Positions 1 to 64,000 of a DNA stretch of 64,000 bases are shown here, in pieces. The translations under genes were made by a program, and so were the position numbers. The notes under the pieces are model-generated. The model saw nothing but the letters and a program-made list of their open reading frames with translations, searched no databases and was not told where the DNA came from. Positions within the stretch are counted from its first letter, which is position 1. Every line of letters begins with the position of its first letter. The DNA lies in assembly GCF_017873855.1 (NCBI RefSeq), contig NZ_JAGGKR010000001.1, positions 186,001 to 250,000 of the forward strand, in the 5' to 3' direction. Source of the DNA: Methanolinea mesophila. GTDB lineage: Archaea > Halobacteriota > Methanomicrobia > Methanomicrobiales > Methanospirillaceae.

Positions 1-1
1 G

Positions 2-952
2 TTCTGGGGAATCAAGAACTGGGAGACCGAGGACGAGGACGATGTCCTGATCGCCAAGGAGAACTTCTGGGGACCCGACGTAGGATCCGGGATCCCGTCG
101 GGCGGACCGCACTGGGGTCCCGAGCCGATCACATCCCCCCTCATTCCCCCCTGCTACTGCCATGAGCCCGACCAGCGGAGCGATGCACTCGGCAACGGTG
201 ACAACGTGAGCCACTGGGTGGAGTACAACCCGTGGCTGTACTTCCCGTCCGATGAGATCTTCATGGACGATACCAACCCCATGTGGATGATGCGGGTGCT
301 CGGGTCCGACACCCTCGAACTCCAGAAAGGCTGGAATACTCTCTCCGTCCCCTGCACCCTCTATACCAAGGCAGACACGATATCCGAGATCTCCACGCTC
401 GGTGACTTCATCACCAACAACAACATGGTGATCGCATATTCCTGGAACGCGACCTCGGGTCTGTGGGAGAATATCGGTGCGAGTAATGCGAAGATCATCC
501 CCAGCCAGGGATACTACATCAAGATGAAGGCTCCCACCAAGTTCCCGGTGCTCTATAGCAACAGCACGTCACCCGGGCTTCCCACCTACCCTGTGGTCCA
601 GGGATGGAACCTTATCGGCGCTCCCTGGGGTATCGACCGGGTCGATGACGGCTACGGTGACGAAGGCCGCTGGGCAGTCGCAAGTCCCGAACTCGGCGAC
701 CCCGAGGCGTTCATGATGGTCTGGCAGTCGCTCGAATCCATCAAGGAAGGCAGCGGCGGGACCAAGGGAGTGGCCATCGTGATCAGCCCCTCGGTGCCCG
801 GGCAGTACGCCATCTGGAGCGAGTCGGTAACCAGCGGGTTCTGGCAGATCACGAACACCAGGGAGATGGTGACCGGAGAAGGGTACTGGGTCTACATGGT
901 GAACCCCTCGACCTACGCCGGATTCGAGATCACCCCGTTCTACTACACGTGA
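2..952 (+). CDS. Secreted beta-helix-like surface protein, C-terminal part
   Basis: The frame is open from the window edge, so the 5' end is missing and the GTG at 206 is internal. The first residues contain ENFWGP-type motifs like those that end NosD-type right-handed beta-helix repeats. The rest is a C-terminal module with two GWN-(T/L)-(L/I) turns (around 337 and 604) that ends in a GYWVYMVNP-type strand. The same module closes the next gene 3' of it, which points to a shared cell-surface or secretion role. No transmembrane anchor is seen at the C-terminus. Stop TGA at 950-952 lies 22 bases before the preferred start of the next gene, so the two are probably co-transcribed. The function is inferred only from architecture. 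Confidence 0.6.
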   Translation, partial: FWGIKNWETEDEDDVLIAKENFWGPDVGSGIPSGGPHWGPEPITSPLIPPCYCHEPDQRSDALGNGDNVSHWVEYNPWLYFPSDEIFMDDTNPMWMMRVLGSDTLELQKGWNTLSVPCTLYTKADTISEISTLGDFITNNNMVIAYSWNATSGLWENIGASNAKIIPSQGYYIKMKAPTKFPVLYSNSTSPGLPTYPVVQGWNLIGAPWGIDRVDDGYGDEGRWAVASPELGDPEAFMMVWQSLESIKEGSGGTKGVAIVISPSVPGQYAIWSESVTSGFWQITNTREMVTGEGYWVYMVNPSTYAGFEITPFYYT

Positions 953-974
953 ACGGATGGGACCAGGGGTAACC

Positions 975-3341
975 ATGTCTGAACATCACAAGAGGAAGGG
1001 GGAACAAGACTCCCCGCCTTCCTCCCCTCGCGGGGCGATGAAGCAGGGACAGAACTGGAATTTCGTGGTGCTCGTAGGAGCAGTGATATTCAGCTTCATC
1101 ATCTGCGCATCGTTCATCGCCGCGGCGGACAGTTCCCCTATCCTCCCCGCCCGGTTCTACGGCAGCGTAACCATCAACGATCAGCCTGCCCCTCCGGGCA
1201 CTCTGGTCACTGCCGTGGTCCAGGGAGGCGGGGGGAGCTATACGACGACGGTCCCCGGACGGTATGGAAGCACGTACTTCACCGATCCGAGATTCGAGGT
1301 CCAGGGGCAGATCAGCGACGGTGAGCCGATCTCGTTCTTCGTGAATGGGATACGGGCTGAATGTTACCCTGTGGCGACCCATGGGCCATGGCAGGACACG
1401 TATCCCTTCTACGCTGACGAGGAGATCAACCTCGACCTCCGGGCGGAGGGGCAGATGTGGACCATCGTAGCCTCAGCCGGAGCGGGCGGGACCATATCCC
1501 CGTCTGGCAATGTCCAGGTCATCGACGGTGCCGACCAGACGTTCTGCATCACCCCGGCCTCCTGCTACCGGATCTACGATGTCCTGGTCGACGGATCGTC
1601 CGTGGGAGCGGTCTCTGCATATACCTTCGAGGATGTGGACCGCAACCATACCATCGCCGCCAGTTTCTCACCGATCACCTACACCCTGTCCGGGTCGGCG
1701 GGATACGGCGGATCGATAAGTCCCCAGGGGAGCATGACCGTTCCCTGCGGCGGATCGCAGAACTTCACCATCACCCCCGACGAATGTTACAGGATCGCCG
1801 ATGTCCTTGTCAACGGGTATTCGGTGGGGCCGCTCGATGTTGTAGTGCTCACCAACGTCCACCAGGATTACAGCGTTGAGGCATTCTTTGCACCCATCGT
1901 CTACAGCATCTCGTCCAGTGCGGGGGCCGGAGGGTCCATTGATCCATTGGGAGAGGTCCCGGTGGCGTGCGGGGACGACCAGACCTTCATCATAGCTCCC
2001 GATTCCTGTCACACTATCGGGGACGTCCTGGTGGACGGCTCATCGGTAGGACCGGTCGGGTCCTATACGTTCTACGACCTCGACGACAACCACACCATCG
2101 CTGCGGAATTTACCACGATCACCTACACTATCGTATCCTCCGCAGGAGCGGGGGGAACGATCAGCCCGTCCGGGGAGGGTGAATTTCCCTGCGGGTCCGA
2201 CCAGACCTACCTCATCACCCCCGACCCGTGTTACATGATCAGCGATGTACTTGTGGACGGGGTATCGGTGGGACCGGTCGGGTCGATAACGTTCTACGAC
2301 CTTAACGACGACCACACCATCGCCGCCGAGTTTGCCCCGATCACCTACACGATCGTCGCCTCCGCAGGTCCCGGGGGATATATCTCGCCGTCCGGGGAAA
2401 GTGAATTTCCCTGCGGGTCCGACCAGACCTTCACCATCTCCCCCGACGGCTGCTACGTGATCGCCGACGTGCTCGTTGACGGTGTATCGGTGGGACCGGT
2501 GGGTTCCTACACATTCTATGATCTCGCCGATGACCATACCATCACCGCCGAATTTTCGGTAATCGTCTATAATTACACTGCGACCGCCGGTCCCGGGGGC
2601 TCCATTTCTCCGTCGGGCATCATCCAGGTCCCCTGCATGACAATACAATATTTCCATATCAATCCCGACAGCGGGTACCACATCGAGGATGTAGTGGTTG
2701 ACGGAGTCTCGGAAGGTCCCGTCCCGTTGTATATTTTCGGTCCCGCCGATGCGGACCACACCATAGAGGCATATTTTGCTGAAGGAGGACCCGTGTTCTT
2801 CGATGAGACCCTCTACGGCGGGTGGAATCTCTTCTCCACCCCGATCCTGCTCGAACCCGGGCATAAGAACCTCGACGAGATCTTCGCCCCGGACCAGCTG
2901 GAAAATATCGATATGATCCTCGCATGGTCGGGCTCGTACTGGTTTATCCCGGATGCAGATTACGATCTCAACCCGCTCTACGCGGTGTACGTGAAGGTTC
3001 ACGACAATGAGTCCGCGACCGCCACGATCTACCCGGCGACTTCGGTATCATCGCTCCCCGCGAGGTATCTCGAGAGCGGGCTCTCGCTGATCGGGTCCGC
3101 ACCTGCGTACAGCGGCGCCCCCTTCCCGTCGATGCCGGTCGACCAGGCACTGATCAGCATCAGGGAGGCGCCGGGCAACCTCACCGGATACACCATGGTC
3201 ATCAGCCCGGGGCTCGGCCAGCCCGCCTGGGTATACGTCCAGGGTGCGCCGGTGCAGAGCGTCCTTCCCTTCAAGGGTTACTGGGTGGTGATGGAAAACC
3301 CCGACACGCTGTTCGGGTTTTCTACCACCCCTATCGCCTAA
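975..3341 (+). CDS. Surface protein with six divergent InlB-type B repeats
   Basis: About 788 residues. ATG at 975 is preferred because AGGGGT lies 5 bases upstream; an in-frame ATG at 957 has a poorer site. An N-terminal hydrophobic segment (about 27-50) ends in AAA and looks like a signal peptide. Next comes an 80-residue domain with the FYG-V-DQP pattern shared with the next gene. Six repeats of about 70 residues follow (about 1450-2790), each with SAGAGG-I-PSG, a Cys-Gly and DVLVDG, typical of the divergent InlB B-repeat family of bacterial and archaeal surface proteins. The C-terminus repeats the GWNLFSTP module of the upstream gene. Probably a secreted adhesin or S-layer-associated protein; its ligand is unknown. 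Confidence 0.7.
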   Translation: MSEHHKRKGEQDSPPSSPRGAMKQGQNWNFVVLVGAVIFSFIICASFIAAADSSPILPARFYGSVTINDQPAPPGTLVTAVVQGGGGSYTTTVPGRYGSTYFTDPRFEVQGQISDGEPISFFVNGIRAECYPVATHGPWQDTYPFYADEEINLDLRAEGQMWTIVASAGAGGTISPSGNVQVIDGADQTFCITPASCYRIYDVLVDGSSVGAVSAYTFEDVDRNHTIAASFSPITYTLSGSAGYGGSISPQGSMTVPCGGSQNFTITPDECYRIADVLVNGYSVGPLDVVVLTNVHQDYSVEAFFAPIVYSISSSAGAGGSIDPLGEVPVACGDDQTFIIAPDSCHTIGDVLVDGSSVGPVGSYTFYDLDDNHTIAAEFTTITYTIVSSAGAGGTISPSGEGEFPCGSDQTYLITPDPCYMISDVLVDGVSVGPVGSITFYDLNDDHTIAAEFAPITYTIVASAGPGGYISPSGESEFPCGSDQTFTISPDGCYVIADVLVDGVSVGPVGSYTFYDLADDHTITAEFSVIVYNYTATAGPGGSISPSGIIQVPCMTIQYFHINPDSGYHIEDVVVDGVSEGPVPLYIFGPADADHTIEAYFAEGGPVFFDETLYGGWNLFSTPILLEPGHKNLDEIFAPDQLENIDMILAWSGSYWFIPDADYDLNPLYAVYVKVHDNESATATIYPATSVSSLPARYLESGLSLIGSAPAYSGAPFPSMPVDQALISIREAPGNLTGYTMVISPGLGQPAWVYVQGAPVQSVLPFKGYWVVMENPDTLFGFSTTPIA

Positions 3342-3417
3342 ATTTATGAGGTAAAAGAGAAATAAAGTGTTATTACATGTGGAAAGAGGAAAAAACCAAC
3401 TTTCCGAGGTAATGATC

Positions 3418-4242
3418 ATGAAGAAAGGAATACTCCCCGTCATTGCTACCCTCGTCATCCTGCTCTCCTGCGTGGCCGTGGCCACGGCAGCCGACCAGCA
3501 GCCCACGCTTCCCCACGTGTTCTATGGCGCAATCGTAATGCCCGATGATCAACCTGTACCGGTTAACCAGGTCGTCGAAGTCCACGGCGAAGGTATCGCA
3601 ACCGGCATCGCCGGAAACCCGCTCCTCTCTGGCGAAGGAGGATTCGGAAGCAGTGGCGCGACCTCTCCGAAGCTGATGGCCCAGGGAGCCATCGCGGCAG
3701 GCACTCCGCTCACGTTCACCGTCGGCGGAGTCCCGGCACAGATCTATGTGGTCTCGAATCCGGACGGGTGGCAGGACAGCATACCGTACGCACCCGGCGA
3801 GGTCACGGTGGTGACCCTCCGCATCAACACGACACTGACCGCAGGGACCACCCCCACCAATGTCTATGTCTATCCCACGGTAACGCTGAATGAGGGAAGC
3901 GTCGTTGCGTACAACGAAGTCGTCGGTACCGGCGGGGTCCAGTCCACCGGAGGAGCCGTGAACCCCGGATCGGTACCGGCATACACGACCCCCCCCACTC
4001 GTTCGCCCGGAGTTTCGGGAACCTCTTCCTCCTCCGGTGAAGTATCCGGTGCAGCAGCGTTACAGGGCGGAAACGGCGCGGCGTCCCCCGGCCTTGTCCA
4101 GGCACAGAGCCCGTCCGAAGGACAGCCGATCCCCGCGTCCTGGTACATCGGAGGCATCCTGATCATCGTGATCATCGCCATAGGCGGGTTCTACTTCGGC
4201 AGGATGAAAAAAGAGGGTTCGGACAAGAACGAGAAGAAATAA
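3418..4242 (+). CDS. Membrane-anchored surface protein with FYG-DQP domain
   Basis: 274 residues. ATG at 3418 has GAGGT 7 bases upstream, so it is preferred over ATG at 3412 or farther upstream. There is a signal peptide (residues 1-25, ending ATAA), then a beta-rich domain of about 90 residues with LPHVFYGAI and DDQPVP, homologous to the N-terminal domain of the preceding protein. A Ser/Gly/Thr-rich spacer (about 180-235) leads to a C-terminal transmembrane helix (WYIGGILIIVIIAIGG) and a short basic/acidic tail. The topology suggests an outside-facing domain on a flexible stalk. It follows the repeat protein by 76 bases and could anchor it at the membrane; that link is inference. Confidence 0.65.
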   Translation: MKKGILPVIATLVILLSCVAVATAADQQPTLPHVFYGAIVMPDDQPVPVNQVVEVHGEGIATGIAGNPLLSGEGGFGSSGATSPKLMAQGAIAAGTPLTFTVGGVPAQIYVVSNPDGWQDSIPYAPGEVTVVTLRINTTLTAGTTPTNVYVYPTVTLNEGSVVAYNEVVGTGGVQSTGGAVNPGSVPAYTTPPTRSPGVSGTSSSSGEVSGAAALQGGNGAASPGLVQAQSPSEGQPIPASWYIGGILIIVIIAIGGFYFGRMKKEGSDKNEKK

Positions 4243-4252
4243 TTTTTTTTTT
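4243..4252 (+). terminator. T-run terminator
   Basis: Ten consecutive T residues directly follow the stop codon of the membrane-anchored surface protein, as expected of an archaeal intrinsic terminator. Confidence 0.6.
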
Positions 4253-4577
4253 GGAACACTGCGGGCCCCGACTATCCGCTCCCCGATCGCGGGCCCCGGG
4301 TGTTCCGGTACACCGCCCAAAATTTTACCCGGTCCTGTTCCGGATCCGCATTTCTCAAAAACCGGGCTCGCCGTTTTTTCGTTGAACCTTCCCTATCCGA
4401 TCATTTTAAGTACGTGTATGTAAAACTTCCTTTACATATCACCGCGGCAGGACCGGAATACCGGACCGGCGCACCCTCGCCATGGGGAGTACCCGGCCAG
4501 GACGATCACGACGACGAAACGGCCGGCACTTCGGGAGCCGGGCGGTAATCGGTCCTGTTCTCATCCGAGGACGAAAT
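4253..4577. other. Intergenic region with protease promoter
   Basis: No convincing gene is seen. ATTTTAAGTA near 4404 resembles a TATA box for the protease gene, though it would leave a leader well over 100 bases long. A short open frame at 4300-4548 lacks a ribosome binding site and family features. Confidence 0.35.
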
Positions 4578-6989
4578 ATGGCTGTTCACCCTGTACGATA
4601 TACCACATTTTTCCTGATCGCGATCCTGATTTTTTCGTATGTGTCCGCAGATCAGGGTAGTTCTGCCGCCATCACGGACGGGACCGGCCTCTCCGGAGAT
4701 CGGAGCGGAGCGGGCGCCGTTACCGCATTCTCTTCGTACTCCTCGCTCCTTCTCGAGGAAAAGAGTACCGTGTCGTCATCGCCGGGAACCGTCATAGGGC
4801 AGGGAGAAGAAGAACCGGCGTCATCTTTTCTGTTCGAAACCCTCGGGACCACACTCCTCGGTACCCTGCGGGAGCGGGTATCCCCCCTCCAGGCATATGT
4901 CGAGGGAAAGCAGGCAGCCGCTCTCGCCGGGATCACGACCGTCCAGTTTACCAGTCTCAACAAGACGGTTGAATTCGAGCTCTCTCCTATCAACCCCGAT
5001 TTCCTCGAATATCTCAATACCCAGGGATCGGAACAGGGGAGCGGCGTCCACGCCCTGGGGTACGTCCCCCCGCCCGCGGACCTCTCCCAGAACAAGGGAA
5101 AGCAGGTGAGTTCGTTCGACGAGAGCTTCAGTTCCGCCCTGCAGTCCCTGCGGGCCGAGTACGTTACCGCAGCGTCCGGAGCTGATTCCGCGACCGTCTC
5201 CGCACAGAGCGGGGGGACCTCGTTCGACCTCCGCAACCAGGGGAAGGTGACCGACGTAAAAGACCAGGGGCAGTGCGGGAGCTGCTGGGCCTTCGCCTCG
5301 CTCGCATCGCTCGAGTCGACCCTCCGCCCGGGGGAGACCTGGGACCTCTCCGAGAACAACATGAAAAATACCCATGGATACGACCTCACGCCCTGCCAGG
5401 GCGGGAACTACATCATGTCGACCGGGTACCTGACCAGGTGGAGCGGCCCGGTCACCGAGTCGCAGGACCCGTACGTGGCAGGGTCGGGCACGTCGTCCAC
5501 AACCTCCACGCCGGTGAAACATGTCCAGGAGGTGATCTACCTCCCGGCGAGGAGCGGCCCGCTGGACAACCAGAACATCAAACTGGCGCTCCAGGAGAAA
5601 GGAGCGGTATACTCATCGATCCGGTGGGAGGACTCGTGTTACAACGCAAGGACCGCGAGTTACTACTACGGCGGGGCCTCCATCTCCAACCACGCGGTCA
5701 CTATCGTGGGCTGGGACGACAACTACGACCGGTCAAACTTTGCGAAGGCCCCTTCGGGGAACGGGGCGTTCATCGTGAAGAACAGCTGGGGACCCGACTG
5801 GGGTGACCAGGGGTACTTCTACGTTTCCTATTACGACAGCCGGATCGGAGGAGAAGGAGCCATATTCACCGCTGAGAGCCAGAACAACTATGAAAACCAG
5901 TACGAGTACGACCCCCTCGGGTGGGTGGTGAGTTACGGCCTGAACAGCGACAGCGCCTACTTCGCCAATGTCTTCACCTCCGAAGGCCAGGAAGACCTGG
6001 CCGCCATATCGTTCTATACCGTTGCCACGAACGCCCAGTGGAAGGCCACGGTCTATACCGGGGTCTCCGGGGGGCCGGTCAGCAGGACGCCGGCGGCCAC
6101 GGTCTCCGGGACCTTCGGCATGCCCGGATATCATACCGTAACGCTGGATAACCCCGTCCCGTTGAAGAAAGGGGAGAAATTTTCGGTGGTGGTCTGGATA
6201 CAGACCCCCGGATACGAGTACCCGGTCGCAGTGGAGTATCCCTACAAGGGATTCTCAAGCAAGGCGACCGCCCACAAGGGCGAGAGCTACGTGAGCACGG
6301 ACGGCAGTACCTGGACGGACATCACCACCACCCTCGCCAACACCAATGTCTGCCTGAAAGCGTTCACCGTGGCCGGTTCCTCGCAGCCGACACCCACGGT
6401 CACTCCTACCCCGACCGTATCACCCACGCCGAGCCCCTCGCCGACTCCCTCCCCGACCCCCGTGGTCACGGATCGCACGGCTCCCCGGGTGAGCATCACC
6501 GCTCCCCGGTCCTATAGCAGCGTGACCCCCGGGGAGTCCGTTGAGGTCCGGTGGACCGCGACCGACTCGGGCGGGATAGCCACGGTAATCCTCGAGTATT
6601 CGACGGACCACGGGGCGGACTGGACCAGGGCCGCAACGGGCCTCGCCTCCTCGGGCACGTACTCCCTGAAGGTCCCCGACGACGCCTCGGGGACGCTGCA
6701 GGTCCGGGTCACCGCGACCGACAAGGCAGGGAACGCGGGGAGCGCGACAAAGACCCTGATGGTGAAGTCCGCGTCCGGAGGTATCTCGGACTTCCTCTCC
6801 TCCCGGACGGAGGCGGCTCCCGTTCCCCTGCCTACTTTTACCCGCACAGCCATCACCGCGGGCTCAACCGTCGGCTCGTTCCAGTCCGAGGCGGGGACGC
6901 TCCTTGCACGGTGGGAAGACGACGCGGTCTCCTTCCCGGCGGTCGCCCGTGCCCTGAAGCAAGAAACCAATATCCCCGCGACCAAATAA
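4578..6989 (+). CDS. Secreted papain-like cysteine protease (C1A) with C-terminal adhesion domains
   Basis: 803 residues. ATG at 4578 has GAGG 7 bases upstream and starts a clear signal peptide (1-24). A propeptide-like region runs to about 215. The peptidase C1A domain shows the catalytic set: Cys236 in QGQCGSCWAFAS, His372 in NHAVTIVGWDD and Asn402 in KNSWGPDWGDQGY. Next comes a lectin-like jelly-roll domain (about 425-590) of the type found behind such proteases in methanogens. A Pro/Thr-rich linker (about 597-625) and a fibronectin/Ig-like domain (about 630-735) follow. No membrane anchor is seen. Likely an extracellular protease for protein nutrition or surface processing. Confidence 0.85.
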   Translation: MAVHPVRYTTFFLIAILIFSYVSADQGSSAAITDGTGLSGDRSGAGAVTAFSSYSSLLLEEKSTVSSSPGTVIGQGEEEPASSFLFETLGTTLLGTLRERVSPLQAYVEGKQAAALAGITTVQFTSLNKTVEFELSPINPDFLEYLNTQGSEQGSGVHALGYVPPPADLSQNKGKQVSSFDESFSSALQSLRAEYVTAASGADSATVSAQSGGTSFDLRNQGKVTDVKDQGQCGSCWAFASLASLESTLRPGETWDLSENNMKNTHGYDLTPCQGGNYIMSTGYLTRWSGPVTESQDPYVAGSGTSSTTSTPVKHVQEVIYLPARSGPLDNQNIKLALQEKGAVYSSIRWEDSCYNARTASYYYGGASISNHAVTIVGWDDNYDRSNFAKAPSGNGAFIVKNSWGPDWGDQGYFYVSYYDSRIGGEGAIFTAESQNNYENQYEYDPLGWVVSYGLNSDSAYFANVFTSEGQEDLAAISFYTVATNAQWKATVYTGVSGGPVSRTPAATVSGTFGMPGYHTVTLDNPVPLKKGEKFSVVVWIQTPGYEYPVAVEYPYKGFSSKATAHKGESYVSTDGSTWTDITTTLANTNVCLKAFTVAGSSQPTPTVTPTPTVSPTPSPSPTPSPTPVVTDRTAPRVSITAPRSYSSVTPGESVEVRWTATDSGGIATVILEYSTDHGADWTRAATGLASSGTYSLKVPDDASGTLQVRVTATDKAGNAGSATKTLMVKSASGGISDFLSSRTEAAPVPLPTFTRTAITAGSTVGSFQSEAGTLLARWEDDAVSFPAVARALKQETNIPATK

Positions 6990-6995
6990 CGTGGT

Positions 6996-8009
6996 GTGAT
7001 ACCCCTGGAGCGAACCCCTCCCACCCCGGAACCTTCCCTTTCTCCGGGCTGCGTGCTGTGCCACGAAGGCGCGAAAATGGTCCTCTTCGTGACGGGCACC
7101 TGCAGGAAGGCCTGCTGGTACTGCCCGCTCTCGAAGGAGCGCAAAGGGCATGACCGGGTGTACGCGAACGAGAAGTGCATCGCGACTCCCGGGGATGCCG
7201 TCGCCGAGGCACGGAGGATGAGCGCACTGGGAACAGGGGTCACCGGGGGGGAACCCCTGGACAAACTCGACCGCGTGGTGGAATACTGCAGGGCCCTGAA
7301 GAGGGAGTTGGGACCCGGGCACCAGATCCACCTCTACACCGCCCTCGCACCCACCAGGGACCAGCTGGAGAGGCTGTCGGGCCTCGTCGACGAGATCCGG
7401 CTCCACCCCCCGCACGACCAGTGGGAGACCATCGCCCAGAGCGATTTTATCGCGTCCGCCCGCCTTGCAAAGCACATGGGGTTCGTCACCGGTATCGAGG
7501 TCCCCTCCCTTCCGGGGATGGACCTCCTGGAAGCAGCACTCCCCTATCTCGATTTTCTCAATATCAACGAGCTGGAATGGGGAGAGAGCAACGCGGAAGA
7601 GATGCGGAGAAGGGGCATGGTCCCCGAGGACGGGGTGCATAACGCGGTCATGGGCGCAAGGGAATGGGGCGCCGGGCTGTGCTCCCACCAAAAAGTCCAC
7701 TGGTGCTCGTCGGGCTTCAAGGACTCGGTCCAGCTACGAAAGCGCCTGCTGCGAATCGCCCGGAACACCGCACGCCCGTTCGACGAGGTCACCGAGGACG
7801 GGACCGTGGTATACGGGCTGGTCGAGGGACTCGGGGAAGTCCCGGAGATCATCCGCGAACTCGGGGATGACGGGTACGAGCTCCGGGAAGAAGGATTGGA
7901 GACCGCGTGGTGGATCCTTGCCGAGCATGGAGACGAGATCTCCGGTACCCGGTACATCGTGGAGAGGTATCCCGACCGGGGAATCATCGTGGAGGTGACA
8001 CCGCTCTGA
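6996..8009 (+). CDS. Radical SAM protein related to pyruvate formate-lyase activating enzymes (COG2108 type)
   Basis: 337 residues from GTG at 6996. The start lies 6 bases after the protease stop and has no good ribosome binding site, so it is uncertain; the conserved N-terminal CVLCHEG must be included. The CRKACWYC segment supplies the CxxxCxxC cluster motif that binds the [4Fe-4S] cluster and S-adenosylmethionine. A second Cys pair (CVLC) near residue 14 could hold a structural metal. GTGVTGGEPL is the glycine-rich SAM-binding strand. It overlaps uppS in a TGATG junction, so the two are translationally coupled. The substrate is unknown; the coupling hints at, but does not prove, a role in lipid or envelope chemistry. 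Confidence 0.75.
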   Translation: MIPLERTPPTPEPSLSPGCVLCHEGAKMVLFVTGTCRKACWYCPLSKERKGHDRVYANEKCIATPGDAVAEARRMSALGTGVTGGEPLDKLDRVVEYCRALKRELGPGHQIHLYTALAPTRDQLERLSGLVDEIRLHPPHDQWETIAQSDFIASARLAKHMGFVTGIEVPSLPGMDLLEAALPYLDFLNINELEWGESNAEEMRRRGMVPEDGVHNAVMGAREWGAGLCSHQKVHWCSSGFKDSVQLRKRLLRIARNTARPFDEVTEDGTVVYGLVEGLGEVPEIIRELGDDGYELREEGLETAWWILAEHGDEISGTRYIVERYPDRGIIVEVTPL

Positions 8010-8779
8010 TGCTCCGGAGTATCGCGGACTCGCTGTACGAGCGGAGACTCCTGCTCCAGTGCCGCCACATCCCCCGGCACATCGCCATCATCCAGGACGG
8101 GAACCGCAGGTTCGCCCGCATGATGAAGATGCAGAAGAGCGAGGGGCACCGGCTCGGGGCTGACCGCACCGAGGAGATGCTCGACTGGGCGAGCGAACTC
8201 GGGATCCGGTACATCACCCTCTACTCGTTCTCCACCGAGAACTTCAACCGGGAATCCGAGGAGGTGAAGATGCTCTTCGCGCTCTTCAAGAACAAGTTCA
8301 CCAGCATCACCTCCGACCACCGCGTGCACAGGAAGCACATCAGGGTGCAGATGGTGGGTGACCGTTCGCTCCTTCCGAAAGACCTCCTCGGGGCGATCGA
8401 GGCCGCGGAGGAGTCTACCGCAGGGTACACCGACTTTTACCTTAACATCGCGCTCGCGTACGGAGGGAGGAACGAGATCGTCCGGGCGACAAGAAATATT
8501 CTCCGGGAAGTGTACGACGGGAGCTGTGCTCCGGAGGAGATCGACCCCGACCGGTTCGAGCAGAACCTCCACGCGGGGAGGAACCTCCCCCCGGTGGACC
8601 TCATCATCCGGACCGGGAACGAGTACCGGACCTCAAACTTCCTCCCCTGGCTTGCGAACGGTCACGAATGTGCCGTCTATTTCTGCGCCCCCTACTGGCC
8701 GATGTTCCGGAAGATCGACCTCCTCCGTGCGATCAGGCTCTACTCCCAACGGGTGGAGTCAAAGGCAGGTAATTCCTGA
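8009..8779 (+). CDS. uppS: Cis-prenyltransferase (undecaprenyl diphosphate synthase family), catalytic subunit
   Basis: 256 residues. ATG at 8009 overlaps the upstream stop and follows GGAGGTGA (7991-7998), a near-perfect ribosome binding site. HIAIIQDGNRRFA carries the catalytic Asp30 and phosphate-binding residues, followed by GHRLGADR, YSFSTENFNR and IRTGNEYRTSNFLPW, all hallmarks of the family. It condenses isopentenyl diphosphate onto an allylic primer to give the polyprenyl carrier for glycan and S-layer glycoprotein assembly. The C-terminus (QRVESKAGNS) lacks the RxG motif of homodimeric enzymes. The convergent neighbour at 8826-9467 has RxG but no DGN, so the two probably form a heteromer. 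Confidence 0.88.
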   Translation: MLRSIADSLYERRLLLQCRHIPRHIAIIQDGNRRFARMMKMQKSEGHRLGADRTEEMLDWASELGIRYITLYSFSTENFNRESEEVKMLFALFKNKFTSITSDHRVHRKHIRVQMVGDRSLLPKDLLGAIEAAEESTAGYTDFYLNIALAYGGRNEIVRATRNILREVYDGSCAPEEIDPDRFEQNLHAGRNLPPVDLIIRTGNEYRTSNFLPWLANGHECAVYFCAPYWPMFRKIDLLRAIRLYSQRVESKAGNS

Positions 8780-8825
8780 TCGTGAAGTCCCGTGCCAGGG
8801 AAAAAACCGAAAAATCAGTTGGATT

Positions 8826-9467
8826 TTATTTTCCGAACCTTCGCGCCCTCGACTGGTAGTCGCGGAGCGCACGAAGGAAGTCCACTTTCCGGAACCCCCT
8901 CCAGTTGATGTCCGAGAAGAAGAGCTCCGAATATACCGACTGCCAGATGAGGAAATCGGTGAGGTGGTCTCCCCCGGTCTTGATCACCAGGTCCGGGCTG
9001 TAGGAGAAGGTCAGGAACCGCTCGAAGGTCTCCTCGGTGACCGATTCCGGGGGGATGCGGTCGTTCGCCATCCTCCTGATGCATTCCACGATCTCCTCGC
9101 GCCCGCTCTTCCCCACCGCGACACATACGTGCATCCCGGAACCTGAGACCGTCTTCTCCTCTCCCGAATGGAGTTCGAGCCGGGCGATCTTCTCCACCTT
9201 CCGTATCTCGGGGAGAATGGGTTCGAGCGAACCGGGGTCCGTGGTGCTGATGTGAAACGTGAGGCTCACGATACCGGGAATTTCGTTTTCCCCCGCACTT
9301 TCGGCCCTGCTCCGCACGATGTGACTGATATCCCTGCTCCACCGGGTCACCTCGAGGATCCTCTGGGGGGCGAGCCGCACGTCCTGCTCGCTCAGCATAA
9401 AGCAGATATGCCCGGGGAGGAGGGAGATCCTTCGGAGCAGCGCCCGTTCGTAGAGCCAGTAGAGCAC
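8826..9467 (-). CDS. Cis-prenyltransferase-like partner subunit lacking the catalytic DGN motif
   Basis: 213 residues from GTG at 9467, which directly abuts the polX stop (TAG, 9468-9470); GGAGTGG lies just upstream. The C-terminal half is clearly of the undecaprenyl diphosphate synthase family: SELFFSDINWRGF, KVDFLRALRDYQ and a final ARRFG. The N-terminal LPGHICFMLSEQD lines up with IPRHIAIIQDGNR of the neighbouring enzyme, but SEQ replaces the catalytic DGN. It is therefore unlikely to be active alone. It keeps the RxG end that the catalytic neighbour lacks, the same split as in eukaryotic NgBR/DHDDS and, from memory, a Methanosarcina pair. The adaptor role is inferred. Confidence 0.72.
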   Translation of the reverse strand: MLYWLYERALLRRISLLPGHICFMLSEQDVRLAPQRILEVTRWSRDISHIVRSRAESAGENEIPGIVSLTFHISTTDPGSLEPILPEIRKVEKIARLELHSGEEKTVSGSGMHVCVAVGKSGREEIVECIRRMANDRIPPESVTEETFERFLTFSYSPDLVIKTGGDHLTDFLIWQSVYSELFFSDINWRGFRKVDFLRALRDYQSRARRFGK

Positions 9468-11165
9468 CTATACCCACTCCATGAGTTCCTTGTGCGACAT
9501 AGTGTTCAGCAGGTCGGCGGCGGTCGCCCAGCCCCGCCGGCAGGTTATGACCCCGTACCGGATGTTTCCGAACTCTTCCGGGTGATGGGCGTCGGTCCCT
9601 ATGGCGATCTTCACCTTCTTCCGGGTGGCTTCCCGGATGTAGAGGTCGTCAAGGTCGAGACGGAACGGCGAGGCGTTGCATTCGAGCGCGGTCCCGGTCT
9701 CGGCCGCTCTCTCGATCACCCGGGGGATGTCGATCTCCGCGGGCTGGCGGCGCCCGAGGATCCTCCCCGTGGGGTGGCCGATGATGTCCACGTGCTCGTT
9801 CTCCACCGCGGCGAGCACTCTCCTGGTCATCACGTCCCGTTCCTGGGAGAAGGCCGAATGGATCGAGGCGATCACCACGTCGACATCGGCGAGCACCCGT
9901 GCAGGGAGCCCGAGTGTCCCGTCGGCCATGATGTCCACCTCGGTGCCCTGGATCAGCCGGCATGAAGAAGACCTGTTCGTCACTTCCACCTCGTGCATCT
10001 GTTTTCTCAGTCCCTCCTCGTCGAGCCCGTGCGCGATGCCCAGGGTTGCGGAGTGGTCGGAGATCAGGATGTACTCGTATCCCCTCGCCTCTCCGGCACG
10101 GGCGATCTCTTCGAGGCTCATCACCCCGTCGCTCCATGTGCTGTGGACGTGGAGATCGCCGCGAACCTCCCTGTCCTCCACGAGGACCGGGAGCCGGCGT
10201 GCAAGGGCCGCCTCCACCTCTCCCCAGTCCTCCCGCAGTTCCGGAACAATATAGTCCATCCCCAGGAATGAAAAGATCTCCTCTTCGGTGGCGAACTCCG
10301 AAAGGTGGCCGGAAGACCTGTCCTCGAGTCCGTATTCGTTTAATTTAAACCCTTTGAAGATGGCGTACTCCCTCATCCGGATGTTAAACGGTTTGGACCC
10401 GGTGAGGTAGAGGAGCATCGAGCCGAACTGCTCCGGCCTGCTGAACCGTACGTCCACCCGCTTCCCGAGGCACCGGAACGAGGTCTTCTTTGCCCCCTCG
10501 TCGATCATCTCTTCGGCGACGGTACGGATCTTCGGGTTCGCCACCGACGGTGGTTCCTTACTCACGATATCGATATCACCGATGGTGCTCTTCCCCCTCC
10601 GGTAGCTCCCCGCCATGGCGAACGTTCCCGGTTCGAGCACCGGCACCACCATGCCCACTACCGCGTCCGCCTCGGCCCGGGTCATCCTTCCAGACCGTTC
10701 CCGGTAGAGCGCGATCGCTTTTAGGAACGATTCCTCTTTCTTCTCGCCGAATCCTTTAATGGCCCGGATCCGGTGCTGTTTCGCCTCCCGTTCCAGGTCG
10801 GCGATGCTCTGCACGTTGAGTTTTTTCCACAGCTTGTTGACCGTTTTCGGTCCGATCCCCTCGAGGGAGAGGAGTTCGATCAACGGTTCCGGGATCCCCG
10901 CCCGCACCGTCTCGAGCTCGTGGAACGTCCCGGTCTCCACGATCTCCCGTATTTTCTTGGCGATCGCCGAACCGATCCCCGGAATTTCCCGGAGCTGTTC
11001 CTCGTCAAGGCGGCTCACCGGGGTGGCGAGCCGTTCCACCACCTCGGCGGACTTGTAGTACGCCCGGACCTTGAACGGGTTCTCCCCGAGCACCTCGAGG
11101 AGCTGTCCCATGAAATAGAGCGTCTCTCCCACCTGGCGATTGGAACGTTCTGCCATCTCATTCAT
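9468..11165 (-). CDS. polX: DNA polymerase/3'-5' exonuclease PolX
   Basis: 565 residues, full length for bacterial/archaeal PolX. The N-terminus has helix-hairpin-helix motifs (IPGIGSAIAKKI, LEGIGPKTV). A family X nucleotidyltransferase core follows, with GSYRRGKSTIGDIDI carrying the two metal-binding Asp residues. The C-terminal PHP phosphoesterase domain has GDLHVHSTWSDG and later histidines (ISDHS, HPTGR, GTDAHH). It fills short gaps and trims 3' ends during base excision repair. An alternative ATG at 11156 has a slightly better ribosome binding site. The downstream cis-prenyltransferase-like gene starts immediately at its stop, so the two share a transcript although their functions look unrelated. 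Confidence 0.9.
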   Translation of the reverse strand: MNEMAERSNRQVGETLYFMGQLLEVLGENPFKVRAYYKSAEVVERLATPVSRLDEEQLREIPGIGSAIAKKIREIVETGTFHELETVRAGIPEPLIELLSLEGIGPKTVNKLWKKLNVQSIADLEREAKQHRIRAIKGFGEKKEESFLKAIALYRERSGRMTRAEADAVVGMVVPVLEPGTFAMAGSYRRGKSTIGDIDIVSKEPPSVANPKIRTVAEEMIDEGAKKTSFRCLGKRVDVRFSRPEQFGSMLLYLTGSKPFNIRMREYAIFKGFKLNEYGLEDRSSGHLSEFATEEEIFSFLGMDYIVPELREDWGEVEAALARRLPVLVEDREVRGDLHVHSTWSDGVMSLEEIARAGEARGYEYILISDHSATLGIAHGLDEEGLRKQMHEVEVTNRSSSCRLIQGTEVDIMADGTLGLPARVLADVDVVIASIHSAFSQERDVMTRRVLAAVENEHVDIIGHPTGRILGRRQPAEIDIPRVIERAAETGTALECNASPFRLDLDDLYIREATRKKVKIAIGTDAHHPEEFGNIRYGVITCRRGWATAADLLNTMSHKELMEWV

Positions 11166-11650
11166 CCTGTCGTGTCATGCGGTTCTTTCATTACAGGGCC
11201 CGGAACTGGTCCCCGGCATCACAGGGAGATCTCTGTCCCGCCGCTCCTCTGCATCATATTCGTTCATATCGGATTTGCATACTCCGGCATTGCCGGATAC
11301 ATGGCGTATGCGTTGCACGGACGTGTGCAATGAAACTCCCGCCCGCAGCGGGCCGATGCGGCCGGACCCGGGATCGACCGGCGGTTTTTTGCGCCCATGC
11401 CCCGGATTCTCCTTTTTTAGTCCCGGGCCCGGTACCTGCGGAATTGTTCCCGGAGGCCCCCCCCGGCTCCCCCGATATCGCCTCAATCTTTGTAACTGAC
11501 TTACCACGGATATATATTCCCTTCCTTTCGTACGATGGGACGGTGAACACTCTCCCGTAACCGGGAAAAAACCGGGGTTCCCGGGGGAATGTCCTCCGGC
11601 AATACCGGCATTATCCAAATCCATAAGAGTGTACAGGCATAAATTCTGGT
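11166..11650. other. Divergent intergenic region between polX and the feo operon
   Basis: About 485 bases with no supported gene. GATATATATTCCC at 11509-11521 is a possible TATA box, but it lies 130 bases before the regulator start. The part nearest 11651 has no strong TATA element. Short open frames here lack ribosome binding sites and family features. Confidence 0.3.
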
Positions 11651-12292
11651 ATGGATCCTTCCGTCCGGGAAGACTACCTCGAGTCCCTGTGCAACCTGGA
11701 GAGCGAACGCGGAAGCCCTGCCGCCATCAGGGATCTCGCCGCGTTCCTGGACCGGGATGTCCCGTCCGTGACGAAGGATATTCTCGAGCTCGCCGGCACG
11801 GGGGATCTCCTCGCGGGTGAGGACGGCATGGTGACCCTCACCGTGAAAGGGCGGCAGGAGGGGATGAGGGTGGTAAGAAAACACCGCATCCTGGAATGTT
11901 TCTTCACCGAGATGCTCGGAATGGAACCCGACGCGGCCTCCCGGGACGCCTGCGTCCTCGAGCACGATATCCCCGACGAAGCGGTGCTCAAATTAAAAAA
12001 TCTCATCTCGGGGTGCCCGCCGGGGAACTGCGCTCCCTGCGCCCGGCGGGGGTGGAACCGTGCCCTGCTCCCCACGCTCCTCGACGTAGACGAGGGATCG
12101 GAGGTGATCGTGCGGGACCTGATGCAGAAGGGCAGGCTCCACCGGCTCGCGGACCTGGGGATCCTCCCCGGTGAGCACATCGTGCTCCGGCGGCGGCTCA
12201 GCAACAGGTCCGTGGTGGTGGAGGTGAAGGGCGCCGATATCGCCCTCTCCGCGGAGATCGCCGGTATGGTCCTGGTGGAGAAGTCTCCATGA
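11651..12292 (+). CDS. DtxR-type metalloregulator fused to FeoA domain
   Basis: 213 residues. The N-terminal winged helix (about 1-65) and dimerisation/metal domain (about 66-135, with CVLEHDIPDEA carrying His and Glu ligands) are DtxR/MntR-like. The C-terminal 75 residues (RLADLGILPGE and following) form an SH3-like FeoA domain. A Cys-rich turn (CPPGNCAPC) sits between them. In DtxR proteins this fold senses Fe(II) or Mn(II) and represses iron-uptake genes. Its ATG-TGA overlap with feoB suggests it both regulates the operon and may supply the FeoA partner of FeoB, since no separate feoA is seen. Confidence 0.82.
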   Translation: MDPSVREDYLESLCNLESERGSPAAIRDLAAFLDRDVPSVTKDILELAGTGDLLAGEDGMVTLTVKGRQEGMRVVRKHRILECFFTEMLGMEPDAASRDACVLEHDIPDEAVLKLKNLISGCPPGNCAPCARRGWNRALLPTLLDVDEGSEVIVRDLMQKGRLHRLADLGILPGEHIVLRRRLSNRSVVVEVKGADIALSAEIAGMVLVEKSP

Positions 12293-14157
12293 AGATAGGC
12301 CTCGTCGGCAACCCCAACGTCGGAAAATCGCTCATTTTCCAGCAACTCACCGGTCTCGGCGTCGAGATCAGCAATTATCCGGGCACCACCGTCGATATCA
12401 AATACGGGAGCGTCTGCTACGAGAAGGAACGCCTCCAGGTGGTGGACCTTCCGGGAATCTACTCTCTCGACGGTGATTCGGACGAGGAGCGGATGGTCCG
12501 TGCGTTCCTCGAGTCGGCAGCGGTCGATTGCCTTATCGCGGTGGTGGACGCGACACACCTGGAGAGGAACCTTTACCTGCTCATCCAGGTCGCCGAATAC
12601 GGCATTCCGACGCTTATCGTGCTCAACATGACCGATGAGGCCGAGAAGAAAGGGCTGATAATCGATCCCGTGAAGCTCGGGGCGCTGCTCGGTACCGAGG
12701 TGATCCCCACCGCCGCGATCCAGGGCAAGAACGTGGAGCAGATCATCCCTTCGGCCCTCGCGAAGGCGAAGGTACCGCATATCGAGGTCCATTACGACAC
12801 CCATATCGAGGCCGCGGTGAGGAGCCTGCAGTCGCTCCACGAGATCGACCGGCATGGCGCCCTCATGGCCCTCCAGGGAACGGGGACCGACGAGGCCCTT
12901 CTCGAGTCCGCAGGGGTGCTTTCGACCGAGATAGAGCAGCGGCACCGGATGACGGTCCACCAGATCATCGCCGGGAACCGCCACCACTGTGCGGCGAGCC
13001 TGGTCCGCCAGGTCGAGAAGGAGAAAACCCCGGGGCCCCGGTTCGACCCGGACCGGATCCTCTCCACGACATGGCCCGGACTTCCCGTACTCGCGGGGAT
13101 CCTTATCCTCATCCTTATCACGGTCTTCTTCATCGGGTCGTGGCTGGAGGGGCTGATCGTCGAGGCATTCAATATCTATGCCGTCCAGCCGCTCCTCTCC
13201 CTCGGCCTCCCCCCCCTCGCCCAGGAGCTTGCCCTCTCCTTCATCCTCGCCCTCCAGGCAGGGCTCGGTATCGCGTTCCCCTTCATCTTCACCTTTTACA
13301 TCTTCATCTCCATCCTTGAGGACACAGGATACCTCACCCGAGCGGCCTTCCTCGCCGACCGGGGCATGCACCGGGTGGGTATGCACGGGGTGGGGATCAT
13401 CCCCATGGTGCTCGGGTTCGGGTGCAACGTCCCTGCGATCATGAGCATAAGGCTCCTGGGGAGCAGGAGGGAACGGGTCATCGCCTCGTTCCTGGTCACC
13501 ATGATCCCCTGCTCGGCCAGGACCGTGATCATCGCCGGGATCCTGGCGAGTTTCGTGAGTATCCTCTCGGCACTGAGCGTGTACCTCTTCGTGTTCGTGC
13601 TGATCGTCATCACCGGTTTTTTCCTCTCCCGGATCACCCCGGGGGAGCAGTTCGGGATGATCCTGGAGATGGCTCCCCTGCGGGCCCCGAGGGCGGGACT
13701 GGTCCTGAAAAAGTCGTGGACCAAGATCAAGGAGTTCCTCTTCATCGCCATGCCCCTCCTGCTCGCGGCGAGCCTTGTCCTCGGGCTGCTCCAGTATTAC
13801 GGCGTGTTCGATCTCTTCGAGCAGATCATCGAACCTTTTTCGATGGCGGTGCTCGGGCTCCCCGCGTACGCCGTAACCGCCCTGATATTCGGGATACTCA
13901 GGAAAGAGATGGCCCTCGAGACCCTGGTCATCCTTGCCGGAAACGCAGACCTCTCCGCCGTGCTCACCGCCGGACAACTCTATACCTTCGCGATCGTGAG
14001 CGTGCTCTTCGTACCCTGCATCTCGACCATCGCGGTGCTCTCCCGGGAGGTGGGGGCGAAAATTGCCTTCCTTGTGTCGCTCTATACTCTTATGCTCGGA
14101 ATTTTGATAGGAGCTCTTATAAACCTCTTAATTGTATGTTGTGTGGGAAATGTATAG
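12289..14157 (+). CDS. feoB: Ferrous iron transporter FeoB
   Basis: 622 residues, start overlapping the regulator stop (ATGA). The N-terminal G domain has G1 GNPNVGKS, G3 DLPGIYSL and G4 NMTD, then a helical GDI domain. The membrane part has two gate domains, including GFGCNVPAIMS and MIPCSARTVI, with conserved Cys on the transport path. It imports Fe(II) across the cytoplasmic membrane in a GTP-dependent way. It is shorter than bacterial FeoB (about 750) but usual for archaea. Its 3' end carries a TATA box for the next gene and overlaps that gene's start by 8 bases. Confidence 0.92.
   Translation: MKIGLVGNPNVGKSLIFQQLTGLGVEISNYPGTTVDIKYGSVCYEKERLQVVDLPGIYSLDGDSDEERMVRAFLESAAVDCLIAVVDATHLERNLYLLIQVAEYGIPTLIVLNMTDEAEKKGLIIDPVKLGALLGTEVIPTAAIQGKNVEQIIPSALAKAKVPHIEVHYDTHIEAAVRSLQSLHEIDRHGALMALQGTGTDEALLESAGVLSTEIEQRHRMTVHQIIAGNRHHCAASLVRQVEKEKTPGPRFDPDRILSTTWPGLPVLAGILILILITVFFIGSWLEGLIVEAFNIYAVQPLLSLGLPPLAQELALSFILALQAGLGIAFPFIFTFYIFISILEDTGYLTRAAFLADRGMHRVGMHGVGIIPMVLGFGCNVPAIMSIRLLGSRRERVIASFLVTMIPCSARTVIIAGILASFVSILSALSVYLFVFVLIVITGFFLSRITPGEQFGMILEMAPLRAPRAGLVLKKSWTKIKEFLFIAMPLLLAASLVLGLLQYYGVFDLFEQIIEPFSMAVLGLPAYAVTALIFGILRKEMALETLVILAGNADLSAVLTAGQLYTFAIVSVLFVPCISTIAVLSREVGAKIAFLVSLYTLMLGILIGALINLLIVCCVGNV
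14116..14124 (+). promoter_or_regulatory. TATA box inside feoB 3' end
   Basis: CTTATAAAC lies about 26-33 bases before ATG 14150, the right distance for a nearly leaderless transcript of the RecA-like gene pair. The pair can therefore be expressed apart from feoB. Confidence 0.5.
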
Positions 14158-14854
14158 TTACAAGACCGGGATACGGCCTATAGACGACGCTATCGGAGGC
14201 CTTGAACCCGGGTCCAACATCCTGATCCTCGCACCGCCCATGAGCGGTGCGGAAAGGGTTGGATTTGTGCTAGCAAGACCAAGAAACGGAGAATATACCA
14301 TTATTCTCTCGACAGACCAATCTTCACTCGAACTCACCGAAGATCTTATGGGCCGTACAGGGTCGGACGATCACATCGGGGTGATCGACAGCATCACCAA
14401 GATGTCGACCCCCGATGCGACCGATACCCTGAGGGTCAAATACATCGCCAGCCCGAGCGACCTCACCGGTATCGGGATCAAGTTCTCCCAGCTGGCGGAA
14501 TCGATCTTCAAAGGTGAACTTGACAGGTCGGGGGAGCTGTTCCCTCCCCCGGTGAGGTTTTACACGAATTCGCTCTCCACCCTCCTGATGTACAGGAAAC
14601 TCGAGGTGCTCTACCAGTTCCTCCATGTCCTGAACGCCAAGATCAAAAAGATGGATGCCATCGGGATCTACACGCTCAACAGCGAGTCGTTCGACGAGCG
14701 GACCATCTCACTTATGAAGCAGCTCATGACCCTGGTCATCGAGATAAAAGAGGAGAACGACGGGGGATATCTCAGGATACGGGGAAAACCCGAGATATCC
14801 CCGGAATGGAAGAAGTTCCGTATCGAACATGATGAACTGATGGTGGGACCATGA
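14150..14854 (+). CDS. KaiC/RecA-fold protein without Walker A motif
   Basis: 234 residues. ATG at 14150 overlaps feoB by 8 bases; upstream TTG or GTG codons are less likely given the TATA box. The N-terminal YKTGIRPIDDAIGGLEPGS matches the opening of KaiC/RadA-like archaeal ATPases. Where GxxGxGKT should stand the sequence is APPMSGAER, so the catalytic Lys is missing. The rest keeps the alternating strand-helix pattern of the fold (TIILSTDQS, IGVIDSITK). It is coupled to the next gene by an ATGA overlap. Probably a non-ATPase scaffold or sensor; no specific function can be assigned. Confidence 0.6.
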   Translation: MYSYKTGIRPIDDAIGGLEPGSNILILAPPMSGAERVGFVLARPRNGEYTIILSTDQSSLELTEDLMGRTGSDDHIGVIDSITKMSTPDATDTLRVKYIASPSDLTGIGIKFSQLAESIFKGELDRSGELFPPPVRFYTNSLSTLLMYRKLEVLYQFLHVLNAKIKKMDAIGIYTLNSESFDERTISLMKQLMTLVIEIKEENDGGYLRIRGKPEISPEWKKFRIEHDELMVGP

Positions 14855-16011
14855 TCAGGACTGGAATAACCGGGATCGACGAGATGCTGGGGAGCGGGAT
14901 ACCAAGGGGGAGCCGGGTGCTCTTTTCCCTGGAGCCCGGGGTCGATGCGAGGGTGTTCATGTACAGCACGCTCAATGCCGCCCTCTCCCAGGGACTCCGA
15001 TGCGTGATCGTCAACCCCCTCGCGACGGAAGAGGTCTTTCGGAGCGACCTGCTAGAGGCGAAGGGGATCGACATCGATTCGTTCGGGGATTACGCGGTAA
15101 TCCTCGACTCCAGGGAGCGTGACCGGATAAACAAAATGTGCTCCCGGAGAGAAGATCGCAGGAGAGAGTGGGATTCACTGCTGAAGGCAGTCTGCGAGCG
15201 CCAGAAGACCGAGGTCGTATTCGTGTACTTCGACCTCATGTACGAGGATCTCGGGCTCGAGGCGGCCGTCGACGTCTTCGGGGCCTCGTGCTGCGGAGGA
15301 AAACTGACCCTGGTGATGGAGAACCTGAACCTCGAGGGGCAGCAGCTCGTCTCCAGGTTCTCGGATGATTTCGCGTTCGACCTGATCATCACCCTGAAGT
15401 CCGGATACACCACCATGCCGTTCTTCAACTTTTTCACCCTCGAATACACGTCATGGTCGAAGGTGCCCACCCGTTCGATCCCCTATCTCATCTCGGACGG
15501 GACGATCCGGCTCTATATCCCGAAGATTGTGGTCACCGGCCCCGCGTCGTCGGGGAAGTCCACCTTCGTCTCCAATGCCTCGGACCGGGGCGTCTCCGTC
15601 GACCGTGGAGGCCAGGGCGACCAGACCACGGTGGCGATGGACCTCGGGTGGCTCCACCTCAAGGGGTTCGAGATCACCATCTACGGCACCCCGGGGAAGC
15701 CGAGGTTCGATCCCATCATCCCCCAGCTGGTCCTCCACGCGATGGGGATCGTCCTGGTCATCGATGTCACCCGGAAGGATACCCTTGAACGGGCGAAGGA
15801 GCTGATGCAGCTGGCCCATGCGGAACGGCTCCCCATGGTTGTCGCGGCGAACAAGATCGATCTCCCCCATTCCCTCACCGAGGAAGAGATCAGGTCGATC
15901 CTGGGCCTGCGGGAAGACACCCCGGTGTATTTCATCTCTGCGCTCAGGCGTGCAGAGGTCCGCCACGTGATCGAGTCTATGGTGGACCAGATCACCCGTT
16001 TTCCCTATTGA
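14851..16011 (+). CDS. Walker-less RecA-fold domain fused to Ras-like GTPase
   Basis: 386 residues. Residues 1-220 resemble the preceding protein (TGITGIDEMLGSGIPRGS), again with a degenerate P-loop (EPGVDAR). Residues about 225-386 form an intact small GTPase: G1 GPASSGKST, G3-like IYGTPGKPRF, G4 AANKIDL and G5 ISAL. GTPG in place of DxxG is typical of the COG2229/MglA-like archaeal and bacterial GTPases. The start overlaps the previous stop (ATGA) with GGTGG upstream, so the two proteins are made together and probably interact. A switch in polarity, motility or signalling is possible but not shown. Confidence 0.7.
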   Translation: MIRTGITGIDEMLGSGIPRGSRVLFSLEPGVDARVFMYSTLNAALSQGLRCVIVNPLATEEVFRSDLLEAKGIDIDSFGDYAVILDSRERDRINKMCSRREDRRREWDSLLKAVCERQKTEVVFVYFDLMYEDLGLEAAVDVFGASCCGGKLTLVMENLNLEGQQLVSRFSDDFAFDLIITLKSGYTTMPFFNFFTLEYTSWSKVPTRSIPYLISDGTIRLYIPKIVVTGPASSGKSTFVSNASDRGVSVDRGGQGDQTTVAMDLGWLHLKGFEITIYGTPGKPRFDPIIPQLVLHAMGIVLVIDVTRKDTLERAKELMQLAHAERLPMVVAANKIDLPHSLTEEEIRSILGLREDTPVYFISALRRAEVRHVIESMVDQITRFPY

Positions 16012-16126
16012 ACGGGCTGATAGCGGGATAACGAATTACGGAACAATCGACCCTCGCTGAATACCGGATCGGGGAACAGGCCAGGCGTGAATGCGGGATG
16101 ACGAACAGGATACAGGACAAAATACC

Positions 16127-16876
16127 ATGCTGACATTCGTAGGACTCGGGTTGTTCGATCACCGGGACATCTCCGTGAAGGGGCTGGAATGCATCCGGCA
16201 GGCGGATGCGGTCTTCATCGAGCGTTATACCTCCATGCTCGCGGGGACCACCCTCGAGGAGATGGAACGGTTCTACGGAAAACGCGTGGAACTGCTGGCC
16301 CGAGAAGAGGTGGAGCAGGACCCCGAGCGGCTCCTCGCGTGTGCCGCCGGGCAGGATGTCGTGTTCCTCACCGGAGGGGACCCCATGGTCTCCACCACGC
16401 ACATGGACCTCCGGCTCCGGGCCCACGAGCGGGGTATCCGGACCGCGATCATCCATGGCGCCTCCATCTCGAGCGCGGTGTGCGGGCTGACCGGGCTGCA
16501 GAACTACCGGTTCGGCAAGTCGTGCTCGCTCCCCTTCCCGGCGAAGAACTGGTTCCCCCACACTCCCATCGAGGTGGTGGCAAAGAACCTCTCTCTCGAC
16601 CTCCATACCCTGGTCTACCTGGATATCCAGAAAGACCGTTACATGACGGTCTCCCAGGCGGTCGGACTCATGGAGGAGCTCGCGGAGATCAAGGGGTTCC
16701 CCATCCCGCTCTACGTGGGGGTCGCCCGGGCGGGCTCCGACCACCCGGTGGTAGCGGCCGGGAGCGGGGAGAAGATGCGGAATATCGACCTCGGCCCCCC
16801 GCTCCACATCCTGGTGGTACCGGCCCGGCTCCACGTGGTGGAGCAGGAGTACCTGGAGGCCTTTGCGGGCCTATGA
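16127..16876 (+). CDS. dphB: Diphthine synthase
   Basis: 249 residues from ATG at 16127 ([11 protein letters not shown]). It is a tetrapyrrole-methylase-fold SAM methyltransferase: [11 protein letters not shown] at the start, [12 protein letters not shown] at the cofactor site and [21 protein letters not shown] as the family signature (in two parts). It methylates the modified histidine of elongation factor 2 during diphthamide synthesis, a step shared by archaea and eukaryotes. The stop overlaps the start of the DUF357 gene (ATGA), so the two are co-translated. Confidence 0.92.
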
Positions 16877-17448
16877 CGGTCCCTTCACCCTGCGACGAGC
16901 TCAGAGCCCGGCTTTCGGGAAGCAATGCACTCCACGCACCGGAGGGGAGCATCTTCCACCGGGAAGGAGAAGAGATCCTTGGAATGGCCCGGGCATATTG
17001 CAGGGATGCCGCAACGTTTTCCCGCGATTCCGACCTGGTGAACGAGTTCGCGGCCTGCTGGTACGCGCTCGCCTGGCTTGACTGCGGGGAATGCCTGGGA
17101 ATCGTATCCACCTCCGGAGCCCGCCGGGAGTGGCCGCCGGGTCCTTCGGGGATCGGACCGGAGGAAAAGGAAAAACTCGACGAAAAGACGTTTCGTTACC
17201 AGCGGCTGCTCTCCGGAGCCTGCACCGGCCTGGAACCTGCCGCCGAGCGGGAGACGGTCCCGTGCGAGGCAGCGGACCGGGTCCTGACTGTCGGGCGGGT
17301 ATTCCTCGCATGGGGTGGGGAGTATATCCGGATGGGCCAAATGGACGCCGCCCTCGCGTGCTTCAGTTACGGTCACGGGTGGCTGGACTGCGGGGTCCGG
17401 ACCGGGCTGTTCAGGATTACCGGCGAACGGGACCTCTTCACGGTGTGA
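16873..17448 (+). CDS. DUF357 family protein
   Basis: 191 residues, beginning within the dphB stop (ATGA). The sequence carries two related helical motifs, [20 protein letters not shown] (about 55-75) and [19 protein letters not shown] (near 165-183), the hallmark of the archaeal DUF357 family. Family members are small helical proteins of unknown biochemical role, often next to diphthamide or translation genes. The central Pro/Gly-rich stretch (about 80-95) is probably a loop. Function is unknown; the tie to diphthine synthase is positional. Confidence 0.7.
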
Positions 17449-17796
17449 TTTTCAGGCGCTCCCGGGGCTTCCCCCGCTATTGCGGCGACCCCACACGGGA
17501 TATGCCTGGATTGTCAGGACAAGCGACTTCTAGCGGGTCAAGGAACCACATCCCGTTCACTGCCTCTCCCTTGGGAGAGGAGGAGCCCGGCCCGGAGGGT
17601 GACGAGCGGAGGGGACACTCGCCTGTCCCCGGTGCGAGGAAAGGGCGAGGGAGTGGGGCATGCTCACCAGTGCTTCCTGGTTTTTTTCATGTTCATTTGA
17701 TGAACTCATCGGGAGGCTGTGCCACATGCTATCGTGGTGCATAGTCGCATAAACACGAGATTAAACCTATTATGTCCGGAGTTCTACATCCTGTCA
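17449..17796. repeat. Intergenic region with two hairpins
   Basis: No gene is supported over 348 bases. CCTCTCCC-TT-GGGAGAGG at 17563-17580 is a perfect palindrome. GGGGACA at 17611-17617 pairs with TGTCCCC at 17624-17630. The block resembles small extragenic palindromic repeats; whether it recurs in the genome cannot be seen here. Confidence 0.45.
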
Positions 17797-18249
17797 ATGG
17801 ATCCGGTCAGGTGCACGGTCAAGGGAGTGTATGTGGCGGTGGGAGCCGCGGGGGCATCACCCGCGGTGATCCTGAATACGGGGGAGAACAGGTTCCTCCC
17901 CATCTATATCGGGCTCTGGGAGGCAATCTCCATCAATAACGCCCTGAACAACGAACTCTCCCCGAGGCCGCTCACCCACGACCTTTTCGTGGAGTTTTTC
18001 AAAAAATTCAATATCCGGCTCCTCTCCCTGAAGATCGATTCCCTTGAGGAGGGGGTATATTATGCCACCATGCTGCTTGACCGGGACTCGGTCGAGGCGA
18101 CCATGGACTGCCGGCCAAGCGACGGGATCGCGCTCTCCGTCCGGTGCGATGCCGAGATCCTCATCGACCCCGGGGTGGTGGAATCGTCCTCGGTCCCCTT
18201 CGACGAGCTTCCCCGGTTAGTCGATCTCAATTCGTATTTCTCGGGTTAA
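17797..18249 (+). CDS. Bifunctional nuclease family protein (DUF151)
   Basis: 150 residues from ATG at 17797. The pattern of the BFN/DUF151 family is present: VILNTGENRFLPIYIGLWEA near the start, then RPLTHDLF and RPSDGIALSVR. Plant and bacterial relatives are reported to have DNase and RNase activity; here only family membership is visible. It stands alone, about 350 bases after the DUF357 gene and convergent with hisE. Confidence 0.8.
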   Translation: MDPVRCTVKGVYVAVGAAGASPAVILNTGENRFLPIYIGLWEAISINNALNNELSPRPLTHDLFVEFFKKFNIRLLSLKIDSLEEGVYYATMLLDRDSVEATMDCRPSDGIALSVRCDAEILIDPGVVESSSVPFDELPRLVDLNSYFSG

Positions 18250-18288
18250 TTATACGGTCTGTGGATTTCCTGAACATGCCAGGCAGAA

Positions 18289-18582
18289 TTATTTCTTCCG
18301 GGCCGCAAGCTCGTCGAGGACTTCGTCGAACTCCACGCCGGCGCCCCGGAGCGCGACCATGAGGTGGAACTGCAGGTCCGCCGCCTCTTCGACGATCCTC
18401 GCCCTTTCCCCGTTCTTCACCGCGATGATGAACTCGGTCGCCTCTTCGCCGACCTTCTCGAGCGCCTTGTCGATCCCCTTTGCATGAGTCGCGAGGCCGG
18501 ACACGTAGGACCCGGGACTTGGGTTATTGTACCGGTCGTCGATGACCGCCCATAGTTCCCCGAGCTGGTCGCACGGGCTCAT
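18289..18582 (-). CDS. hisE: Phosphoribosyl-ATP pyrophosphatase HisE
   Basis: 97 residues. The all-alpha NTP pyrophosphohydrolase pattern KVGEEATEFIIA plus EEAADLQFHLMV gives the acidic metal-binding residues. It removes pyrophosphate from phosphoribosyl-ATP, the second step of histidine synthesis. Its ATG overlaps the nusA stop (ATGA), an unusual pairing of a histidine gene with a transcription factor. No other his genes are in the window. Confidence 0.9.
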   Translation of the reverse strand: MSPCDQLGELWAVIDDRYNNPSPGSYVSGLATHAKGIDKALEKVGEEATEFIIAVKNGERARIVEEAADLQFHLMVALRGAGVEFDEVLDELAARKK

Positions 18583-19022
18583 TCCGCCGCCTCCGTGAGG
18601 AGTACCTCACCGATCTCCAGGTTGAAAAACCTCCTGGTGAGGAGCCGCGCCTTCTCGATATTGCAGCCGCCTTTCCCGATGGCGATCCCGAGGTCGCTCT
18701 TTCGCCTGACATACACGTTCAGGTGACCGCTCGCCGGGTCATGCTCCACCCGCTCCACCTCTGCCGGCTTGAAGATATTCGTGACGAACTCATCGCGGTC
18801 TTCGGAGTATTCCACCATCTCCACCCGCTTTCCGAGGACATTCTGGAGTCTTTTAATATTTTCTCCTTTCTTCCCGATTGCAAGCCCCATATCACCCTGT
18901 TTCACGATATAGATGACGCGTTCGAACCTGTCGTCGATGATACAATCAAGGGCGGTGGATTTGGTGAGTATACGTAATTCTTCGATATATCTTCGTTCTT
19001 TAAATCCGATACTACGATCCAT
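18579..19022 (-). CDS. nusA: NusA-like KH-domain transcription factor
   Basis: 147 residues, the usual size of archaeal NusA, which lacks the N-terminal and S1 domains of bacterial NusA. Two KH domains each show an IGKxGxNI-type loop (AIGKKGENIKRL and AIGKGGCNIEKA). It binds nascent RNA at transcription termination or antitermination. In many archaea the gene sits with RNA polymerase and ribosomal genes; here it heads a two-gene unit with hisE. AATATATT at 19038-19045 is a good TATA box, giving a short or absent leader. Confidence 0.88.
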   Translation of the reverse strand: MDRSIGFKERRYIEELRILTKSTALDCIIDDRFERVIYIVKQGDMGLAIGKKGENIKRLQNVLGKRVEMVEYSEDRDEFVTNIFKPAEVERVEHDPASGHLNVYVRRKSDLGIAIGKGGCNIEKARLLTRRFFNLEIGEVLLTEAAE

Positions 19023-19037
19023 TTATAAATCCTGCAT

Positions 19038-19045
19038 AATATATT
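19038..19045 (-). promoter_or_regulatory. TATA box for nusA-hisE
   Basis: On the minus strand GGAATATATTATG lies 16-23 bases before ATG 19022; a second AT-rich element (TTTATAAA) abuts the start codon. Confidence 0.5.
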
Positions 19046-19406
19046 CCCGATCTCCCATTAAATGTATTGGTTTCGGCCACAGGATGTGCCGAATGGATAT
19101 TATCGTTACGATTCCGGCCTGTTTCCGACTGTGGCCAAAGGATACAGAACTTTACCAGGTCATCAGATGCCGGCCCCCGACAGGTGTCACATCGGTAGCA
19201 TTGGTAGGTCGATTGTTGCGTCCCGTAGCGATAGGTGTCTTTTCCGGAATATGAAACTTTTTTAGTTCCGGAACCAGGTTCCAGGATACATGCGGGGTTA
19301 TTCCGGGAGGCCGGTCATGGAGGACGCTCGAGGTGGGGTGAAATCTCACGGCGTAGCCGGTCACGCTTCGTGAATAACGCGACGGCCCACTGGTGATCAA
19401 AAAAGA
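19046..19406. other. Intergenic region with inverted repeat
   Basis: No gene is supported. GGCCACAG at about 19074 and CTGTGGCC at about 19131 form an 8-base inverted repeat with a loop of about 50 bases. Short open frames across it lack ribosome binding sites. Confidence 0.3.
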
Positions 19407-20147
19407 TTAATTTATGAGATAGTTTACCGACACCGTAGCACTTACCGTGACCTGGCCCGGTTCGACGGGGGTCGGGACCGCCGCGGACATGTCCGCCGCA
19501 CCCGCATTTACCGAGCGGTACATCACCGGCGGGTAATAGGATCCCACGGTGGCGTCCTGCACCCCGATGATAGTCACCCCGAGGGCTGCCGCGACTGCGT
19601 CCGCGTCGGCCCGGGTGCGTGTGACCGCCTCGGTAAGGACCTCGTTACGGAGCGATTGCTCCTTTTCGGGGCTCAGACTGAACGCGATGTTCTGCACCTG
19701 GTTCGCACCGGCTGCGATCGCGGCATCGATCACCGCACCGGTCATGCCTACATCGGTCAGCGTGACCTGCACGGTGTTGGTGACCTGGTAATACTTCACC
19801 TTCTGGCCGAAGAGGTTCGAGCTCTGGTCATACACAGGGTAGACCGAATATCCCGTGGTCTGGATGTTCTCCTTCGGGACTCCGGTCGCGAGGATGGCAT
19901 CCACCACCTTGTTCATGATCTGTGCGTTCTCCTGCTGTGCGGTCATCACGTCGGCGTTCTCGGTCTGGACCCCGAGATACACGTCGGCACGGTCAGGCGT
20001 TGCAAGCACTTCTCCCGTTGCAGAGGTGGAGATGGTCTTCACATCGGGCGAGACCCCGGTCTGTGCCGTGACGGGTGCGAAGCAGAGTGCGCAGAGCACC
20101 ATGATCACCGCCGCCATGAGCGTTATTTTTCGCGTTAAATAACTCAT
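19407..20147 (-). CDS. Secreted SIMPL-domain protein (DUF541)
   Basis: 246 residues taken from ATG at 20147; an upstream in-frame ATG at 20174 would put polar residues before the signal peptide. Signal peptide 1-29 ends PVTA. The mature part shows the SIMPL pattern: [21 protein letters not shown], many [16 protein letters not shown] turns, and a late [12 protein letters not shown] strand. Bacterial relatives such as BP26/Omp28 are periplasmic or surface proteins of unclear role, some linked to oxidative stress. It is divergent from the leuC-type operon. Confidence 0.8.
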
Positions 20148-20299
20148 ACGGCATAGTAGCACACAAATATTCAAAAACTTTTCTTAAAATGCGAAAATAT
20201 TCGCAATTATCTGGAAGACCCGCCCTCCCGCTCACCCATGAAACCTCCCGGCCTGGCAAAAGTAGAATAGTCTGGAAAGACCATGAATATGTGAATTTT

Positions 20300-21556
20300 A
20301 TGGGCAAGACCATAGTTGAGAAGATATTCTCTTCCCGTTGCGGAAGGGACGTGGAGGCAGGGGAGGTTGTCATGGCGCCGATAGATGCGGCGATGATCCA
20401 TGACATCACCGGCCCCCTGGCCATCCAGAAGTTCCGTGAGATGAACGGCGGCAGGGTCTTTGACAAGAAGGGTGTCATCATCCTTTTCGACCACCAGGTC
20501 CCGGCGGATTCGATCCCTGCAGCCGAGAATCATGCATACATGCGGCAGTTTGCAAAGGAGCAGGATATTCACAACTATGATCTTCGGGAAGGGGTCTGCC
20601 ACCAGGTGGTTATGGAGAAGGGTCTTGCCACCCCGGGTAAGATCGTGGTGGGTGCCGACTCCCATACCTGCATGTACGGTGCCGGAGGAGCGTTCGCGAC
20701 CGGGATCGGGTCCACGGACATGGGATTTGTCCTGAAGTTCGGGGCCCTCTACTTCCGGGTGCCTCAGACGATCCTGGCCCGGGTGAAGGGCACGTTCCAG
20801 CCCCGGGTTGGGGCAAAAGACCTGATACTCTCCATCGTCCACGATATCGGGGCCGACGGGGCGACCTACCAGGCGGTGGAGTTCGCGGGCCCGACGATCC
20901 GCGACATGGACATGGCGGGCAGGATGACCTGCTGCAACATGGCCATCGAGATGGGAGGAAAGGCCGGGATTGTGGCCCCGGACGAGACGACCTGGGCGTA
21001 CTTTAAGGAAAGAAGCGACGTCGCCCCGTTCCCGCTGGAAAGCGACCCGGATGCGAAGTATTCCGGGGTCCGGGACTACGACGTGAGCAGGCTTGCCCCG
21101 CAGGTGGCGGTCCCCCACAATGTCGACCAGGGAGTGGACGTGAAGGAGGTGGCCGGGACACACGTCGACCAGGTCTTCATCGGCTCCTGCACGAACGGGC
21201 GTTTCGAGGACCTCGCGGAGGCCGCAGAGGTGCTCGGGACCCACAGGTTCTCGGACGAGGTCCGGGTCCTGATCATCCCGGCATCGCGGGACGAGTACCT
21301 GAAGGCACTCAGGGCCGGGTTGATCGAGCGGTTCGTGGAAGCGGGAGCCCTCGTAGAAGCTCCCTGCTGCGGCCCCTGCATGGGGGGTGCGATCGGGCTG
21401 ATCGGGCCCGGAGAGGTCTCGCTCTCCACCTCGAACAGGAACTTCAAGGGCAGGCAGGGGAGTGCGGAGGGGAAGGTATACCTCTGCTCTCCGGCTACCG
21501 CCGCGGCAAGTGCCATCTATGGCGAGATCACCGACCCGAGGGAGGTGCGGTCATGA
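20300..21556 (+). CDS. leuC: 3-isopropylmalate dehydratase/homoaconitase large subunit
   Basis: 418 residues from ATG at 20300 ([10 protein letters not shown]). [21 protein letters not shown] and [10 protein letters not shown] give the three Cys ligands of the aconitase-type [4Fe-4S] cluster. With the small subunit it isomerises 2-isopropylmalate (leucine synthesis), or (R)-homocitrate and its longer homologues on the way to coenzyme B in methanogens (HacA). Sequence inspection cannot decide between LeuC and HacA. The next two genes are the small subunit and the dehydrogenase of the same pathway. Confidence 0.85.
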
Positions 21557-22050
21557 GGGCATGGAAATTCGGGGACAACATCGATACCGATGCGATCATC
21601 CCCGGGAGGTTCCTGACCATCTACGACCCGAAGGAGCTCGCCTCCCACGCGTTCGAGGGGATCAGGCATGAATTCGCGAAGTCCGTCCGGCCGGGAGACG
21701 TGATCGTGGCCGGGCGTAACTTCGGGTGCGGCTCCTCAAGGGAGCACGCCCCTCATGCACTCTCCGGGGCCGGCGTCCGGTTCGTCATCGCCCGCACGTT
21801 CGCCCGCATATTCTACCGGAACGCCATCAATGTGGGGCTGCTCCCCCTGGTATGCGAGGACGCCGACAGGATCCGGGACGGTGCGGAGATCTCGGTCGAT
21901 ATCGAAAAGGGATTCGTCGAATCGGAGGGGGCGAGGTATCGCATCGAGCCCGTCCCCGACTTCCTCCAGCAGATCGTCAATGCCGGAGGGCTGGTTGACT
22001 ACGCGAAGGACTTAACCGAGGTGGAGACATGTACAGGATCGCGTCGATAG
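21553..22050 (+). CDS. leuD: 3-isopropylmalate dehydratase/homoaconitase small subunit
   Basis: 165 residues, starting in the ATGA overlap with the large subunit and preceded by GGGAGGTG. The swivel domain shows [18 protein letters not shown] and [12 protein letters not shown], which bind substrate. The specificity loop reads RFLTI, where YLRT or YLVY types are described for archaeal homoaconitases and isopropylmalate isomerases, so the substrate is not settled. The last 22 bases overlap the dehydrogenase gene. Confidence 0.85.
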
Positions 22051-23141
22051 GCGGGGACGGCATCGGCCCCGAGATCATCACCGAAGGAAAGAAGGTGGTG
22101 GAGGCCGCGGGGGATGCCTACGGCTTCGGGGTTGCGTGGGAGGACTTCGATATCGGCGCCGAGAGGTATCTCTCCACCGGGGACGTTCTCACCGAGGAGG
22201 ACCTTTCCGAGCTGGCAAAATTCAGGGCGATCTATTTCGGTGCGATAGGCGACGACCGGGTAAAGCCGGGGATCCTGGAGAAGGGGATCCTGCTCCGGCT
22301 CCGGTTCCATTTCGACCAGTACATCAACCTGCGGCCTATCCGGCTGCTCCATGGAGTATCCACCCCTCTCGCCGGGAAAAGTCCCGATGATATCGATTTC
22401 GTGGTGGTTCGTGAGAACACCGAGGACTTCTACGTGGGTATCGGCTCCCGGTTCACGGGACACGAGAAGAAGACCCTGGACGTTTTCCGGGAGATGTACC
22501 AGGTGCGGTTCGGGCTCGACGTAGAGAGCGATGCCGAGGAGATCGCCTACCAGATCGGGGTCATCACCCGGGAAGGCGCGAGGAGGGCGATCAAATACTC
22601 CTTCGACCTGGCCGGGAAGCGGAGGAAGAAAGTGACCTCGGTGGATAAAGCCAATGTACTCTCGGAGGTCTACGGCCTGTGGAGGGATGTATTTACAGGA
22701 GTTGCGTCGGAATATCCCGGGATCCAGACCGAGTTCAATTTCGTCGATGCCGTTACCATGTGGTTCGTAAAGAACCCGGAGTGGTTCGACGTGGTGGTCA
22801 CCCCGAACATGTTCGGGGATATCATCACCGACCTCGGGGCCATGATCCAGGGGGGTATGGGGCTCGCCCCCGGCGGGAACATCAACCCGTCCGGGACCTC
22901 CATGTTCGAACCTATCCACGGTTCTGCCCCGAAATACAAGGGAATGGGAGTGGCGAACCCCTTCGCCACCATATGGGCCGGCGCCATGATGCTCGAGCAC
23001 ATCGGGGAACCGGCAGCGGGGGCAGCGATCGTATCGGCCATAGAGCGGGCCATCGCGGAGAAGAAGGTCACCCGCGACATGGGCGGGTCGCTCTCCACCT
23101 CGGAGGTCGGGGATTTCGTAGCCTCGGCAGTGAAAAAATAA
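22029..23141 (+). CDS. leuB: 3-isopropylmalate/homoisocitrate dehydrogenase
   Basis: 370 residues. It is a beta-decarboxylating dehydrogenase: GGDGIGPEI at the start, [13 protein letters not shown], the Lys and Asp of VDKANVL and [11 protein letters not shown], and the NAD-binding HGSAPKYKG. It oxidises 3-isopropylmalate, or homoisocitrate in coenzyme B synthesis (AksF). The start lies inside leuD (22-base overlap). A seven-T run at 23142-23148 after the stop is a likely operon terminator. Confidence 0.85.
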
Positions 23142-23148
23142 TTTTTTT
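23142..23148 (+). terminator. T-run terminator of leuCDB-type operon
   Basis: Seven T residues directly follow the TAA stop of the dehydrogenase gene. Confidence 0.5.
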
Positions 23149-23339
23149 GCTCTGGTGAAATCCTTCTCCCAACGCGCTCAGGGGAAATGCGAGGGTGACT
23201 ATGGTTTCGATCTTATGAGATGCCCTGAAACCGTCATTCTCCACGGGGCAGGGGTCGACAGACCCCGGGCACCCGTGGCCCCATCACCATCCCACGTCCA
23301 TCCGATCAGGCTATCAACAGAGCCGGAATTTTATTTTTG

Positions 23340-23969
23340 TTATTGAGAAGGCAGGGATGCCATGAGGGCATAGAAAAATTCCGGTTTCCTTAACGTAAAG
23401 AGCCCGTACCATGCGTCGAGGGTTGCGGGATTCATGACATCCAGTTTCCTGAATATGCTGTAGGCAAATTCAACCGGTGCAAGCCCGCTTCCCGTGATAA
23501 GGTTCCCGTCTGTCACTGCAGGCTCTGTCCGGTAAAATTGCGCTCCTTTGTATCCGGGGCAGAACATTTTGAGCGCTCCGGGATCATTGCTGGTGTGGGG
23601 CCGGTTGTCAAGCAGCCCGGCATTGGCCAGGCCGAGGGTAGCCCCGCAGATTGCTGCAACAACCATCTCCTGCTCCAGGAGCGTGGCTACCTTACTGATA
23701 ATCGGCGCATGGGCGGGATCAAGCCAGGTGTCTGCGCCGGGCAGGATCAGGAGATCTCCTTTTTTTGCCCTGATATTCTCAATGGTGATATCCGGTGTCA
23801 ACTTCAGTCCGCCCATCGTCGTTATCGTATCCAGGGATTTTCCGCACAGGACAACATCGTACTTCAGCGACGGGTCTTTGAGATACCTTCCGGAATGGAG
23901 TTCGCCAAGGGCATGGCCGGTTTCCCAGTCGGAAAGCGTATCAAGGATATAGAGATAGAGTATCGGCAT
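23340..23969 (-). CDS. DJ-1/PfpI family protein
   Basis: 209 residues from ATG at 23969, with a GTGAT site 5 bases upstream. The class-I glutamine amidotransferase-like fold shows the nucleophile elbow AAICGATLGLANAGLLD, with Cys in the usual AxCxG position, and GDLLILPGADTW before it. Family members act as chaperone/deglycase-like proteins, proteases or amidases; which applies here cannot be told. Codon use is less GC-biased than in most neighbours, which may reflect later acquisition. It stands alone. Confidence 0.8.
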   Translation of the reverse strand: MPILYLYILDTLSDWETGHALGELHSGRYLKDPSLKYDVVLCGKSLDTITTMGGLKLTPDITIENIRAKKGDLLILPGADTWLDPAHAPIISKVATLLEQEMVVAAICGATLGLANAGLLDNRPHTSNDPGALKMFCPGYKGAQFYRTEPAVTDGNLITGSGLAPVEFAYSIFRKLDVMNPATLDAWYGLFTLRKPEFFYALMASLPSQ

Positions 23970-24139
23970 TTGGCATCACTTTCGCCATCAACACTTGGCA
24001 AGGCGGGATATCAATTTTACTTCCTTAAATTACCGGCAATTTAAAAAAAAGTGCGCGGTTGAAATCCGAAATTAAAAAGGGGGATTTTTTTCTTCTGTCC
24101 CCACCGCTTCACACGGTCTAATTGTACGAAGTACCTGAT

Positions 24140-24589
24140 TTATGCGGCCATCTCTCCCCCGGCCCGCCTGACCTGGTAGCGGGGGGAGAAGAGCCCGGAG
24201 TATTCGGTGATGGTGTGATCGCGGGGGATGTTCTGGCTCGCCCGGGGCGGGAGCTCCGCGATCGGCGCGAACCGTTCGTCGCGGCTGAGCACGGCCCGGA
24301 GCGAATCGAGCGAGAGGGTGAACCGGTCCCCGTTCACCAGCTCGATGTTCAGCGCCCGGCCGGACCTGGAGATACTCGCATTCCCTGCAGTCCCGTCGAG
24401 ATACTGCATCCAGTTCTGCCTGATTCGCTCGACACTCGCAGAAAATCCGCCCGAAAGGAGATCGTGCAGCCCGGCGAGACGCATCCCCAGGGTCGCGCCA
24501 TGGATCCGGAGCTCCACGATCTCACGGGGGATACCCTCTTCATCGAGGACCGTCAGGCCGTTTCGCTGCAGATATCCTGCTCGTTTCAT
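24140..24589 (-). CDS. Hypothetical protein downstream of nitrogenase-like operon
   Basis: 149 residues from ATG at 24589, preceded by GGTGGA. I do not recognise a family. The protein is soluble, rich in charged residues, and has no Cys clusters or membrane segments. A central stretch (GATLGMRLAGLHDLLSGGF) looks helical, and the C-terminal 40 residues are Pro/Arg-rich. Its own TATA box (ATATAAAGG region, 24633-24642) suggests independent transcription. It lies 109 bases after the second component-1-like gene on the same strand, so a linked function is possible but unproven. Confidence 0.55.
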   Translation of the reverse strand: MKRAGYLQRNGLTVLDEEGIPREIVELRIHGATLGMRLAGLHDLLSGGFSASVERIRQNWMQYLDGTAGNASISRSGRALNIELVNGDRFTLSLDSLRAVLSRDERFAPIAELPPRASQNIPRDHTITEYSGLFSPRYQVRRAGGEMAA

Positions 24590-24632
24590 TTCCACCGTCT
24601 CCTTGTGACAATCCAACATCTGGCGGAAAATG

Positions 24633-24642
24633 CATATAAAGG
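24633..24642 (-). promoter_or_regulatory. TATA box of the 149-residue protein gene
   Basis: CCTTTATATGCA on the minus strand lies about 45 bases before the start codon at 24589, leaving a leader of about 20 bases that holds the ribosome binding site. Confidence 0.5.
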
Positions 24643-24698
24643 CTCGATATGCGCAGGGTGAAAGTGAAAAGAAGGTCCGACCGGTCGGAGAGTAACGC

Positions 24699-25892
24699 CT
24701 ATACCCGTTTCTTTTCGTCGATACAGGCATTAATGGCGTCTTCCATGAAGGACAGCGCCCCTTCGGTCCCCGCAAGGGGAGTGGCCCTGAGCCTGACCCT
24801 GCCCCGGAGCGGAGGGGTTATCCCTACGAACGGGGTGCCCGGCATGAGCGACTGTTCGAACGAAGACCCTGCGATAAGGTCGGGAGGGTCCGCCCGGAGG
24901 ATCTCCTCCTCGACCCCCAGATCCAGGACCTGCCGGATCCCGCGGTCACCGGTGGTTGAACCGGGCGGACTTCCTGGCGGCGTTCCGGGAGGTTTCCCGG
25001 TCTGAGTCAATGCCCCGTTTCCAGGCGGGTTCCGGGAGAAGATCCCGGTGATCCCGGCGTCGAGGTACGTTGAGAGCATATCCGCGGCGAATCCCGCATA
25101 GCCCGCCTGGGCAAATATCGCGACGGAGGGAGGGTCGTACCGGCGGAGGTACTTGTCGCACGCCCGGACCACCCGTTCCTCGGCCTCCCGGAGTTCTTCC
25201 TCGAGGACACCGGTATCGGCGTCAGGGAACCGGAGGGAGAGCCCGGGAAGGCTCCCCCGTATCGCGGGGAACCCAAGCATCGACCCGATCTCCTCGCCGA
25301 ACCGTCCGGCGATGTCGGGATTCGCGGAGAGCGTTGCCGGGGGAAGGCGGGAGAGGGAGGAGAACCTGTCCCGGCAGAGCACCGCTCCCACCCGGATCCC
25401 TGCGAGGGAACAGAGCCTCCTGATCTCAAGTTCATTCCCCCTTCCGAAAGGATCCGCGGCGCTGATCCCTGCGAGGGTTACCCCGGAGTGCTCCGGGTCG
25501 CTCCGGAGGGGCAGTGCCTCGAGTGCCGCGGAGAAGCCCTGTTCGAACTCCCCCATGAACCCCGGGCTGTCCACCACCAGGATATCGTCCCTCCCGGTGA
25601 TGCGGTGGATATCGTCTCCGGTCAGGGCGGTCGCGCAGGTGGTCACCACCGCGAGCCGGTCGAACCGGGGAAGCAGCCGCTCCACCGTTTCCCTGACCCG
25701 TTCCTCGGCCCCGAAGACTACGTCCTCCTCCACGAGAAAGGTGGAGGAGAGGTCGGTCCGGAGCACGGTCGCCGGGTAGAAGTAACACCCGCTCGACCCG
25801 TGGATGATCACCCCGAGCCCCGAGAACCCGGAGAGGCACGCGACCGCACCCGCCATAGCGCAGGGCCAGAGCGGGTTCTCCCCTTCATGCAC
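24699..25892 (-). CDS. Nitrogenase component-1-like protein (second subunit)
   Basis: 397 residues. The N-terminal part has cysteines 11, 36 and 86 spaced like the P-cluster or [4Fe-4S] ligands of component-1 proteins (WPCAMAG, HGSSGCYFYP, VVTTCATALTGDD). It lacks the Cys/His pair that holds FeMo-cofactor in NifD. A Pro/Gly-rich insert of about 30 residues (about 288-318) is unusual for the family. It overlaps the upstream component-1 gene by 8 bases, so the two are probably a heteromer fed by the Fe protein encoded first. It is much shorter than NifK. The substrate is unknown. Confidence 0.7.
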   Translation of the reverse strand: MHEGENPLWPCAMAGAVACLSGFSGLGVIIHGSSGCYFYPATVLRTDLSSTFLVEEDVVFGAEERVRETVERLLPRFDRLAVVTTCATALTGDDIHRITGRDDILVVDSPGFMGEFEQGFSAALEALPLRSDPEHSGVTLAGISAADPFGRGNELEIRRLCSLAGIRVGAVLCRDRFSSLSRLPPATLSANPDIAGRFGEEIGSMLGFPAIRGSLPGLSLRFPDADTGVLEEELREAEERVVRACDKYLRRYDPPSVAIFAQAGYAGFAADMLSTYLDAGITGIFSRNPPGNGALTQTGKPPGTPPGSPPGSTTGDRGIRQVLDLGVEEEILRADPPDLIAGSSFEQSLMPGTPFVGITPPLRGRVRLRATPLAGTEGALSFMEDAINACIDEKKRV

Positions 25893-26910
25893 GGGTCCTC
25901 GCCCTCCACCGGTGGAGCACCCGTCGGACCCCGGAAGTGCCCGCAGGGAACGGGGACGGGAGGGGGAGGGAGGCTCCCCGCTCGTCGACCGAGAGGTCGA
26001 ACAGTTCCGCGAGCTCGCGGACGGCCTCCTGCTCTCCGGGATCCGTCACTCCCTCGAGCCTCACCGACCTGCCTCTGATGTCCCCGAACTCCTCGACGAG
26101 AGCCCGCTGGCGTCTTTTTTCCTTCTCCAACGCCGGGTCTGCCGTTTTCCCCTCTGACTCCGCAACCTGACTTAAAAAGACGAGCGTCCCTTCGAGACCA
26201 AGGGGAAATGAAGAGATAAACGGGGTCCCGAACCGGACCTCAAGGGCCTCCCCGACGGGGGTGAGCCCCGTCTCCCGGAGGATGTTTAATGACCCCCTCC
26301 CGAGGAGCCCGACCTCCCGGGAATCGATCTCCCGGACGAACCGGAGCCGGACCTCCACCCCGAGGAGCGAGAGCAGCCTGACAATCTCGGCATAGTTCTG
26401 GTCCACCTCGTACTCCAGGTTCTTCTCCCCCACAAGGGTGATTCCCCCGGGTCCTTCCCGGGCCGGCCGGCCATGGTCTTCCATGGTCGCGAGGGCGATC
26501 AGGGCATTCCTCTCCCCGTCGTGGAACCCCCCGCCGAGGAACCCGGAGGTGGGGATGTGGACCACCGGGACGGGCCGGTCCTCCCTGCAGACCATGGCGG
26601 TGTCGTCCCCGATGGTATCGGCGACACAGCTGGTGAGCACGAAGATGCACGCCGGGTCCATCTGCACGGCCCGGTGAAGCGCCCGCTCGAGGGCTTCTTC
26701 CCCCCCGAAGACCACGTCCTTCTCGGTGACCATGGACGAGAGAATCCGGGGCGGAGGTCTTCCCCGGTCCACGGCGACCGTATGGAAGAGCGAAAAATTG
26801 TGGTGGGCGCAGCCCCGGGGCCCGTGAATTATGCTGACCGCGTCACGGACCGCCGTGGTGATCGAGAGGGCCCCGGTGAGGGTGCATCCTTCAGATCGCG
26901 ATGAACTCAT
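25885..26910 (-). CDS. Nitrogenase component-1-like protein (first subunit)
   Basis: 341 residues from ATG at 26910, which lies 20 bases inside the Fe protein gene; a longer reading to 26988 gives only an Arg/Ser-rich run antisense in character. Cysteines 9, 34 and 95 ([31 protein letters not shown]) are spaced like the three N-terminal NifD cluster ligands. No Cys or His matching the FeMo-cofactor ligands is seen, and the length is two-thirds of NifD. This fits the nitrogenase-like groups (relatives of CfbD, BchN or methylthio-alkane reductase) rather than true nitrogenase. Confidence 0.7.
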
Positions 26911-27709
26911 ATGCGAGGGATTCCAGTTCCTCGATCTCGAGCGGCTCGGGGACGTCGAGCCGGGTGTTCTCCAGGACTTTTCCTGCAAGGTCCCGGTAGG
27001 CGCCCGCCTGCGAGGATTCGGGGGCGTATTCGATCACGGTCATCTTGTTCAGTTCCGCGAGCTGGACCACCGGGTCCCGGGGGATGAACTGTACCATGGT
27101 GCTCCCGATCTGCTCGGCGAAGCGGGCCACGAGCTCGTCCTCCCGGGGAAGGTTCTTCGCGTTGCAGATCACGCCCGCGAGGCGCGTCTTGCTCTTCGCA
27201 CGCGACGAGAGCCGTTTTATGGCCTTGCAGATGTTGTTCGCCGCGTAGAGGGACATCAGCTCCCCCGAAGTGACCAGGTAGACCTCCTCGGCATAGCCCT
27301 CCCGCATGGGCATGGCGAATCCCCCGCACACCACGTCCCCGAGCACGTCGTACACCACCACGTCCCCGTGGAGCGCCCCGAGCCGCTCCAGGATCTGGAA
27401 CGTGGCGATGATCCCCCTCCCGGCACACCCGACGCCGGGTTCGGGCCCGCCCGCTTCCACGCAACGGACGCCCCGGTAGCCCTCGAAGACCACGTCGTCC
27501 AGGGTGAGGGAGCGGTCGCCCCGTTCCCTGACCAGGTCCATCACGGTAGGGATCAGCCGGCCCCTCATCAGCATCCGGGTGCTGTCACGTTTCGGGTCGC
27601 ACCCGATCTGCAGGATATCCAGGCCCCGGTCCGAGAGCGCGGCTGAAAGATTTGCAGATGTCGTCGATTTTCCAATCCCTCCCTTCCCGTAGAGGGCTAT
27701 CTGCTTCAT
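26891..27709 (-). CDS. NifH-like ATP-dependent reductase (Fe protein)
   Basis: 272 residues, full length. P-loop GKGGIGKST, switch-like DPKRDSTR, cluster Cys in PGVGCAGRG and [14 protein letters not shown], and the Arg next to the first Cys are all present. It donates electrons with ATP hydrolysis to the component-1-like proteins that follow. The F430 operon at 42-47 kb has CfbD but no CfbC, so this protein could also be CfbC or serve both systems. The promoter TTTATTAG lies about 25 bases upstream of the start. Confidence 0.8.
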
Positions 27710-27730
27710 TGGGTACTACTTGGCGTCGTT

Positions 27731-27740
27731 CGTTTATTAG
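27731..27740 (-). promoter_or_regulatory. TATA box of nitrogenase-like operon
   Basis: CTAATAAACG on the minus strand lies 22-31 bases before ATG 27709, implying a leaderless or very short-leader transcript. Confidence 0.45.
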
Positions 27741-27753
27741 ATATTCTGATGTT

Positions 27754-27760
27754 AAAAAAA
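27754..27760 (-). terminator. T-run terminator of trkH
   Basis: Seven T residues on the minus strand, 35 bases after the trkH stop and just before the nifH-like promoter. Confidence 0.45.
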
Positions 27761-27794
27761 GTACACTTGCGTTAGCCTGATTTTGACCCGATTT

Positions 27795-29252
27795 TCAGTC
27801 CGTACCACGGAACAGGGCCATCAGCATCACGATCACGGGGATCACTTCCAGCCGGCCGATCCACATCACGATGATAAAGACCCATTTCGAGACGAACGGC
27901 ATGGTGGGGGAGACGTATCCGGCAGAGAGCCCGCACGAGGAGAAGGCCGAGACGATATCGAAGACCAGTCCGGTCACCCCGATGGAGATCAGGTGGAACT
28001 GGAGGATGATCAGGGTCGCCACGACGACCGTCAGCACCGCGAGGATGATGACCAGCATGTTCTTCGCGAGTTCGGGTTCCGCGACCTTGTTGGAGATGGT
28101 GTGCCCCCCGAACTTGAACGGCACGAGCACCTTCCCCCGGACGAACGCCCGACGGAACCACCAGATGATTCCCCGGTATCCGAGCGCGATGCGGGAGAGT
28201 TTCACCCCGCCGGCGGTACTGCCCGACGACCCGCCGATGAAGACCAGCATGGTGAGGAAGATCACCGTGACGCTCGCGTAGAGATGGATGTTCCCGTTCT
28301 GGAACCCGGTGGTGCTCACCGCGGCAGTGGTCATGAACAACCCCTGGCGGATCGCCTCGGAGACCGTGTAGTGCTCCAGGAAATAGAGGTCGCCGATCAC
28401 GATCAGGGCCCCGAAGATGATGAAGGTGAGAAGGAGTTTCACCTGTTCGTCCGAGAAGAGGGAGATCTTCCGCTTGCGGTACATGGTGTACCAGATGAGG
28501 AACGGGGTTGAGCCTATCACCATCACCGGAATTAAGAGCGCCTCGAGAAGGGCGCTGTGGTAGTAGAGGATCCCGCCGGGGTGGGGGATGAACCCCCCGG
28601 TGGAGATCCCGGAAAGCCCCAGGTTGATCGCGTCCCACAGCGGGATCCTCGCCATGAGGACCAGGCCGATGGCGAGCAGGGTAAGAACGATGTAACTCGC
28701 CCAGATCTGCCTCCCGGTGGAGATCACGTTGGGGAGGATACGCTCGCTCCGGGAGTCCGACCGGAAATACGAGGGCTGGAAGAGTGCGGAGCGGTTCGCC
28801 ACGGTGATAGTGAGCGCGATCACCCCGAACCCCCCGATCCACTGCATGTACACCCGCCAGAATGCGAGGCTCCGGGGGAGGTCCTGGGGAGCGGAGAGAA
28901 GGGTGAACCCGGTCCCGGTCCACCCTGCCATCGCCTCGAAGAACGCGTCGGTGAAGGTCATCCCGCTATACAGGATGAACGGGATGCAGCTGACGAGGGC
29001 GAAGGCGAGCCAGACAAGGGCAACCGAGCTATAGGCAGATGAGAGACGGATCTCCCTTCCCAGACGGGGGATATGGTTGAGCAGGATGCCGAGGACAAAG
29101 AAGAGGGCGGGGACGGTGGCCATCGGCAGGATCATCTGCCACTCCTGGAATATCAGGGCTACCGCGAGGGGTACCAGGGTGAGGGGGGAGACGAAGAGCA
29201 GCATGCCGCCCAGCTCTCCGAAAACCGTGGAAAAATACTGGATCCTGCCCAT
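27795..29252 (-). CDS. trkH: Trk-type potassium uptake protein TrkH
   Basis: 485 residues with about ten membrane helices. The four pore-loop repeats are visible: GWTGTGFTLLSA, GLSGISTGGFIPH, TTAAVSTTGFQNG and SAFSSCGLSAGY, each with the selectivity-filter Gly. It moves K+ (or Na+/K+) across the membrane, usually gated by a TrkA NAD-binding subunit; no trkA lies nearby. Start ATG at 29252 (MGRIQYF). Confidence 0.9.
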   Translation of the reverse strand: MGRIQYFSTVFGELGGMLLFVSPLTLVPLAVALIFQEWQMILPMATVPALFFVLGILLNHIPRLGREIRLSSAYSSVALVWLAFALVSCIPFILYSGMTFTDAFFEAMAGWTGTGFTLLSAPQDLPRSLAFWRVYMQWIGGFGVIALTITVANRSALFQPSYFRSDSRSERILPNVISTGRQIWASYIVLTLLAIGLVLMARIPLWDAINLGLSGISTGGFIPHPGGILYYHSALLEALLIPVMVIGSTPFLIWYTMYRKRKISLFSDEQVKLLLTFIIFGALIVIGDLYFLEHYTVSEAIRQGLFMTTAAVSTTGFQNGNIHLYASVTVIFLTMLVFIGGSSGSTAGGVKLSRIALGYRGIIWWFRRAFVRGKVLVPFKFGGHTISNKVAEPELAKNMLVIILAVLTVVVATLIILQFHLISIGVTGLVFDIVSAFSSCGLSAGYVSPTMPFVSKWVFIIVMWIGRLEVIPVIVMLMALFRGTD

Positions 29253-29561
29253 CTGTACACAGATGGAGGGATATCCACAAAATGCTTTTCGAAGCGGGGA
29301 GCCGGGATCCCCCCTCCTTCAGGGATGAATCTTACCGGAGGGAGCGATTTTTTCTTTCGGTGCCGGACAGCCCGACCCGCGTGGATCAGGACAAAGGCAT
29401 TCGCCCGGGGAGTTCCCGGATGATCCGTACCGGCCAGCCCGATCCTCGTGGATCAGGACGAGTCATTCACCTGGGTAGTTCCCGGATGATCCATCCGGGA
29501 AGCGTAAGGGATTCCTTCGATCCTCCGGCCGGCCGGAGCGGAAAGGGCAGCCGCGGCATCG
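29253..29561. other. Intergenic region with direct repeat
   Basis: About 309 bases between trkH and the DUF3795 gene. No gene is supported; it holds the 67-base direct repeat listed separately and a six-T run near 29350. Confidence 0.4.
29363..29496. repeat. Two tandem 67-base repeats
   Basis: Unit one (29363-29429) and unit two (29430-29496) share CAGCCCGA, CGTGGATCAGGAC and AGTTCCCGGATGATCC at the same spacing, with about a dozen differences. Confidence 0.7.
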
Positions 29562-29858
29562 TCATTTTCGGTTTTTCAGTTCTCTTTTCATCCGGGCGAG
29601 CGTCTTCTCGAGGACCTCCTCGCTCATCCCGGGGTCCCTGAAACGGGTGAATCGTTCGCAAACCAGATCGGGACATTTCCCGCAGTGCGAAAGCCCGCGA
29701 AGGTTGACGCAGCAGTCATAGACCGGACACAGGTCCGCCCCGACATACGCCGTCCAGAACGGTTTTCCGCGGGTCTTTTCACACCCGGCACATTCGCGTC
29801 CCAGATGCTCGCAATCGCTGCACGAGTACCCGCAGACCATCTCGATCTGTTCACTCAT
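29562..29858 (-). CDS. Cysteine-rich DUF3795 family protein
   Basis: 98 residues from ATG at 29858. The TATA box AGTATTTAAG at 29884-29893 puts transcription start near 29862, which rules out the longer reading from 29903. Cysteines come in pairs (CGYSCSDC, CAGC, CPVYDCC, CGKCPDLVC), the pattern of DUF3795 proteins that probably hold zinc or an Fe-S cluster. The function of the family is unknown. It ends in a basic helix. Confidence 0.72.
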   Translation of the reverse strand: MSEQIEMVCGYSCSDCEHLGRECAGCEKTRGKPFWTAYVGADLCPVYDCCVNLRGLSHCGKCPDLVCERFTRFRDPGMSEEVLEKTLARMKRELKNRK

Positions 29859-29883
29859 CACCGGATCGTCTTCAGGTTGACCA

Positions 29884-29893
29884 CTTAAATACT
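29884..29893 (-). promoter_or_regulatory. TATA box of DUF3795 gene
   Basis: AGTATTTAAG on the minus strand, about 26 bases before the start codon at 29858; it decides the start. Confidence 0.5.
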
Positions 29894-29943
29894 CCCCCTG
29901 CATTGTGAAAGTCCTGAACTCAACCCGGGGAGCTGTCGGGGAG

Positions 29944-30939
29944 CTAATCTTCTCCGCAGGAGACCCGGAACGGGCGATCCGGGTCCCGGATCTCCAGCCA
30001 GCGGGATATGATCCGGATCGCGAGGATAATGCGGATGCACGCGGTGGCGTTCACCGTATCGTCGGGATGGACGAGGCCTGGGGGATACACGCCGGTCTGC
30101 CGTGCGACGCAGCCTTCGAGGCCGGAGATCACCTCCTTTCCCGGTTCGCCATCGAAGGTGAGGGTGGCCACCTTCCTCCCGAACAGTTCCCTCTTCCGGT
30201 ACTCGAAGAGGAAGTTCCCGTCCGGGAGGGAGAAGAGCCTGCCGAGGTCGATCCGAAGATCCGCATCGTCGCCGGCGAGCTCGTTCCGGGCGAGGGAGAG
30301 CGAGACCCGGTACACGTCCCGAAGCCAGCCGAGGTCCCGCCCGAACCGGGAGAACCCGATCTCCACCAGCGCATCGGCGTACGACTTCTGGGGGGCGATG
30401 AAGGCGTCATAGTCCTCGGCACGACGGGCGATCTCCTTCTCCACCTCGCCCCGGTCGTATCCCCGTTTCTGCATATCGCGCTTGATCTTCCATTCCCGCT
30501 TCACCTCCGTGGCGGGGTCGACGTAGAGGGAGAAGTCGAGGAGTTCGCGGAGCCGGGGGGTGTAGAGCGGGTGGAGGCCCTCGAGGATCAGGATCCGGGA
30601 CGGGGTGAAAGGGACCGGCCCCTGGATCGTCCCCCGGTCGTGGTTGTAGACCGTCTTTAGGACGGTTTTCCCCTGTTTCAGGAGGGAAAGGTCCTCCTCG
30701 AGCCCCCGGAGGTCGTTCGCCGCGGGATCGAGCGGGGTGATGTCCCTCCGCTTCCGCTCCTCCCGGTCGTAGAGGTGGTAGTCGTCGAGGGTAATGGTCG
30801 ATACCAGGTCCTCCCCGAAGATAGTGCGGATCGCCTGGGTGAAGGTGGTCTTTCCCGACCCGCTGTCGCCCGCGACCCCGAGGGTGAAGACCGAGGGTGA
30901 CGCGGCGATGAGATCGTGAAAATGCGGGGATTCTTTCAT
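29944..30939 (-). CDS. prk: Phosphoribulokinase (archaeal type)
   Basis: 331 residues. P-loop GDSGSGKTTF, ITLDDYHLYDREERK with the catalytic Asp, YNHDRGTIQGP, and ILEGLHPLYTPRLREL are PRK/uridine kinase signatures; the order and length match phosphoribulokinase rather than uridine kinase. From memory, Methanospirillum-type methanogens use PRK with RuBisCO in the reductive hexulose-phosphate pathway. Here it phosphorylates ribulose 5-phosphate to ribulose 1,5-bisphosphate. RuBisCO is not in the window. The gene follows the sensor kinase by 49 bases on the same strand. Confidence 0.8.
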   Translation of the reverse strand: MKESPHFHDLIAASPSVFTLGVAGDSGSGKTTFTQAIRTIFGEDLVSTITLDDYHLYDREERKRRDITPLDPAANDLRGLEEDLSLLKQGKTVLKTVYNHDRGTIQGPVPFTPSRILILEGLHPLYTPRLRELLDFSLYVDPATEVKREWKIKRDMQKRGYDRGEVEKEIARRAEDYDAFIAPQKSYADALVEIGFSRFGRDLGWLRDVYRVSLSLARNELAGDDADLRIDLGRLFSLPDGNFLFEYRKRELFGRKVATLTFDGEPGKEVISGLEGCVARQTGVYPPGLVHPDDTVNATACIRIILAIRIISRWLEIRDPDRPFRVSCGED

Positions 30940-30988
30940 GGAAATTCCGTAACGGGTTGTACATCCGGCCGGTTGTCCGCCCGGCCGC

Positions 30989-32416
30989 TCATTTCATTCC
31001 GGGTTTTCCGGCGACCCTGTACCGGTGCTCGGGGACCCAGAGCTCGAACCTGACGCCCTCGCCCGGCTCGCCGGTCTCCCTGATGCTGATATCGGTGATG
31101 GAGAGGATCTCCCGGGAGACGAAGAGTCCGTACCCGGCGACCTTCCCGTACTCCCGCTCGAAGATCAGCTCTTTTTCGTCTTTCTCCACGCCGGGGCCGT
31201 CGTCCTGGTAGATCAGGACCCATGCCCGTCCCTCCTTCCGCGCCGAGAGCGCGATCGTCCGGACCCCTTCGGTCCTGATCGAGTTGTTGAAGAGGTTGAA
31301 GAAGACTTTCTCGAGGAGAGGGTTGGCATAGATCTCGATCTCCGGGAGGTCGAGTGAGAGCCGGATCTTTCCCAGGTTGAGGGTCATGAGGGCCTTGTTC
31401 AGGGTAGAGGAGAGGTTCTGCCACTGGGGGGAGTGCACCCCGATGTCCTGGTAGTCCTTGTTGAACCGGATCTGGTTCTTGATCCGCTCTGCCGCGACTT
31501 CTTCCTTCTCGATGAACTCCCGCATGCTCTCGTCCATCCGGTCGTGCTTCATCAGCTCCAGGTTCCCGAGGAGGATGGTGAGCTGATTATTGATGTCGTG
31601 CCGGGTCACGCTGGAGAGCAGGCTTAATTTCTTGTTCGCCTGCTTGAGTGCCTCCTCCATGGACTTCCACTCGGTGAAGTCTTCGAGTGCGGCGAGGATC
31701 CCGCTGATCTTCTTCTTCCCGGCATAGAGGGGCCGTATCCGGTAGCGGAGGAAGATTTTCTTCCCCTTCTCGTTCACGTAGTAATGTTCGAACGTCCCTC
31801 CCTCCCCGGACTGGAGGCAGTGCTCGAAGTCGACTAATATCCCCGACTTCACCATGGGCGGGTAGGTGAGCACATTGATCTTTTTTACGTCCTCCTCCGT
31901 ATCCGTGCCGAGGATGGACATGAGGAGCGGGTTTGAGTCCACTACGTTCCCCCCCGCGTCCGTGGCGAGGATCCCGATGGGGGCGTACTGCACGAGGGCC
32001 CGGTATTTCTTCTCGCTCTCCACGATCAGGCTGGTGGTCTGCCGCTTCACCACCGCATCCCGGATCATCTGCTGGAGCTGCTGCATCTTCTCCCGGGGGT
32101 CGCTCCCTTTCTGGAGGTAGAAATCGGCGCCGTTGTTGAGCGCCTCGATCACTACCTCCTCGTTTCCCTTCCCGGTAAAGATGATGATCGGGATGGTCAG
32201 GTCCATCCCCCGGAGCGTCTTTAACAGTTCGATCCCGTTCATCCCGGGCATCATGTAGTCACACACGATCGCATCGAACCGGGAGGCCGCGAGGAACCGG
32301 AGCCCTTCCTGTGCGGACTCCGCGGTGGTCACTTCCAGGTCCCCGTCCTGTTCAAGAAACAGTTTTACCATGACAAGCAGGTCGGGTTCGTCGTCGATAA
32401 GGAGGACACGGATCAT
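30989..32416 (-). CDS. Response regulator-PAS-histidine kinase hybrid
   Basis: 475 residues from ATG at 32416 (AGGTG 6 bases upstream; TATA at 32461 excludes the longer start at 32449). An N-terminal receiver domain has DDEP, the phospho-acceptor in CDYMMPG, FTGKG and the late Lys. A PAS domain (about 145-260) follows. The kinase core has TRHDINNQL with the phospho-His, an N box (FFNLFNNSIRT), DDGPGV and GYGLFVSREI. The receiver at the N-terminus marks it as a relay member. The signal and partners are unknown. Confidence 0.85.
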   Translation of the reverse strand: MIRVLLIDDEPDLLVMVKLFLEQDGDLEVTTAESAQEGLRFLAASRFDAIVCDYMMPGMNGIELLKTLRGMDLTIPIIIFTGKGNEEVVIEALNNGADFYLQKGSDPREKMQQLQQMIRDAVVKRQTTSLIVESEKKYRALVQYAPIGILATDAGGNVVDSNPLLMSILGTDTEEDVKKINVLTYPPMVKSGILVDFEHCLQSGEGGTFEHYYVNEKGKKIFLRYRIRPLYAGKKKISGILAALEDFTEWKSMEEALKQANKKLSLLSSVTRHDINNQLTILLGNLELMKHDRMDESMREFIEKEEVAAERIKNQIRFNKDYQDIGVHSPQWQNLSSTLNKALMTLNLGKIRLSLDLPEIEIYANPLLEKVFFNLFNNSIRTEGVRTIALSARKEGRAWVLIYQDDGPGVEKDEKELIFEREYGKVAGYGLFVSREILSITDISIRETGEPGEGVRFELWVPEHRYRVAGKPGMK

Positions 32417-32460
32417 GGGAGGCACCTTGGGTGTTGTCTGATATGCCATATCCCCTGCGG

Positions 32461-32469
32461 TATATAATT
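32461..32469 (-). promoter_or_regulatory. TATA box of the hybrid kinase gene
   Basis: CAATTATATA on the minus strand lies about 45-53 bases upstream of ATG 32416. Confidence 0.5.
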
Positions 32470-32478
32470 GCTTTTCCA

Positions 32479-32752
32479 GAAGTGCACCGGGCCCCGGGGA
32501 AAGGGAGGAGTCCGGGGACCTGGCTCATAAGACCTGCAGTGCCGCAATTCATTTTCCTGAAGTGTTCCGGGCCCTTCCACGGCAAAGGACCGGAATCTTG
32601 CTCATGAGCCCTGCGGTGCCGTAATTCCTTTTCCGGAAGTGTTCCGGGCCCTTCCACGGCAAAGGACCGGAATCTTGCTCATGAGCCCTGCGGTGCCGTA
32701 ATTCCTTTTCCGGAAGTACGCAGGGCCCTTCCACGGCAAAGGACCGGATCCA
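32479..32752. repeat. 77-base tandem repeat, about 3.5 copies
   Basis: Units begin near 32479, 32559, 32636 and 32713 (periods 80, 77, 77). Copies two and three are almost identical; the first is divergent and the last partial. Unit boundaries carry CCGGAA-GTG-TTCCGG, a six-pair hairpin, and ACGGCA pairs with TGCCGT inside each unit. GAGCCCTGCGG of the unit also occurs at the 3' end of fprA. No gene is seen in this 318-base gap. Confidence 0.8.
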
Positions 32753-32767
32753 AAAGAAAGTGAGGGT

Positions 32768-33955
32768 TTATTGCACGAGCCCTGCGGCCCGGTGCTTCCC
32801 GAGGATGGCCTCGGCAAGGTCGTCGAGCCGTTTCTGTGCCGGGACGTCGGGGACCCCCTGGATGTACACCGGCTCGATTATCTCGGGCTTGACATGGGTG
32901 AGGAGCCCCTCGATCGTCTCCACCGCCTGGCCGCCCCACCCGTAGGAGCCGATGATGCTCATGAACCGTGTCTTCGGGCGGAGGATGTTGACCAGGTAGG
33001 CGGCGGTGACCGCCTTGGGGTGGGGACCGAAGAGGACGGTCGGGCAGGCGATGACCACGGTCGCCGCGTCCACCAGCGCCATGCCGAGCGCCCCGTTGTC
33101 CGTCGTTTCGAGGTTGAGCGGTTTTACGCGTATGCCCCGCCGGATCAGGGCGTCGGTGAGGAAATCCACCATTTTGCGCGTGCTCCCGTGCATGCTCACG
33201 AAGGGGATGACCACCTCGTTCTTCACGTCGTCCGAGATCCAGTCCCGGTACGCGTCGAAGATCCGGTCCGGCGGCCGGTAGAGCGGGCCGTGGCTCGGCG
33301 CGACGATGGCGATATCGTACCCGGCGAGTTTCTCCATGTGCCCGGCGATGCTCTTCCGAAACGGCATCATGATCTCGGCGTAGTAGCGCTTGGCGGCCGG
33401 GTAGAGGTCCGGGTCGTCCCCCGCGAAGAGGTCGCTCGTCGCGTAGTGGGCGCCGAAGAGGTCGCAGGTGAAGAGGAGCCGGTCTTCCCGGACGTAGGTG
33501 AGCATGGTCTCGGGCCAGTGGACCCAGGGCGCGACGATGAACTCGAGGGTCTTCCCCCCGAGGGATATCGTCTCCTTGTCCCCCACCACCTGCACCCGGT
33601 CGGGGTCGATCTCCAGGAGCCGGACCAGGAGGTCCCTGCATTTCTCCGTGCAGAGAACCTTTGCCCGGGGGAAGAGTTCCATGATCATGGGGAGGCTCCC
33701 GGTGTGGTCCTGCTCCGCGTGGTTGGCCACTACGTAGTCTATCCCTTCGACCTCCGCCCTGACCAGGTTGTAGATCAACTCGTACTCTTTCGTCGGGTCG
33801 ACCGTCTCGATCAACGCCGTCTTCTCGCTCCCCTTCACCAGGTAACAGTTATAACTTGTCCCGTCGGGGAGGGGGACCAGGGCATCGAAAACCTTCCGGT
33901 CCCAGTCCTGCGCCCCCACCGCCGCGATCCCGGGGACGACTTCGCGCACGGCCAT
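32768..33955 (-). CDS. fprA: F420H2 oxidase (flavodiiron protein) FprA
   Basis: 395 residues. The metallo-beta-lactamase-like part has NHAEQDHTGS (diiron ligands), CDLFGAH and APSHGPLYR. The C-terminal flavodoxin domain begins VIPFVSMHGSTRKM and includes GSYGWGG. In methanogens FprA reduces O2 to water with F420H2, a defence against oxygen. The start is 4 bases after the rubredoxin stop, with GGGTGA as ribosome binding site. The last residues (RAAGLVQ) come from sequence resembling the adjacent tandem repeat. Confidence 0.92.
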   Translation of the reverse strand: MAVREVVPGIAAVGAQDWDRKVFDALVPLPDGTSYNCYLVKGSEKTALIETVDPTKEYELIYNLVRAEVEGIDYVVANHAEQDHTGSLPMIMELFPRAKVLCTEKCRDLLVRLLEIDPDRVQVVGDKETISLGGKTLEFIVAPWVHWPETMLTYVREDRLLFTCDLFGAHYATSDLFAGDDPDLYPAAKRYYAEIMMPFRKSIAGHMEKLAGYDIAIVAPSHGPLYRPPDRIFDAYRDWISDDVKNEVVIPFVSMHGSTRKMVDFLTDALIRRGIRVKPLNLETTDNGALGMALVDAATVVIACPTVLFGPHPKAVTAAYLVNILRPKTRFMSIIGSYGWGGQAVETIEGLLTHVKPEIIEPVYIQGVPDVPAQKRLDDLAEAILGKHRAAGLVQ

Positions 33956-33959
33956 CGGG

Positions 33960-34121
33960 TCACCCGGCGATAAACTTGTCCTTGCTCGCGTTGCAGACCG
34001 GGCAGTGCCAGTCGTCGGGGAGCGCCGAAAATTCAGTTCCCGGTGCGACTCCTTCGAGGGGTTCTCCCTTCAGCGGGTTATAGACGTGCCCGCATATTGT
34101 GCAGATATACGATTTCATCAT
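33960..34121 (-). CDS. Rubredoxin
   Basis: 53 residues from ATG at 34121 (ATG at 34118 equally possible; GAGGT lies 6 to 9 bases upstream). [11 protein letters not shown] and [13 protein letters not shown] supply the four Cys that bind one iron, with the usual [15 protein letters not shown] core. It is a small electron carrier. It stands 4 bases upstream of fprA, so it is probably an electron donor or partner of the flavodiiron protein, as in other anaerobes. Confidence 0.92.
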
Positions 34122-34236
34122 TGACATACCTCGTTTTCATAAATCGGGTATTGCAGACTAAAAATGAAACGGATCCGGGATAATCCTTTCCGGTCTTATC
34201 CCGGGGTCTCCCGCGCTCATCCCCGGATGAACAGAC

Positions 34237-34244
34237 ATTTAATT
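34237..34244 (+). promoter_or_regulatory. TATA box of DUF2148 gene
   Basis: ATTTAATT lies 22-29 bases before ATG 34266, implying a leaderless transcript and supporting that start. Confidence 0.45.
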
Positions 34245-34265
34245 GACCCGGCTCTACTCTACACC

Positions 34266-34814
34266 ATGAACGTGGAACAGGACGCAACGGGATACGTCCT
34301 CTCCCTGATGGCACTCTCCGCACGGACCGCACCGAAGGGAAAAGGCATGGACTCCCTGGCGATCTCGGGGGTCCGGGGAAACGACCTCCACCGGCTCGCG
34401 GAGGCGATGCGGGAGTTCGGACAGGAATACGACCTCGGCTTTTTCCAGCGCGATGCCGGGAACATCGAAGCGGCCGATGCCTGCCTCCTGATCGGGGCGA
34501 GGGGGAACGAGCCGGTCGGGGTGAACTGCCAGGGGTGCGGGCACCCCTCGTGCCAGGCGATGGCCGAGGAGTACCGGTCCCGCGATATCGCGGGGATGCC
34601 GTTCCGGGGCCCGAACTGCGTGGTGAAGATGGCCGACCTGGGGATTGCGATCGGGTCCGCGGTGAAGACCGCATCGATGCTCAACATGGACAACCGGGTG
34701 ATGTACAGTGCGGGCGTAGGAGGGCTTCGCCTCGGATGGCTCGGGGAGTCCACGGTGGCATACGGAATACCGCTCAAGGGAGCGGGGAAGAACATCTTCT
34801 TCGATCGGGGCTGA
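34266..34814 (+). CDS. DUF2148 ferredoxin-like domain protein
   Basis: 182 residues from ATG at 34266. GVNCQGCGHPSC is the Cys-rich motif of DUF2148, with another Cys in GPNCVVK; together they may hold an Fe-S cluster. GIAIGSAVKTAS is also family-typical. The biochemical role is not known. It ends 16 bases before the RFAP synthase gene, suggesting an operon. Confidence 0.75.
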   Translation: MNVEQDATGYVLSLMALSARTAPKGKGMDSLAISGVRGNDLHRLAEAMREFGQEYDLGFFQRDAGNIEAADACLLIGARGNEPVGVNCQGCGHPSCQAMAEEYRSRDIAGMPFRGPNCVVKMADLGIAIGSAVKTASMLNMDNRVMYSAGVGGLRLGWLGESTVAYGIPLKGAGKNIFFDRG

Positions 34815-34830
34815 AGGGAGGGAGCACGCG

Positions 34831-35907
34831 ATGCCGGTAATGATGATCCGCGGCGGCGACCTCGACCTCGTCGAGTACGAGTTCAGCTCGTTCTCGCCCG
34901 GGGAGCATATCAACACCCTGGGGCTCGACCGCGCCTACAGCCTGAAGACTATCGACGGGACGGTCACGGTGCGGGCGCCGGCCCGCATCCACCTCACGGT
35001 CATGGACATGAACCGGTTCGCCCCGAACCGGCCGGGCGGGGGAGGGGTCGGGTTCGCGATCCAGCTCTACTGCAGCGTCGAGGTGCGTTGTACCCCGGGA
35101 GGGGTGGAGATCGACTACAACCGGGCGCCGATCATCCGTCATTTCGTGGAGGTCTTCCGGAAAGTGACCGGGTATTCCGGCGGGTTCGCCATCGTCGCCA
35201 GGGACCACGAACACCCGCACGTCGGGCTCGGCTCGACGAGCACGATCATGATCGCACTCGCCAAGGCGCTCAACTTCGCGGTGGGGTCGCCCCTTTCCGA
35301 CGAGCAGCTGCGGAAACTCGTGGGGAACAACTACGTGGAGGAGACCGCCGAAGGGACCATCGCGTCGGGGTTCGAGACCGGTGTCGGGCCCGCGGCGAGC
35401 ATCCACGGGGGGATGGCGATCATGGGGGACGAGCTCACCCTGATCTACCACCACCCCTTCGCCCGGGGAAAGAACGTGTACATCGTCATCCCGCCGAGCG
35501 ACATCTCCTCGGCAGGAACCCGTGAGTTCGACCTCCTCATGAACAAGGCCCGGCTCCTGGACTACCGCGACCGCGAACTGAAGGCCTACCTGGTCTTAAT
35601 GGACCTCATCCCCGCCCTGGAGCGGGACGACCTCGCCGCGATGGGCGTGGTGATCGGGGAGATCGACTTCCGTGGTTCGAAACGGGCAGAGGTGGAGCAC
35701 CACAGTTTCCGGATCTACCAGTACATGAGCGCCATGCGGGACGCGGGACTCGAGTTCGTGGGGATGAGTTCGGTCGGTCCTTCCATCGCGATCATCACGG
35801 AGAAGGACAGGGACGAGGTCGCCCGGATCGTCGAGCCCCTGGGACTCCGCATCGGGATCGCCACGCAGATCGACAACGAGGGTCTCAGCCTCACCCACCA
35901 CTGCTAA
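34831..35907 (+). CDS. Beta-ribofuranosylaminobenzene 5'-phosphate synthase family protein
   Basis: 358 residues of the GHMP fold: VRAPARIHLTVMDMN near the N-terminus, PHVGLGSTSTIMIALA as the phosphate-binding loop, and the C-terminal MSSVGPSIAIIT. In methanogens this family (COG1907) condenses PRPP with 4-hydroxybenzoate or p-aminobenzoate in the first committed step of tetrahydromethanopterin synthesis, releasing CO2 and PPi. The first about 45 residues extend past the usual start, so an internal start is possible. A related GHMP kinase role cannot be fully excluded. Confidence 0.8.
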   Translation: MPVMMIRGGDLDLVEYEFSSFSPGEHINTLGLDRAYSLKTIDGTVTVRAPARIHLTVMDMNRFAPNRPGGGGVGFAIQLYCSVEVRCTPGGVEIDYNRAPIIRHFVEVFRKVTGYSGGFAIVARDHEHPHVGLGSTSTIMIALAKALNFAVGSPLSDEQLRKLVGNNYVEETAEGTIASGFETGVGPAASIHGGMAIMGDELTLIYHHPFARGKNVYIVIPPSDISSAGTREFDLLMNKARLLDYRDRELKAYLVLMDLIPALERDDLAAMGVVIGEIDFRGSKRAEVEHHSFRIYQYMSAMRDAGLEFVGMSSVGPSIAIITEKDRDEVARIVEPLGLRIGIATQIDNEGLSLTHHC

Positions 35908-35968
35908 AAAAGCCTTTCCCGGAGCTATTCCCGCGAACAGATGAACCTCTTCACGCACGAGCCGGCTG

Positions 35969-36691
35969 GTGAACCTCATTTCCACGCCATTGCCCGATGA
36001 CCCCCCGGGGGGAAAAACTATCCCTCCGGGCCGGGAAGACCCGCCCCACGTAGTCCTGGCCTACCTTCTGCTGCCGTTCCTCTTCATCGGGGTCTATATC
36101 TGGATCCTCTACCTTGCGGTCCCTTACGAAGACTTCCTGCTCCTCGCCGGGCTGATGCTCGCCTACCTTATCCCTCCCGCGGGGAAGGAGAGCGTGATCC
36201 CGCTCGGTATCGCGCTCGGCCTGCCCTGGTACCTGGTCGCCACCTCGGTGGCCATGCTCGATATCGCCGCTGCGCTGTTCATGGCCTGGAACTTCGACCT
36301 CGCCCTGAACATCCCGGTGCTCGGGCCGTGGATCGGGAAGTTCATGCACCACGGGCAGGAGTTCGTCCGGCAGAGGCCCTGGCTCGAGCGCCTCTATTTC
36401 ACAGGGCTGGCGCTCTTCGTCATGTTCCCCCTCCAGGGGAGCGGCGGGATCGGGGCGTCGATCGTGGGGAGGATCCTCGGCATGCCGAAGCACGAGGTGG
36501 TGGCGGCGATCGCCATCGGGGCCTTTGCAGGGAGCTTCCTCCTCGCGCTGGGGTTCGAGTTCCTAAAAGACATCCTGCTCGCCAATATCTGGGTCGGGAT
36601 CGCGGTGATCGTCGCGGTCCTTGCCGGAGTCCTGGTCGGATACCTGTATCTCTCCCGGAGGGGCAGGAAGAACCGGGAAAAATTGCGGTAA
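35969..36691 (+). CDS. Small multidrug export protein family (COG2426) membrane protein
   Basis: 240 residues from GTG at 35969; no strong ribosome binding site is seen, so the exact start is uncertain. About five to six membrane helices. The pattern LIPPAGKESVIPLGIALGLP and the central FPLQGSGGIGASIVGRILGM are typical of the Sm_multidrug_ex family. Transport activity in this family is poorly tested. It ends in a basic tail. Confidence 0.7.
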   Translation: MNLISTPLPDDPPGGKTIPPGREDPPHVVLAYLLLPFLFIGVYIWILYLAVPYEDFLLLAGLMLAYLIPPAGKESVIPLGIALGLPWYLVATSVAMLDIAAALFMAWNFDLALNIPVLGPWIGKFMHHGQEFVRQRPWLERLYFTGLALFVMFPLQGSGGIGASIVGRILGMPKHEVVAAIAIGAFAGSFLLALGFEFLKDILLANIWVGIAVIVAVLAGVLVGYLYLSRRGRKNREKLR

Positions 36692-36727
36692 ACTACCGGG
36701 GAAAATCCGGGGAGCGGTCTTCGGACA

Positions 36728-36736
36728 CTTTTTTTC
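36728..36736 (+). terminator. T-run terminator
   Basis: ACTTTTTTTCC about 40 bases after the export-protein stop. Confidence 0.4.
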
Positions 36737-36868
36737 CGGGCGTGGGCGGCCCTCCCCCGGCGCGGCGTCCCGGGCTGCACCGGCCGGGAGCGAACACAAC
36801 GCCGGGAGAGGGTTATCGTTCCGGGGGGACCGGTTATACGTCGGGGAATGAACGTGAGAGGGTATCCC

Positions 36869-37031
36869 ATGCAGAAAATCCTGTTCATTGTCGGGTTTAT
36901 GCATCGCCCTGACGGCTGCTGCGCTCCTGTTCTTCCATATCGTTGAGTCCGGAATCGCCACGATGATCGGAATCGTGGGTATCGGGCTCACCGGGGCTTC
37001 GGGAGTAGGGAATGCAATGAAGGAGCGATGA
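36869..37031 (+). pseudogene. Frameshifted small membrane protein gene
   Basis: ATG at 36869 has GAGGGT 6 bases upstream and encodes MQKILFIVGF. One extra base near 36899 then breaks the frame: shifting by one gives CIALTAAALLFFHIVESG and IATMIGIVGIGLTGASG up to TGA at 37029-37031. The joined 53-residue product would have two membrane helices. Either it is a recent pseudogene, a sequence error, or a shorter protein from TTG 36888. The rest of the 343-base gap holds nothing else I can support. Confidence 0.45.
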
Positions 37032-37034
37032 GAA

Positions 37035-37703
37035 TTATTCCTGTTCGGGGGTCTTTTGGGCCCGCGAGTGCAGGAACCCCTTGACCAGCCCCCACACGAT
37101 GATCCCTATTGTGATCAGGGTGACCGCGATCACCAGGTAGATCAGGATGTTGATGTGCGCCTGGACGAGTGCGCTGGTGCCTAAGACGTACCCGAGCACC
37201 GTGATGCCGATCGACCAGGCGATCGCCCCGAGCACGTTGAAGATGATGAACCGCCGGTAGGTCATCCTCCCCACCCCGGCGAGGAACGGGGCGAACGTCC
37301 GGACGATGGGGATGAACCGGGCGATGAAGATGGTCTTGCCCCCGTACTTTTCGAAATACCCGTAGGTCCTGTCGATATACTCTTTCTTGATCAGGCCGGG
37401 GAACTTCTGGAGGAACACTTTCGTACCGAAGTAGTGCCCGATCCAGTAGTTCATGGTGTCCCCGATGATCGCCGCGGCGATGAAGACCAGGATGATCGCG
37501 TAGATATCCAGGAGCCCGGAGGCGGCGGCCGCTCCCGCGACGAAGAGGAGGGAGTCCCCGGGGAGGAACGGGGTCACGACCAGCCCGGTCTCCAGCACGA
37601 TGATGACGAACAGTATCAGGTAGGCGTAGATCCCGTAGTGGCTGATGAGCGGCCCCAGGTTCTGGTCTATATTGAGCAGGAAATCGAGGAATCCGGGGAG
37701 CAT
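37035..37703 (-). CDS. DedA family membrane protein
   Basis: 222 residues from ATG at 37703, which has AAGGAG 5 bases upstream (ATG 37724 is less likely). The SNARE-associated/DedA pattern is clear: FLPGDSLLFVAGAAAA, IGDTMNYWIGHYFG, FEKYGGKTIFIARFIPIVRTFAPFLAG (in parts) and MTYRRFIIFNVLGAIAW. Five or six helices. DedA proteins act in membrane homeostasis; several are undecaprenyl phosphate or phospholipid flippases, which would suit the cis-prenyltransferase seen elsewhere in the window, but this is inference. Confidence 0.85.
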   Translation of the reverse strand: MLPGFLDFLLNIDQNLGPLISHYGIYAYLILFVIIVLETGLVVTPFLPGDSLLFVAGAAAASGLLDIYAIILVFIAAAIIGDTMNYWIGHYFGTKVFLQKFPGLIKKEYIDRTYGYFEKYGGKTIFIARFIPIVRTFAPFLAGVGRMTYRRFIIFNVLGAIAWSIGITVLGYVLGTSALVQAHINILIYLVIAVTLITIGIIVWGLVKGFLHSRAQKTPEQE

Positions 37704-37887
37704 GTATCTCCTTAAGGTTGCCACGGGTCCTATATGAAGTACTGCTACAAGGTAACCGGAGGGCCCGATTGGAACATTTTATGCGGGAAAGATGGCATAA
37801 ATGTACTGCTAATTCCCGGTTGTCCGCAGGAGACGTGGGTTTCCCCGGGTCCGGGCCGCCGGGCACCACGAAAGAGGATGTCACACG

Positions 37888-38235
37888 ATGCACGAATTCG
37901 GAATCGCATACGATATTTTCGCGACTACCCGGCGTGCGGCGCTGGAGAACCGGGCGACGCAGGTCACGAGGGTAAGGGTGGAGATCGGGGAGATGTCCAT
38001 GGTGAACCCCGAGCAGGTGATCTTCCTCTTCGACACGCTCGCGGAGGAGGACCCGCTGGTCCGGGGGGCGAAACTCGACACCGTCGTGGTGCCACCCCTC
38101 TCCCGCTGCACGTGCGGGTACGAGGGGGACGAGAAGTTCGTCTGTCCCCGGTGCGGGGCGCTCCCCGAGCTGGTCCGCGGCCGGGAGATCGTGGTGACCA
38201 ATATCGAGATCGAGGTGGATGAGGAATGCAAGTAA
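37888..38235 (+). CDS. hypA: Hydrogenase nickel insertion protein HypA
   Basis: 115 residues starting MHEFGIA, with the N-terminal His-Glu nickel site of HypA. The zinc domain shows CTCGYEG and CPRCGALP. It delivers nickel, with HypB, to [NiFe]-hydrogenase. Its 3' end overlaps hypE by 10 bases. A possible TATA (ACATTTTATG, 37774) lies over 100 bases upstream. Confidence 0.92.
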   Translation: MHEFGIAYDIFATTRRAALENRATQVTRVRVEIGEMSMVNPEQVIFLFDTLAEEDPLVRGAKLDTVVVPPLSRCTCGYEGDEKFVCPRCGALPELVRGREIVVTNIEIEVDEECK

Positions 38236-39221
38236 ACCTGATGCACGGTGCGGGCGGCGAGGTGATGGGCGAGCTCCTCAAGGTGCTCACCCGGTTCACC
38301 CACAATAACGCGGGAGGGATCGGGCTCGAGTCCCTCGACGACGGGGCGGTGATCCCGTTCGCCGGAAAGAACCTGGTGTTTACCACGGACTCCCACGTGG
38401 TCCGTCCGATATTCTTCCCCGGCGGGGACATCGGGAGGATCGCGGTCTCCGGGACGATCAATGACCTCGCCATGATGGGCGGGAGGCCGATCGCCCTCTC
38501 CTGCGGGATGGTGATCGAGGAGGGGTTCGAGGTCTCGGACCTTGAGCGGATCGTGAGTTCCATGGACGAGGCTCTGGGCGAAGCGGGGGCGTCGATGGTC
38601 ACCGGCGACACCAAGGTCCTCGAGAAGGGGGCGCTCGACGGGATCATGATCAACACCGCGGGGATCGGGGTGGCGGACACGGTCATCCGCGACTGCTGCC
38701 TCGAGCCCGGCGACCGGATCATCGTCTCCGGCACCCTGGGCGACCACGGGATCGCCATCATGGCGGAGCGTGCGAGCCTCGATCTCGGGGAGCAGATCCG
38801 CTCGGACGTTGCCCCGATGTGGAGCCTCGTAGAAAAGGCGATGGCCGCCGGGACGATCCACGCCATGAAGGACCCCACCCGGGGAGGCTTCGCGGCAGCC
38901 ATCAACGAGATGGCGAGGAAGAGCGGGGTCCAGATCCGGATCGAGGAAGAGGCGGTCCCCATCCGCCGGAGCGTCAGGAGCGCCTCGGGGATGCTCGGGA
39001 TCGACCCGCTCCAGGTGGCGAACGAGGGCAAGGTCGTGATGGGGGTCCCCGAAAAGGACGCGGATGCCATCCTCGCGGCGATCCGGTCCCATAAGTACGG
39101 GAAGGACGCAGCCATCATCGGGACGGTAAAAGCAGGCTCCCACGTGATCATGGAGACCGGTATCGGCGGTGAACGGTTCATCGAGCCGCCGATCGGGGAC
39201 CCGGTGCCCCGGGTCTGCTGA
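38226..39221 (+). CDS. hypE: Hydrogenase maturation factor HypE
   Basis: 331 residues. It is a PurM-like ATPase: HGAGGEVMGEL at the N-terminus, FTTDSHVV, SGTINDLAMMGG, GTLGDHGIAIMA and KDPTRGGFAAAINEMA. The C-terminal PRVC ends in the Cys that receives the carbamoyl group from HypF and dehydrates it to a thiocyanate, source of the cyanide ligands. It is translationally coupled to hypA. Confidence 0.95.
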   Translation: MQVNLMHGAGGEVMGELLKVLTRFTHNNAGGIGLESLDDGAVIPFAGKNLVFTTDSHVVRPIFFPGGDIGRIAVSGTINDLAMMGGRPIALSCGMVIEEGFEVSDLERIVSSMDEALGEAGASMVTGDTKVLEKGALDGIMINTAGIGVADTVIRDCCLEPGDRIIVSGTLGDHGIAIMAERASLDLGEQIRSDVAPMWSLVEKAMAAGTIHAMKDPTRGGFAAAINEMARKSGVQIRIEEEAVPIRRSVRSASGMLGIDPLQVANEGKVVMGVPEKDADAILAAIRSHKYGKDAAIIGTVKAGSHVIMETGIGGERFIEPPIGDPVPRVC

Positions 39222-39222
39222 A

Positions 39223-39230
39223 TTTTTTTT
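39223..39230 (+). terminator. T-run terminator of hypA-hypE
   Basis: Eight T residues follow the hypE stop after one A. Confidence 0.5.
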
Positions 39231-39365
39231 CTTTGATTTCGGATGAAATTGGTTCTTTCTAGTACTCCTGACTTTCCCCCGAGCGGACGTCCGGTTCCCG
39301 GACCTTTCCTTGAATATCCGAACTATCGTTATTTGATGAGATGAACATCGATAGCCGGGCCTCTG

Positions 39366-39379
39366 AAAAAATATACAAA
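39366..39379 (+). promoter_or_regulatory. Strong TATA box without a downstream protein gene
   Basis: AAAAATATACAAAT with a purine-rich BRE-like GAAAA before it; transcription would start near 39400, directly before the stable hairpin at 39404-39436. Confidence 0.5.
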
Positions 39380-39397
39380 TAAGCTAATAAGAGACGC

Positions 39398-39600
39398 GAT
39401 AAACGCCGCCGCCCCCGAAGGGCACCCCGGCGGCGGATCAGTGACTAACCTGCGGTGTTCAAGTTTCAATTAAATTTCAATTTTGACCAGAAACCACTTG
39501 GCTATGGTACCCAACCGTCAACCGAACCGGCCCAGGCGCGACCCGACGAGGCATCGCGCCGACACCGCGGAGCGGGGTGGGAATCGGGTACTTTCCTATA
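39398..39600 (+). ncRNA. Candidate structured non-coding RNA
   Basis: The 403-base gap between convergent hypE and the DUF447 gene has a promoter-like TATA followed by two stable hairpins: CCGCCGCC (39406-39413) with GGCGGCGG (39429-39436), with an inner CCC-GAA-GGG; and GGCGCGA (39535-39541) with TCGCGCC (39554-39560). GGTACCC near 39507 can pair with GGGTACT near 39586. I could not match it to RNase P, SRP or box C/D RNA. Confidence 0.35.
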
Positions 39601-39624
39601 CCTTACACCAGCCCCGCCGGCCTG

Positions 39625-40188
39625 TCAGAACCCGATATACGAATAGAGCAGGTTGAGCGCCTCGACGTCCCGCGGTGAGCCGCAGCGGTGCACCAGCCGG
39701 GCATGGTGCCGGATCAGGTCCGCGAGCGCCGGGTCCTTATTCCGAATGTACCGGGTGGCATGCACGGTCGCCTCGATGACGCCGTTGAACCCCCTGTTCA
39801 CCGGGTGCATATGCCAGGAGCGGACCTCTTCCTTGAGGGGGGTGAGTCTGACCACGATCGTCTCCGGGGTCGAGCGTTCGACCTCGGCCTTGAAGCCTGC
39901 CCAGGCCTCCGCCCCCGCAAGACGCTGCATCGTGAGGCCCTGGACCTGCTCAGGAACCAGGTCGCCGGGTTCGAGGTCGTCGAATGCGGTCCGGACGTAG
40001 AGCAGCGGGTCGAAGACCAGGTTCGCCATGACCCATCCGTGCGCCTCGATGCGGGCCGCGGTATGGCTCTCCCGGTAGACCACCATGCCGTACCTCCCGT
40101 TCCGGAAGATGATCCCCATGGGTGCGGCATTGTCCCGGGTGGTCGCGATAACCTCGTTAATCCCTTCTTTTAGCAGTCCCACTCCCAT
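39625..40188 (-). CDS. DUF447 family protein
   Basis: 187 residues from ATG at 40188, with GGGAGAAGG directly upstream and 19 bases of overlap with the CitG-like gene. INEVIATTRDNAAPMGII and the WVMANLVFDPLLYVRTAFDDL pattern (in parts) mark the DUF447 family, which folds like flavin reductases. From memory, relatives occur in tetrahydromethanopterin gene clusters of methylotrophic bacteria, together with CitG-like genes. A role in C1-cofactor synthesis is a reasonable inference, not proven. Confidence 0.75.
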   Translation of the reverse strand: MGVGLLKEGINEVIATTRDNAAPMGIIFRNGRYGMVVYRESHTAARIEAHGWVMANLVFDPLLYVRTAFDDLEPGDLVPEQVQGLTMQRLAGAEAWAGFKAEVERSTPETIVVRLTPLKEEVRSWHMHPVNRGFNGVIEATVHATRYIRNKDPALADLIRHHARLVHRCGSPRDVEALNLLYSYIGF

Positions 40189-40991
40189 CCTTCTCCCAGT
40201 GCGATATAGATAGAAGCGATGATAATGTCTGCGATGGAGCCCGGGTTGATCCCTTTCCCGATCAGCTCCTCGTCGAGGTCGTAAATGTCCCGGAGCCCGG
40301 ACCTCACCTCGAGGGCGTGCTCCATGGTCCGGACCGCCACGGCTTCCCCGTGTTTCTTGACGATGAACGTGTCGGGCTCGGTGGCGAGGAGGAAGAGGAA
40401 AGTCTCGACCACCGCCTCCTGCCCGCATCCGAACTGCTTGAGGAGGTCCGCCGCTTTCCTCGTGAGGTGGAACCCGTTCACCCATTCCCGGGCGACCATG
40501 TCCCGGGGGGCGGAGTGGAGCATGACGTCGTAGAGCGTGAGTTCCCTCTTTTTGAGCTCGTCGATCGCCCCCGGGTCGTTGATGTCGAGCTCGTCCCCGG
40601 GGTTGACACGGACGCTCGTCTCCTGGAACGCCCGGTAGAACTCCACCGCGTCCTCGACCGTGGTCGTCGCCACCAGCCGCCTCGCCCCCTCTATCCCGTC
40701 GCCCATTATCAGGGGGACGAGGAGGAGGAATGCCCCGAAGTGAGTGTTTCCACCCCTGTGGGTGTTGGTGAGGGCGACTGCACGATGGATGATCTCCCCC
40801 GGGCCGGCGGCCTTCTCCGCCGCCATCTCCAGGGCGGGGCGGGCGAGGATAGTGGAGGCGAGGAAATGCTCGAGCCGGGTGTCGTCGTAATCGTGGCACC
40901 GGTCCACGTTCCCGGGTTTCGGGAATGCGCAGACCTCGAGCATCATGGCCATCTGGGCCCGTTCAACAGGTGTCATTCCGTGCTTTTTCAT
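40170..40991 (-). CDS. CitG/MdcB-like triphosphoribosyl-dephospho-CoA synthase family protein
   Basis: 273 residues. CAFPKPGNVDRCHDYDD, THRGGNTHFGAFLLLVPL and NPGSIADIIIASIYI match the CitG family. Bacterial CitG makes the citrate-lyase prosthetic group from ATP and dephospho-CoA; methanogens lack citrate lyase, so this archaeal branch must do something else, perhaps in pterin cofactor synthesis. The start overlaps the marker 9 gene by 29 bases, so the three genes form one operon. Confidence 0.8.
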   Translation of the reverse strand: MKKHGMTPVERAQMAMMLEVCAFPKPGNVDRCHDYDDTRLEHFLASTILARPALEMAAEKAAGPGEIIHRAVALTNTHRGGNTHFGAFLLLVPLIMGDGIEGARRLVATTTVEDAVEFYRAFQETSVRVNPGDELDINDPGAIDELKKRELTLYDVMLHSAPRDMVAREWVNGFHLTRKAADLLKQFGCGQEAVVETFLFLLATEPDTFIVKKHGEAVAVRTMEHALEVRSGLRDIYDLDEELIGKGINPGSIADIIIASIYIALGEGWEWDC

Positions 40992-42105
40992 AAAACAGGT
41001 GCTGGAGTATCTTATCGGCGAGGATATGTTTCTGCCGCATGTACTCCCGGTTGTCGATCCCCACCTGCCGGATGGTCATCTCCCGGAACATGCAGGGCGA
41101 GGAGTCTTTGCAGCACCAGGCGAGGCTCCCGAAGCAGGTGTGTTTGCCTTCGCTCAGGGGAGTCTCCACCACCGCGTGCTGCTTGAAGGCCATGTACTCG
41201 TCCCGGGTCATCCCGATCTTGTCGAGGGTGGGGATCAGGGGGCAGCTCTTCACCGGCATGCAGCAGAAGGCGAGGGAGCGGATGTCCCCTCCCCGGCAGA
41301 GCTGCTTCGGGGAGTTGTACCACCCGTGCTCGTCGGCATAACGAGTGATCGCCGCGTCGAGCCCGGCGAGGGTACGCTCGTCCGAGTGGCGGGCGAGAGA
41401 GACCAGGTCCGCCCCGTGGGAGAACATGTCCTTCATCTTCTCGAAGGTGTTGACGGAGTTGTTCGCGATCAGGACCAGGGGGCACGCGTTTCGCAGCTGG
41501 CGGACCTTCTGGTACCCGAAGTCCATGAGGTCGGCGTGGAGGATGTCCGCTCCCGCGGTCCAGATCTTCTTCGCGAGCTGGCGGTCGTCGCCCGCAACGC
41601 CGGTCCTGATCTTCACCGAGACCGTCACGTCCTGTGCCTTGAGTGCGGCGATGATCTCCGCGAGCCTCTGCTGGTTGTGGAGGAGGGCCTCTCCGCACCC
41701 GGCGTCTATCATGGGTTGCTGCCGGCAGTGGGCGTCGATCTCGTAGATGACCGAGTCCCCGAGGGCTTCTGCGACGGCAGCGTAGGCCGCAGGGGTGCTC
41801 CCCCGGAGGTTCAACCCGAGGACCACGTCGCTCTCCTTCATCTTCTCCATCTGCGAGGCGAGCTCTTCCACGGGGTCCTCGTAGGAAAACTCGGCCCTCC
41901 CCGCACGGGCCATCTCCCGGCTCGCCTCCATGGTCGGTGCGTCGATGGAATACCCGCCGATAAAGGCGACCCCCACGTGGTCCGCCCGTGCGAGCACATA
42001 GTCGGCGTTCACGACACCTGCCATGGATGCGATGGCCACCGGAGTCCTTACCACCCGGTCATTGAGCACCAGGCCGAACCGCTGGAAGTGTCGCATTGAG
42101 TCCAT
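40963..42105 (-). CDS. Methanogenesis marker protein 9
   Basis: 380 residues. Residues 1-about 270 form a TIM barrel like tRNA-dihydrouridine synthases (IASMAGVVNADYVLA, LGLNLRGS, VSVKIRTGV, LIANNSVNT). The C-terminal 100 residues are Cys-rich (CCMPVKSCPL, TCFGSLAWCCKDSSPCMFR), the signature domain of methanogenesis marker 9. The Cys set suggests an Fe-S cluster. GGAGGGTG lies upstream of ATG 42105 and GTTATAAGC at 42139-42147 is the probable TATA box. Function unknown; restricted, as far as known, to methanogens and relatives. Confidence 0.85.
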   Translation of the reverse strand: MDSMRHFQRFGLVLNDRVVRTPVAIASMAGVVNADYVLARADHVGVAFIGGYSIDAPTMEASREMARAGRAEFSYEDPVEELASQMEKMKESDVVLGLNLRGSTPAAYAAVAEALGDSVIYEIDAHCRQQPMIDAGCGEALLHNQQRLAEIIAALKAQDVTVSVKIRTGVAGDDRQLAKKIWTAGADILHADLMDFGYQKVRQLRNACPLVLIANNSVNTFEKMKDMFSHGADLVSLARHSDERTLAGLDAAITRYADEHGWYNSPKQLCRGGDIRSLAFCCMPVKSCPLIPTLDKIGMTRDEYMAFKQHAVVETPLSEGKHTCFGSLAWCCKDSSPCMFREMTIRQVGIDNREYMRQKHILADKILQHLFYEKARNDTC

Positions 42106-42488
42106 TTAAAAAACACACCCTCCGAATCCTAGAGAAATTGCTTATAACATTCGACGTATGGGCATATAAACAAATGGATACTTTTGACCCGATAGACCCC
42201 CTCGCACCCGACGGTCCGGGGTGGCTGCGAACCCGGATTCGGCCCCAGAATTCAGGTCTGGCCGAAAATTAGCAGGTACAATAGTATTCGTTAACCGCGC
42301 GCAGAAAGCGGCACGATCCGGTCCGGGGGTCCCCGGGGTATCCGCCGGTCCGGGACCGGGACCGGATCGGATCCTGCATCGCGGAGAGCGCCCGGGTTTT
42401 GGTGAAATATGAGAAATTTCCGGTGATTTCCACCCCGGCGGAAAAATTTAGTAGAATTTTTATCAGTTCCGGTAATACATTGTACAAT
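42106..42488. promoter_or_regulatory. Divergent promoter region, marker 9 operon and cfb operon
   Basis: A 383-base gap. On the minus strand GTTATAAGC (42139-42147) drives the marker 9 operon. On the plus strand GGAAAAATTTAG near 42440-42451 is a likely BRE/TATA for cfbA. GCATATAAACA at 42161-42171 on the plus strand is another TATA-like element with only a 32-codon open frame behind it, which I do not call a gene. Confidence 0.4.
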
Positions 42489-42890
42489 ATGAGTAAGAAG
42501 GGCTTGTTACTAGTCGGTCACGGAAGCAAACTCCCCTATAACAAGGAGCTTGTGGAATCGACCGCCCGGATCATCGCCGATGCAAATCCCAGTTTTATGG
42601 TGAAATGCGGGTTCATGAACATGAACTCCCCGAGCATCGGGGAGAGCCTCGGCGAGTTCAAGGGCGAGGACATCGACGCCCTCGTGGTGGTACCTCTTTT
42701 CCTGGCCAAGGGCGTGCATATCCTGAAGGATATCCCCGAGATCCTCGGCCTGCCCGAGGGGACCACCCACGGTTCGTTCATAAAGAACGGCAGCACCATC
42801 CCGCTGGTCTACGCGGACCCCATCGGAAGCGACCCCCTTCTTGCCGAACTCATGGTAAAGAACGCCAAGAAGGCGCTCTCGTCGCTCTGA
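42489..42890 (+). CDS. cfbA: Sirohydrochlorin nickelochelatase CfbA
   Basis: 133 residues, the short archaeal CbiX form. LLVGHGSKLPYNKE carries the metal-binding His, and VVVPLFLAKGVHILKDIPE the second. It inserts Ni(II) into sirohydrochlorin, the first dedicated step of coenzyme F430 synthesis. It heads the cluster cfbA-cfbE-cfbD-cfbB; cfbE follows after 7 bases. ATG at 42489 is chosen because upstream codons lack family sequence. Confidence 0.93.
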   Translation: MSKKGLLLVGHGSKLPYNKELVESTARIIADANPSFMVKCGFMNMNSPSIGESLGEFKGEDIDALVVVPLFLAKGVHILKDIPEILGLPEGTTHGSFIKNGSTIPLVYADPIGSDPLLAELMVKNAKKALSSL

Positions 42891-42897
42891 CGCCGGT

Positions 42898-44121
42898 ATG
42901 AGGGTCCTGGTCCTCGACAGTATCCACGGCGGTCTGGTGATCGCCCGGTCCCTCGAAGACCGGGGGCACCGGGTGGAGACGCTCGACGTGTACCGGGGCG
43001 ACCCTGCGGAGAACTCCGCGGTCGCGTCGCGGGGGGGCTGGGACCTTCTGGTCGCCCCAGTGCACCTGGACCCGTCCCACCCTCTTTTACGGGAACTTAA
43101 GGTCCCGTGTATCACCCACCACCAGGCGGTGCGCTGGATCCTCGGGGACCACCCGGTCTCCCCTTTCGTCGAGATCACCGGCGCCCGGGGCAAGACCACC
43201 ACGGCGTTCGCCCTCGCGTCCCTGATGCACGGAGAGGGTATACTCCACTCCACGGGAGGGACGGTGCGCTTCCCGGAAGGGATCCGTACAGGGAAGACGA
43301 GCATCACGCCGGCCTCCTTAATCGGGCCCGCGATGGAGGCGTCCCGGGAAAGACGCTGGATGATCGGGGAGGTATCGCTCGGGTTCACCGGGGCGGGAGA
43401 CCTCGGTATCCTCACCTCCCCGGAGGATTACGTGTTCGCCGGGGGCTGGAAGCACGCCATCGAAGAGAAACTTCGGTCCGCAATGCAGATGCGGGAACTT
43501 GTCCTCGCACCGGGTATACCCCCGCTCCCGGGCGCCCACATGGCAGACGAGCTGGCGACCTGCGGCGGTGATACGTGCCGTTACCGGTACGGGGATATCA
43601 GGGGCACGTTCGAGAACCCGCTTCTCCGCACCGGGGCATACCGGGAGCCGCTCATGCTTGCGGCGGCGGCCGCGATGATCTTCGATATCGACCCGGCGCC
43701 GCTCGCGGGGTTCGCACCGCTCGCGGGGCGGCTCTCGGTCAGGAAGGCCGGCGGGTCGCTCGTGGTGGACAACGCGAACAGCGGGGCCTGCGCCCGGACG
43801 GCCATCGACGCCGCGGAGTACGCCCGGTCCCTCACCGGGGACGACCCCCTGGTGCTGGTGATCGGGCAGGCGGAGCACGCGGTCTGCGAGGGGTTCCCCC
43901 CGGTGGAAGTGGGGCGGGCGGTCGACGCCGTCCGGCCCTCGGCACTGGTCCTGGTCGGGAACGACTATTCCGACCTGGCCGGGCAGGGGTGTTCCGGGTA
44001 CCTCCGGGAGACCCCCGCGGTCCCGGTCCGGTACGCAGAGACACTGGAAGCGGCGGAGGCACTCGCCCGCACCCTTGTCCCGGGTGCGGCGGTGGTGCTC
44101 TCGGTCAAGACATGGAGATGA
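42898..44121 (+). CDS. cfbE: Coenzyme F430 synthase CfbE
   Basis: 407 residues of Mur-ligase type. EITGARGKTTTAFALASL is the ATP-binding loop, GEVSLGFTGAGDLGI and VVDNANSGACARTAIDAA the later ligase motifs. It activates the propionate side chain of 15,17(3)-seco-F430-17(3)-acid with ATP and closes the last carbocyclic ring to give F430. The stop lies 4 bases before the cfbD start, so the two last enzymes of the pathway are co-translated. Confidence 0.9.
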   Translation: MRVLVLDSIHGGLVIARSLEDRGHRVETLDVYRGDPAENSAVASRGGWDLLVAPVHLDPSHPLLRELKVPCITHHQAVRWILGDHPVSPFVEITGARGKTTTAFALASLMHGEGILHSTGGTVRFPEGIRTGKTSITPASLIGPAMEASRERRWMIGEVSLGFTGAGDLGILTSPEDYVFAGGWKHAIEEKLRSAMQMRELVLAPGIPPLPGAHMADELATCGGDTCRYRYGDIRGTFENPLLRTGAYREPLMLAAAAAMIFDIDPAPLAGFAPLAGRLSVRKAGGSLVVDNANSGACARTAIDAAEYARSLTGDDPLVLVIGQAEHAVCEGFPPVEVGRAVDAVRPSALVLVGNDYSDLAGQGCSGYLRETPAVPVRYAETLEAAEALARTLVPGAAVVLSVKTWR

Positions 44122-44125
44122 CGAG

Positions 44126-45190
44126 ATGAAGTACATGCAACCGCGGCCGAGCTCGATCGTTGCCGCACTCTACACCGCCCGGGACCTGGGGGTCGACGTG
44201 GCCATCCTCCACGGGCCGTCGGGCTGTTCGTTCAAGCACGCCCGGCTCCTCGAAGAGGACGGGCTCCGGGTGCTCACCACCTCGCTCGCGGACAACGAGT
44301 TCATATTCGGCGGGCAGCAGACCCTGGAGGACGTGCTCCGCTACGCCGAGGATAACTTCTCCCCCCGGAGGATGGCGGTGGTCGGGACCTGCGTCTCCAT
44401 GATCATCGGGGAGGACCTCCAGTCGGCCATCGACGGCGCGGGGATCGCCACCCCGACCATTGCGGTCGATATCCACGCGGGATACCCGGAGAACATCGAC
44501 GGGGTGATCGCCACGCTCGAACCGGCGGCGGAGGAGGGGTGGATCAGCGAAGACGAGCTCGACCGGCAGAAGTTCCTCCTTGCAAAGGCGAACGAGGTTG
44601 AGCGGCTCCGCGGTGCGGCCTGCAAGCCGTACATCGAGCCGTCCCGGGGAGACCTGAAACACGTCGCCGCCCGGAGGCTCCTCGACCTGGCGAGGGCAGG
44701 GAAGAAGGGCGTCGCCATTCTGAACGCGAAGAAGGAGACCGCGTACATGTTCGCCGACGCCCTGATCGCCCTCCACGACATGGCTCCCGGTGCGGACGTC
44801 ACCTACGTGGCGAACCTCGAGAACCGGGGGCTCCCCAAGGTCCGGGCTGATGCGGCGAGGATCCGGGAGGAGATGGAGGCCCGGGGAGTCCCGGTCCGGC
44901 TGGAGGGGGCACTCGACGAGTACGGGGCGAACGGCGACCGGCTGGGTGAAGTGCTCAGGGAGATCGCGCCCGATTTCGCCCTGATCGTCGGCGTGCCCCA
45001 CGCGATACCGGGGGAGTATACTGAAGGGATCGAGTGCTTCTCGATCACGAACGGCCCCCGGCAGGTGGAGCCGCTCCGGGATCTCGGCCACCGGCACGTG
45101 ATGGTGGAGGTCGACCTCCACCCGAAGACGCTCGGAGTGCAGCAGGTCGTGGAGAGCGAGTTCGGCGCAGTGCTCCGGAGCCTCGCATGA
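44126..45190 (+). CDS. cfbD: Ni-sirohydrochlorin a,c-diamide reductive cyclase, catalytic subunit CfbD
   Basis: 354 residues from ATG at 44126, with GGAGATG 5 bases upstream. It is a nitrogenase component-1 homologue: LHGPSGCSFKHARL and VVGTCVSMIIGEDL bear the Fe-S Cys residues, and the C-terminal VDLHPKTLGVQQV is family-typical. With the Fe protein CfbC it reduces Ni-sirohydrochlorin a,c-diamide by six electrons and forms the lactam ring. No cfbC is adjacent; the NifH-like gene at 26891-27709 is the only candidate in the window. Confidence 0.9.
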   Translation: MKYMQPRPSSIVAALYTARDLGVDVAILHGPSGCSFKHARLLEEDGLRVLTTSLADNEFIFGGQQTLEDVLRYAEDNFSPRRMAVVGTCVSMIIGEDLQSAIDGAGIATPTIAVDIHAGYPENIDGVIATLEPAAEEGWISEDELDRQKFLLAKANEVERLRGAACKPYIEPSRGDLKHVAARRLLDLARAGKKGVAILNAKKETAYMFADALIALHDMAPGADVTYVANLENRGLPKVRADAARIREEMEARGVPVRLEGALDEYGANGDRLGEVLREIAPDFALIVGVPHAIPGEYTEGIECFSITNGPRQVEPLRDLGHRHVMVEVDLHPKTLGVQQVVESEFGAVLRSLA

Positions 45191-45275
45191 TAGCAGCCCG
45201 CGGAGCGGATTTACCCTTGCGAACACCTCGCTCACGGCCGGAATCGCTCGCCGCCCGATATCCGGGGGTCCTCGC

Positions 45276-46661
45276 ATGAAAGCCCTGATGGTCGCCGGGG
45301 ACCGGTCCGGGAGTGGGAAGACGAGCATCAGCCTCGCCATCGCCGCCCTGCTCTCCTCGCGGTTCACCGTCCAGACCTTCAAGGTGGGGATGGACTACAT
45401 CGACCCTTCCTACCTCACCGGGGTGACCGGGAGGCCGTGCCGGAACCTGGACACCTTCGTGATGTCCCCGGACGAACTCCGCCAAATCTTTTTCCACGGC
45501 TGCACCGGTGCGGACCTCGCCCTGGTCGAGGGCGTGCGGGGGCTCTTCGAGGGGGCCGAGGCGCTGGGGGACCCGGGGAGCTCGGCCGACGTGGCCAAGG
45601 CGCTCGACCTCCCCGTGGTCCTGGTGATCAACGCCCGGAGCATCACCCGGAGCGCCGCCGCCATCGTGAAGGGCTTCCAGGCGATGGACCCGCAGATCAG
45701 GATCGCGGGGGTGATCCTCAACAACGTGACCGGGCCGAAGCACCGGGACAAGGCCGTCGCCGCGGTGGAGCACTACTGCGGAATCCCGGTCATCGGCGCC
45801 ATCCCCCGGAAGCAGGAGATGGAGCTCGCCATGCGCCACCTTGGGCTGGTCCCCTACCTCGAGGGGAAGACCGACCGGGAGTTCGACCAGCGGATCTCCA
45901 CCGTGACCGGGGTGATCGGCGAACACCTGGACCTCGACCGGCTCCTCACCCTGGCCCGGGACTGCCCGGCGACGCTCCCCCCGGCGCCCCTGTTCGCCCC
46001 GGCCGCTTCGATGGACCTCTCCATCGGGGTGGCGCTCGACGAGGCGTTCAACTTCTACTACGGGGACCTCTTCGACATCCTCGCCACGTACGGGGCGAAG
46101 GCGGTCCCCTTCAGCCCGATCCACGACCGGCTCCCGGAAGTCGACGGGGTGATCATCGGGGGAGGGTACCCCGAGCTCTTCCTCCCCGAACTGGAGGCGA
46201 ACTCCGCCATGAGGGACGCGATCCGGGAAATGTCCCGGAACGGCACCCCGGTCTACGCCGAGTGCGGGGGGCTGATGTACCTCACCGACTCGGTCATCCT
46301 CCGCGAGGGGTGGCAGGGCTCCGAGGAGGAGCAGTCCTGCGGGATGTGCGGGGTCTTCCCCGGCGACACGGTGATGCCCGCCCGCCGGGTGGTCAGCTAC
46401 GTGGAGGGCGAGAGCGTGAAGGAAAGCCCGCTTGGAGCGGCCCGGTTCCGGGGGCACGAGTTCCACTACTCGGACGTGCAGCTCCCCGCCGACACCCGGT
46501 TCGCCTACCGGCTCTCCCGGGGGATCGGGATCAAGGGGTCGATGGACGGGGCCTGGCGGGATAACACCGTCGGGAGCTACACCCACCTCCACCCGGTGAG
46601 CAGCCGGGAGATGTTTGCGCAGTTCCTGGACGGCTGCCGGGCGGAAAGAGGAAGAAGGTAA
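45276..46661 (+). CDS. cfbB: Ni-sirohydrochlorin a,c-diamide synthase CfbB
   Basis: 461 residues. The N-terminal synthetase domain has DRSGSGKTSIS and the C-terminal glutaminase domain GGGYPELF, YAECGGLMYL (nucleophile Cys) and the late HLHPVSS. It resembles cobyrinate a,c-diamide synthase. It amidates the a and c acetates of Ni-sirohydrochlorin using glutamine and ATP, between CfbA and CfbCD. Separated from cfbD by 85 bases without a visible gene. The 3' flank is the 46-base tandem repeat. Confidence 0.92.
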   Translation: MKALMVAGDRSGSGKTSISLAIAALLSSRFTVQTFKVGMDYIDPSYLTGVTGRPCRNLDTFVMSPDELRQIFFHGCTGADLALVEGVRGLFEGAEALGDPGSSADVAKALDLPVVLVINARSITRSAAAIVKGFQAMDPQIRIAGVILNNVTGPKHRDKAVAAVEHYCGIPVIGAIPRKQEMELAMRHLGLVPYLEGKTDREFDQRISTVTGVIGEHLDLDRLLTLARDCPATLPPAPLFAPAASMDLSIGVALDEAFNFYYGDLFDILATYGAKAVPFSPIHDRLPEVDGVIIGGGYPELFLPELEANSAMRDAIREMSRNGTPVYAECGGLMYLTDSVILREGWQGSEEEQSCGMCGVFPGDTVMPARRVVSYVEGESVKESPLGAARFRGHEFHYSDVQLPADTRFAYRLSRGIGIKGSMDGAWRDNTVGSYTHLHPVSSREMFAQFLDGCRAERGRR

Positions 46662-46671
46662 TTCCCCCGGT

Positions 46672-46999
46672 TCTTTTTCCAGGATGCTCATGAAAGGGAT
46701 TCCTTCCTTATCCACGGTTCTATTTCCAGGATGCTCATGAAAGGTTTTCTCCATTTTTCCCTGGTTCTTTTCCAGGATGACGAGAAAGAGATTGATCCAT
46801 TTTTCCCTGGTTCTTTTCCAGGATGACGAGAAAGAGATTGATCCATTTTTCCCTGGTTCTTTTCCAGGATGACAAAAAGGGTTGATCCATTTTTCCCCGG
46901 TTCTTTTTCCAGGATGCTAAAAAAGGATACCTCCCATATCCATGGTTCTATTTCCAGAATACTCAGGAAAGGGATTCCTCCCTTACCCTCGGCTCTTCT
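46672..46999. repeat. 46-base tandem repeat, seven copies
   Basis: The landmark TTCCAG(G/A)AT recurs at 46679, 46726, 46772, 46818, 46864, 46909 and 46954 (periods 47, 46, 46, 46, 45, 45). The central copies are nearly identical. Each junction contains CCTGG-TTCTTTT-CCAGG or a variant, a five-pair hairpin with a T-rich loop. It fills the gap between cfbB and the convergent lipoprotein gene; no gene is seen in it. Confidence 0.85.
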
Positions 47000-47019
47000 T
47001 TCACTGGTGGACGGGAACG

Positions 47020-47580
47020 CTACGGTCTCTTCACGACCGCGGTGTCGTTATTTTCCCACGTGAGGTGGACTTCCCCGTATGCGAGAGCATTCCCTCCTCC
47101 GTGGTATCGTGTCGGTTCCCATACGGTGAGAAGGATGGTGACCGGTGGTTTCTCCTTCCCCATATCCTCCGGGGAATAGGTCCAGTAAATTGAGGGATCG
47201 GGGGTCTCGACGTACCCGTCGTGGGTCGTGACCTTCCCGTCGGTGGCATTCCACGAGACGAAATGTCCGTAGTCCGTCCCCCAGCTGTAGAACACGGGGA
47301 TTGTTGCGTTATATCCGGCGTCGAGCCGGATCCCGACGGTGGACGACATGAGGGGGATATACCGGTCCGGGGTCGTCAGGATGGGGACGCTCCAGTCGTG
47401 CGGGTCTATGACCGGTCCGGCCTGGGTGACCGGGACGGTCCCGGGGGAGGGAACCGGGGTCCCGGGAGAGGTGAGCATATCCGTGGGCAGGGAGGGTCCT
47501 TCCGTACCCGGTATCGTGCACCCCGCAAGAAGGAGTGCCGAAACGATGATGAGGGAGAGTAAGATCGGCCGGAATCGCAT
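47020..47580 (-). CDS. Hypothetical lipoprotein
   Basis: 186 residues from ATG at 47580. The signal peptide ends in LLAGC, a lipobox, followed by a Pro/Thr/Gly-rich stretch (about 22-60). The remaining 120 residues look like one beta-sandwich domain (GIRLDAGYNATIPVFYSW, AYGEVHLTWEN). I do not recognise a family. Start upstream at 47610 is in frame but adds residues before the signal peptide. It is divergent from the flavodoxin gene. Confidence 0.65.
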   Translation of the reverse strand: MRFRPILLSLIIVSALLLAGCTIPGTEGPSLPTDMLTSPGTPVPSPGTVPVTQAGPVIDPHDWSVPILTTPDRYIPLMSSTVGIRLDAGYNATIPVFYSWGTDYGHFVSWNATDGKVTTHDGYVETPDPSIYWTYSPEDMGKEKPPVTILLTVWEPTRYHGGGNALAYGEVHLTWENNDTAVVKRP

Positions 47581-47708
47581 GGTTGAAAGAGAATAGCGGG
47601 GCGGAATCATTAATTCTTCCGGAACGGTCGGAACCTTCGTTCTCCTTAAGGAAATGAACGGGAAAGTAGTAATCAGGGGTAAACAGAATAGGTGAAGGAA
47701 GGATTCTT

Positions 47709-48230
47709 ATGGAAGATTCGGGGAACGATCAAAAAACCCTCAAATCGATCATCATCGTCTTCTCGTACCACCACCATAACACGGAGAAGATCGCCCGGGC
47801 CATCGCCGGGGTCCTCGGCGCACCGGTGAAGACCCCGCAGCAGGTCACGCCCGGAGAACTCGCGGAATACGACCTGGTCGGGTTCGGCTCGGGCGTTTAC
47901 AGTGCGACGTTCGGCCGGCCGATCCTCGCCCTTGCCGACAGCCTCCCGCAGTCAGCAGGGAAGCGGGCGTTCCTCTTCTCGACCTACGGAGCCCCCGGCT
48001 TTGTCGCGAACCGGGAATTCATCGAGAAAAACCATGCCGAAATGCGCCGGAAGCTGGAGGTGAAAGGGTACCGGATGGTCGGCGGGTTCGGGTGCGCAGG
48101 CTGGAACACGAACAGTTTCCTGAAATATTTCGGGGGTCTGAACAAAGGCCGGCCGGATGAAAACGACCTGAAGAATGCGGGAGCATTCGCCCGGGAGATG
48201 AGGGAGAAGGCAGGGGCACAGGGCACCTAG
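47709..48230 (+). CDS. Flavodoxin family protein
   Basis: 173 residues. IIIVFSYHHHNTEKIARAI is the FMN phosphate-binding loop in flavodoxin position, though with His residues where SxTGNT is usual. LVGFGSGVYSATFGRP and FLFSTYGAPGF form the isoalloxazine-binding turns. It is a single-electron carrier or quinone reductase-like protein in the cytoplasm. It stands alone with a possible site AAGGA upstream. Confidence 0.8.
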   Translation: MEDSGNDQKTLKSIIIVFSYHHHNTEKIARAIAGVLGAPVKTPQQVTPGELAEYDLVGFGSGVYSATFGRPILALADSLPQSAGKRAFLFSTYGAPGFVANREFIEKNHAEMRRKLEVKGYRMVGGFGCAGWNTNSFLKYFGGLNKGRPDENDLKNAGAFAREMREKAGAQGT

Positions 48231-48485
48231 AAGGGGAATACAGCCTGCCTGACCGACACTCCACGGGGAGATTCCGGACCGCTGATCCCCGGGGGAGGTT
48301 TCTCTGGCAATCGTGTTCACAGGGAAGATCCGGGGAACGCGGCGAAACGTAAATGAAAGGAAACGCCTTTGTTCGACGTGAAACAAATGGCTTTTTCACT
48401 GTTCGTTATGATTTCACCCCCCTTTTCGTCCTCCTTCGACTGAGTCGGGGCCGGGCCCGCGGAAGTGCCGCCACAAAAAAGGGGA

Positions 48486-49709
48486 TTATGGGAACCTGAC
48501 GATCATGTTGTTGTCCGGCAGCCGGTTCTCCTGAAGGACGGGGTGTTCAAGATACGTGACGAAACTGTCAAACTCCGACCATAACTGCAGTACGGAATAC
48601 CCCGGTTCGGACATCCGTTCTTCGCCACGCGTCATATTAATCCCCCCGGTCGCGTCGAACGATCGGTACACATGGGGATACCCTTCGGCACCGAGGAACG
48701 ACGGGGTGCCCGTGACGACCTGGAAGTGAAGGTGCGGGATGTCGGAGTTCCCGGAATTGCCGAGGAGCCCGATGACCTGTCCCTCCCTGACGATGTCGCC
48801 TTTCTTTACAAGGACCGACCCGTTGACCATATGGGCGTAACAGGCGTACTTGTCGTTCCCGAGATCGATGATGACGTAGTTACCCGCAATGGTGGGGATC
48901 GTGACCCCCAGCGGGGAGTAGATGGCGGGGGAATCGGGAAGACCGTCGACTGCATCCACCACGGTCCCGTTCGCAACCGCGTAGATCTCCTTCCCGAACC
49001 CGAAATATTCAAGGGCGAGGCTCACGTTGCCGGGAGCGACTTTGCCGGTCTCCGGGTCCAGATACACCCAGTCCTGCGCATAACGCTGGGGGACGCGGGT
49101 AGTGCCGTTCATCGTGATCTGGCCCTTGAAATGGTGGGTCTCCGGCGAGGTCGTTTCCATGGCCAGCCACCCCGGACCACGCATCGGGGAGCCGATGACC
49201 ACCGGCGAAAGGTCCTTCCTCACGACTATGTCTCCGCCGGTGACGGTTTCCGGAGACTGGCCGTCAGCGGTCCGGTTCAGGGTGAGACGATGGGTGAGAC
49301 GGTCCGGTACGGCGTCGGGGGCGACCCTGAACCAGATCGATACGCGGGGGACGGAGAGTTTCCCGGTTCCTTCCATGATCTCGGCCTGCGTGGGGGGCGG
49401 GACAGATGCCGGGTGGTACAGGTCTGCAAGAAGTTCGCCTTCAAGAGTATAGATCACATTTCCCGTGGCCGGGTCGATGACCTCGACCTTCTCCGGCACG
49501 GGCGTGGTGCCGGTCGCCGGTTTCAGCACCAATTCGTAGGCAATGTTGACTCCGTCGTTACTGGCGACCGGTACCGGCGGAAACGGGACGGTGATGGTCA
49601 CTGCGGGCATTTCTGCGGTCGTCGGCGGGACCGCGGGCTGTGTGCAGCCGGCGGCAAGGACCAGGGCGACTGCGATGACGATGAGAAGAAAGGAATGCGG
49701 GGGAGACAT
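48486..49709 (-). CDS. M23-family metallopeptidase-like lipoprotein (copy 1)
   Basis: 407 residues. Signal peptide with lipobox LAAGC (1-22). A beta-rich N-terminal half leads to a lysostaphin-like M23 domain: RVPQRYAQDWVYLD, DLGNDKYACYAHMVNGS and GNSGNSDIPHLHFQV. The last has the HxH zinc pair. The usual first ligand motif HxxxD reads RYAQD, so one metal ligand may be missing. Methanogens here have no peptidoglycan known to be its target, so a binding role or an unusual substrate is likely. The next gene is a paralogue in the same orientation. Confidence 0.78.
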   Translation of the reverse strand: MSPPHSFLLIVIAVALVLAAGCTQPAVPPTTAEMPAVTITVPFPPVPVASNDGVNIAYELVLKPATGTTPVPEKVEVIDPATGNVIYTLEGELLADLYHPASVPPPTQAEIMEGTGKLSVPRVSIWFRVAPDAVPDRLTHRLTLNRTADGQSPETVTGGDIVVRKDLSPVVIGSPMRGPGWLAMETTSPETHHFKGQITMNGTTRVPQRYAQDWVYLDPETGKVAPGNVSLALEYFGFGKEIYAVANGTVVDAVDGLPDSPAIYSPLGVTIPTIAGNYVIIDLGNDKYACYAHMVNGSVLVKKGDIVREGQVIGLLGNSGNSDIPHLHFQVVTGTPSFLGAEGYPHVYRSFDATGGINMTRGEERMSEPGYSVLQLWSEFDSFVTYLEHPVLQENRLPDNNMIVRFP

Positions 49710-50034
49710 GGAAATAACATCAGATCCTTCGCGTATCAGGGAATAAATGGATATGTTTTTGAGATCCGGCCGGACCTGATAATCTCCCTCTCAAAGATCA
49801 GCGTTGTGGGCGATCTTTTCGCCCCTGCGGTAAGGAGAAACCTGTCTTTCGTTCAGACAGGGCCTCCTATCAGCCTGGAATTTAATATCTGATACATTTT
49901 CATTTTTTCCGCCACAATTTCGGGAGATCGTATTGGATCAGGGACCCGTTTTTCTTTGTTGGAGTTCCCGGCAGATGAGGGATTGCGGGATGAAATCCGC
50001 AGATCCCGCAGGAACTGGCTTAGGAAAAAAATAA
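49710..50034. other. Intergenic region duplicated between the two M23 genes
   Basis: CTTCGCGTATCAGGGAATAAA followed by TTTGAGATCCGG occurs here (about 49728-49772) and again before copy 2 (about 51214-51256). The duplication thus included the upstream region. No gene is seen in the 325 bases. Confidence 0.5.
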
Positions 50035-51198
50035 TCAGGGGAAACTGACGATCACGTCGTTTTCCATGAGCCGGTATTCCTGAGGGATCGGCTGATCAAA
50101 GATCGTGGCGGTCTCGTTGTCCTCGAAGATCGTTCCGGTGATATTGAACGAGCGGTACACGATCGGGTAGCCCTCGGCTCCGAGGACCACCGGGCTGCCG
50201 GTGATGACCTGGAAGTGCAGGTGCGGGACGTCGGAGTTGCCGGTGTTGCCCATGAGCCCGATCACCTGCCCCTCCGTAACGGTATCGCCCACCTTCACCC
50301 GGACCGACCCGTTCACCATGTGACCGTAGCAGGCGTACTTCTCGTCGCCGAGGTCGATGACCACGCCGTTCCCGAGCGCGGTAGCGATCGTCGCAGGGGG
50401 TTTCTCGGTCGTGATCTCGATGTCCGGGACACCGTTGCTGACATAGACGACAGTCCCGTTGTCCACTGCATAGAGTTCCTTTCCGAACCCGTAATAGTTC
50501 CGGGCGACCGTTTCGTCGCCGGAGGCTACCTGCCCTGTCGCCGGGTCCAGGTAGATGAAGTCCTGTGCGTACCGCTGCGGGACGCGGGTGACCCCGTTGA
50601 TCGTGATCTGGGAGCCGGCGTGGTGCACGAGCGGGGAGGTCGTCTCGATGATGCCCCACCCATCCCCTCTCACGGGAGCGCCGACGACGACGGGCGACAG
50701 GTCCTTACGCACCGCGACATCACCGCCCGTGACGGTGAGCGGGGACAGGCCGTCCGCGGTGCGGTTCAGGGTGACCCGGTGCGTGAGCCGGTCCGGCACG
50801 GCGCCGGGGGCCACTTTGAACCAGAGGTTGATCCGCGGCAGGGACAGTTTCGCCGTCCCGTTCTGCATCTCGGCCGCCGTCGGCGGCGGGACAGCCGCCG
50901 GATGGAGCGTTGCGGAGAGCAGCGTGCCGTCCGCAGTGTAGAGGACCTCTCCCGTGGCCGGGTCGATGACCTCGACCTTCCGGGGCATGAACGTCATGTT
51001 CTCCGTCCCGGAGAACTCGAGTTCGTACGCGAGGTTGATGCCGTCCGTGCTCTCGACCGGGATCGGCGGGAACGGGACGGTCATGGTTATTGCAGGCGTT
51101 TCCGGTGCCGGGTGCTCCGGGGCAGGCTGGGTGCAGCCGGCGGCGAGGACCAGGAAGGCTGCGATGAAGAAAATGAGCAGGGTATGCCGTAGAGACAT
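50035..51198 (-). CDS. M23-family metallopeptidase-like lipoprotein (copy 2)
   Basis: 387 residues, closely similar to copy 1 throughout: lipobox LAAGC, VTGGDVAVRKDLSPVVVG, RVPQRYAQDFIYLD, YACYGHMVNGS and GNTGNSDVPHLHFQV. The same RYAQD change at the first zinc ligand shows it predates the duplication. The two genes differ mostly in the middle and at the C-terminus. Spacing and matching upstream sequence show a tandem duplication. Confidence 0.78.
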   Translation of the reverse strand: MSLRHTLLIFFIAAFLVLAAGCTQPAPEHPAPETPAITMTVPFPPIPVESTDGINLAYELEFSGTENMTFMPRKVEVIDPATGEVLYTADGTLLSATLHPAAVPPPTAAEMQNGTAKLSLPRINLWFKVAPGAVPDRLTHRVTLNRTADGLSPLTVTGGDVAVRKDLSPVVVGAPVRGDGWGIIETTSPLVHHAGSQITINGVTRVPQRYAQDFIYLDPATGQVASGDETVARNYYGFGKELYAVDNGTVVYVSNGVPDIEITTEKPPATIATALGNGVVIDLGDEKYACYGHMVNGSVRVKVGDTVTEGQVIGLMGNTGNSDVPHLHFQVITGSPVVLGAEGYPIVYRSFNITGTIFEDNETATIFDQPIPQEYRLMENDVIVSFP

Positions 51199-51332
51199 AG
51201 TAAGACATCAGGTGCTTCGCGTATCAGGGAATAAAGGAGTATGCTTTGAGATCCGGGGCGGAGGCCCCCAGCCCACGCAGGAGGCCGACTTGTCCGGGAC
51301 CCGGGAATCCTGCAGGAAACCGGTTATTCACA

Positions 51333-53909
51333 TCATCGGGCCTGGGAAGCGGGTTTTCCTGCGGTCCGCACGTACTTTTCACTCCAGGTTACCAGCGGCC
51401 AGATGAGGAGAACAGGAGCAGTGCTCAGGATAATGAACACCCACTGGGCTGCAGTGAGCGGAACCGTTGAGAACAGGGCCCCGCCGTACTGGACGATCAG
51501 GATCTGGATCGCCACGATCCCCGCCATGATCCCGAAAAATGCCGGATTTCCCTTGAAAAACGGGGGCATGATACCGTTGATCCCGCGGCAGTTGATCCCG
51601 TTCCAGACCTGAGCCACGACGAACGCCGCAAAGAATGCCGTGGCCTGCCGTTCCGGAGATTCCATAAATGGGAGGCCGAACACCACGGCCAGCATACCAA
51701 CCACGATATAGACTGCTGCCGTGATCAGGATCGCTCTGATCATATACGGGGTGATCACCGGGTCGTCCCGCGGCACCGGCCGCCTGTTCATCAGTGCAGG
51801 ATGGGGTGCCTCGGAACAGAGGGCGAGGGCTGCCAGCGAGTCCATCACGATATTGATCCAGAGGAGCTGGATGATGGTGAACGGGGGTGGGTATCCGAGG
51901 ACGGGTGCAAGAAACGATAACACTGCGGCCGATATGTTGATCGTCAGCTGGAAGATGAGGAACCTCTGGATGTTCTCATAGAGTGCCCTCCCCCACCAGA
52001 CGGCATTCTTGATGGTCGGGAAGGAATCGTCGAGGAGGATGATGTCGCTCGCTTCCCTGGCGACCTCGGTCCCTGCAATTCCCATGGCAAGGCCGACGTC
52101 GGCGTGGCGGAGGGCCGGGGCATCGTTCGTACCGTCGCCGGTAACGGCAACCACCTCTCCTTCACCCTGCAGGGTCTTGACCAGGAGCAGTTTATCAGAG
52201 GGTTCCGACCGGGCCATGACCTCGAGCCGCCGGGCCGCTACGCCGCGTTCGTCCTCTGGCAATGCACGGAACTCGCTGCCGAGAAGGACAGTTCCCGAGG
52301 AAAGGATACCGGTCTCGCGTGCGATAGCCGTGGCCGTCTCAGGGCTGTCTCCCGTAACCATCTTCACTGTGATGCCTGCATCATGGCAGGTCCGGACGGC
52401 ATCGGGGACATCAGGTCTCACCTCATCGCGGATTCCCACGTATCCGTCCCAGTTCAATGAAGGAGGTTCGGATCCATCGGGGAGGAGTTCGGCGTGGGCG
52501 AACGCAAGTGTGCGCATGGCACGGCCGGCGAGCGTACGGATGTGCGAGAGGTCCGGTGATGGCGTACACCGCGTTGCGACGATCTCGGGTGCTCCCTTGA
52601 CCAGGAGAAATGACATGCCTTCGAGCCTGACGACCGTCGACATCTGTTTCCTGTTCGAATCAAAGAGTTCCTGGGTGACGGGATGGTGGAGCGAACGAAG
52701 CTCCTGATACGAGAGCCCTGCACGGTGAAGCCAGCGGAGAAGCGCCGCCTCGGTCGAATTTCCTACCGTCACGAGCCTGTCCTCGCGCGATTCGAGTTCC
52801 GCGGTGCTGTTCACCGCTGCATTGAGGGTGACCCAGCTGTTGGGCGACATGGGGATCCCCGCCTCTAATTCCGGATACTCGACCGATGAAGCGACCACGT
52901 CCATCTGGTTCATTGTCAGGGTGCCGGTCTTGTCGGTGCAGATCACCGTCACCGACCCCACTGTTTCGCAGGCGATCAGGCGACGCACGAGACTGGATGC
53001 CCGGGTCATCTTCCGCATGGTGAGCGCCAGGGAGACCGTGACACTGACCGGCAGGCCTTCCGGAACCGAGACAACGATGATGATCACGGCGAACATGAAA
53101 CTTTCAAGGACATACTGGGCAATGGCGACCGGGCTTTCCAGGTATACCCCGGTAAATATCCCGTCGATCAGCAGGGTCGCGATGATCAGGCCTGCCATTA
53201 TATAGCCGAATTTGCTGACGAGTTTTGCAAGCCGCCGGAGTTTCAGCTGCAACGGGGTCTCCGGGCGGGAACCTTCGGCAAGTTCCGCGGCAATCAGTCC
53301 CATACGGGTAGCATTTCCCGTTGCACCGACTATCATGCGCCCGCGGCCGGCAGTGACCAGGGTTCCTTTCAGGGCAACATCCTCGACCTTCCTGACCATG
53401 GGCTCGCTTTCTCCGGTGAACGCGGATTCATCCACCTCAAATCCCGACGCGGTGAGAAGATACCCGTCGGCCGGAACGACATCCCCTGCTTCCAGAATGA
53501 CGAGATCCCCCACCACCAGGTCCCTCATGGGTACGGTGGCAGCCCGGCCGTCCCGGACCACCTTGATGCCGGTGTCCTCCCGCATGGCATTCAGGGCTTC
53601 GAACTCCCTGTTGCTCCGGTATTCGGTAACAAACGAGATGCCGGTCGCGAGGAGCACGGCAAGGAGAATCCCGATAGTGTCGATCAGGCTTCCTCCTTCG
53701 ATAACCGAGACCATTGCCGAAATGAAAACGGCAACAAGGAGGATATGGATGATCGGATCGTTGAACTTCGAAAGGAATTGGCGCCACAACGGGGTACGCC
53801 GGGGCGGGGTAAGCTCGTTCTTCCCGTACCGCTCCCTCATGGCATTGACGGACTCGGAAGAGAGTCCGTGCACGCGGGCAGATTCAGGGAGGTCCCCGAG
53901 GGGGATCAT
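51333..53909 (-). CDS. Calcium-type P-type ATPase
   Basis: 858 residues. It has the N-terminal cation ATPase domain, TGES in the actuator (ESAFTGESEP), VPEGLP in helix 4 as in Ca2+ pumps, the phosphorylated Asp in CDKTGTLT, KGAPE in the nucleotide domain, TGDGTNDAPAL in the hinge, and six C-terminal helices. It probably exports Ca2+ (PMCA-like). GxN and xxxD residues of helices 5 and 6 (INIVMDSLAALAL) fit type IIB. No ATPase regulator lies next to it. Confidence 0.9.
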   Translation of the reverse strand: MIPLGDLPESARVHGLSSESVNAMRERYGKNELTPPRRTPLWRQFLSKFNDPIIHILLVAVFISAMVSVIEGGSLIDTIGILLAVLLATGISFVTEYRSNREFEALNAMREDTGIKVVRDGRAATVPMRDLVVGDLVILEAGDVVPADGYLLTASGFEVDESAFTGESEPMVRKVEDVALKGTLVTAGRGRMIVGATGNATRMGLIAAELAEGSRPETPLQLKLRRLAKLVSKFGYIMAGLIIATLLIDGIFTGVYLESPVAIAQYVLESFMFAVIIIVVSVPEGLPVSVTVSLALTMRKMTRASSLVRRLIACETVGSVTVICTDKTGTLTMNQMDVVASSVEYPELEAGIPMSPNSWVTLNAAVNSTAELESREDRLVTVGNSTEAALLRWLHRAGLSYQELRSLHHPVTQELFDSNRKQMSTVVRLEGMSFLLVKGAPEIVATRCTPSPDLSHIRTLAGRAMRTLAFAHAELLPDGSEPPSLNWDGYVGIRDEVRPDVPDAVRTCHDAGITVKMVTGDSPETATAIARETGILSSGTVLLGSEFRALPEDERGVAARRLEVMARSEPSDKLLLVKTLQGEGEVVAVTGDGTNDAPALRHADVGLAMGIAGTEVAREASDIILLDDSFPTIKNAVWWGRALYENIQRFLIFQLTINISAAVLSFLAPVLGYPPPFTIIQLLWINIVMDSLAALALCSEAPHPALMNRRPVPRDDPVITPYMIRAILITAAVYIVVGMLAVVFGLPFMESPERQATAFFAAFVVAQVWNGINCRGINGIMPPFFKGNPAFFGIMAGIVAIQILIVQYGGALFSTVPLTAAQWVFIILSTAPVLLIWPLVTWSEKYVRTAGKPASQAR

Positions 53910-54330
53910 TGGTTAAGGTATAGTTAGGGTAAGTTTTTGATGCTTTTCACCGCCGGCACCACGATCGGGCCCGGGGTGCGTATCCCGGTACACCGCGGTG
54001 TGCCAGGGACAAAGGGAGACCCTATGAGAGCCGGCACCCTGCAGACCAGGAGTATCCCCCTGCAGTCATATCCGGAAGAATGTTAAGTATTCACGCCCGG
54101 CGTCGGTAGTACGGACTGGCCTGAAAGAGATTCTGCCTCGTCATACCTATCTTGCCTTCGATGTGTCTACCGGGTGATAGATCAAATCGGCTCTTATTGC
54201 CTTCATCATCTCACACTCGGCATGGTCCTGAATTTCTTCGGTGGGAGGGGTGATGGATCCGGTGTGACGCGGGGGTGAGAACTCATGCCTCGTCAACCCG
54301 GTTCCTCATGGTTCGCGGCGTACCGCCCTG
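53910..54330. other. Intergenic region
   Basis: About 421 bases between the P-type ATPase and katG. No supported gene. A minus-strand frame ending at 54143 contains a few sense-looking codons but no start with a ribosome binding site. Confidence 0.3.
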
Positions 54331-56730
<2,400 letters not shown>

Positions 56731-56761
56731 CTACATAACACAGTACGAAAGAACTACTACC

Positions 56762-57628
56762 ATGGAGATCTACATCGACGGCCGCTTCTACCCCCGGGAA
56801 GAGGCCAAAATCTCGGTTTTTGACCACGGCCTTCTCTACGGGGACGGGGTGTTCGAAGGGATCCGTATGTACAACGGAAGGATCTTCCGGCTCGACGAGC
56901 ACCTGGACCGGCTCTACGACTCGGCGAAGACGATCGACCTCTGCCCGCCCCTCTCCAAGAAGGAGATGGAGCAGGCGATCATCGATACGGTGAAGAAGAA
57001 CAACCTCAAGGACGCCTACATCCGGCCCATCATCACCCGCGGAGTAGGCGACCTGGGCCTCTGCCCCACCAAGTGCCCGAAGCCCTCTGTCATCATCATC
57101 GCCACCGAGTGGGGCGCCATGTACGGCGACCTCTACGAGAAGGGACTCAAGGCGACGACCGTATCGGTCCGGAGGAACCCGGCCTGCTCCCTCCCGCCGA
57201 ACGTAAAGAGCCTCAACTACCTCAACAATATCCTCGCCAAGATCGAGGCGAACTGCAAGGGCGGCGACGAGGCCATCATGTTCGACATGCAGGGGCACAT
57301 CTCCGAGGGTTCGGGCGACAACATCTTCGTGGTCAAGAACGGGGTCATCTACACCCCGCCGACCCTGAACAACCTCCGGGGCATCACCCGGGCGGTCGTC
57401 CTGGAGATCGCGAAGTCCATGGGGATATCGGTTGTCGAGACCGACCTCGGGTACTTCGACCTCTACACCGCGGACGAGGTCTTCGTCACCGGGACGGCAG
57501 CCGAGGTCGCCCCCATCGTGTACGTCGACGGGCGTCACGTCGGGACCGGGAAACCCGGCCCCATCACCCGCCAGCTGATGGCAGGGTTCCACACCGTCAC
57601 CGCGAAGGAAGGCACCCCGGCGTATTAG
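56762..57628 (+). CDS. ilvE: Branched-chain amino acid aminotransferase
   Basis: 288 residues. Fold type IV PLP enzyme: [15 protein letters not shown] at the N-terminus, PIITRGVGD, the PLP Lys in [17 protein letters not shown], and the late [18 protein letters not shown] (in part). It transfers the amino group between glutamate and the 2-keto acids of Leu, Ile and Val. It is the last step of leucine synthesis and thus a functional relative of the leuCDB-type operon far upstream. Confidence 0.93.
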
Positions 57629-58355
57629 TGAAAAATATCAAATCCACTTACATCGGTATCCCGGGATACTGACTCACCACTCCTTTTTTCAGGGAAACGA
57701 TCGACCGAAACAGGAACTGCACTGTCAGGGAGTCTTTGACCTGGTCCCCGGTCCAATGTACCCGGCCGACGCCCTCCAGGACGTTCTTTTTATCAGCTGG
57801 TCCGGAAGCGAGAACCGAAGGGGGTGTAGGGAAATAGGGGTTCTCCGGACCGGGCCGGGGCAATTCGGCCTGATATGCGACCGCTGTCGATGGCGCTGAC
57901 CGCCGTTTCGGAGGCCGGGGCGACGAATTGTACGTCGGGAAAAGTGCATGGATTCTCAACCGAATAAAAGGGACCTTTTATTTCGCTGCAATGAACGTTA
58001 TTTCGAAAAATATTTGATTATACAGGTACTTTCCATACGGGTGAACCCCATTTCCCCTGGAAGTCATCTTACCGGAGTTAAATAAGGGAAACGGAGGCCA
58101 TACAGGGCGTATATTTTGGACCCTCGAAAAGGCCGGAGGATCGAGAGTTCTCATATCGGAGAGGACTGTTCCCAACCGGCCGGTCACGGGGATATACCGG
58201 ATCCGAAGCACCCTTTCGGGGTTGATGTCCCCGGGATGCGTCCGCCCGTGCGGGGAGGTGCCGTCACCCATTTCCCCGGCCAATCCAGGGAGGTTTGACC
58301 TGCTGATTCCACAATTTATTTTTACCGGGATGGATAACTATTACAGGCAACCTTT
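57629..58355. other. Long intergenic region before tRNA-Glu
   Basis: About 727 bases without a supported gene. AATAAAAGG-GA-CCTTTTATT at 57963-57982 is a perfect 9-base inverted repeat that may be an operator or terminator. TTTATTTTTA at 58315-58324 is the likely tRNA promoter element. Minus-strand frames here lack ribosome binding sites. Confidence 0.4.
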
Positions 58356-58430
<75 letters not shown>

Positions 58431-58502
58431 TTCTGAGGCTATTTTTGGGTTATTTTATGGAATTGCCGGTTATATCATCGTATTTTCCTCAAATTTGGGA
58501 GA

Positions 58503-58516
58503 GGGGATTCGAACCC
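58503..58516. repeat. Inverted T-arm fragment
   Basis: GGGGATTCGAACCC is the reverse complement of the tRNA-Glu T-arm segment. A similar fragment (GGGGATTCGAAC) is at 63032-63043, just before the right attachment copy. Confidence 0.5.
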
Positions 58517-58805
58517 ATAATCATTGTTCGGAATATCTCCTTACCTGTCATGTAGGAGCGAGTCACCGAGCGTCCGGGTCCGGTCCACAGCGACGAGCGG
58601 TCTGCGGAGCAGTCCGTGAGGAGCGGGACGGTAACAGCCGGCGGGGAGAAGCCTGCCACGAACCGCGGGCGTCATCGGTTTCCCGGAAAGGTCCCGCTGA
58701 AAAACGTCTATCGACTCTCATCCAGGGATCGTATTCCTTCCATGGCGTCTGCCTTTTCCTACATTTTATATCCGAATGCCTCCAAGTGGTATGCGAGAAC
58801 GCTCT

Positions 58806-59045
58806 ATGAAATTCAGTCTCCTCATTGAACAGGATGAAGAAGGGCGATACGTCGTGGAGTGCACCGATCTCCCCGGGTGCATGACTGAGGGCGAAACACT
58901 GGATGAGGCCATCGGGAATATCAACGAAGCCATCATCGGGTGCATCAAGTCGCGTCTTAAGACCGCGACCGAAAAGATCCACATTACCTCGCTCCCCACC
59001 CACATGAGTATTGACGTCGATACTAGTGGTATCACGTATGCCTAA
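58806..59045 (+). CDS. hicB: HicB-family antitoxin
   Basis: 79 residues from ATG at 58806; ATTTTATAT at 58763 is a fitting TATA box. The KFSLLIEQDEEGRYVVEC and DLPGCMTEGETLDEAIGNI segments are the RNase H-like partial fold of HicB (UPF0150). HicB neutralises the HicA mRNase and may repress the operon; no DNA-binding domain is visible here. It overlaps hicA by 8 bases. Confidence 0.88.
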   Translation: MKFSLLIEQDEEGRYVVECTDLPGCMTEGETLDEAIGNINEAIIGCIKSRLKTATEKIHITSLPTHMSIDVDTSGITYA

Positions 59046-59270
59046 GCTCCCACGGGCAGGCGGCGAGAAACATATCGCCGCGTTTGTACGTGCAGGGTGG
59101 ATTGTGAACCATATCGAAGGGAGCCACCATATCCTTATAAAGAAAACAGCCCCATCCATCTTTCAATCCCTGTTCATTCCGGAAAAATCCTTGGTCCTGG
59201 CCTTCTTCGCAAATTGATCGGAAAGGCGGGAATGACTCCCGAAGAATATTGCGACTATTTTTATCGATAG
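59038..59270 (+). pseudogene. hicA: HicA-family mRNA interferase toxin, frameshifted
   Basis: ATG at 59038 gives MPKLPRAGGEKHIAAF and GSHHILIKK, the double-stranded-RNA-binding-like fold with its catalytic His. After about residue 37 the frame goes wrong and stops at 59217. Reading one base differently from 59151 yields PIHLSIPVHSGKILGPGLL and then the usual RKLIGKAGMTPEEY end, stopping at 59268-59270. One base has thus been lost near 59150, in a C run. The toxin is either inactivated or the base is a sequence error. Confidence 0.75.
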
Positions 59271-59599
59271 GCTCTCGGAGCGATCTCCCCTAAAAATCAT
59301 AACTCAACCTCGGGCCCGTCACCCCCACCGGAGCGGTCCCTCCCCTCGAACACCGTTCGGGAAAAAACGGGGGACCACCGGGAAGGGCTGCCGGACCCGG
59401 GGCAGGGTCGCGGAGAAGATGTGTATGCAACCTCCCGGTTGCATGAGCTAAATCCAAAGATCAGGACTATCGGAAAGTATTTTTCATGTTGAATACAAGT
59501 GATGACATAGAAGCGCGAGGTCCGTCCGCACCGGTGCCGGGACCTTGATGCTGACAATATGCAACCACTATACTCATTCAGAATAATGGGGGAAATAGA
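59271..59599. other. Intergenic region in the island
   Basis: About 329 bases, no gene recognised. The last 60 bases are AT-rich and contain GGGGGAAATAG just before the secreted protein start at 59600, which is probably its ribosome binding region. Confidence 0.3.
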
Positions 59600-60778
59600 A
59601 TGAAAACGAACCGAATAACAATTCTGTCGATTGCAATCGCATTTGCGATGCTCCTGATGATTATCCCCGTCAGCGCTGAACAGCTCAACATCACAACGCC
59701 GGACGGAAAATATTCCAACCCTTATCCGGACAAAGTATTCGGTGAGCAATTCCGAAGCCCGGAGAGACCTTGGGCTATTGGACGTAGTGTGACGAACATG
59801 GGACCTACGTGGGATGTTACCTGGACTTTTGTGATTTGTTTCACAGATGAGCAGATGGATCAGTATGTGGAATGGAGGGATAATAACTGGGATATGCCAC
59901 TAATTGACGCATTAACACAACTAGTTCCGGAGCAGGTAGCTGCTCTGCCCGAAGACCTGGTGAGGTATCTCAAGGATACCAATGTACCAATCTACAATCG
60001 ACCCCAGCCCCCCTGCTGGAGCAATCCTGGGAACGGCGATGTTTGGAAAGATCCCTGTAACACGGTAGTCCCACTGGAAGACGTTCCGCTGGTTATTAAA
60101 GATGGCATCAATTACCAAGGGGTTCCTCTTTACGACGACGTCAATACCTACGAGTATACTGATGCAGTAAAAATGCATCTCACGAACCTTGGATTATCAA
60201 CCGATGCCCATACGGCCGATATTACCATCACTACATCGATTCCGAACGGTCGCTATACCATAACGATTCAGGCGAATACTCCCGATGGCACACAAAAGAG
60301 CTGGACATTCAGGAAAGAGTCGGACGGAACATGGATCGATGTGAATACGGGGTTGCAGATGAATGAGGACATGCAATATGTACTCGCAGCATGGAGATAT
60401 GTGGACCCTCCAACCGAATCCGGTGCGCCAGTCTCACAAGTCCAACCCACGAATACATTCAACCTAGCAGCTCAGTCAAAGACCCTCTACCCCCATTCAT
60501 TAAGCACCCTCGCGAACACTTTCCTCTCCCAGGCAGGAACCTCGAAAGTTTCCAAGGTAAACATCAGCTCGTTCGCCGGGACCAGGGCGACCACCGCCTC
60601 GACCGCCTCCACGGCCTTGCTCGTGTCGCAGGCTACGGTCTCATTGTCAGATGAGACCACAACGGGCGGGACCTTCGACATGGCATCGTTCGCGGCCTCG
60701 TACAGGAGCGGCGGCTCAGCGATCGCATCGAAGAGCTTCGGGTCGGATGTACTGGCGGCACGGGGGATCGGGGGATAA
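59600..60778 (+). CDS. Secreted protein of unknown function (island)
   Basis: 392 residues. Signal peptide 1-26 (ending PVSA). The first 270 residues are a soluble domain I do not recognise, encoded with markedly lower GC than the backbone. The C-terminal 45 residues (TTTGGTFDMASFAASYRS and GSDVLAARGIGG) are nearly identical to the end of the protein at 62034-62708. This tail may be a secretion or attachment signal. The 3' part of the gene and what follows are duplicated downstream. Confidence 0.6.
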   Translation: MKTNRITILSIAIAFAMLLMIIPVSAEQLNITTPDGKYSNPYPDKVFGEQFRSPERPWAIGRSVTNMGPTWDVTWTFVICFTDEQMDQYVEWRDNNWDMPLIDALTQLVPEQVAALPEDLVRYLKDTNVPIYNRPQPPCWSNPGNGDVWKDPCNTVVPLEDVPLVIKDGINYQGVPLYDDVNTYEYTDAVKMHLTNLGLSTDAHTADITITTSIPNGRYTITIQANTPDGTQKSWTFRKESDGTWIDVNTGLQMNEDMQYVLAAWRYVDPPTESGAPVSQVQPTNTFNLAAQSKTLYPHSLSTLANTFLSQAGTSKVSKVNISSFAGTRATTASTASTALLVSQATVSLSDETTTGGTFDMASFAASYRSGGSAIASKSFGSDVLAARGIGG

Positions 60779-61020
60779 ACGGGAAAATTGGCTGAATAAA
60801 TTCATTCACTCCCCCCTTTCCCACCTCCTTTCAGCAGCCCATATTCGATTTCGTAATAGCACCCAGGGACCGAGATGAAGTACCGCATCTTCTTTTTCTC
60901 CTCAGCATCAGCAATCTGCTGAAGCAGCGAAGCCTGATCCTCGGGCGAGTGCCCGCAGATGACCCACTTCTTTGTCTCGTCGGTCATCTTCCAGGACCTG
61001 GCCGCCACCTCGGGCGGGGC
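60504..61020. repeat. Large direct repeat, copy A
   Basis: About 517 bases covering the 3' end of the secreted-protein gene and most of the truncated minus-strand gene recur at 62473-62954 with high similarity and a few indels. Confidence 0.85.
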
Positions 61021-61171
61021 CTTGACCACCGACTCGTCCTCCGGGTCGAAGAACGAGATCACGTTATCCTTCAGCGCTTCCGATTCCCACTGCCGGGCCT
61101 CGGCCAGGTCCCGCTTGACCAGGGCCTCGTCCTTGGCGTCAACCGCAACGAGTTTCTGCCGGTGCTGCTAG
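60802..61171 (-). pseudogene. Truncated gene encoding a conserved C-terminal fragment (copy A)
   Basis: The open frame runs from just inside a TAG stop (about 61167-61169) to 60802. It reads QHRQKLVAVDAKDEALVK, then DNVISFFDPEDES and finally SWKMTDETKKWVICGHSPED with GCYYEIEYGLLKGGGKGG at the end. No ATG occurs near its start; GTG at 61062 is the first start-like codon. It looks like the 3' end of a longer gene cut off by rearrangement. I do not recognise the family. Confidence 0.55.
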
Positions 61172-61443
61172 AAGGCGACCTAGTTCATATACTTTATATT
61201 CATCGCAGCGATGAACCTTCATCGTCCTGGTGAAGATTCACTGAACTTCCTGGTTATATGAAATAATCGAATTACCCGGAAAGTATTTGGAAGGTTAATC
61301 AAAATTGGAAAAGTGTCACAGGGGGGATTTGACGCTCTATCAAATCTTTATTCCCCACTGTGGCCCGTAGGCATAATGAGTTCGGCATTTAATCGTAAAA
61401 ACCTTCTCATCGTGCCTCCGAAAGCACCAAGGCGGAATTAAAA

Positions 61444-61992
61444 ATGAATAAAAGGCTAAAAAATGGGCATATTCTGTTTTCTTGCCTGATTTTAATCCTA
61501 TGTGCGTTCCTTACAGGACAAGTTAGTGCGGCACCCATTGAAATCAGAGATAACATCCCATGTCCGTTTGAAAATCCAAATGCATATCAACCAGCAAATT
61601 CGATTGAATTGCCTTCAACATTCGAAGAATTACTAGTGTCAGACACCGCTGCTACAATGAAAACCCTGCTCCAAGACGATGTAAGGATAAGCTGTGGATT
61701 GGGGGTGCAAGGATATACAATATCCTACTGGGCAGCAAGTGCGGCCGAACCTGAAGTCTCACATCCATGGATGTATGTACAAGCTGCCTTAATGCACGAT
61801 ACACTCGTGGATCATATCGAAGATTCAGCGCCTATCGACGAAGGATATGGTGTAATTTCGGTCCAATCTCAGGACGCGTATACCGTTCCAAGTGGGACAT
61901 ACTATGTTATTGGGTGTCATCAGGGAGAACTACCTAATGAATATACCTACCATACTCATACACAGACGGGTACCCTTTACGTTGGTCCGTGA
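61444..61992 (+). CDS. Secreted protein of unknown function (island)
   Basis: 182 residues with a signal peptide (1-29, ending VSA). The mature part is unrelated to the neighbours by eye, has few Cys, and ends in TLYVGP. GC content is low. No family recognised. Start ATG at 61444 follows an A-rich stretch with AAGGCGG nearby. Confidence 0.6.
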   Translation: MNKRLKNGHILFSCLILILCAFLTGQVSAAPIEIRDNIPCPFENPNAYQPANSIELPSTFEELLVSDTAATMKTLLQDDVRISCGLGVQGYTISYWAASAAEPEVSHPWMYVQAALMHDTLVDHIEDSAPIDEGYGVISVQSQDAYTVPSGTYYVIGCHQGELPNEYTYHTHTQTGTLYVGP

Positions 61993-62033
61993 GATAGGTA
62001 TTCGCGTATAGCAAAAAAGAGGTGAACAAATAA

Positions 62034-62708
62034 ATGTTAAAAGGAAGGAAAAAATTCAAAATTTTTTCATTACTGGTGCTGATCTCATCGATCGGCATCT
62101 TCTGTGTTCCGGTATCAGGACTGTATATATGGAATGTCAATGATCCAGACAGCTGTCCGCTTGAGGCAGAGATCGGCGAATCCATCATTATCAGGGGCGA
62201 TCCACCGCCTGATGAAAATATCGTGAAAGATCCTTATAATGCAACCGACGAACAAAAACAACTCTGCAGCGAGCTTCGGGGGAGCGACATTACGATGGGA
62301 GAATTCCTGAGAATCGTGTATCCACATTTATGGAACGGCCTCTCACCTGAAGATCAAAAAATGTATGATAGCTATAAGAAGGCCTGGGGTGCGGTCGATC
62401 CTATCCCGCTCCCCCCTTGGCATGAGCCCGGTGAGGCAGCTCCGTCAAAGACTGACTCCTCCCCATCATCAGGCACCCTCGCGAACACATTACTCTCCAG
62501 AGTAGCCATATCGAAATTTTCGATGGTGACCACCGCCCCCGCGGCCTTGCCCGTCTTGCAGGACAAGATTTCTTCGGTCGGTGAGACCACAACGGGCGGG
62601 AGCTTCGACATGGCATCGTTTGCGGCCTCATACAGGAGCGGTGGCACAGCGATCGCATCGAAGGGCTTCGGGTCGGATATACTGGCGGCACGGGGGATCG
62701 GGGGATAA
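62034..62708 (+). CDS. Secreted protein of unknown function (island, shares tail with 59600 gene)
   Basis: 224 residues. Hydrophobic N-terminal segment (about 6-24) acts as signal peptide. The middle holds GESIIIRGDPPPDENIV and a helical stretch. The last about 60 residues repeat the tail of the 59600 protein: TTTGGSFDMASFAASYRS and GSDILAARGIGG. The two genes differ elsewhere, so the duplication joined a common 3' end to different upstream parts. Confidence 0.6.
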   Translation: MLKGRKKFKIFSLLVLISSIGIFCVPVSGLYIWNVNDPDSCPLEAEIGESIIIRGDPPPDENIVKDPYNATDEQKQLCSELRGSDITMGEFLRIVYPHLWNGLSPEDQKMYDSYKKAWGAVDPIPLPPWHEPGEAAPSKTDSSPSSGTLANTLLSRVAISKFSMVTTAPAALPVLQDKISSVGETTTGGSFDMASFAASYRSGGTAIASKGFGSDILAARGIGG

Positions 62709-62954
62709 AGGGTAAAAAGAAAATTGGCTGAAATAATTTATTCATCCCCCTTTCCCACCTCCCTTCAATAACCCGTACTCGATCTCGTAATAGCACCCGG
62801 GCACCGAGATCAGGTACTGGATCTTTTTCTGCCCTTCGGCATCTGCGATCTGCTTCAGCAGCGATGCCTGGTCCTCGGGCGAGTGCCCGCAGATGACCCA
62901 CTTCTTCGTCTCATCGGTCATCTTCCAGGACCTGGCCGCCACCTCGGGCGGGGG
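62473..62954. repeat. Large direct repeat, copy B
   Basis: Second copy of the 60504-61020 segment, slightly shorter; similarity stops at the CCACCTCGGGCGGGG boundary on the right. Confidence 0.85.
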
Positions 62955-62966
62955 CGGTCTCGGCAA
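62742..62966 (-). pseudogene. Truncated gene fragment (copy B)
   Basis: 74 residues, the same C-terminal piece as in copy A (SWKMTDETKKWVICGHSPED, then SVPGCYYEIEYGLLKGGGKGG). It begins at a different breakpoint, so codons before about 62950 are unrelated. The first start-like codon follows the breakpoint. Almost surely a non-functional duplicate of the same parent gene. Confidence 0.5.
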
Positions 62967-63053
62967 ATAACCCGCGCTTTACCGGGCGCTTCATTTTCCT
63001 TATTCATTTTTTGAAAATGAGACAATCCAGAGGGGATTCGAACTTCGTGTCAG

Positions 63054-63070
63054 GAATCCCCATAGCAGCA
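63054..63070 (+). repeat. Attachment-site copy (right)
   Basis: GAATCCCCATAGCAGCA, an exact 17-base copy of the tRNA-Glu 3' end; the rest of the tRNA is absent. Confidence 0.65.
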
Positions 63071-63429
63071 CTCTAACGCTTCTTTTCGCTATTTTCAAAA
63101 TCGTTCGTGAGTTCATGGTATTGTTCCTCACATGTGAAAAAAGAACTCTGACCTCGAGAGGACATTAGTATTATTTCCAGGTTTGTCGTTCGGGAAATGA
63201 ATCGCCGAGTGTTGGTGTCCGGGCCATAGCGACGAGCGATCTGCCGTGAAATTCGTGAGGAGCGGGAAGGCCCAGGCGATCCGAAGCGAATGCATGAGCG
63301 AGCATGGCCGTCATCGTATCAAGGATGAACCGGAAGAAGCCGCCCCGTGTTGCGGGTGCGGGAGAAGGGAGTACCGGGCGATGAGGAAGAGCGGACCGGC
63401 GAAAAAGGAAACGAACACGGTGGGGCGCC

Positions 63430-63510
63430 ACATTTCGGTCCTTTCCGGGATGGTGAAGATGAACGTGCTCCCCCTACCCGGCTCCGGTTCGACCAAAATC
63501 GGCCGCCGGG
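63430..63510 (-). pseudogene. Histidine kinase C-terminal remnant
   Basis: On the minus strand ILVEPEPGRGSTFIFTIPE matches the last strand of a HATPase domain (typically WVESxPGxGSTFxFTLP). The upstream ATP-binding motifs are absent. It lies downstream of kaiB on the same strand, where some archaeal kai operons have a sensor kinase; this one is decayed. Confidence 0.55.
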
Positions 63511-63601
63511 TCATACCACGGGGGATCAATTTCGATAAAGTGTCCCCCTTCCCTCGCTACCGATATGCACGCAGACTGGTCAAAGTCTTGAAACAGCCGG
63601 T

Positions 63602-63901
63602 CTACCCTCCCGGCCGTATATCGAGCCCCACCAGGACCCGCTCGGTCTTGGAGAGGTCCCCTATGATCTTCCGGATCGGCGGGGGCAGCTGCCGGATGAG
63701 CGTGGGAACGGCGATAATCTCGTCGTTCTTTGCAAGCTCCGGGTGCTCGAGCAGGTCGATCACCTCGATCTCGTACTTCCCTGCCAGGTGCTCCCTGCAG
63801 ATCAGTTGCAGGTTCTCCAGCGCCCGATCGGCCTTGGAGGTATGCCCCGCGATATAGAGCCGGAGCCGCCAGAAGTCCTTGTCCATTTCAGAATTCGTCA
63901 T
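63602..63901 (-). CDS. kaiB: KaiB-family protein
   Basis: 99 residues, thioredoxin-like. [41 protein letters not shown] and [20 protein letters not shown]-like segments are typical of KaiB (seen as [19 protein letters not shown]). In cyanobacteria KaiB binds KaiC and drives the clock; in archaea the role is unclear, possibly redox or stress signalling. ATG at 63901 overlaps the upstream gene by 14 bases, so the two are coupled. Confidence 0.9.
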
Positions 63902-64000
63902 GATGTACCTTTTTTTCCATGTCCCTGGAATTTTCCCCCGGATCGGCTTTCCGCCGGTCGGCGACCTGTTGCCGCTCTTCTAAGTCGACCCCTTTCTGCT
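63888..64000 (-). CDS. 3' end of probable kaiC
   Basis: The last 37 codons of a minus-strand gene that runs off the window, ending with TGA at 63888-63890, inside kaiB. The tail is highly charged ([14 protein letters not shown], then [11 protein letters not shown]). No domain is visible; kaiC is inferred from the usual kaiC-kaiB order and the overlap. Confidence 0.4.

Follow-up and report, generated by a model that had tools for sequence, protein, structure and literature searches.

The circadian KaiC protein has two tandem KaiC domains and the partners KaiB and KaiA. In archaea, KaiC-like ATPases and inactivated KaiC proteins (iKaiC) are reportedly signalling hubs, a view said to come from a 2017 review in mBio (e01959-17). 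The term iKaiC itself, for inactivated KaiC, appears in PMC5847659. So far, KaiC-type hubs have been treated apart from the switches that consist of Ras-like GTPases and Roadblock/LC7 proteins. For the latter, the 2014 MglA survey (Wuichet and Sogaard-Andersen 2014, PMC4316618) states that a G3 motif without the Asp of DxxG is normal for MglA-type GTPases, with GTPGQ replacing DxxG in Groups 2–5, that the Rup family has the canonical Asp in G3, and that single-domain proteins of 150–240 aa were surveyed, sequences of more than 240 aa being excluded. According to PMC13343842 and PMC10933270, respectively, the actinobacterial conservon CvnA-D combines an MglA-type GTPase, a Roadblock protein and a histidine-kinase-like protein in one operon, and Asgard archaea have a set of small GTPase, Roadblock and TRAPPC3-V4R proteins, the GTPase genes of MK-D1 generally lying outside the operons of the Roadblock/TRAPPC3 genes.

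Here we describe a gene pair, P1 and P2, from a 64,000-nt stretch of the Methanolinea mesophila genome (the window), whose relatives join both kinds of components in one conserved operon in lineages from Archaeoglobaceae to DPANN. As described for archaeal 'Group 4' MglA-MglB in PMC4316618, P2 has a GTPGQ-type G3 without Asp, lacks an insert between G1 and G2 and, outside the order Methanomicrobiales, is coupled to a Roadblock/LC7 gene. However, the GTPase of P2 sits behind a KaiC-like domain, with a KaiC-like partner gene alongside, and P2 is a fusion of 386 aa, beyond the size range of the survey; its GTPG also sets it apart from the Rup family. Like iKaiC, P2 joins an inactivated KaiC-fold domain to a signalling domain, but here this domain is a Ras-like GTPase with Roadblock. 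The conservon shares the MglA-type GTPase and Roadblock in one operon but has a histidine-kinase-like protein in place of the KaiC-like proteins, and the Asgard set shares the GTPase, Roadblock and, in Archaeoglobaceae-type loci, V4R, whereas here a single operon also encodes KaiC-like proteins. In contrast to circadian KaiC, P1 and P2 hold one KaiC-like domain each. ArlH/FlaH is, like P1, a single-domain KaiC-like protein, but P1 matches it weakly (22 bits against a cut-off of 215; the scores were 22.0 and 14.6 bits) and has lost Walker A. No KaiC-GTPase-Roadblock module is described in the literature searched, which did not extend to the mBio review, so that the module may have been mentioned before.

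A KaiC-like gene and a KaiC-like/GTPase fusion

The coordinates and the coupling of the two genes, which share the four bases ATGA (Table 1), are those of an earlier sequence-only reading by a model, and both P-loop motifs are exactly as it quoted them. The start-stop overlap is present at all 23 Methanomicrobiales loci compared and in the window.

Table 1. Features of the P1-P2 locus, in coordinates of the window
Feature	Position	Strand	Details
feoB	12289..14157	+	TIGR00437, 429 bits; upstream gene, stop overlapping P1 start
TATA-like hexamer TTATAA	14117..14122	+	33 bases 5' of P1 start, within feoB 3' end
P1	14150..14854	+	ATG 14150, stop ends 14854; 234 aa
Dead P-loop of P1, APPMSGAER	14231..14257	+	P1 residues 28-36
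P2	14851..16011	+	ATG 14851, stop ends 16011; 386 aa
KaiC-like pseudo-ATPase domain	14851..15516	+	P2 residues 1-222; Pfam, predicted fold
Dead P-loop of P2, EPGVDAR	14932..14952	+	P2 residues 28-34
MglA/COG2229-type small GTPase	15517..16011	+	P2 residues 223-386; Ras PF00071 39.9 bits, small_GTP TIGR00231 43.8 bits
G1 motif GPASSGKST	15538..15564	+	Alignment
G3 motif YGTPG	15682..15696	+	Alignment
G4 motif NKID	15850..15861	+	Alignment
dph5 (diphthine synthase)	16127..16876	+	TIGR00522, 296 bits; same operon
DUF357 protein	16873..17448	+	PF04010, 111.5 bits; same operon

P1 matches Pfam DUF7504 (86.2 bits, cut-off 27), and its relatives outside the order pass the Pfam KaiC family (PF06745). 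The model predicted for P1 (pLDDT 89.7) is most similar to PH0284 (Z 23.1, rmsd 2.4, 212 aligned residues) and scores Z 21.7 with KaiC; its predicted fold is of the KaiC/RecA type. The same is true of the predicted fold of P2 residues 1-222: the Pfam KaiC match of the window copy is weak (23.6 bits, under the cut-off of 26.6) and that of a relative (L089) reaches 67.6 bits, and the best match of the P2 model (pLDDT 87.0) is KaiC (Z 23.8, rmsd 2.4, 207 aligned). The sequence-only reading had proposed two dead KaiC/RecA folds, one of them fused to a COG2229/MglA-type GTPase; the predicted folds (Z 23–24) and the motifs agree with this, and its reservation that the N-terminal domains might not be RecA-like does not apply to the models.

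The Walker A motif GxxxxGK[ST] of active KaiC-like ATPases is absent from both P1 and P2 in the order. The P-loop Lys is missing in all 32 P1 rows of the order (alignment A2, which omits the fragment L049 and L048, with an in-frame stop in P1). None of the P2 rows has it at the corresponding column either, whether among the 24 of the order (A1) or the 29 wide ones (A8, omitting L148 at a contig end and the near copy L153). Outside the order, by contrast, many P1 relatives have GPPMSGKE at this position, and the Lys is present in 19 of 19 aligned rows (A9, which omits L141, L142, L143, a fragment, L150 and L153) as well as in L142, L150 and L153; P1-like genes L088 and L090 have no P-loop and L141 has no GK. 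Judged by this motif, P1 is dead throughout in Methanomicrobiales only, the Lys being nearly always kept elsewhere. The proposed dead ATPase scaffolds are therefore compatible with P1 and P2 of Methanomicrobiales, but not in general with P1 of other lineages.

In the GTPase domain, the GK[ST] of G1 is invariant, being retained by all 24 order rows and all 29 wide rows. This retention in the order, although both P-loops are dead, was counted in favor of a GTP switch. G3, with GTPG in 23 of 24 order rows (one has GIPG) and all 29 wide rows, corresponds to that of MglA Groups 2–5; the window copy reads GTPGK. G4 is NKxD in 18 of 24 order rows; of the other six copies, five are altered at N, K or D (two with NKRE and one each with NRKH, NMKD and NVKD), and the sixth has TKSD. 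Alignment A4 omits seven rows of the order whose G domains are damaged or unusual. Since a missing G3 Asp is normal for the family, the GTPase, described earlier as intact with GTPG in the switch II position, is intact for its family, with G1 and G4 preserved in the window. Within the order, mean column identity is higher for the GTPase domain (0.497) than for the KaiC-like domain (0.395). In a tree from which 24 of 85 rows were omitted as near copies, one branch (SH-aLRT 100) separates 30 fusion GTPases from 7 archaeal stand-alone and 24 bacterial sequences.

The fusion was found in 25 of 61 relatives, with all 25 frames open. Across the phylum, 52 of 294 genomes have it, and named MAGs with the fusion come from Archaeoglobaceae, ANME-2, Methanoperedens, Altiarchaeota and DPANN groups. 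An isolated assembly artefact, which the sequence-only reading had allowed for, can therefore be rejected. Bacterial loci match the GTPase part of the query only, from about residue 198, and none of the 97 plasmid records that match the query covers more than 80% of it. A KaiC-like partner gene adjoins the fusion at 27 of 30 named loci, upstream of it at 25, downstream in L142 and after the Roadblock gene in L149.

Roadblock/LC7 and V4R genes near the fusion

At 26 of the 27 named loci outside the order, a Roadblock/LC7 gene adjoins the fusion, and the sole exception (L148) is cut by a contig end; none of the three named loci inside the order has such a neighbor. Similarly, a close, 'cognate' Roadblock (E 1e-35, a threshold chosen by us) occurs in 26 of 28 outside-order fusion genomes, the remaining two having it adjacent (L206) or fused (L207), but in none of the 24 fusion genomes of the order; these are raw counts among related genomes, and alignments A5–A7 cover part of the loci. 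In the window genome, no Roadblock gene lies next to P1-P2; the coupling of MglA Groups 2–5 is lacking here and in the 24 order genomes, but present outside the order. Since a Roadblock of some kind matches at E 1e-6 or better in 59 of the 61 genomes of the order, the loss concerns the close, linked one. In one genome, KaiC-like domain, GTPase and Roadblock are fused in a single protein of 546 aa (PF06745 53.2 bits, Robl_LC7 48.4 bits). Gene order and this fusion together make the predicted partnership of GTPase and Roadblock well supported, and the survey of neighbors in other genomes strongly favors the signalling role suggested earlier.

The best match to the Roadblock profile (A7) in the window genome, L109:1483-1842 (76.8 bits), lies beside a receiver-domain gene. 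It is at most a candidate for the missing partner, as some genomes lacking P2 have matches that equal or better it (G031, G005).

The Archaeoglobaceae-type loci continue with a V4R gene. Of eight proteins scored for V4R, seven (L095 and L099–L104) pass clearly, and L096 does so by a margin of 0.3 bits. GTPase, Roadblock and V4R are therefore found together in non-Asgard archaea; eukaryotes use these folds in Rab and Rag control.

A probable GTP switch with KaiC-like domains

Because the same pair lies beside, and once is fused to, the usual regulator of the GTPase across archaea, it looks like a real, uncharacterised signalling module. The order has no linked Roadblock, has lost the Lys of P1 and has dph5 and a DUF357 gene at the locus instead, which points to a stripped form of an ancient KaiC-GTPase-Roadblock switch. 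On balance, we think that P1-P2 probably represents, in Methanomicrobiales, an ancient archaeal GTP switch whose KaiC-like domains position and gate the GTPase. In P2, a KaiC-fold pseudo-ATPase domain would anchor the MglA-type GTPase, and P1 would be the KaiC-fold partner of P2. The coupling of the genes suggests that the two proteins are in contact; their KaiC-like domains may assemble into a heteromer via the KaiC/RecA subunit interface and thereby place and gate the GTPase. In most lineages, an MglB-like Roadblock/LC7 protein would regulate GTP cycling, as GAP or GEF, and outside the order P1 may also sense ATP. Both KaiC-like parts of the Methanomicrobiales pair would serve purely as scaffold, which leaves P1, an unlinked Roadblock and slow intrinsic hydrolysis as possible controls of the GTPase. 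Counting against this reading are the missing close Roadblock of the order, the G4 changes in some of its copies and the nine order genomes in which P1 survives without P2, which implies a role of P1 apart from the GTPase. The Methanomicrobiales form would be a natural deletion experiment, indicating which parts are dispensable while the GTPase stays, and the module offers a defined, clonable protein set for testing the role of archaeal KaiC-like proteins.

A bolder version, possible but doubtful, is that across archaea a KaiC-fold ATPase and a pseudo-ATPase form one machine carrying the Ras-like GTPase, which is read by Roadblock (and V4R), the ATP state gating the GTP switch; Methanomicrobiales would have discarded the ATP input and Roadblock, leaving dead P1 itself to regulate the GTPase.

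By analogy with Myxococcus MglA-MglB, the pair could instead act in cell polarity or in positioning type IV pili or the archaellum. The GTPase is of the same kind (GTPGQ G3, as described in PMC4316618) and its regulator, Roadblock, has the same fold; arCOG02603 Roadblock proteins are often encoded in archaeal type IV pilus loci, according to PMC4858521, and the window genome has two Roadblock genes beside putative type IV pilus secretion genes, read by eye (L113). Nevertheless, we regard this as unlikely: inspection of the listed neighbors by eye and with a small label set turned up no type IV pilus or archaellum gene, and the pilus-linked Roadblock of the genome is not of the cognate kind (60 bits, compared to 155–211 for linked ones in Halobacteriota-type loci).

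Operon neighbors and the Methanomicrobiales form

The constant neighbors of the pair are dph5 and the DUF357 gene, and not chemotaxis or archaellum genes, in the window. Immediately 3', dph5 is found at all 23 P1-P2 loci and all nine P1-only loci of the order (checked by tblastn in L048, L054 and L071), and the downstream position of the DUF357 gene is similarly conserved. P1 and P2 of Methanomicrobiales might accordingly serve the diphthamide/EF-2 branch together with Dph5 and the DUF357 protein, for instance as regulators of the methyltransferase or sensors of the status of EF-2, all the more as P1 still adjoins dph5 where P2 is lost. However, none of 46 loci in other lineages has dph5 in this position, despite conservation of the pair, and the TATA-like element of P1 implies that the adjacency may be mere housekeeping clustering; such a role seems quite improbable.

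Between −45 and −23, 21 of 33 loci have a TATA-like hexamer, compared to 0–4 of 33 for each of ten control windows. Where the upstream gene is not feoB, it is present at 8 of 11 loci. Judging from this comparison, the TTATAA hexamer is likely to be the promoter of a P1-P2-dph5-DUF357 operon, in line with the earlier suggestion that the pair has its own promoter in feoB. The feoB gene lies upstream on the same strand at 16 of 23 P1-P2 loci and five of nine P1-only loci of the order, which makes it a frequent, not a fixed, neighbor, and at 0 of 46 loci elsewhere; given these counts, FeoB is a weak candidate for a functional partner.

Alternatively, the pair might be a decaying relic in the order, which has lost Roadblock and both P-loops, with the remainder drifting away. 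The absence of a close Roadblock from all order fusion genomes and of the P1 Lys from every order row fits decay, as do the absence of P2 beside P1 in nine genomes, the damaged G4 of some copies and an in-frame stop in P1 of genome G060. Against this, all fusion frames are open, G1 and, with one exception, GTPG are retained, the overlap with P1 is kept at every locus and the promoter element is conserved, so that we rate decay as very unlikely. Finally, a nucleotide-independent, RadA/RecA-like use of the predicted RecA/KaiC folds of P1 and P2 on DNA, with the GTPase as a passenger, is scarcely credible: RecA fusion constructs head the PDB list of the P1 profile via many weak repeats, but KaiC and archaeal KaiC-like proteins provide the best structural matches and also the largest number of matches, and the Roadblock partner indicates GTPase regulation.

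Organization, promoter and fold of the P1-P2 pair

The two coupled genes P1 and P2, which encode KaiC-like proteins, share four bases (ATGA), and the end of feoB overlaps the start of P1. An overlap of one or four bases was found in all 23 Methanomicrobiales loci. Of 33 loci, 21 carry a TATA-like hexamer between −45 and −23 of P1; in each of ten control windows further upstream, the figure is 0–4 of 33. In the loci with feoB upstream, coding constraint could be an alternative cause of the hexamer, but it is still present in 8 of the 11 loci without feoB upstream, in favor of the putative P1 promoter within feoB that the sequence-only reading had proposed.

Coordinates of the genes discussed (nt)
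Sequence	Position	Strand	Feature
Window	14150-14854		P1, 234 aa
Window	14851-16011		P2, 386 aa
Window	16127-16876	same as P2	dph5, downstream of P2
Window	16873-17448	same as P2	DUF357 gene, after dph5
Window	24699-25892	-	nitrogenase component 1-like gene
Window	26891-27709	-	NifH-like gene
L109	1483-1842	+	Roadblock, own genome (PF03259, 35 bits)
L113	8327-9362	+	two Roadblock proteins, own genome
L088	7151-7762		shorter protein in P1 place
L090	812-1438		shorter protein in P1 place
L145	2639-3758		Roadblock genes behind fusion
L147	6121-6921		Roadblock genes behind fusion
L096	2367-4424		Roadblock genes behind fusion
L099	3397-3996	-	V4R-domain gene
L207	3752-5392	-	triple fusion, 546 aa

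The predicted structures settle the fold of P1 and of the P2 N-terminal domain as that of KaiC, in agreement with the original assignment: P1 (pLDDT 89.7) matches PH0284 with a Z of 23.1 and KaiC with 21.7, and the N-terminal domain of P2 (pLDDT 87.0) matches KaiC with 23.8. Among the profiles, P1 of the window passed Pfam DUF7504 (86.2 bits) and did not reach the score of the KaiC model, which was passed by two P1 relatives from outside the order (38.0 and 41.5 bits). P2 residues 1–222 scored 23.6 bits against KaiC, under the cut-off of 26.6, and the P2 relative at locus L089 scored 67.6 bits. Residues 223–386 match Ras (39.9 bits) and small_GTP (43.8 bits), which makes this part of P2 a Ras-like GTPase.

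This GTPase is intact for its family, with G1 GK[ST] in 24/24 order rows, G3 GTPG in 23/24 and G4 NKxD in 18/24; each motif occurs in all 29 rows of the wider P2 alignment. For MglA Groups 2–5, GTPGQ without the Asp is described in PMC4316618. The proposal that both P-loops are dead holds within the order, where the lysine is absent from P1 (32/32 rows, with APPMSGAE and similar at the site) and P2 (24/24), and P2 also lacks it in the wider alignment (29/29). It does not hold for P1 outside the order: the lysine is present in 19/19 aligned rows, mainly as GPPMSGK[ED], with GKS in Archaeoglobaceae-type loci. Exceptions are L141, L088 and L090. At the latter two loci, the shorter protein in the P1 place lacks a P-loop, with a Roadblock ahead of it.

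Spread of the fusion

The full-length fusion was found in 25 of the 61 Methanomicrobiales genomes searched, the source genome included. At the level of the phylum, 52 of 294 genomes have it, and 24 of these 52 belong to the order. This recurrence and the overlap in 23/23 loci rule out an assembly artefact; the fusion is a real architecture. P1 (E below 1e-50) occurs in 34 of the 61 genomes, including all 25 with the fusion; in the other nine (L040-L048) it still adjoins dph5 and, therefore, probably has a role of its own.

When the P2 N-terminal domain was used as a profile, the 24 strong matches all fell within the order, and the weak matches outside it had frames of about 390 aa; 19 of the 20 weak-match loci examined (exception, L097) encode a pseudo-KaiC domain and a GTPase with GTPGQ. 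A scan of named genomes retained 80 loci, of which 30 (L126-L155) were counted as fusion loci. Three of these belong to Methanomicrobiales, and the others to Methanoperedens, Methanosarcinaceae and other Methanosarcinales MAGs, ANME-2, Archaeoglobaceae, Altiarchaeota, Micrarchaeota, Aenigmatarchaeota, Parvarchaeota, Nanoarchaeota, a euryarchaeal MAG and further archaea; L181 is an additional Parvarchaeota copy. In the same scan, Methanolinea (Methanomicrobiales) supplied the named relatives nearest to the source archaeon. In a quick, unrooted tree of the GTPase domain (n = 61), all 30 fusion rows fall on one side of a branch with an SH-aLRT of 100.

Roadblock genes next to the fusion

Outside the order, a Roadblock/LC7 gene directly adjoins the fusion in 26 of the 27 named loci, the exception stopping at a contig end, and none of the three named order loci has such a neighbor. 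Pfam confirmed Roadblock in 5/5 outside-order proteins tested. Of the 294 genomes, 27 have a Roadblock that counts as close (E of at most 1e-35). These are 26 of the 28 fusion genomes outside the order and one genome that lacks the fusion; none of the 24 order fusion genomes is among them. At L206, in one of the remaining two outside-order genomes, a divergent Roadblock lies next to the fusion; in the other genome, it is fused: L207 (family f14, genome 99% complete) encodes KaiC (53.2 bits), GTPase and Roadblock (48.4 bits) in one protein, which supports a functional link among the three.

Parsimony would place in the order a loss of both the P1 lysine and the linked Roadblock and a gain of the dph5 neighborhood, dph5 being directly downstream in 23/23 P1-P2 and 9/9 P1-only order loci and in 0/46 loci elsewhere. 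Some Roadblock (E 1e-6) is present in 59 of the 61 order genomes; therefore, one may act from elsewhere. In the source genome, the L109 Roadblock, unlinked to P1-P2, directly precedes a gene resembling a response-regulator receiver, and the two at L113 precede apparent type IV pilus secretion genes, as judged by eye.

Roadblock copy number varies. Two or three genes, not one, follow the fusion at L145, L147 and L096, and the 1.4 Mb genome G106 (fusion locus L098) has twelve close matches (E 1e-35 or better) for the profile of the cognate Roadblock, far above the other genomes listed. In the Archaeoglobaceae-type loci L095 and L099-L104, a gene for a V4R-domain protein lies behind that for Roadblock, and all seven proteins clearly pass the Pfam V4R cut-off. 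The V4R fold is related to TRAPPC3 (PMC10933270).

Possible mechanism and other genes in the window

Pairs of MglA and Roadblock are well known. An involvement of inactivated KaiC domains in archaeal signaling has been published as a general idea, and the term is used in PMC5847659. According to a 2014 MglA survey, from which proteins longer than 240 aa were excluded, archaeal Group 4 genes have no conserved proteins nearby (PMC4316618). No account of a KaiC-GTPase-Roadblock module was found in the literature searched, which did not cover the source review on inactivated KaiC.

Most likely, the module would be a GTP switch on a KaiC-fold platform, presumably heteromeric, cycling with GTP and passing on an output, with Roadblock acting as regulator where present. 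A role in polarity, as suggested in the sequence-only reading, might be considered by analogy with Myxococcus MglA. Possibly, P1 and P2 act together with Dph5, but this role finds no support outside the order.

Elsewhere in the window, the nitrogenase component 1-like and NifH-like genes may belong to the cofactor F430 pathway rather than to nitrogen fixation.

Follow-up and report, generated by a model that had tools for sequence, protein, structure and literature searches.

We analysed a window of 64,000 nt of the Methanolinea mesophila genome, to whose numbering all positions refer, and examined the content of the genome by targeted searches. Three genes, here called H, D and K, follow each other on the minus strand of this window between positions 27709 and 24699 (Table 1), with overlaps of 20 nt between H and D and of 8 nt between D and K. 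An initial annotation of the locus had described a NifH-type Fe protein followed by two different, overlapping component-1-like proteins of 341 and 397 residues, and both the coordinates and the Pfam matches agree with this description. Specifically, H matched Fer4_NifH (E 1.7e-108), and D and K matched Oxidored_nitro (PF00148; E 2.1e-49 and 4.4e-31, respectively), in each case far over the cut-off. Neighbours of the three genes are trkH, the gene for a 149-aa protein (X) and leu genes. The neighbourhood was considered as a clue to function and set aside, since the recurrence of trkH, a flavodiiron-like gene, X and leu seems to be ordinary conserved synteny. No tetrapyrrole gene other than cfbC adjoins D-K among the operon neighbours, which counts against a tetrapyrrole reductase.

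Table 1. Features of the H-D-K locus and the separately encoded cfbD in the 64,000 nt window
Feature	Position	Strand	Description
H (cfbC)	26891..27709	-	272-aa Fe protein of the NifH family; sole CfbC candidate in this genome
D	25885..26910	-	341 aa, ATG at 26910; component-1 subunit of the NifD/E side, Cys C9/C34/C95
K	24699..25892	-	397 aa, GTG at 25892; second component-1 subunit, Cys C11/C36/C86
Pro/Gly-rich insert in K	24939..25019	-	K residues ~292-318
X	24140..24589	-	149-aa ORF; Methanomicrobiales family without Pfam or NCBIfam match
cfbD	44126..45190	+	TIGR03282 and PF00148 matches; also presumed to be a client of H

The Fe protein H is CfbC and not a separate protein of its own kind. 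It passed the NCBI model NF033200 F430_CfbC with 419.8 bits (cut-off 402) and fell under the cut-off of TIGR01287 nifH (388.1 versus 394.35 bits). The initial annotation had suggested looking through the genome for nifE, nifN and a second cfbC. The first two are present together with the true nifH, nifD and nifK elsewhere in the genome (C1:902-910 kb), the NifH beside nifDKEN is the one full-length Fe protein besides H, and a second cfbC was looked for in the genome and not found. CfbD is encoded elsewhere in the window, as had been stated, and matched TIGR03282 with 512.5 bits (cut-off 268.4) in addition to PF00148. No cfbC adjoins this gene; the surrounding ORFs were read as cfbA, cfbE and cfbB from sequence and order, without models. 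We furthermore searched for H in 36 genomes, 22 of which are other D-K-bearing Methanomicrobiales. H was the sole NifH-family protein in 15 of these 22 (G042, G060, G077, G049, G101, G005, G011, G003, G021, G034, G004, G007, G001, G014 and G019), further matches being worse than 1e-11, and all 15 encoded one CfbD each over its cut-off. Since H is the sole Fe protein in many of these genomes, known F430 biochemistry implies that it is the CfbC that must reduce CfbD. In a tree of Fe proteins H grouped with CfbC encoded next to cfbD and with the H halves of NifH-NifD fusion proteins, and NifH was split off by a 100/99 branch; the branching order within the CfbC-side group has weak support (83/46), and long branches meet there.

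The gene cfbC adjoins cfbD in five loci of family f8, which we read as Methanosarcinaceae, and in one locus of another family. In the sampled Methanomicrobiales loci it heads H-D-K, upstream of D. Genomes of two genera, g6 and g12 (the latter read as Methanospirillum-like), have kept a cfbC with 68-71% identity, and D and K are absent there. Because cfbC heads the D-K operon instead of adjoining cfbD, one Fe protein probably serves both CfbD and DK. As H is the only CfbC of the genome, CfbD depends on this operon for its Fe protein, and the earlier view of an operon distinct from the F430 reductase therefore had to be given up.

D and K carry three cysteines each at P-cluster positions, and all six are conserved. 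Across 30 aligned D and 27 aligned K proteins, C9, C34 and C95 of D and C36 and C86 of K were invariant, and C11 of K was missing in just one row, for which the start had been placed too far downstream. This bears out the three N-terminal cluster cysteines that had been noted for each protein, and the noted lack of FeMo-cofactor ligands held as well: when D was aligned with NifD of the same genome and of S. fredii, neither Cys275 nor His442 had a counterpart, with no residue aligned to the former and the whole NifD block holding the latter absent. Both proteins are indeed shorter than NifD and NifK, by roughly 100-150 residues; most of domain III is absent from D and part of domain II from K. 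Such losses of whole blocks in domains II and III may reflect a non-catalytic function and count against reading DK as a reductase.

Structure models (AF2, mean pLDDT 90.9 for D and 89.9 for K) had NifEN, DPOR, NifDK and MarDK as nearest folds in Foldseek, the NifEN chains being best and DPOR matching with TMq up to 0.82 for K and 0.75 for D. In profile searches NifE and NifD ranked on top for D, and NifE ranked first for K, followed by nitrogenase beta chains. With NifE as the best profile match of D and NifEN chains as the best folds, DK might be thought of as a NifEN-like scaffold that carries or matures a precursor of an Fe-S cluster, and the reported essentiality of NifB in methanogens, even those without nitrogenase genes (PMC12176620), counts in favor of such a role. 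However, a Cys at the Cys275 position and most of domain III are missing from D, and DK was not found outside one order and is absent from two of its genera; we regard a scaffold as quite unlikely. Membership in NifEN is not indicated by the curated model either (TIGR01283 nifE, 93.1 bits, cut-off 505.1), and D and K scored 39.9 and 43.4 bits against TIGR03282 for CfbD, under the cut-off of 268.4. The DPOR-type cluster of three Cys and one Asp was not matched, as K retains three Cys. D and K are neither NifDK nor CfbD.

The order H-D-K is also that of the Mar and Isr operons, and the group IV relatives MarDK and IsrDK cleave C-S or other bonds of small sulfur compounds (PMC12552129, PMC11423573), a reaction that could be imagined for DK. 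The [Fe8S9C] cluster of MarDK is, however, coordinated by residues of MarD, a Cys and a His (PMC12552129), and D, judged against NifD and not against an aligned MarD, lacks both a Cys at the Cys275-equivalent position and the C-terminal block. Furthermore, a radical SAM gene (MarB, IsrB) is part of the Mar and Isr operons, and none was seen among the neighbours of H-D-K, which were read by sequence without a radical SAM model. Conservation throughout the order is also unlike that of an optional assimilation pathway, and cleavage of a sulfur compound by DK appears highly improbable.

Searches with D (E 0.001) gave matches in 195 of 199 Methanomicrobiales genomes, a count that includes cross-matches to CfbD and Nif proteins. 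Such weaker matches are all that genomes of genera g6, g12 and g13 have, whereas most genomes by far have a strong, full-length match. For K, 105 of 112 Methanomicrobiales genomes had matches below 1e-120, and the seven genomes without a strong match were G047 (g6) and six g12 genomes. When 296 genomes of the phylum were sampled, scores for D dropped from more than 366 bits within the order to 181 bits beyond it, and a scan of the whole collection with D, which reaches close relatives only, gave matches only to records titled as Methanomicrobiales or as unspecified Euryarchaeota. D-K has apparently been lost in two genera, and because these do without it, F430 synthesis does not generally require DK. 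K is separated from D in genus g19, where a stress-protein gene lies between the two in one locus and K is kilobases away on the opposite strand in other genomes. Lengths are uniform (D 337-358 aa, K 364-397 aa) and dN/dS values between close pairs are low, with about 0.07-0.20 for D and 0.11-0.23 for K. Both proteins are under purifying selection. A broken gene in related genomes, which the initial annotation had named as an outcome that would speak against a functional pair, was found for neither D nor K, and a pseudogene or truncation artefact was rejected on the grounds of uniform lengths and dN/dS of about 0.07-0.23.

We placed D and K in a component-1 tree of 56 rows rooted with CfbD, which left out BchN, BchY/Z, MarD and published group VI sequences and held MarK as a fragment from a PDB alignment. 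The pair falls outside the NifDK clades, a placement that had been proposed as a test. D joins the D half of the H-D fusions (96/83) and, next, NifD/E (97/95). K stands alone on a long branch and does not pair with the K of the fusion loci; the functional history of D and K may therefore not be the same as that of the fusion system. Dos Santos et al. 2012 (PMC3464626) noted nifH-nifE fusions with nifN-like genes downstream. We found the fusion in f8 genomes, g12 genomes and some other Methanomicrobiales, where the next gene is K-like and has BchB/MarK affinity. Most of these loci have ABC-transporter genes of BtuFCD/FecBCD type nearby, as read by eye, and the one binding protein tested from a fusion locus gave a weak match to heme IsdE. 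Some fusion loci also have CbiK-like chelatase, CobN-like or CbiZ/CbiS-like genes, all under the curated cut-offs. Indirectly, these neighbourhoods point to a role of D in tetrapyrrole or corrinoid chemistry.

Two further elements of the locus are of secondary importance. The odd Pro/Gly-rich insert that had been noted in the second subunit is real; it has a predicted disordered core (pLDDT < 50 at residues 296-303 and 308-315) but is found in this K sequence only. None of 26 aligned relatives has a comparable stretch, and it was rejected as a functional domain. The 149-residue gene had been listed with the operon. In G154 (g12) and G047 (g6), X lies directly after cfbC as if D and K had been deleted, and in other families it lies far from cfbC. 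X is for these two reasons a neighbour and not a component, and its inclusion in the system was dropped.

As for function, we propose, at about even odds, that the product of cfbC-D-K is a cofactor-free reductase in which (DK)2 accepts electrons from CfbC, most likely for a substrate of tetrapyrrole or corrinoid type. D and K would form a (DK)2 heterotetramer with an Fe-S cluster of P-cluster type on the six conserved cysteines. CfbC would dock on DK as on CfbD, and MgATP-driven electrons would enter the P-cluster-type centre between D and K. Because DK lacks ligands for a catalytic cofactor and has lost parts of domains III and II, an organic or metal-complexed substrate would be reduced straight from the Fe-S cluster, as is done by DPOR and CfbD, and the missing domain blocks may leave a wide cavity suited to a large macrocycle or a protein-bound substrate. 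Among the substrates named in the initial annotation, a tetrapyrrole stays the best guess, given fusion kin of D that often lie near tetrapyrrole genes, and a sulfur compound of Mar type is disfavoured by the absence of ligands and of a radical SAM gene. With an open active site DK could even have protein-bound F430 or MCR itself as its substrate; in Methanomicrobiales CfbC would then build F430 through CfbD and re-reduce it through DK, an extension to which we give only a slim chance.

The main rival to the reductase is a non-catalytic role of DK as a P-cluster relay or conformational partner that passes CfbC electrons to a protein, e.g. the MCR activation machinery or CfbD. The parts missing from D (most of domain III) and K (part of domain II) are those that build and close an active site, the cluster cysteines stay invariant despite these losses, and DK is encoded together with CfbC in a methanogen, where activation of MCR is strictly ATP-dependent and involves nitrogenase-type clusters (PMC12176620). 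Other methanogens, however, activate MCR via McrC/Mmp7 without DK, two Methanomicrobiales genera lack DK, and no physical or genomic tie to MCR genes was seen, and we consider a relay unlikely on balance. A more specific tetrapyrrole role was suggested by a gap in corrinoid synthesis: cobalt-precorrin-6A reductase (CbiJ) had no match in any of 32 genomes tested and CbiC was found in all 16 Methanomicrobiales tested, so that DK might replace the missing enzyme. In G047, G163 and G171, however, CbiC is present without CbiJ, DK or an H-D fusion (the latter by NifH search). The gap must be filled there in another way, and the replacement, now exceedingly improbable, is largely refuted.

We found no paper on the D-K pair in a search that covered little of the subscription literature, where the pair may be mentioned. 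Should a reductase of the proposed kind be confirmed, an order of hydrogenotrophic methanogens, the Methanomicrobiales, would harbor an enzyme of the nitrogenase superfamily by which two component-1 systems run on one Fe protein in F430 metabolism. On the NifD/E side of the family tree, D is a cofactor-free form that is heteromeric and has six cysteines, and as such it bears on the origin of P-clusters and catalytic cofactors between the CfbD homodimer and NifDK/EN. As a correction for annotation, the nifH-like gene of H-D-K in Methanomicrobiales is cfbC, and taking it for a marker of nitrogen fixation would be wrong.

Compared with known systems, cfbC-D-K shares features with several and differs from each of them. 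With NifEN and NifDK it has in common the fold, the six P-cluster cysteines and the position of D on the NifD/E side, but DK is ~100-150 residues shorter, has no cofactor ligands and lies outside the Nif clades. MarHDK (methylthio-alkane reductase) and IsrHDK (isethionate reductase) of group IV have the same gene order and P-cluster-type cysteines; here, however, the ligands of [Fe8S9C] are missing, no radical SAM gene was seen and the Fe protein is CfbC. The H-D fusion system has a D half that groups with D (96/83), a common EKNL motif and H halves on the CfbC side, whereas its H is fused, its D is longer, its K is of BchB/MarK affinity without the three Cys and its genes often lie near ABC-transporter and corrinoid/tetrapyrrole genes; in the locus described here H and D are separate, overlapping genes. 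DPOR (BchNB) likewise works without a catalytic metal cofactor and matches well in fold, but has a cluster of three Cys and one Asp in place of the 3 + 3 Cys of DK, and D lacks most of domain III. CfbC/CfbD shares with cfbC-D-K the Fe protein itself and a short component 1 without metal cofactor ligands. CfbD, encoded separately here, is however a homodimer in whose sequence the first of the three cysteines is missing, whereas D and K are unlike subunits that together have six Cys.

Loss of the D-K pair, the two short component-1-like genes of the operon, was apparent at two loci in related genomes (L170 and L173), where the gene order points to a deletion. In another genome (G105) the pair was present in two copies. 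The DJ-1/PfpI family gene downstream of X, the 149-aa ORF of the window, is apparently unrelated to the cfbC-D-K operon.

Coordinates of the features described in this section
Feature	Locus or contig	Position	Strand
NifH-NifD fusion, then K-like gene	L157	5513-7708	
Third component-1-like protein, NifE/BchB-like	L165	5262-6539	
Same	L166	5584-6807	
Same	L167	5427-6617	
Same	L169	5911-7086	
cfbC followed directly by X, D and K absent between	L170	5068-6507	
Same	L173	4715-6220	
D-K pair, one copy (G105)	C28	2359-3372	
D-K pair, other copy (G105)	C32	6422-7435	
DJ-1/PfpI family protein	window	23340-23969	-

Some Methanomicrobiales encode a third component-1-like protein (~390-425 aa) as a single gene. 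In L167 this gene lies close to the cfb genes, whereas L165 and L169 each have a LarE-like gene in its vicinity. Since CfbC is the sole Fe protein in three genomes (G101, G005 and G004), this protein may also depend on CfbC.

CbiJ (cobalt-precorrin-6A reductase), an enzyme of cobamide synthesis, had no match in any of the 32 genomes tested from Methanomicrobiales and family f8 (inferred to be Methanosarcinaceae); CbiC was found in every CbiJ-negative genome also checked for it.

Besides L157, a NifH-NifD fusion with a downstream K-like gene was found at nine loci (L158-L164, L171 and L172), and the fusion proteins at these ten loci measure ~730-800 aa. Most of these loci carry ABC-transporter genes and some carry CbiK-like, CobN-like or CbiZ/CbiS-like genes. 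The fusion and its K-like partner are a nitrogenase-like system in methanogens, probably acting in tetrapyrrole or corrinoid chemistry.
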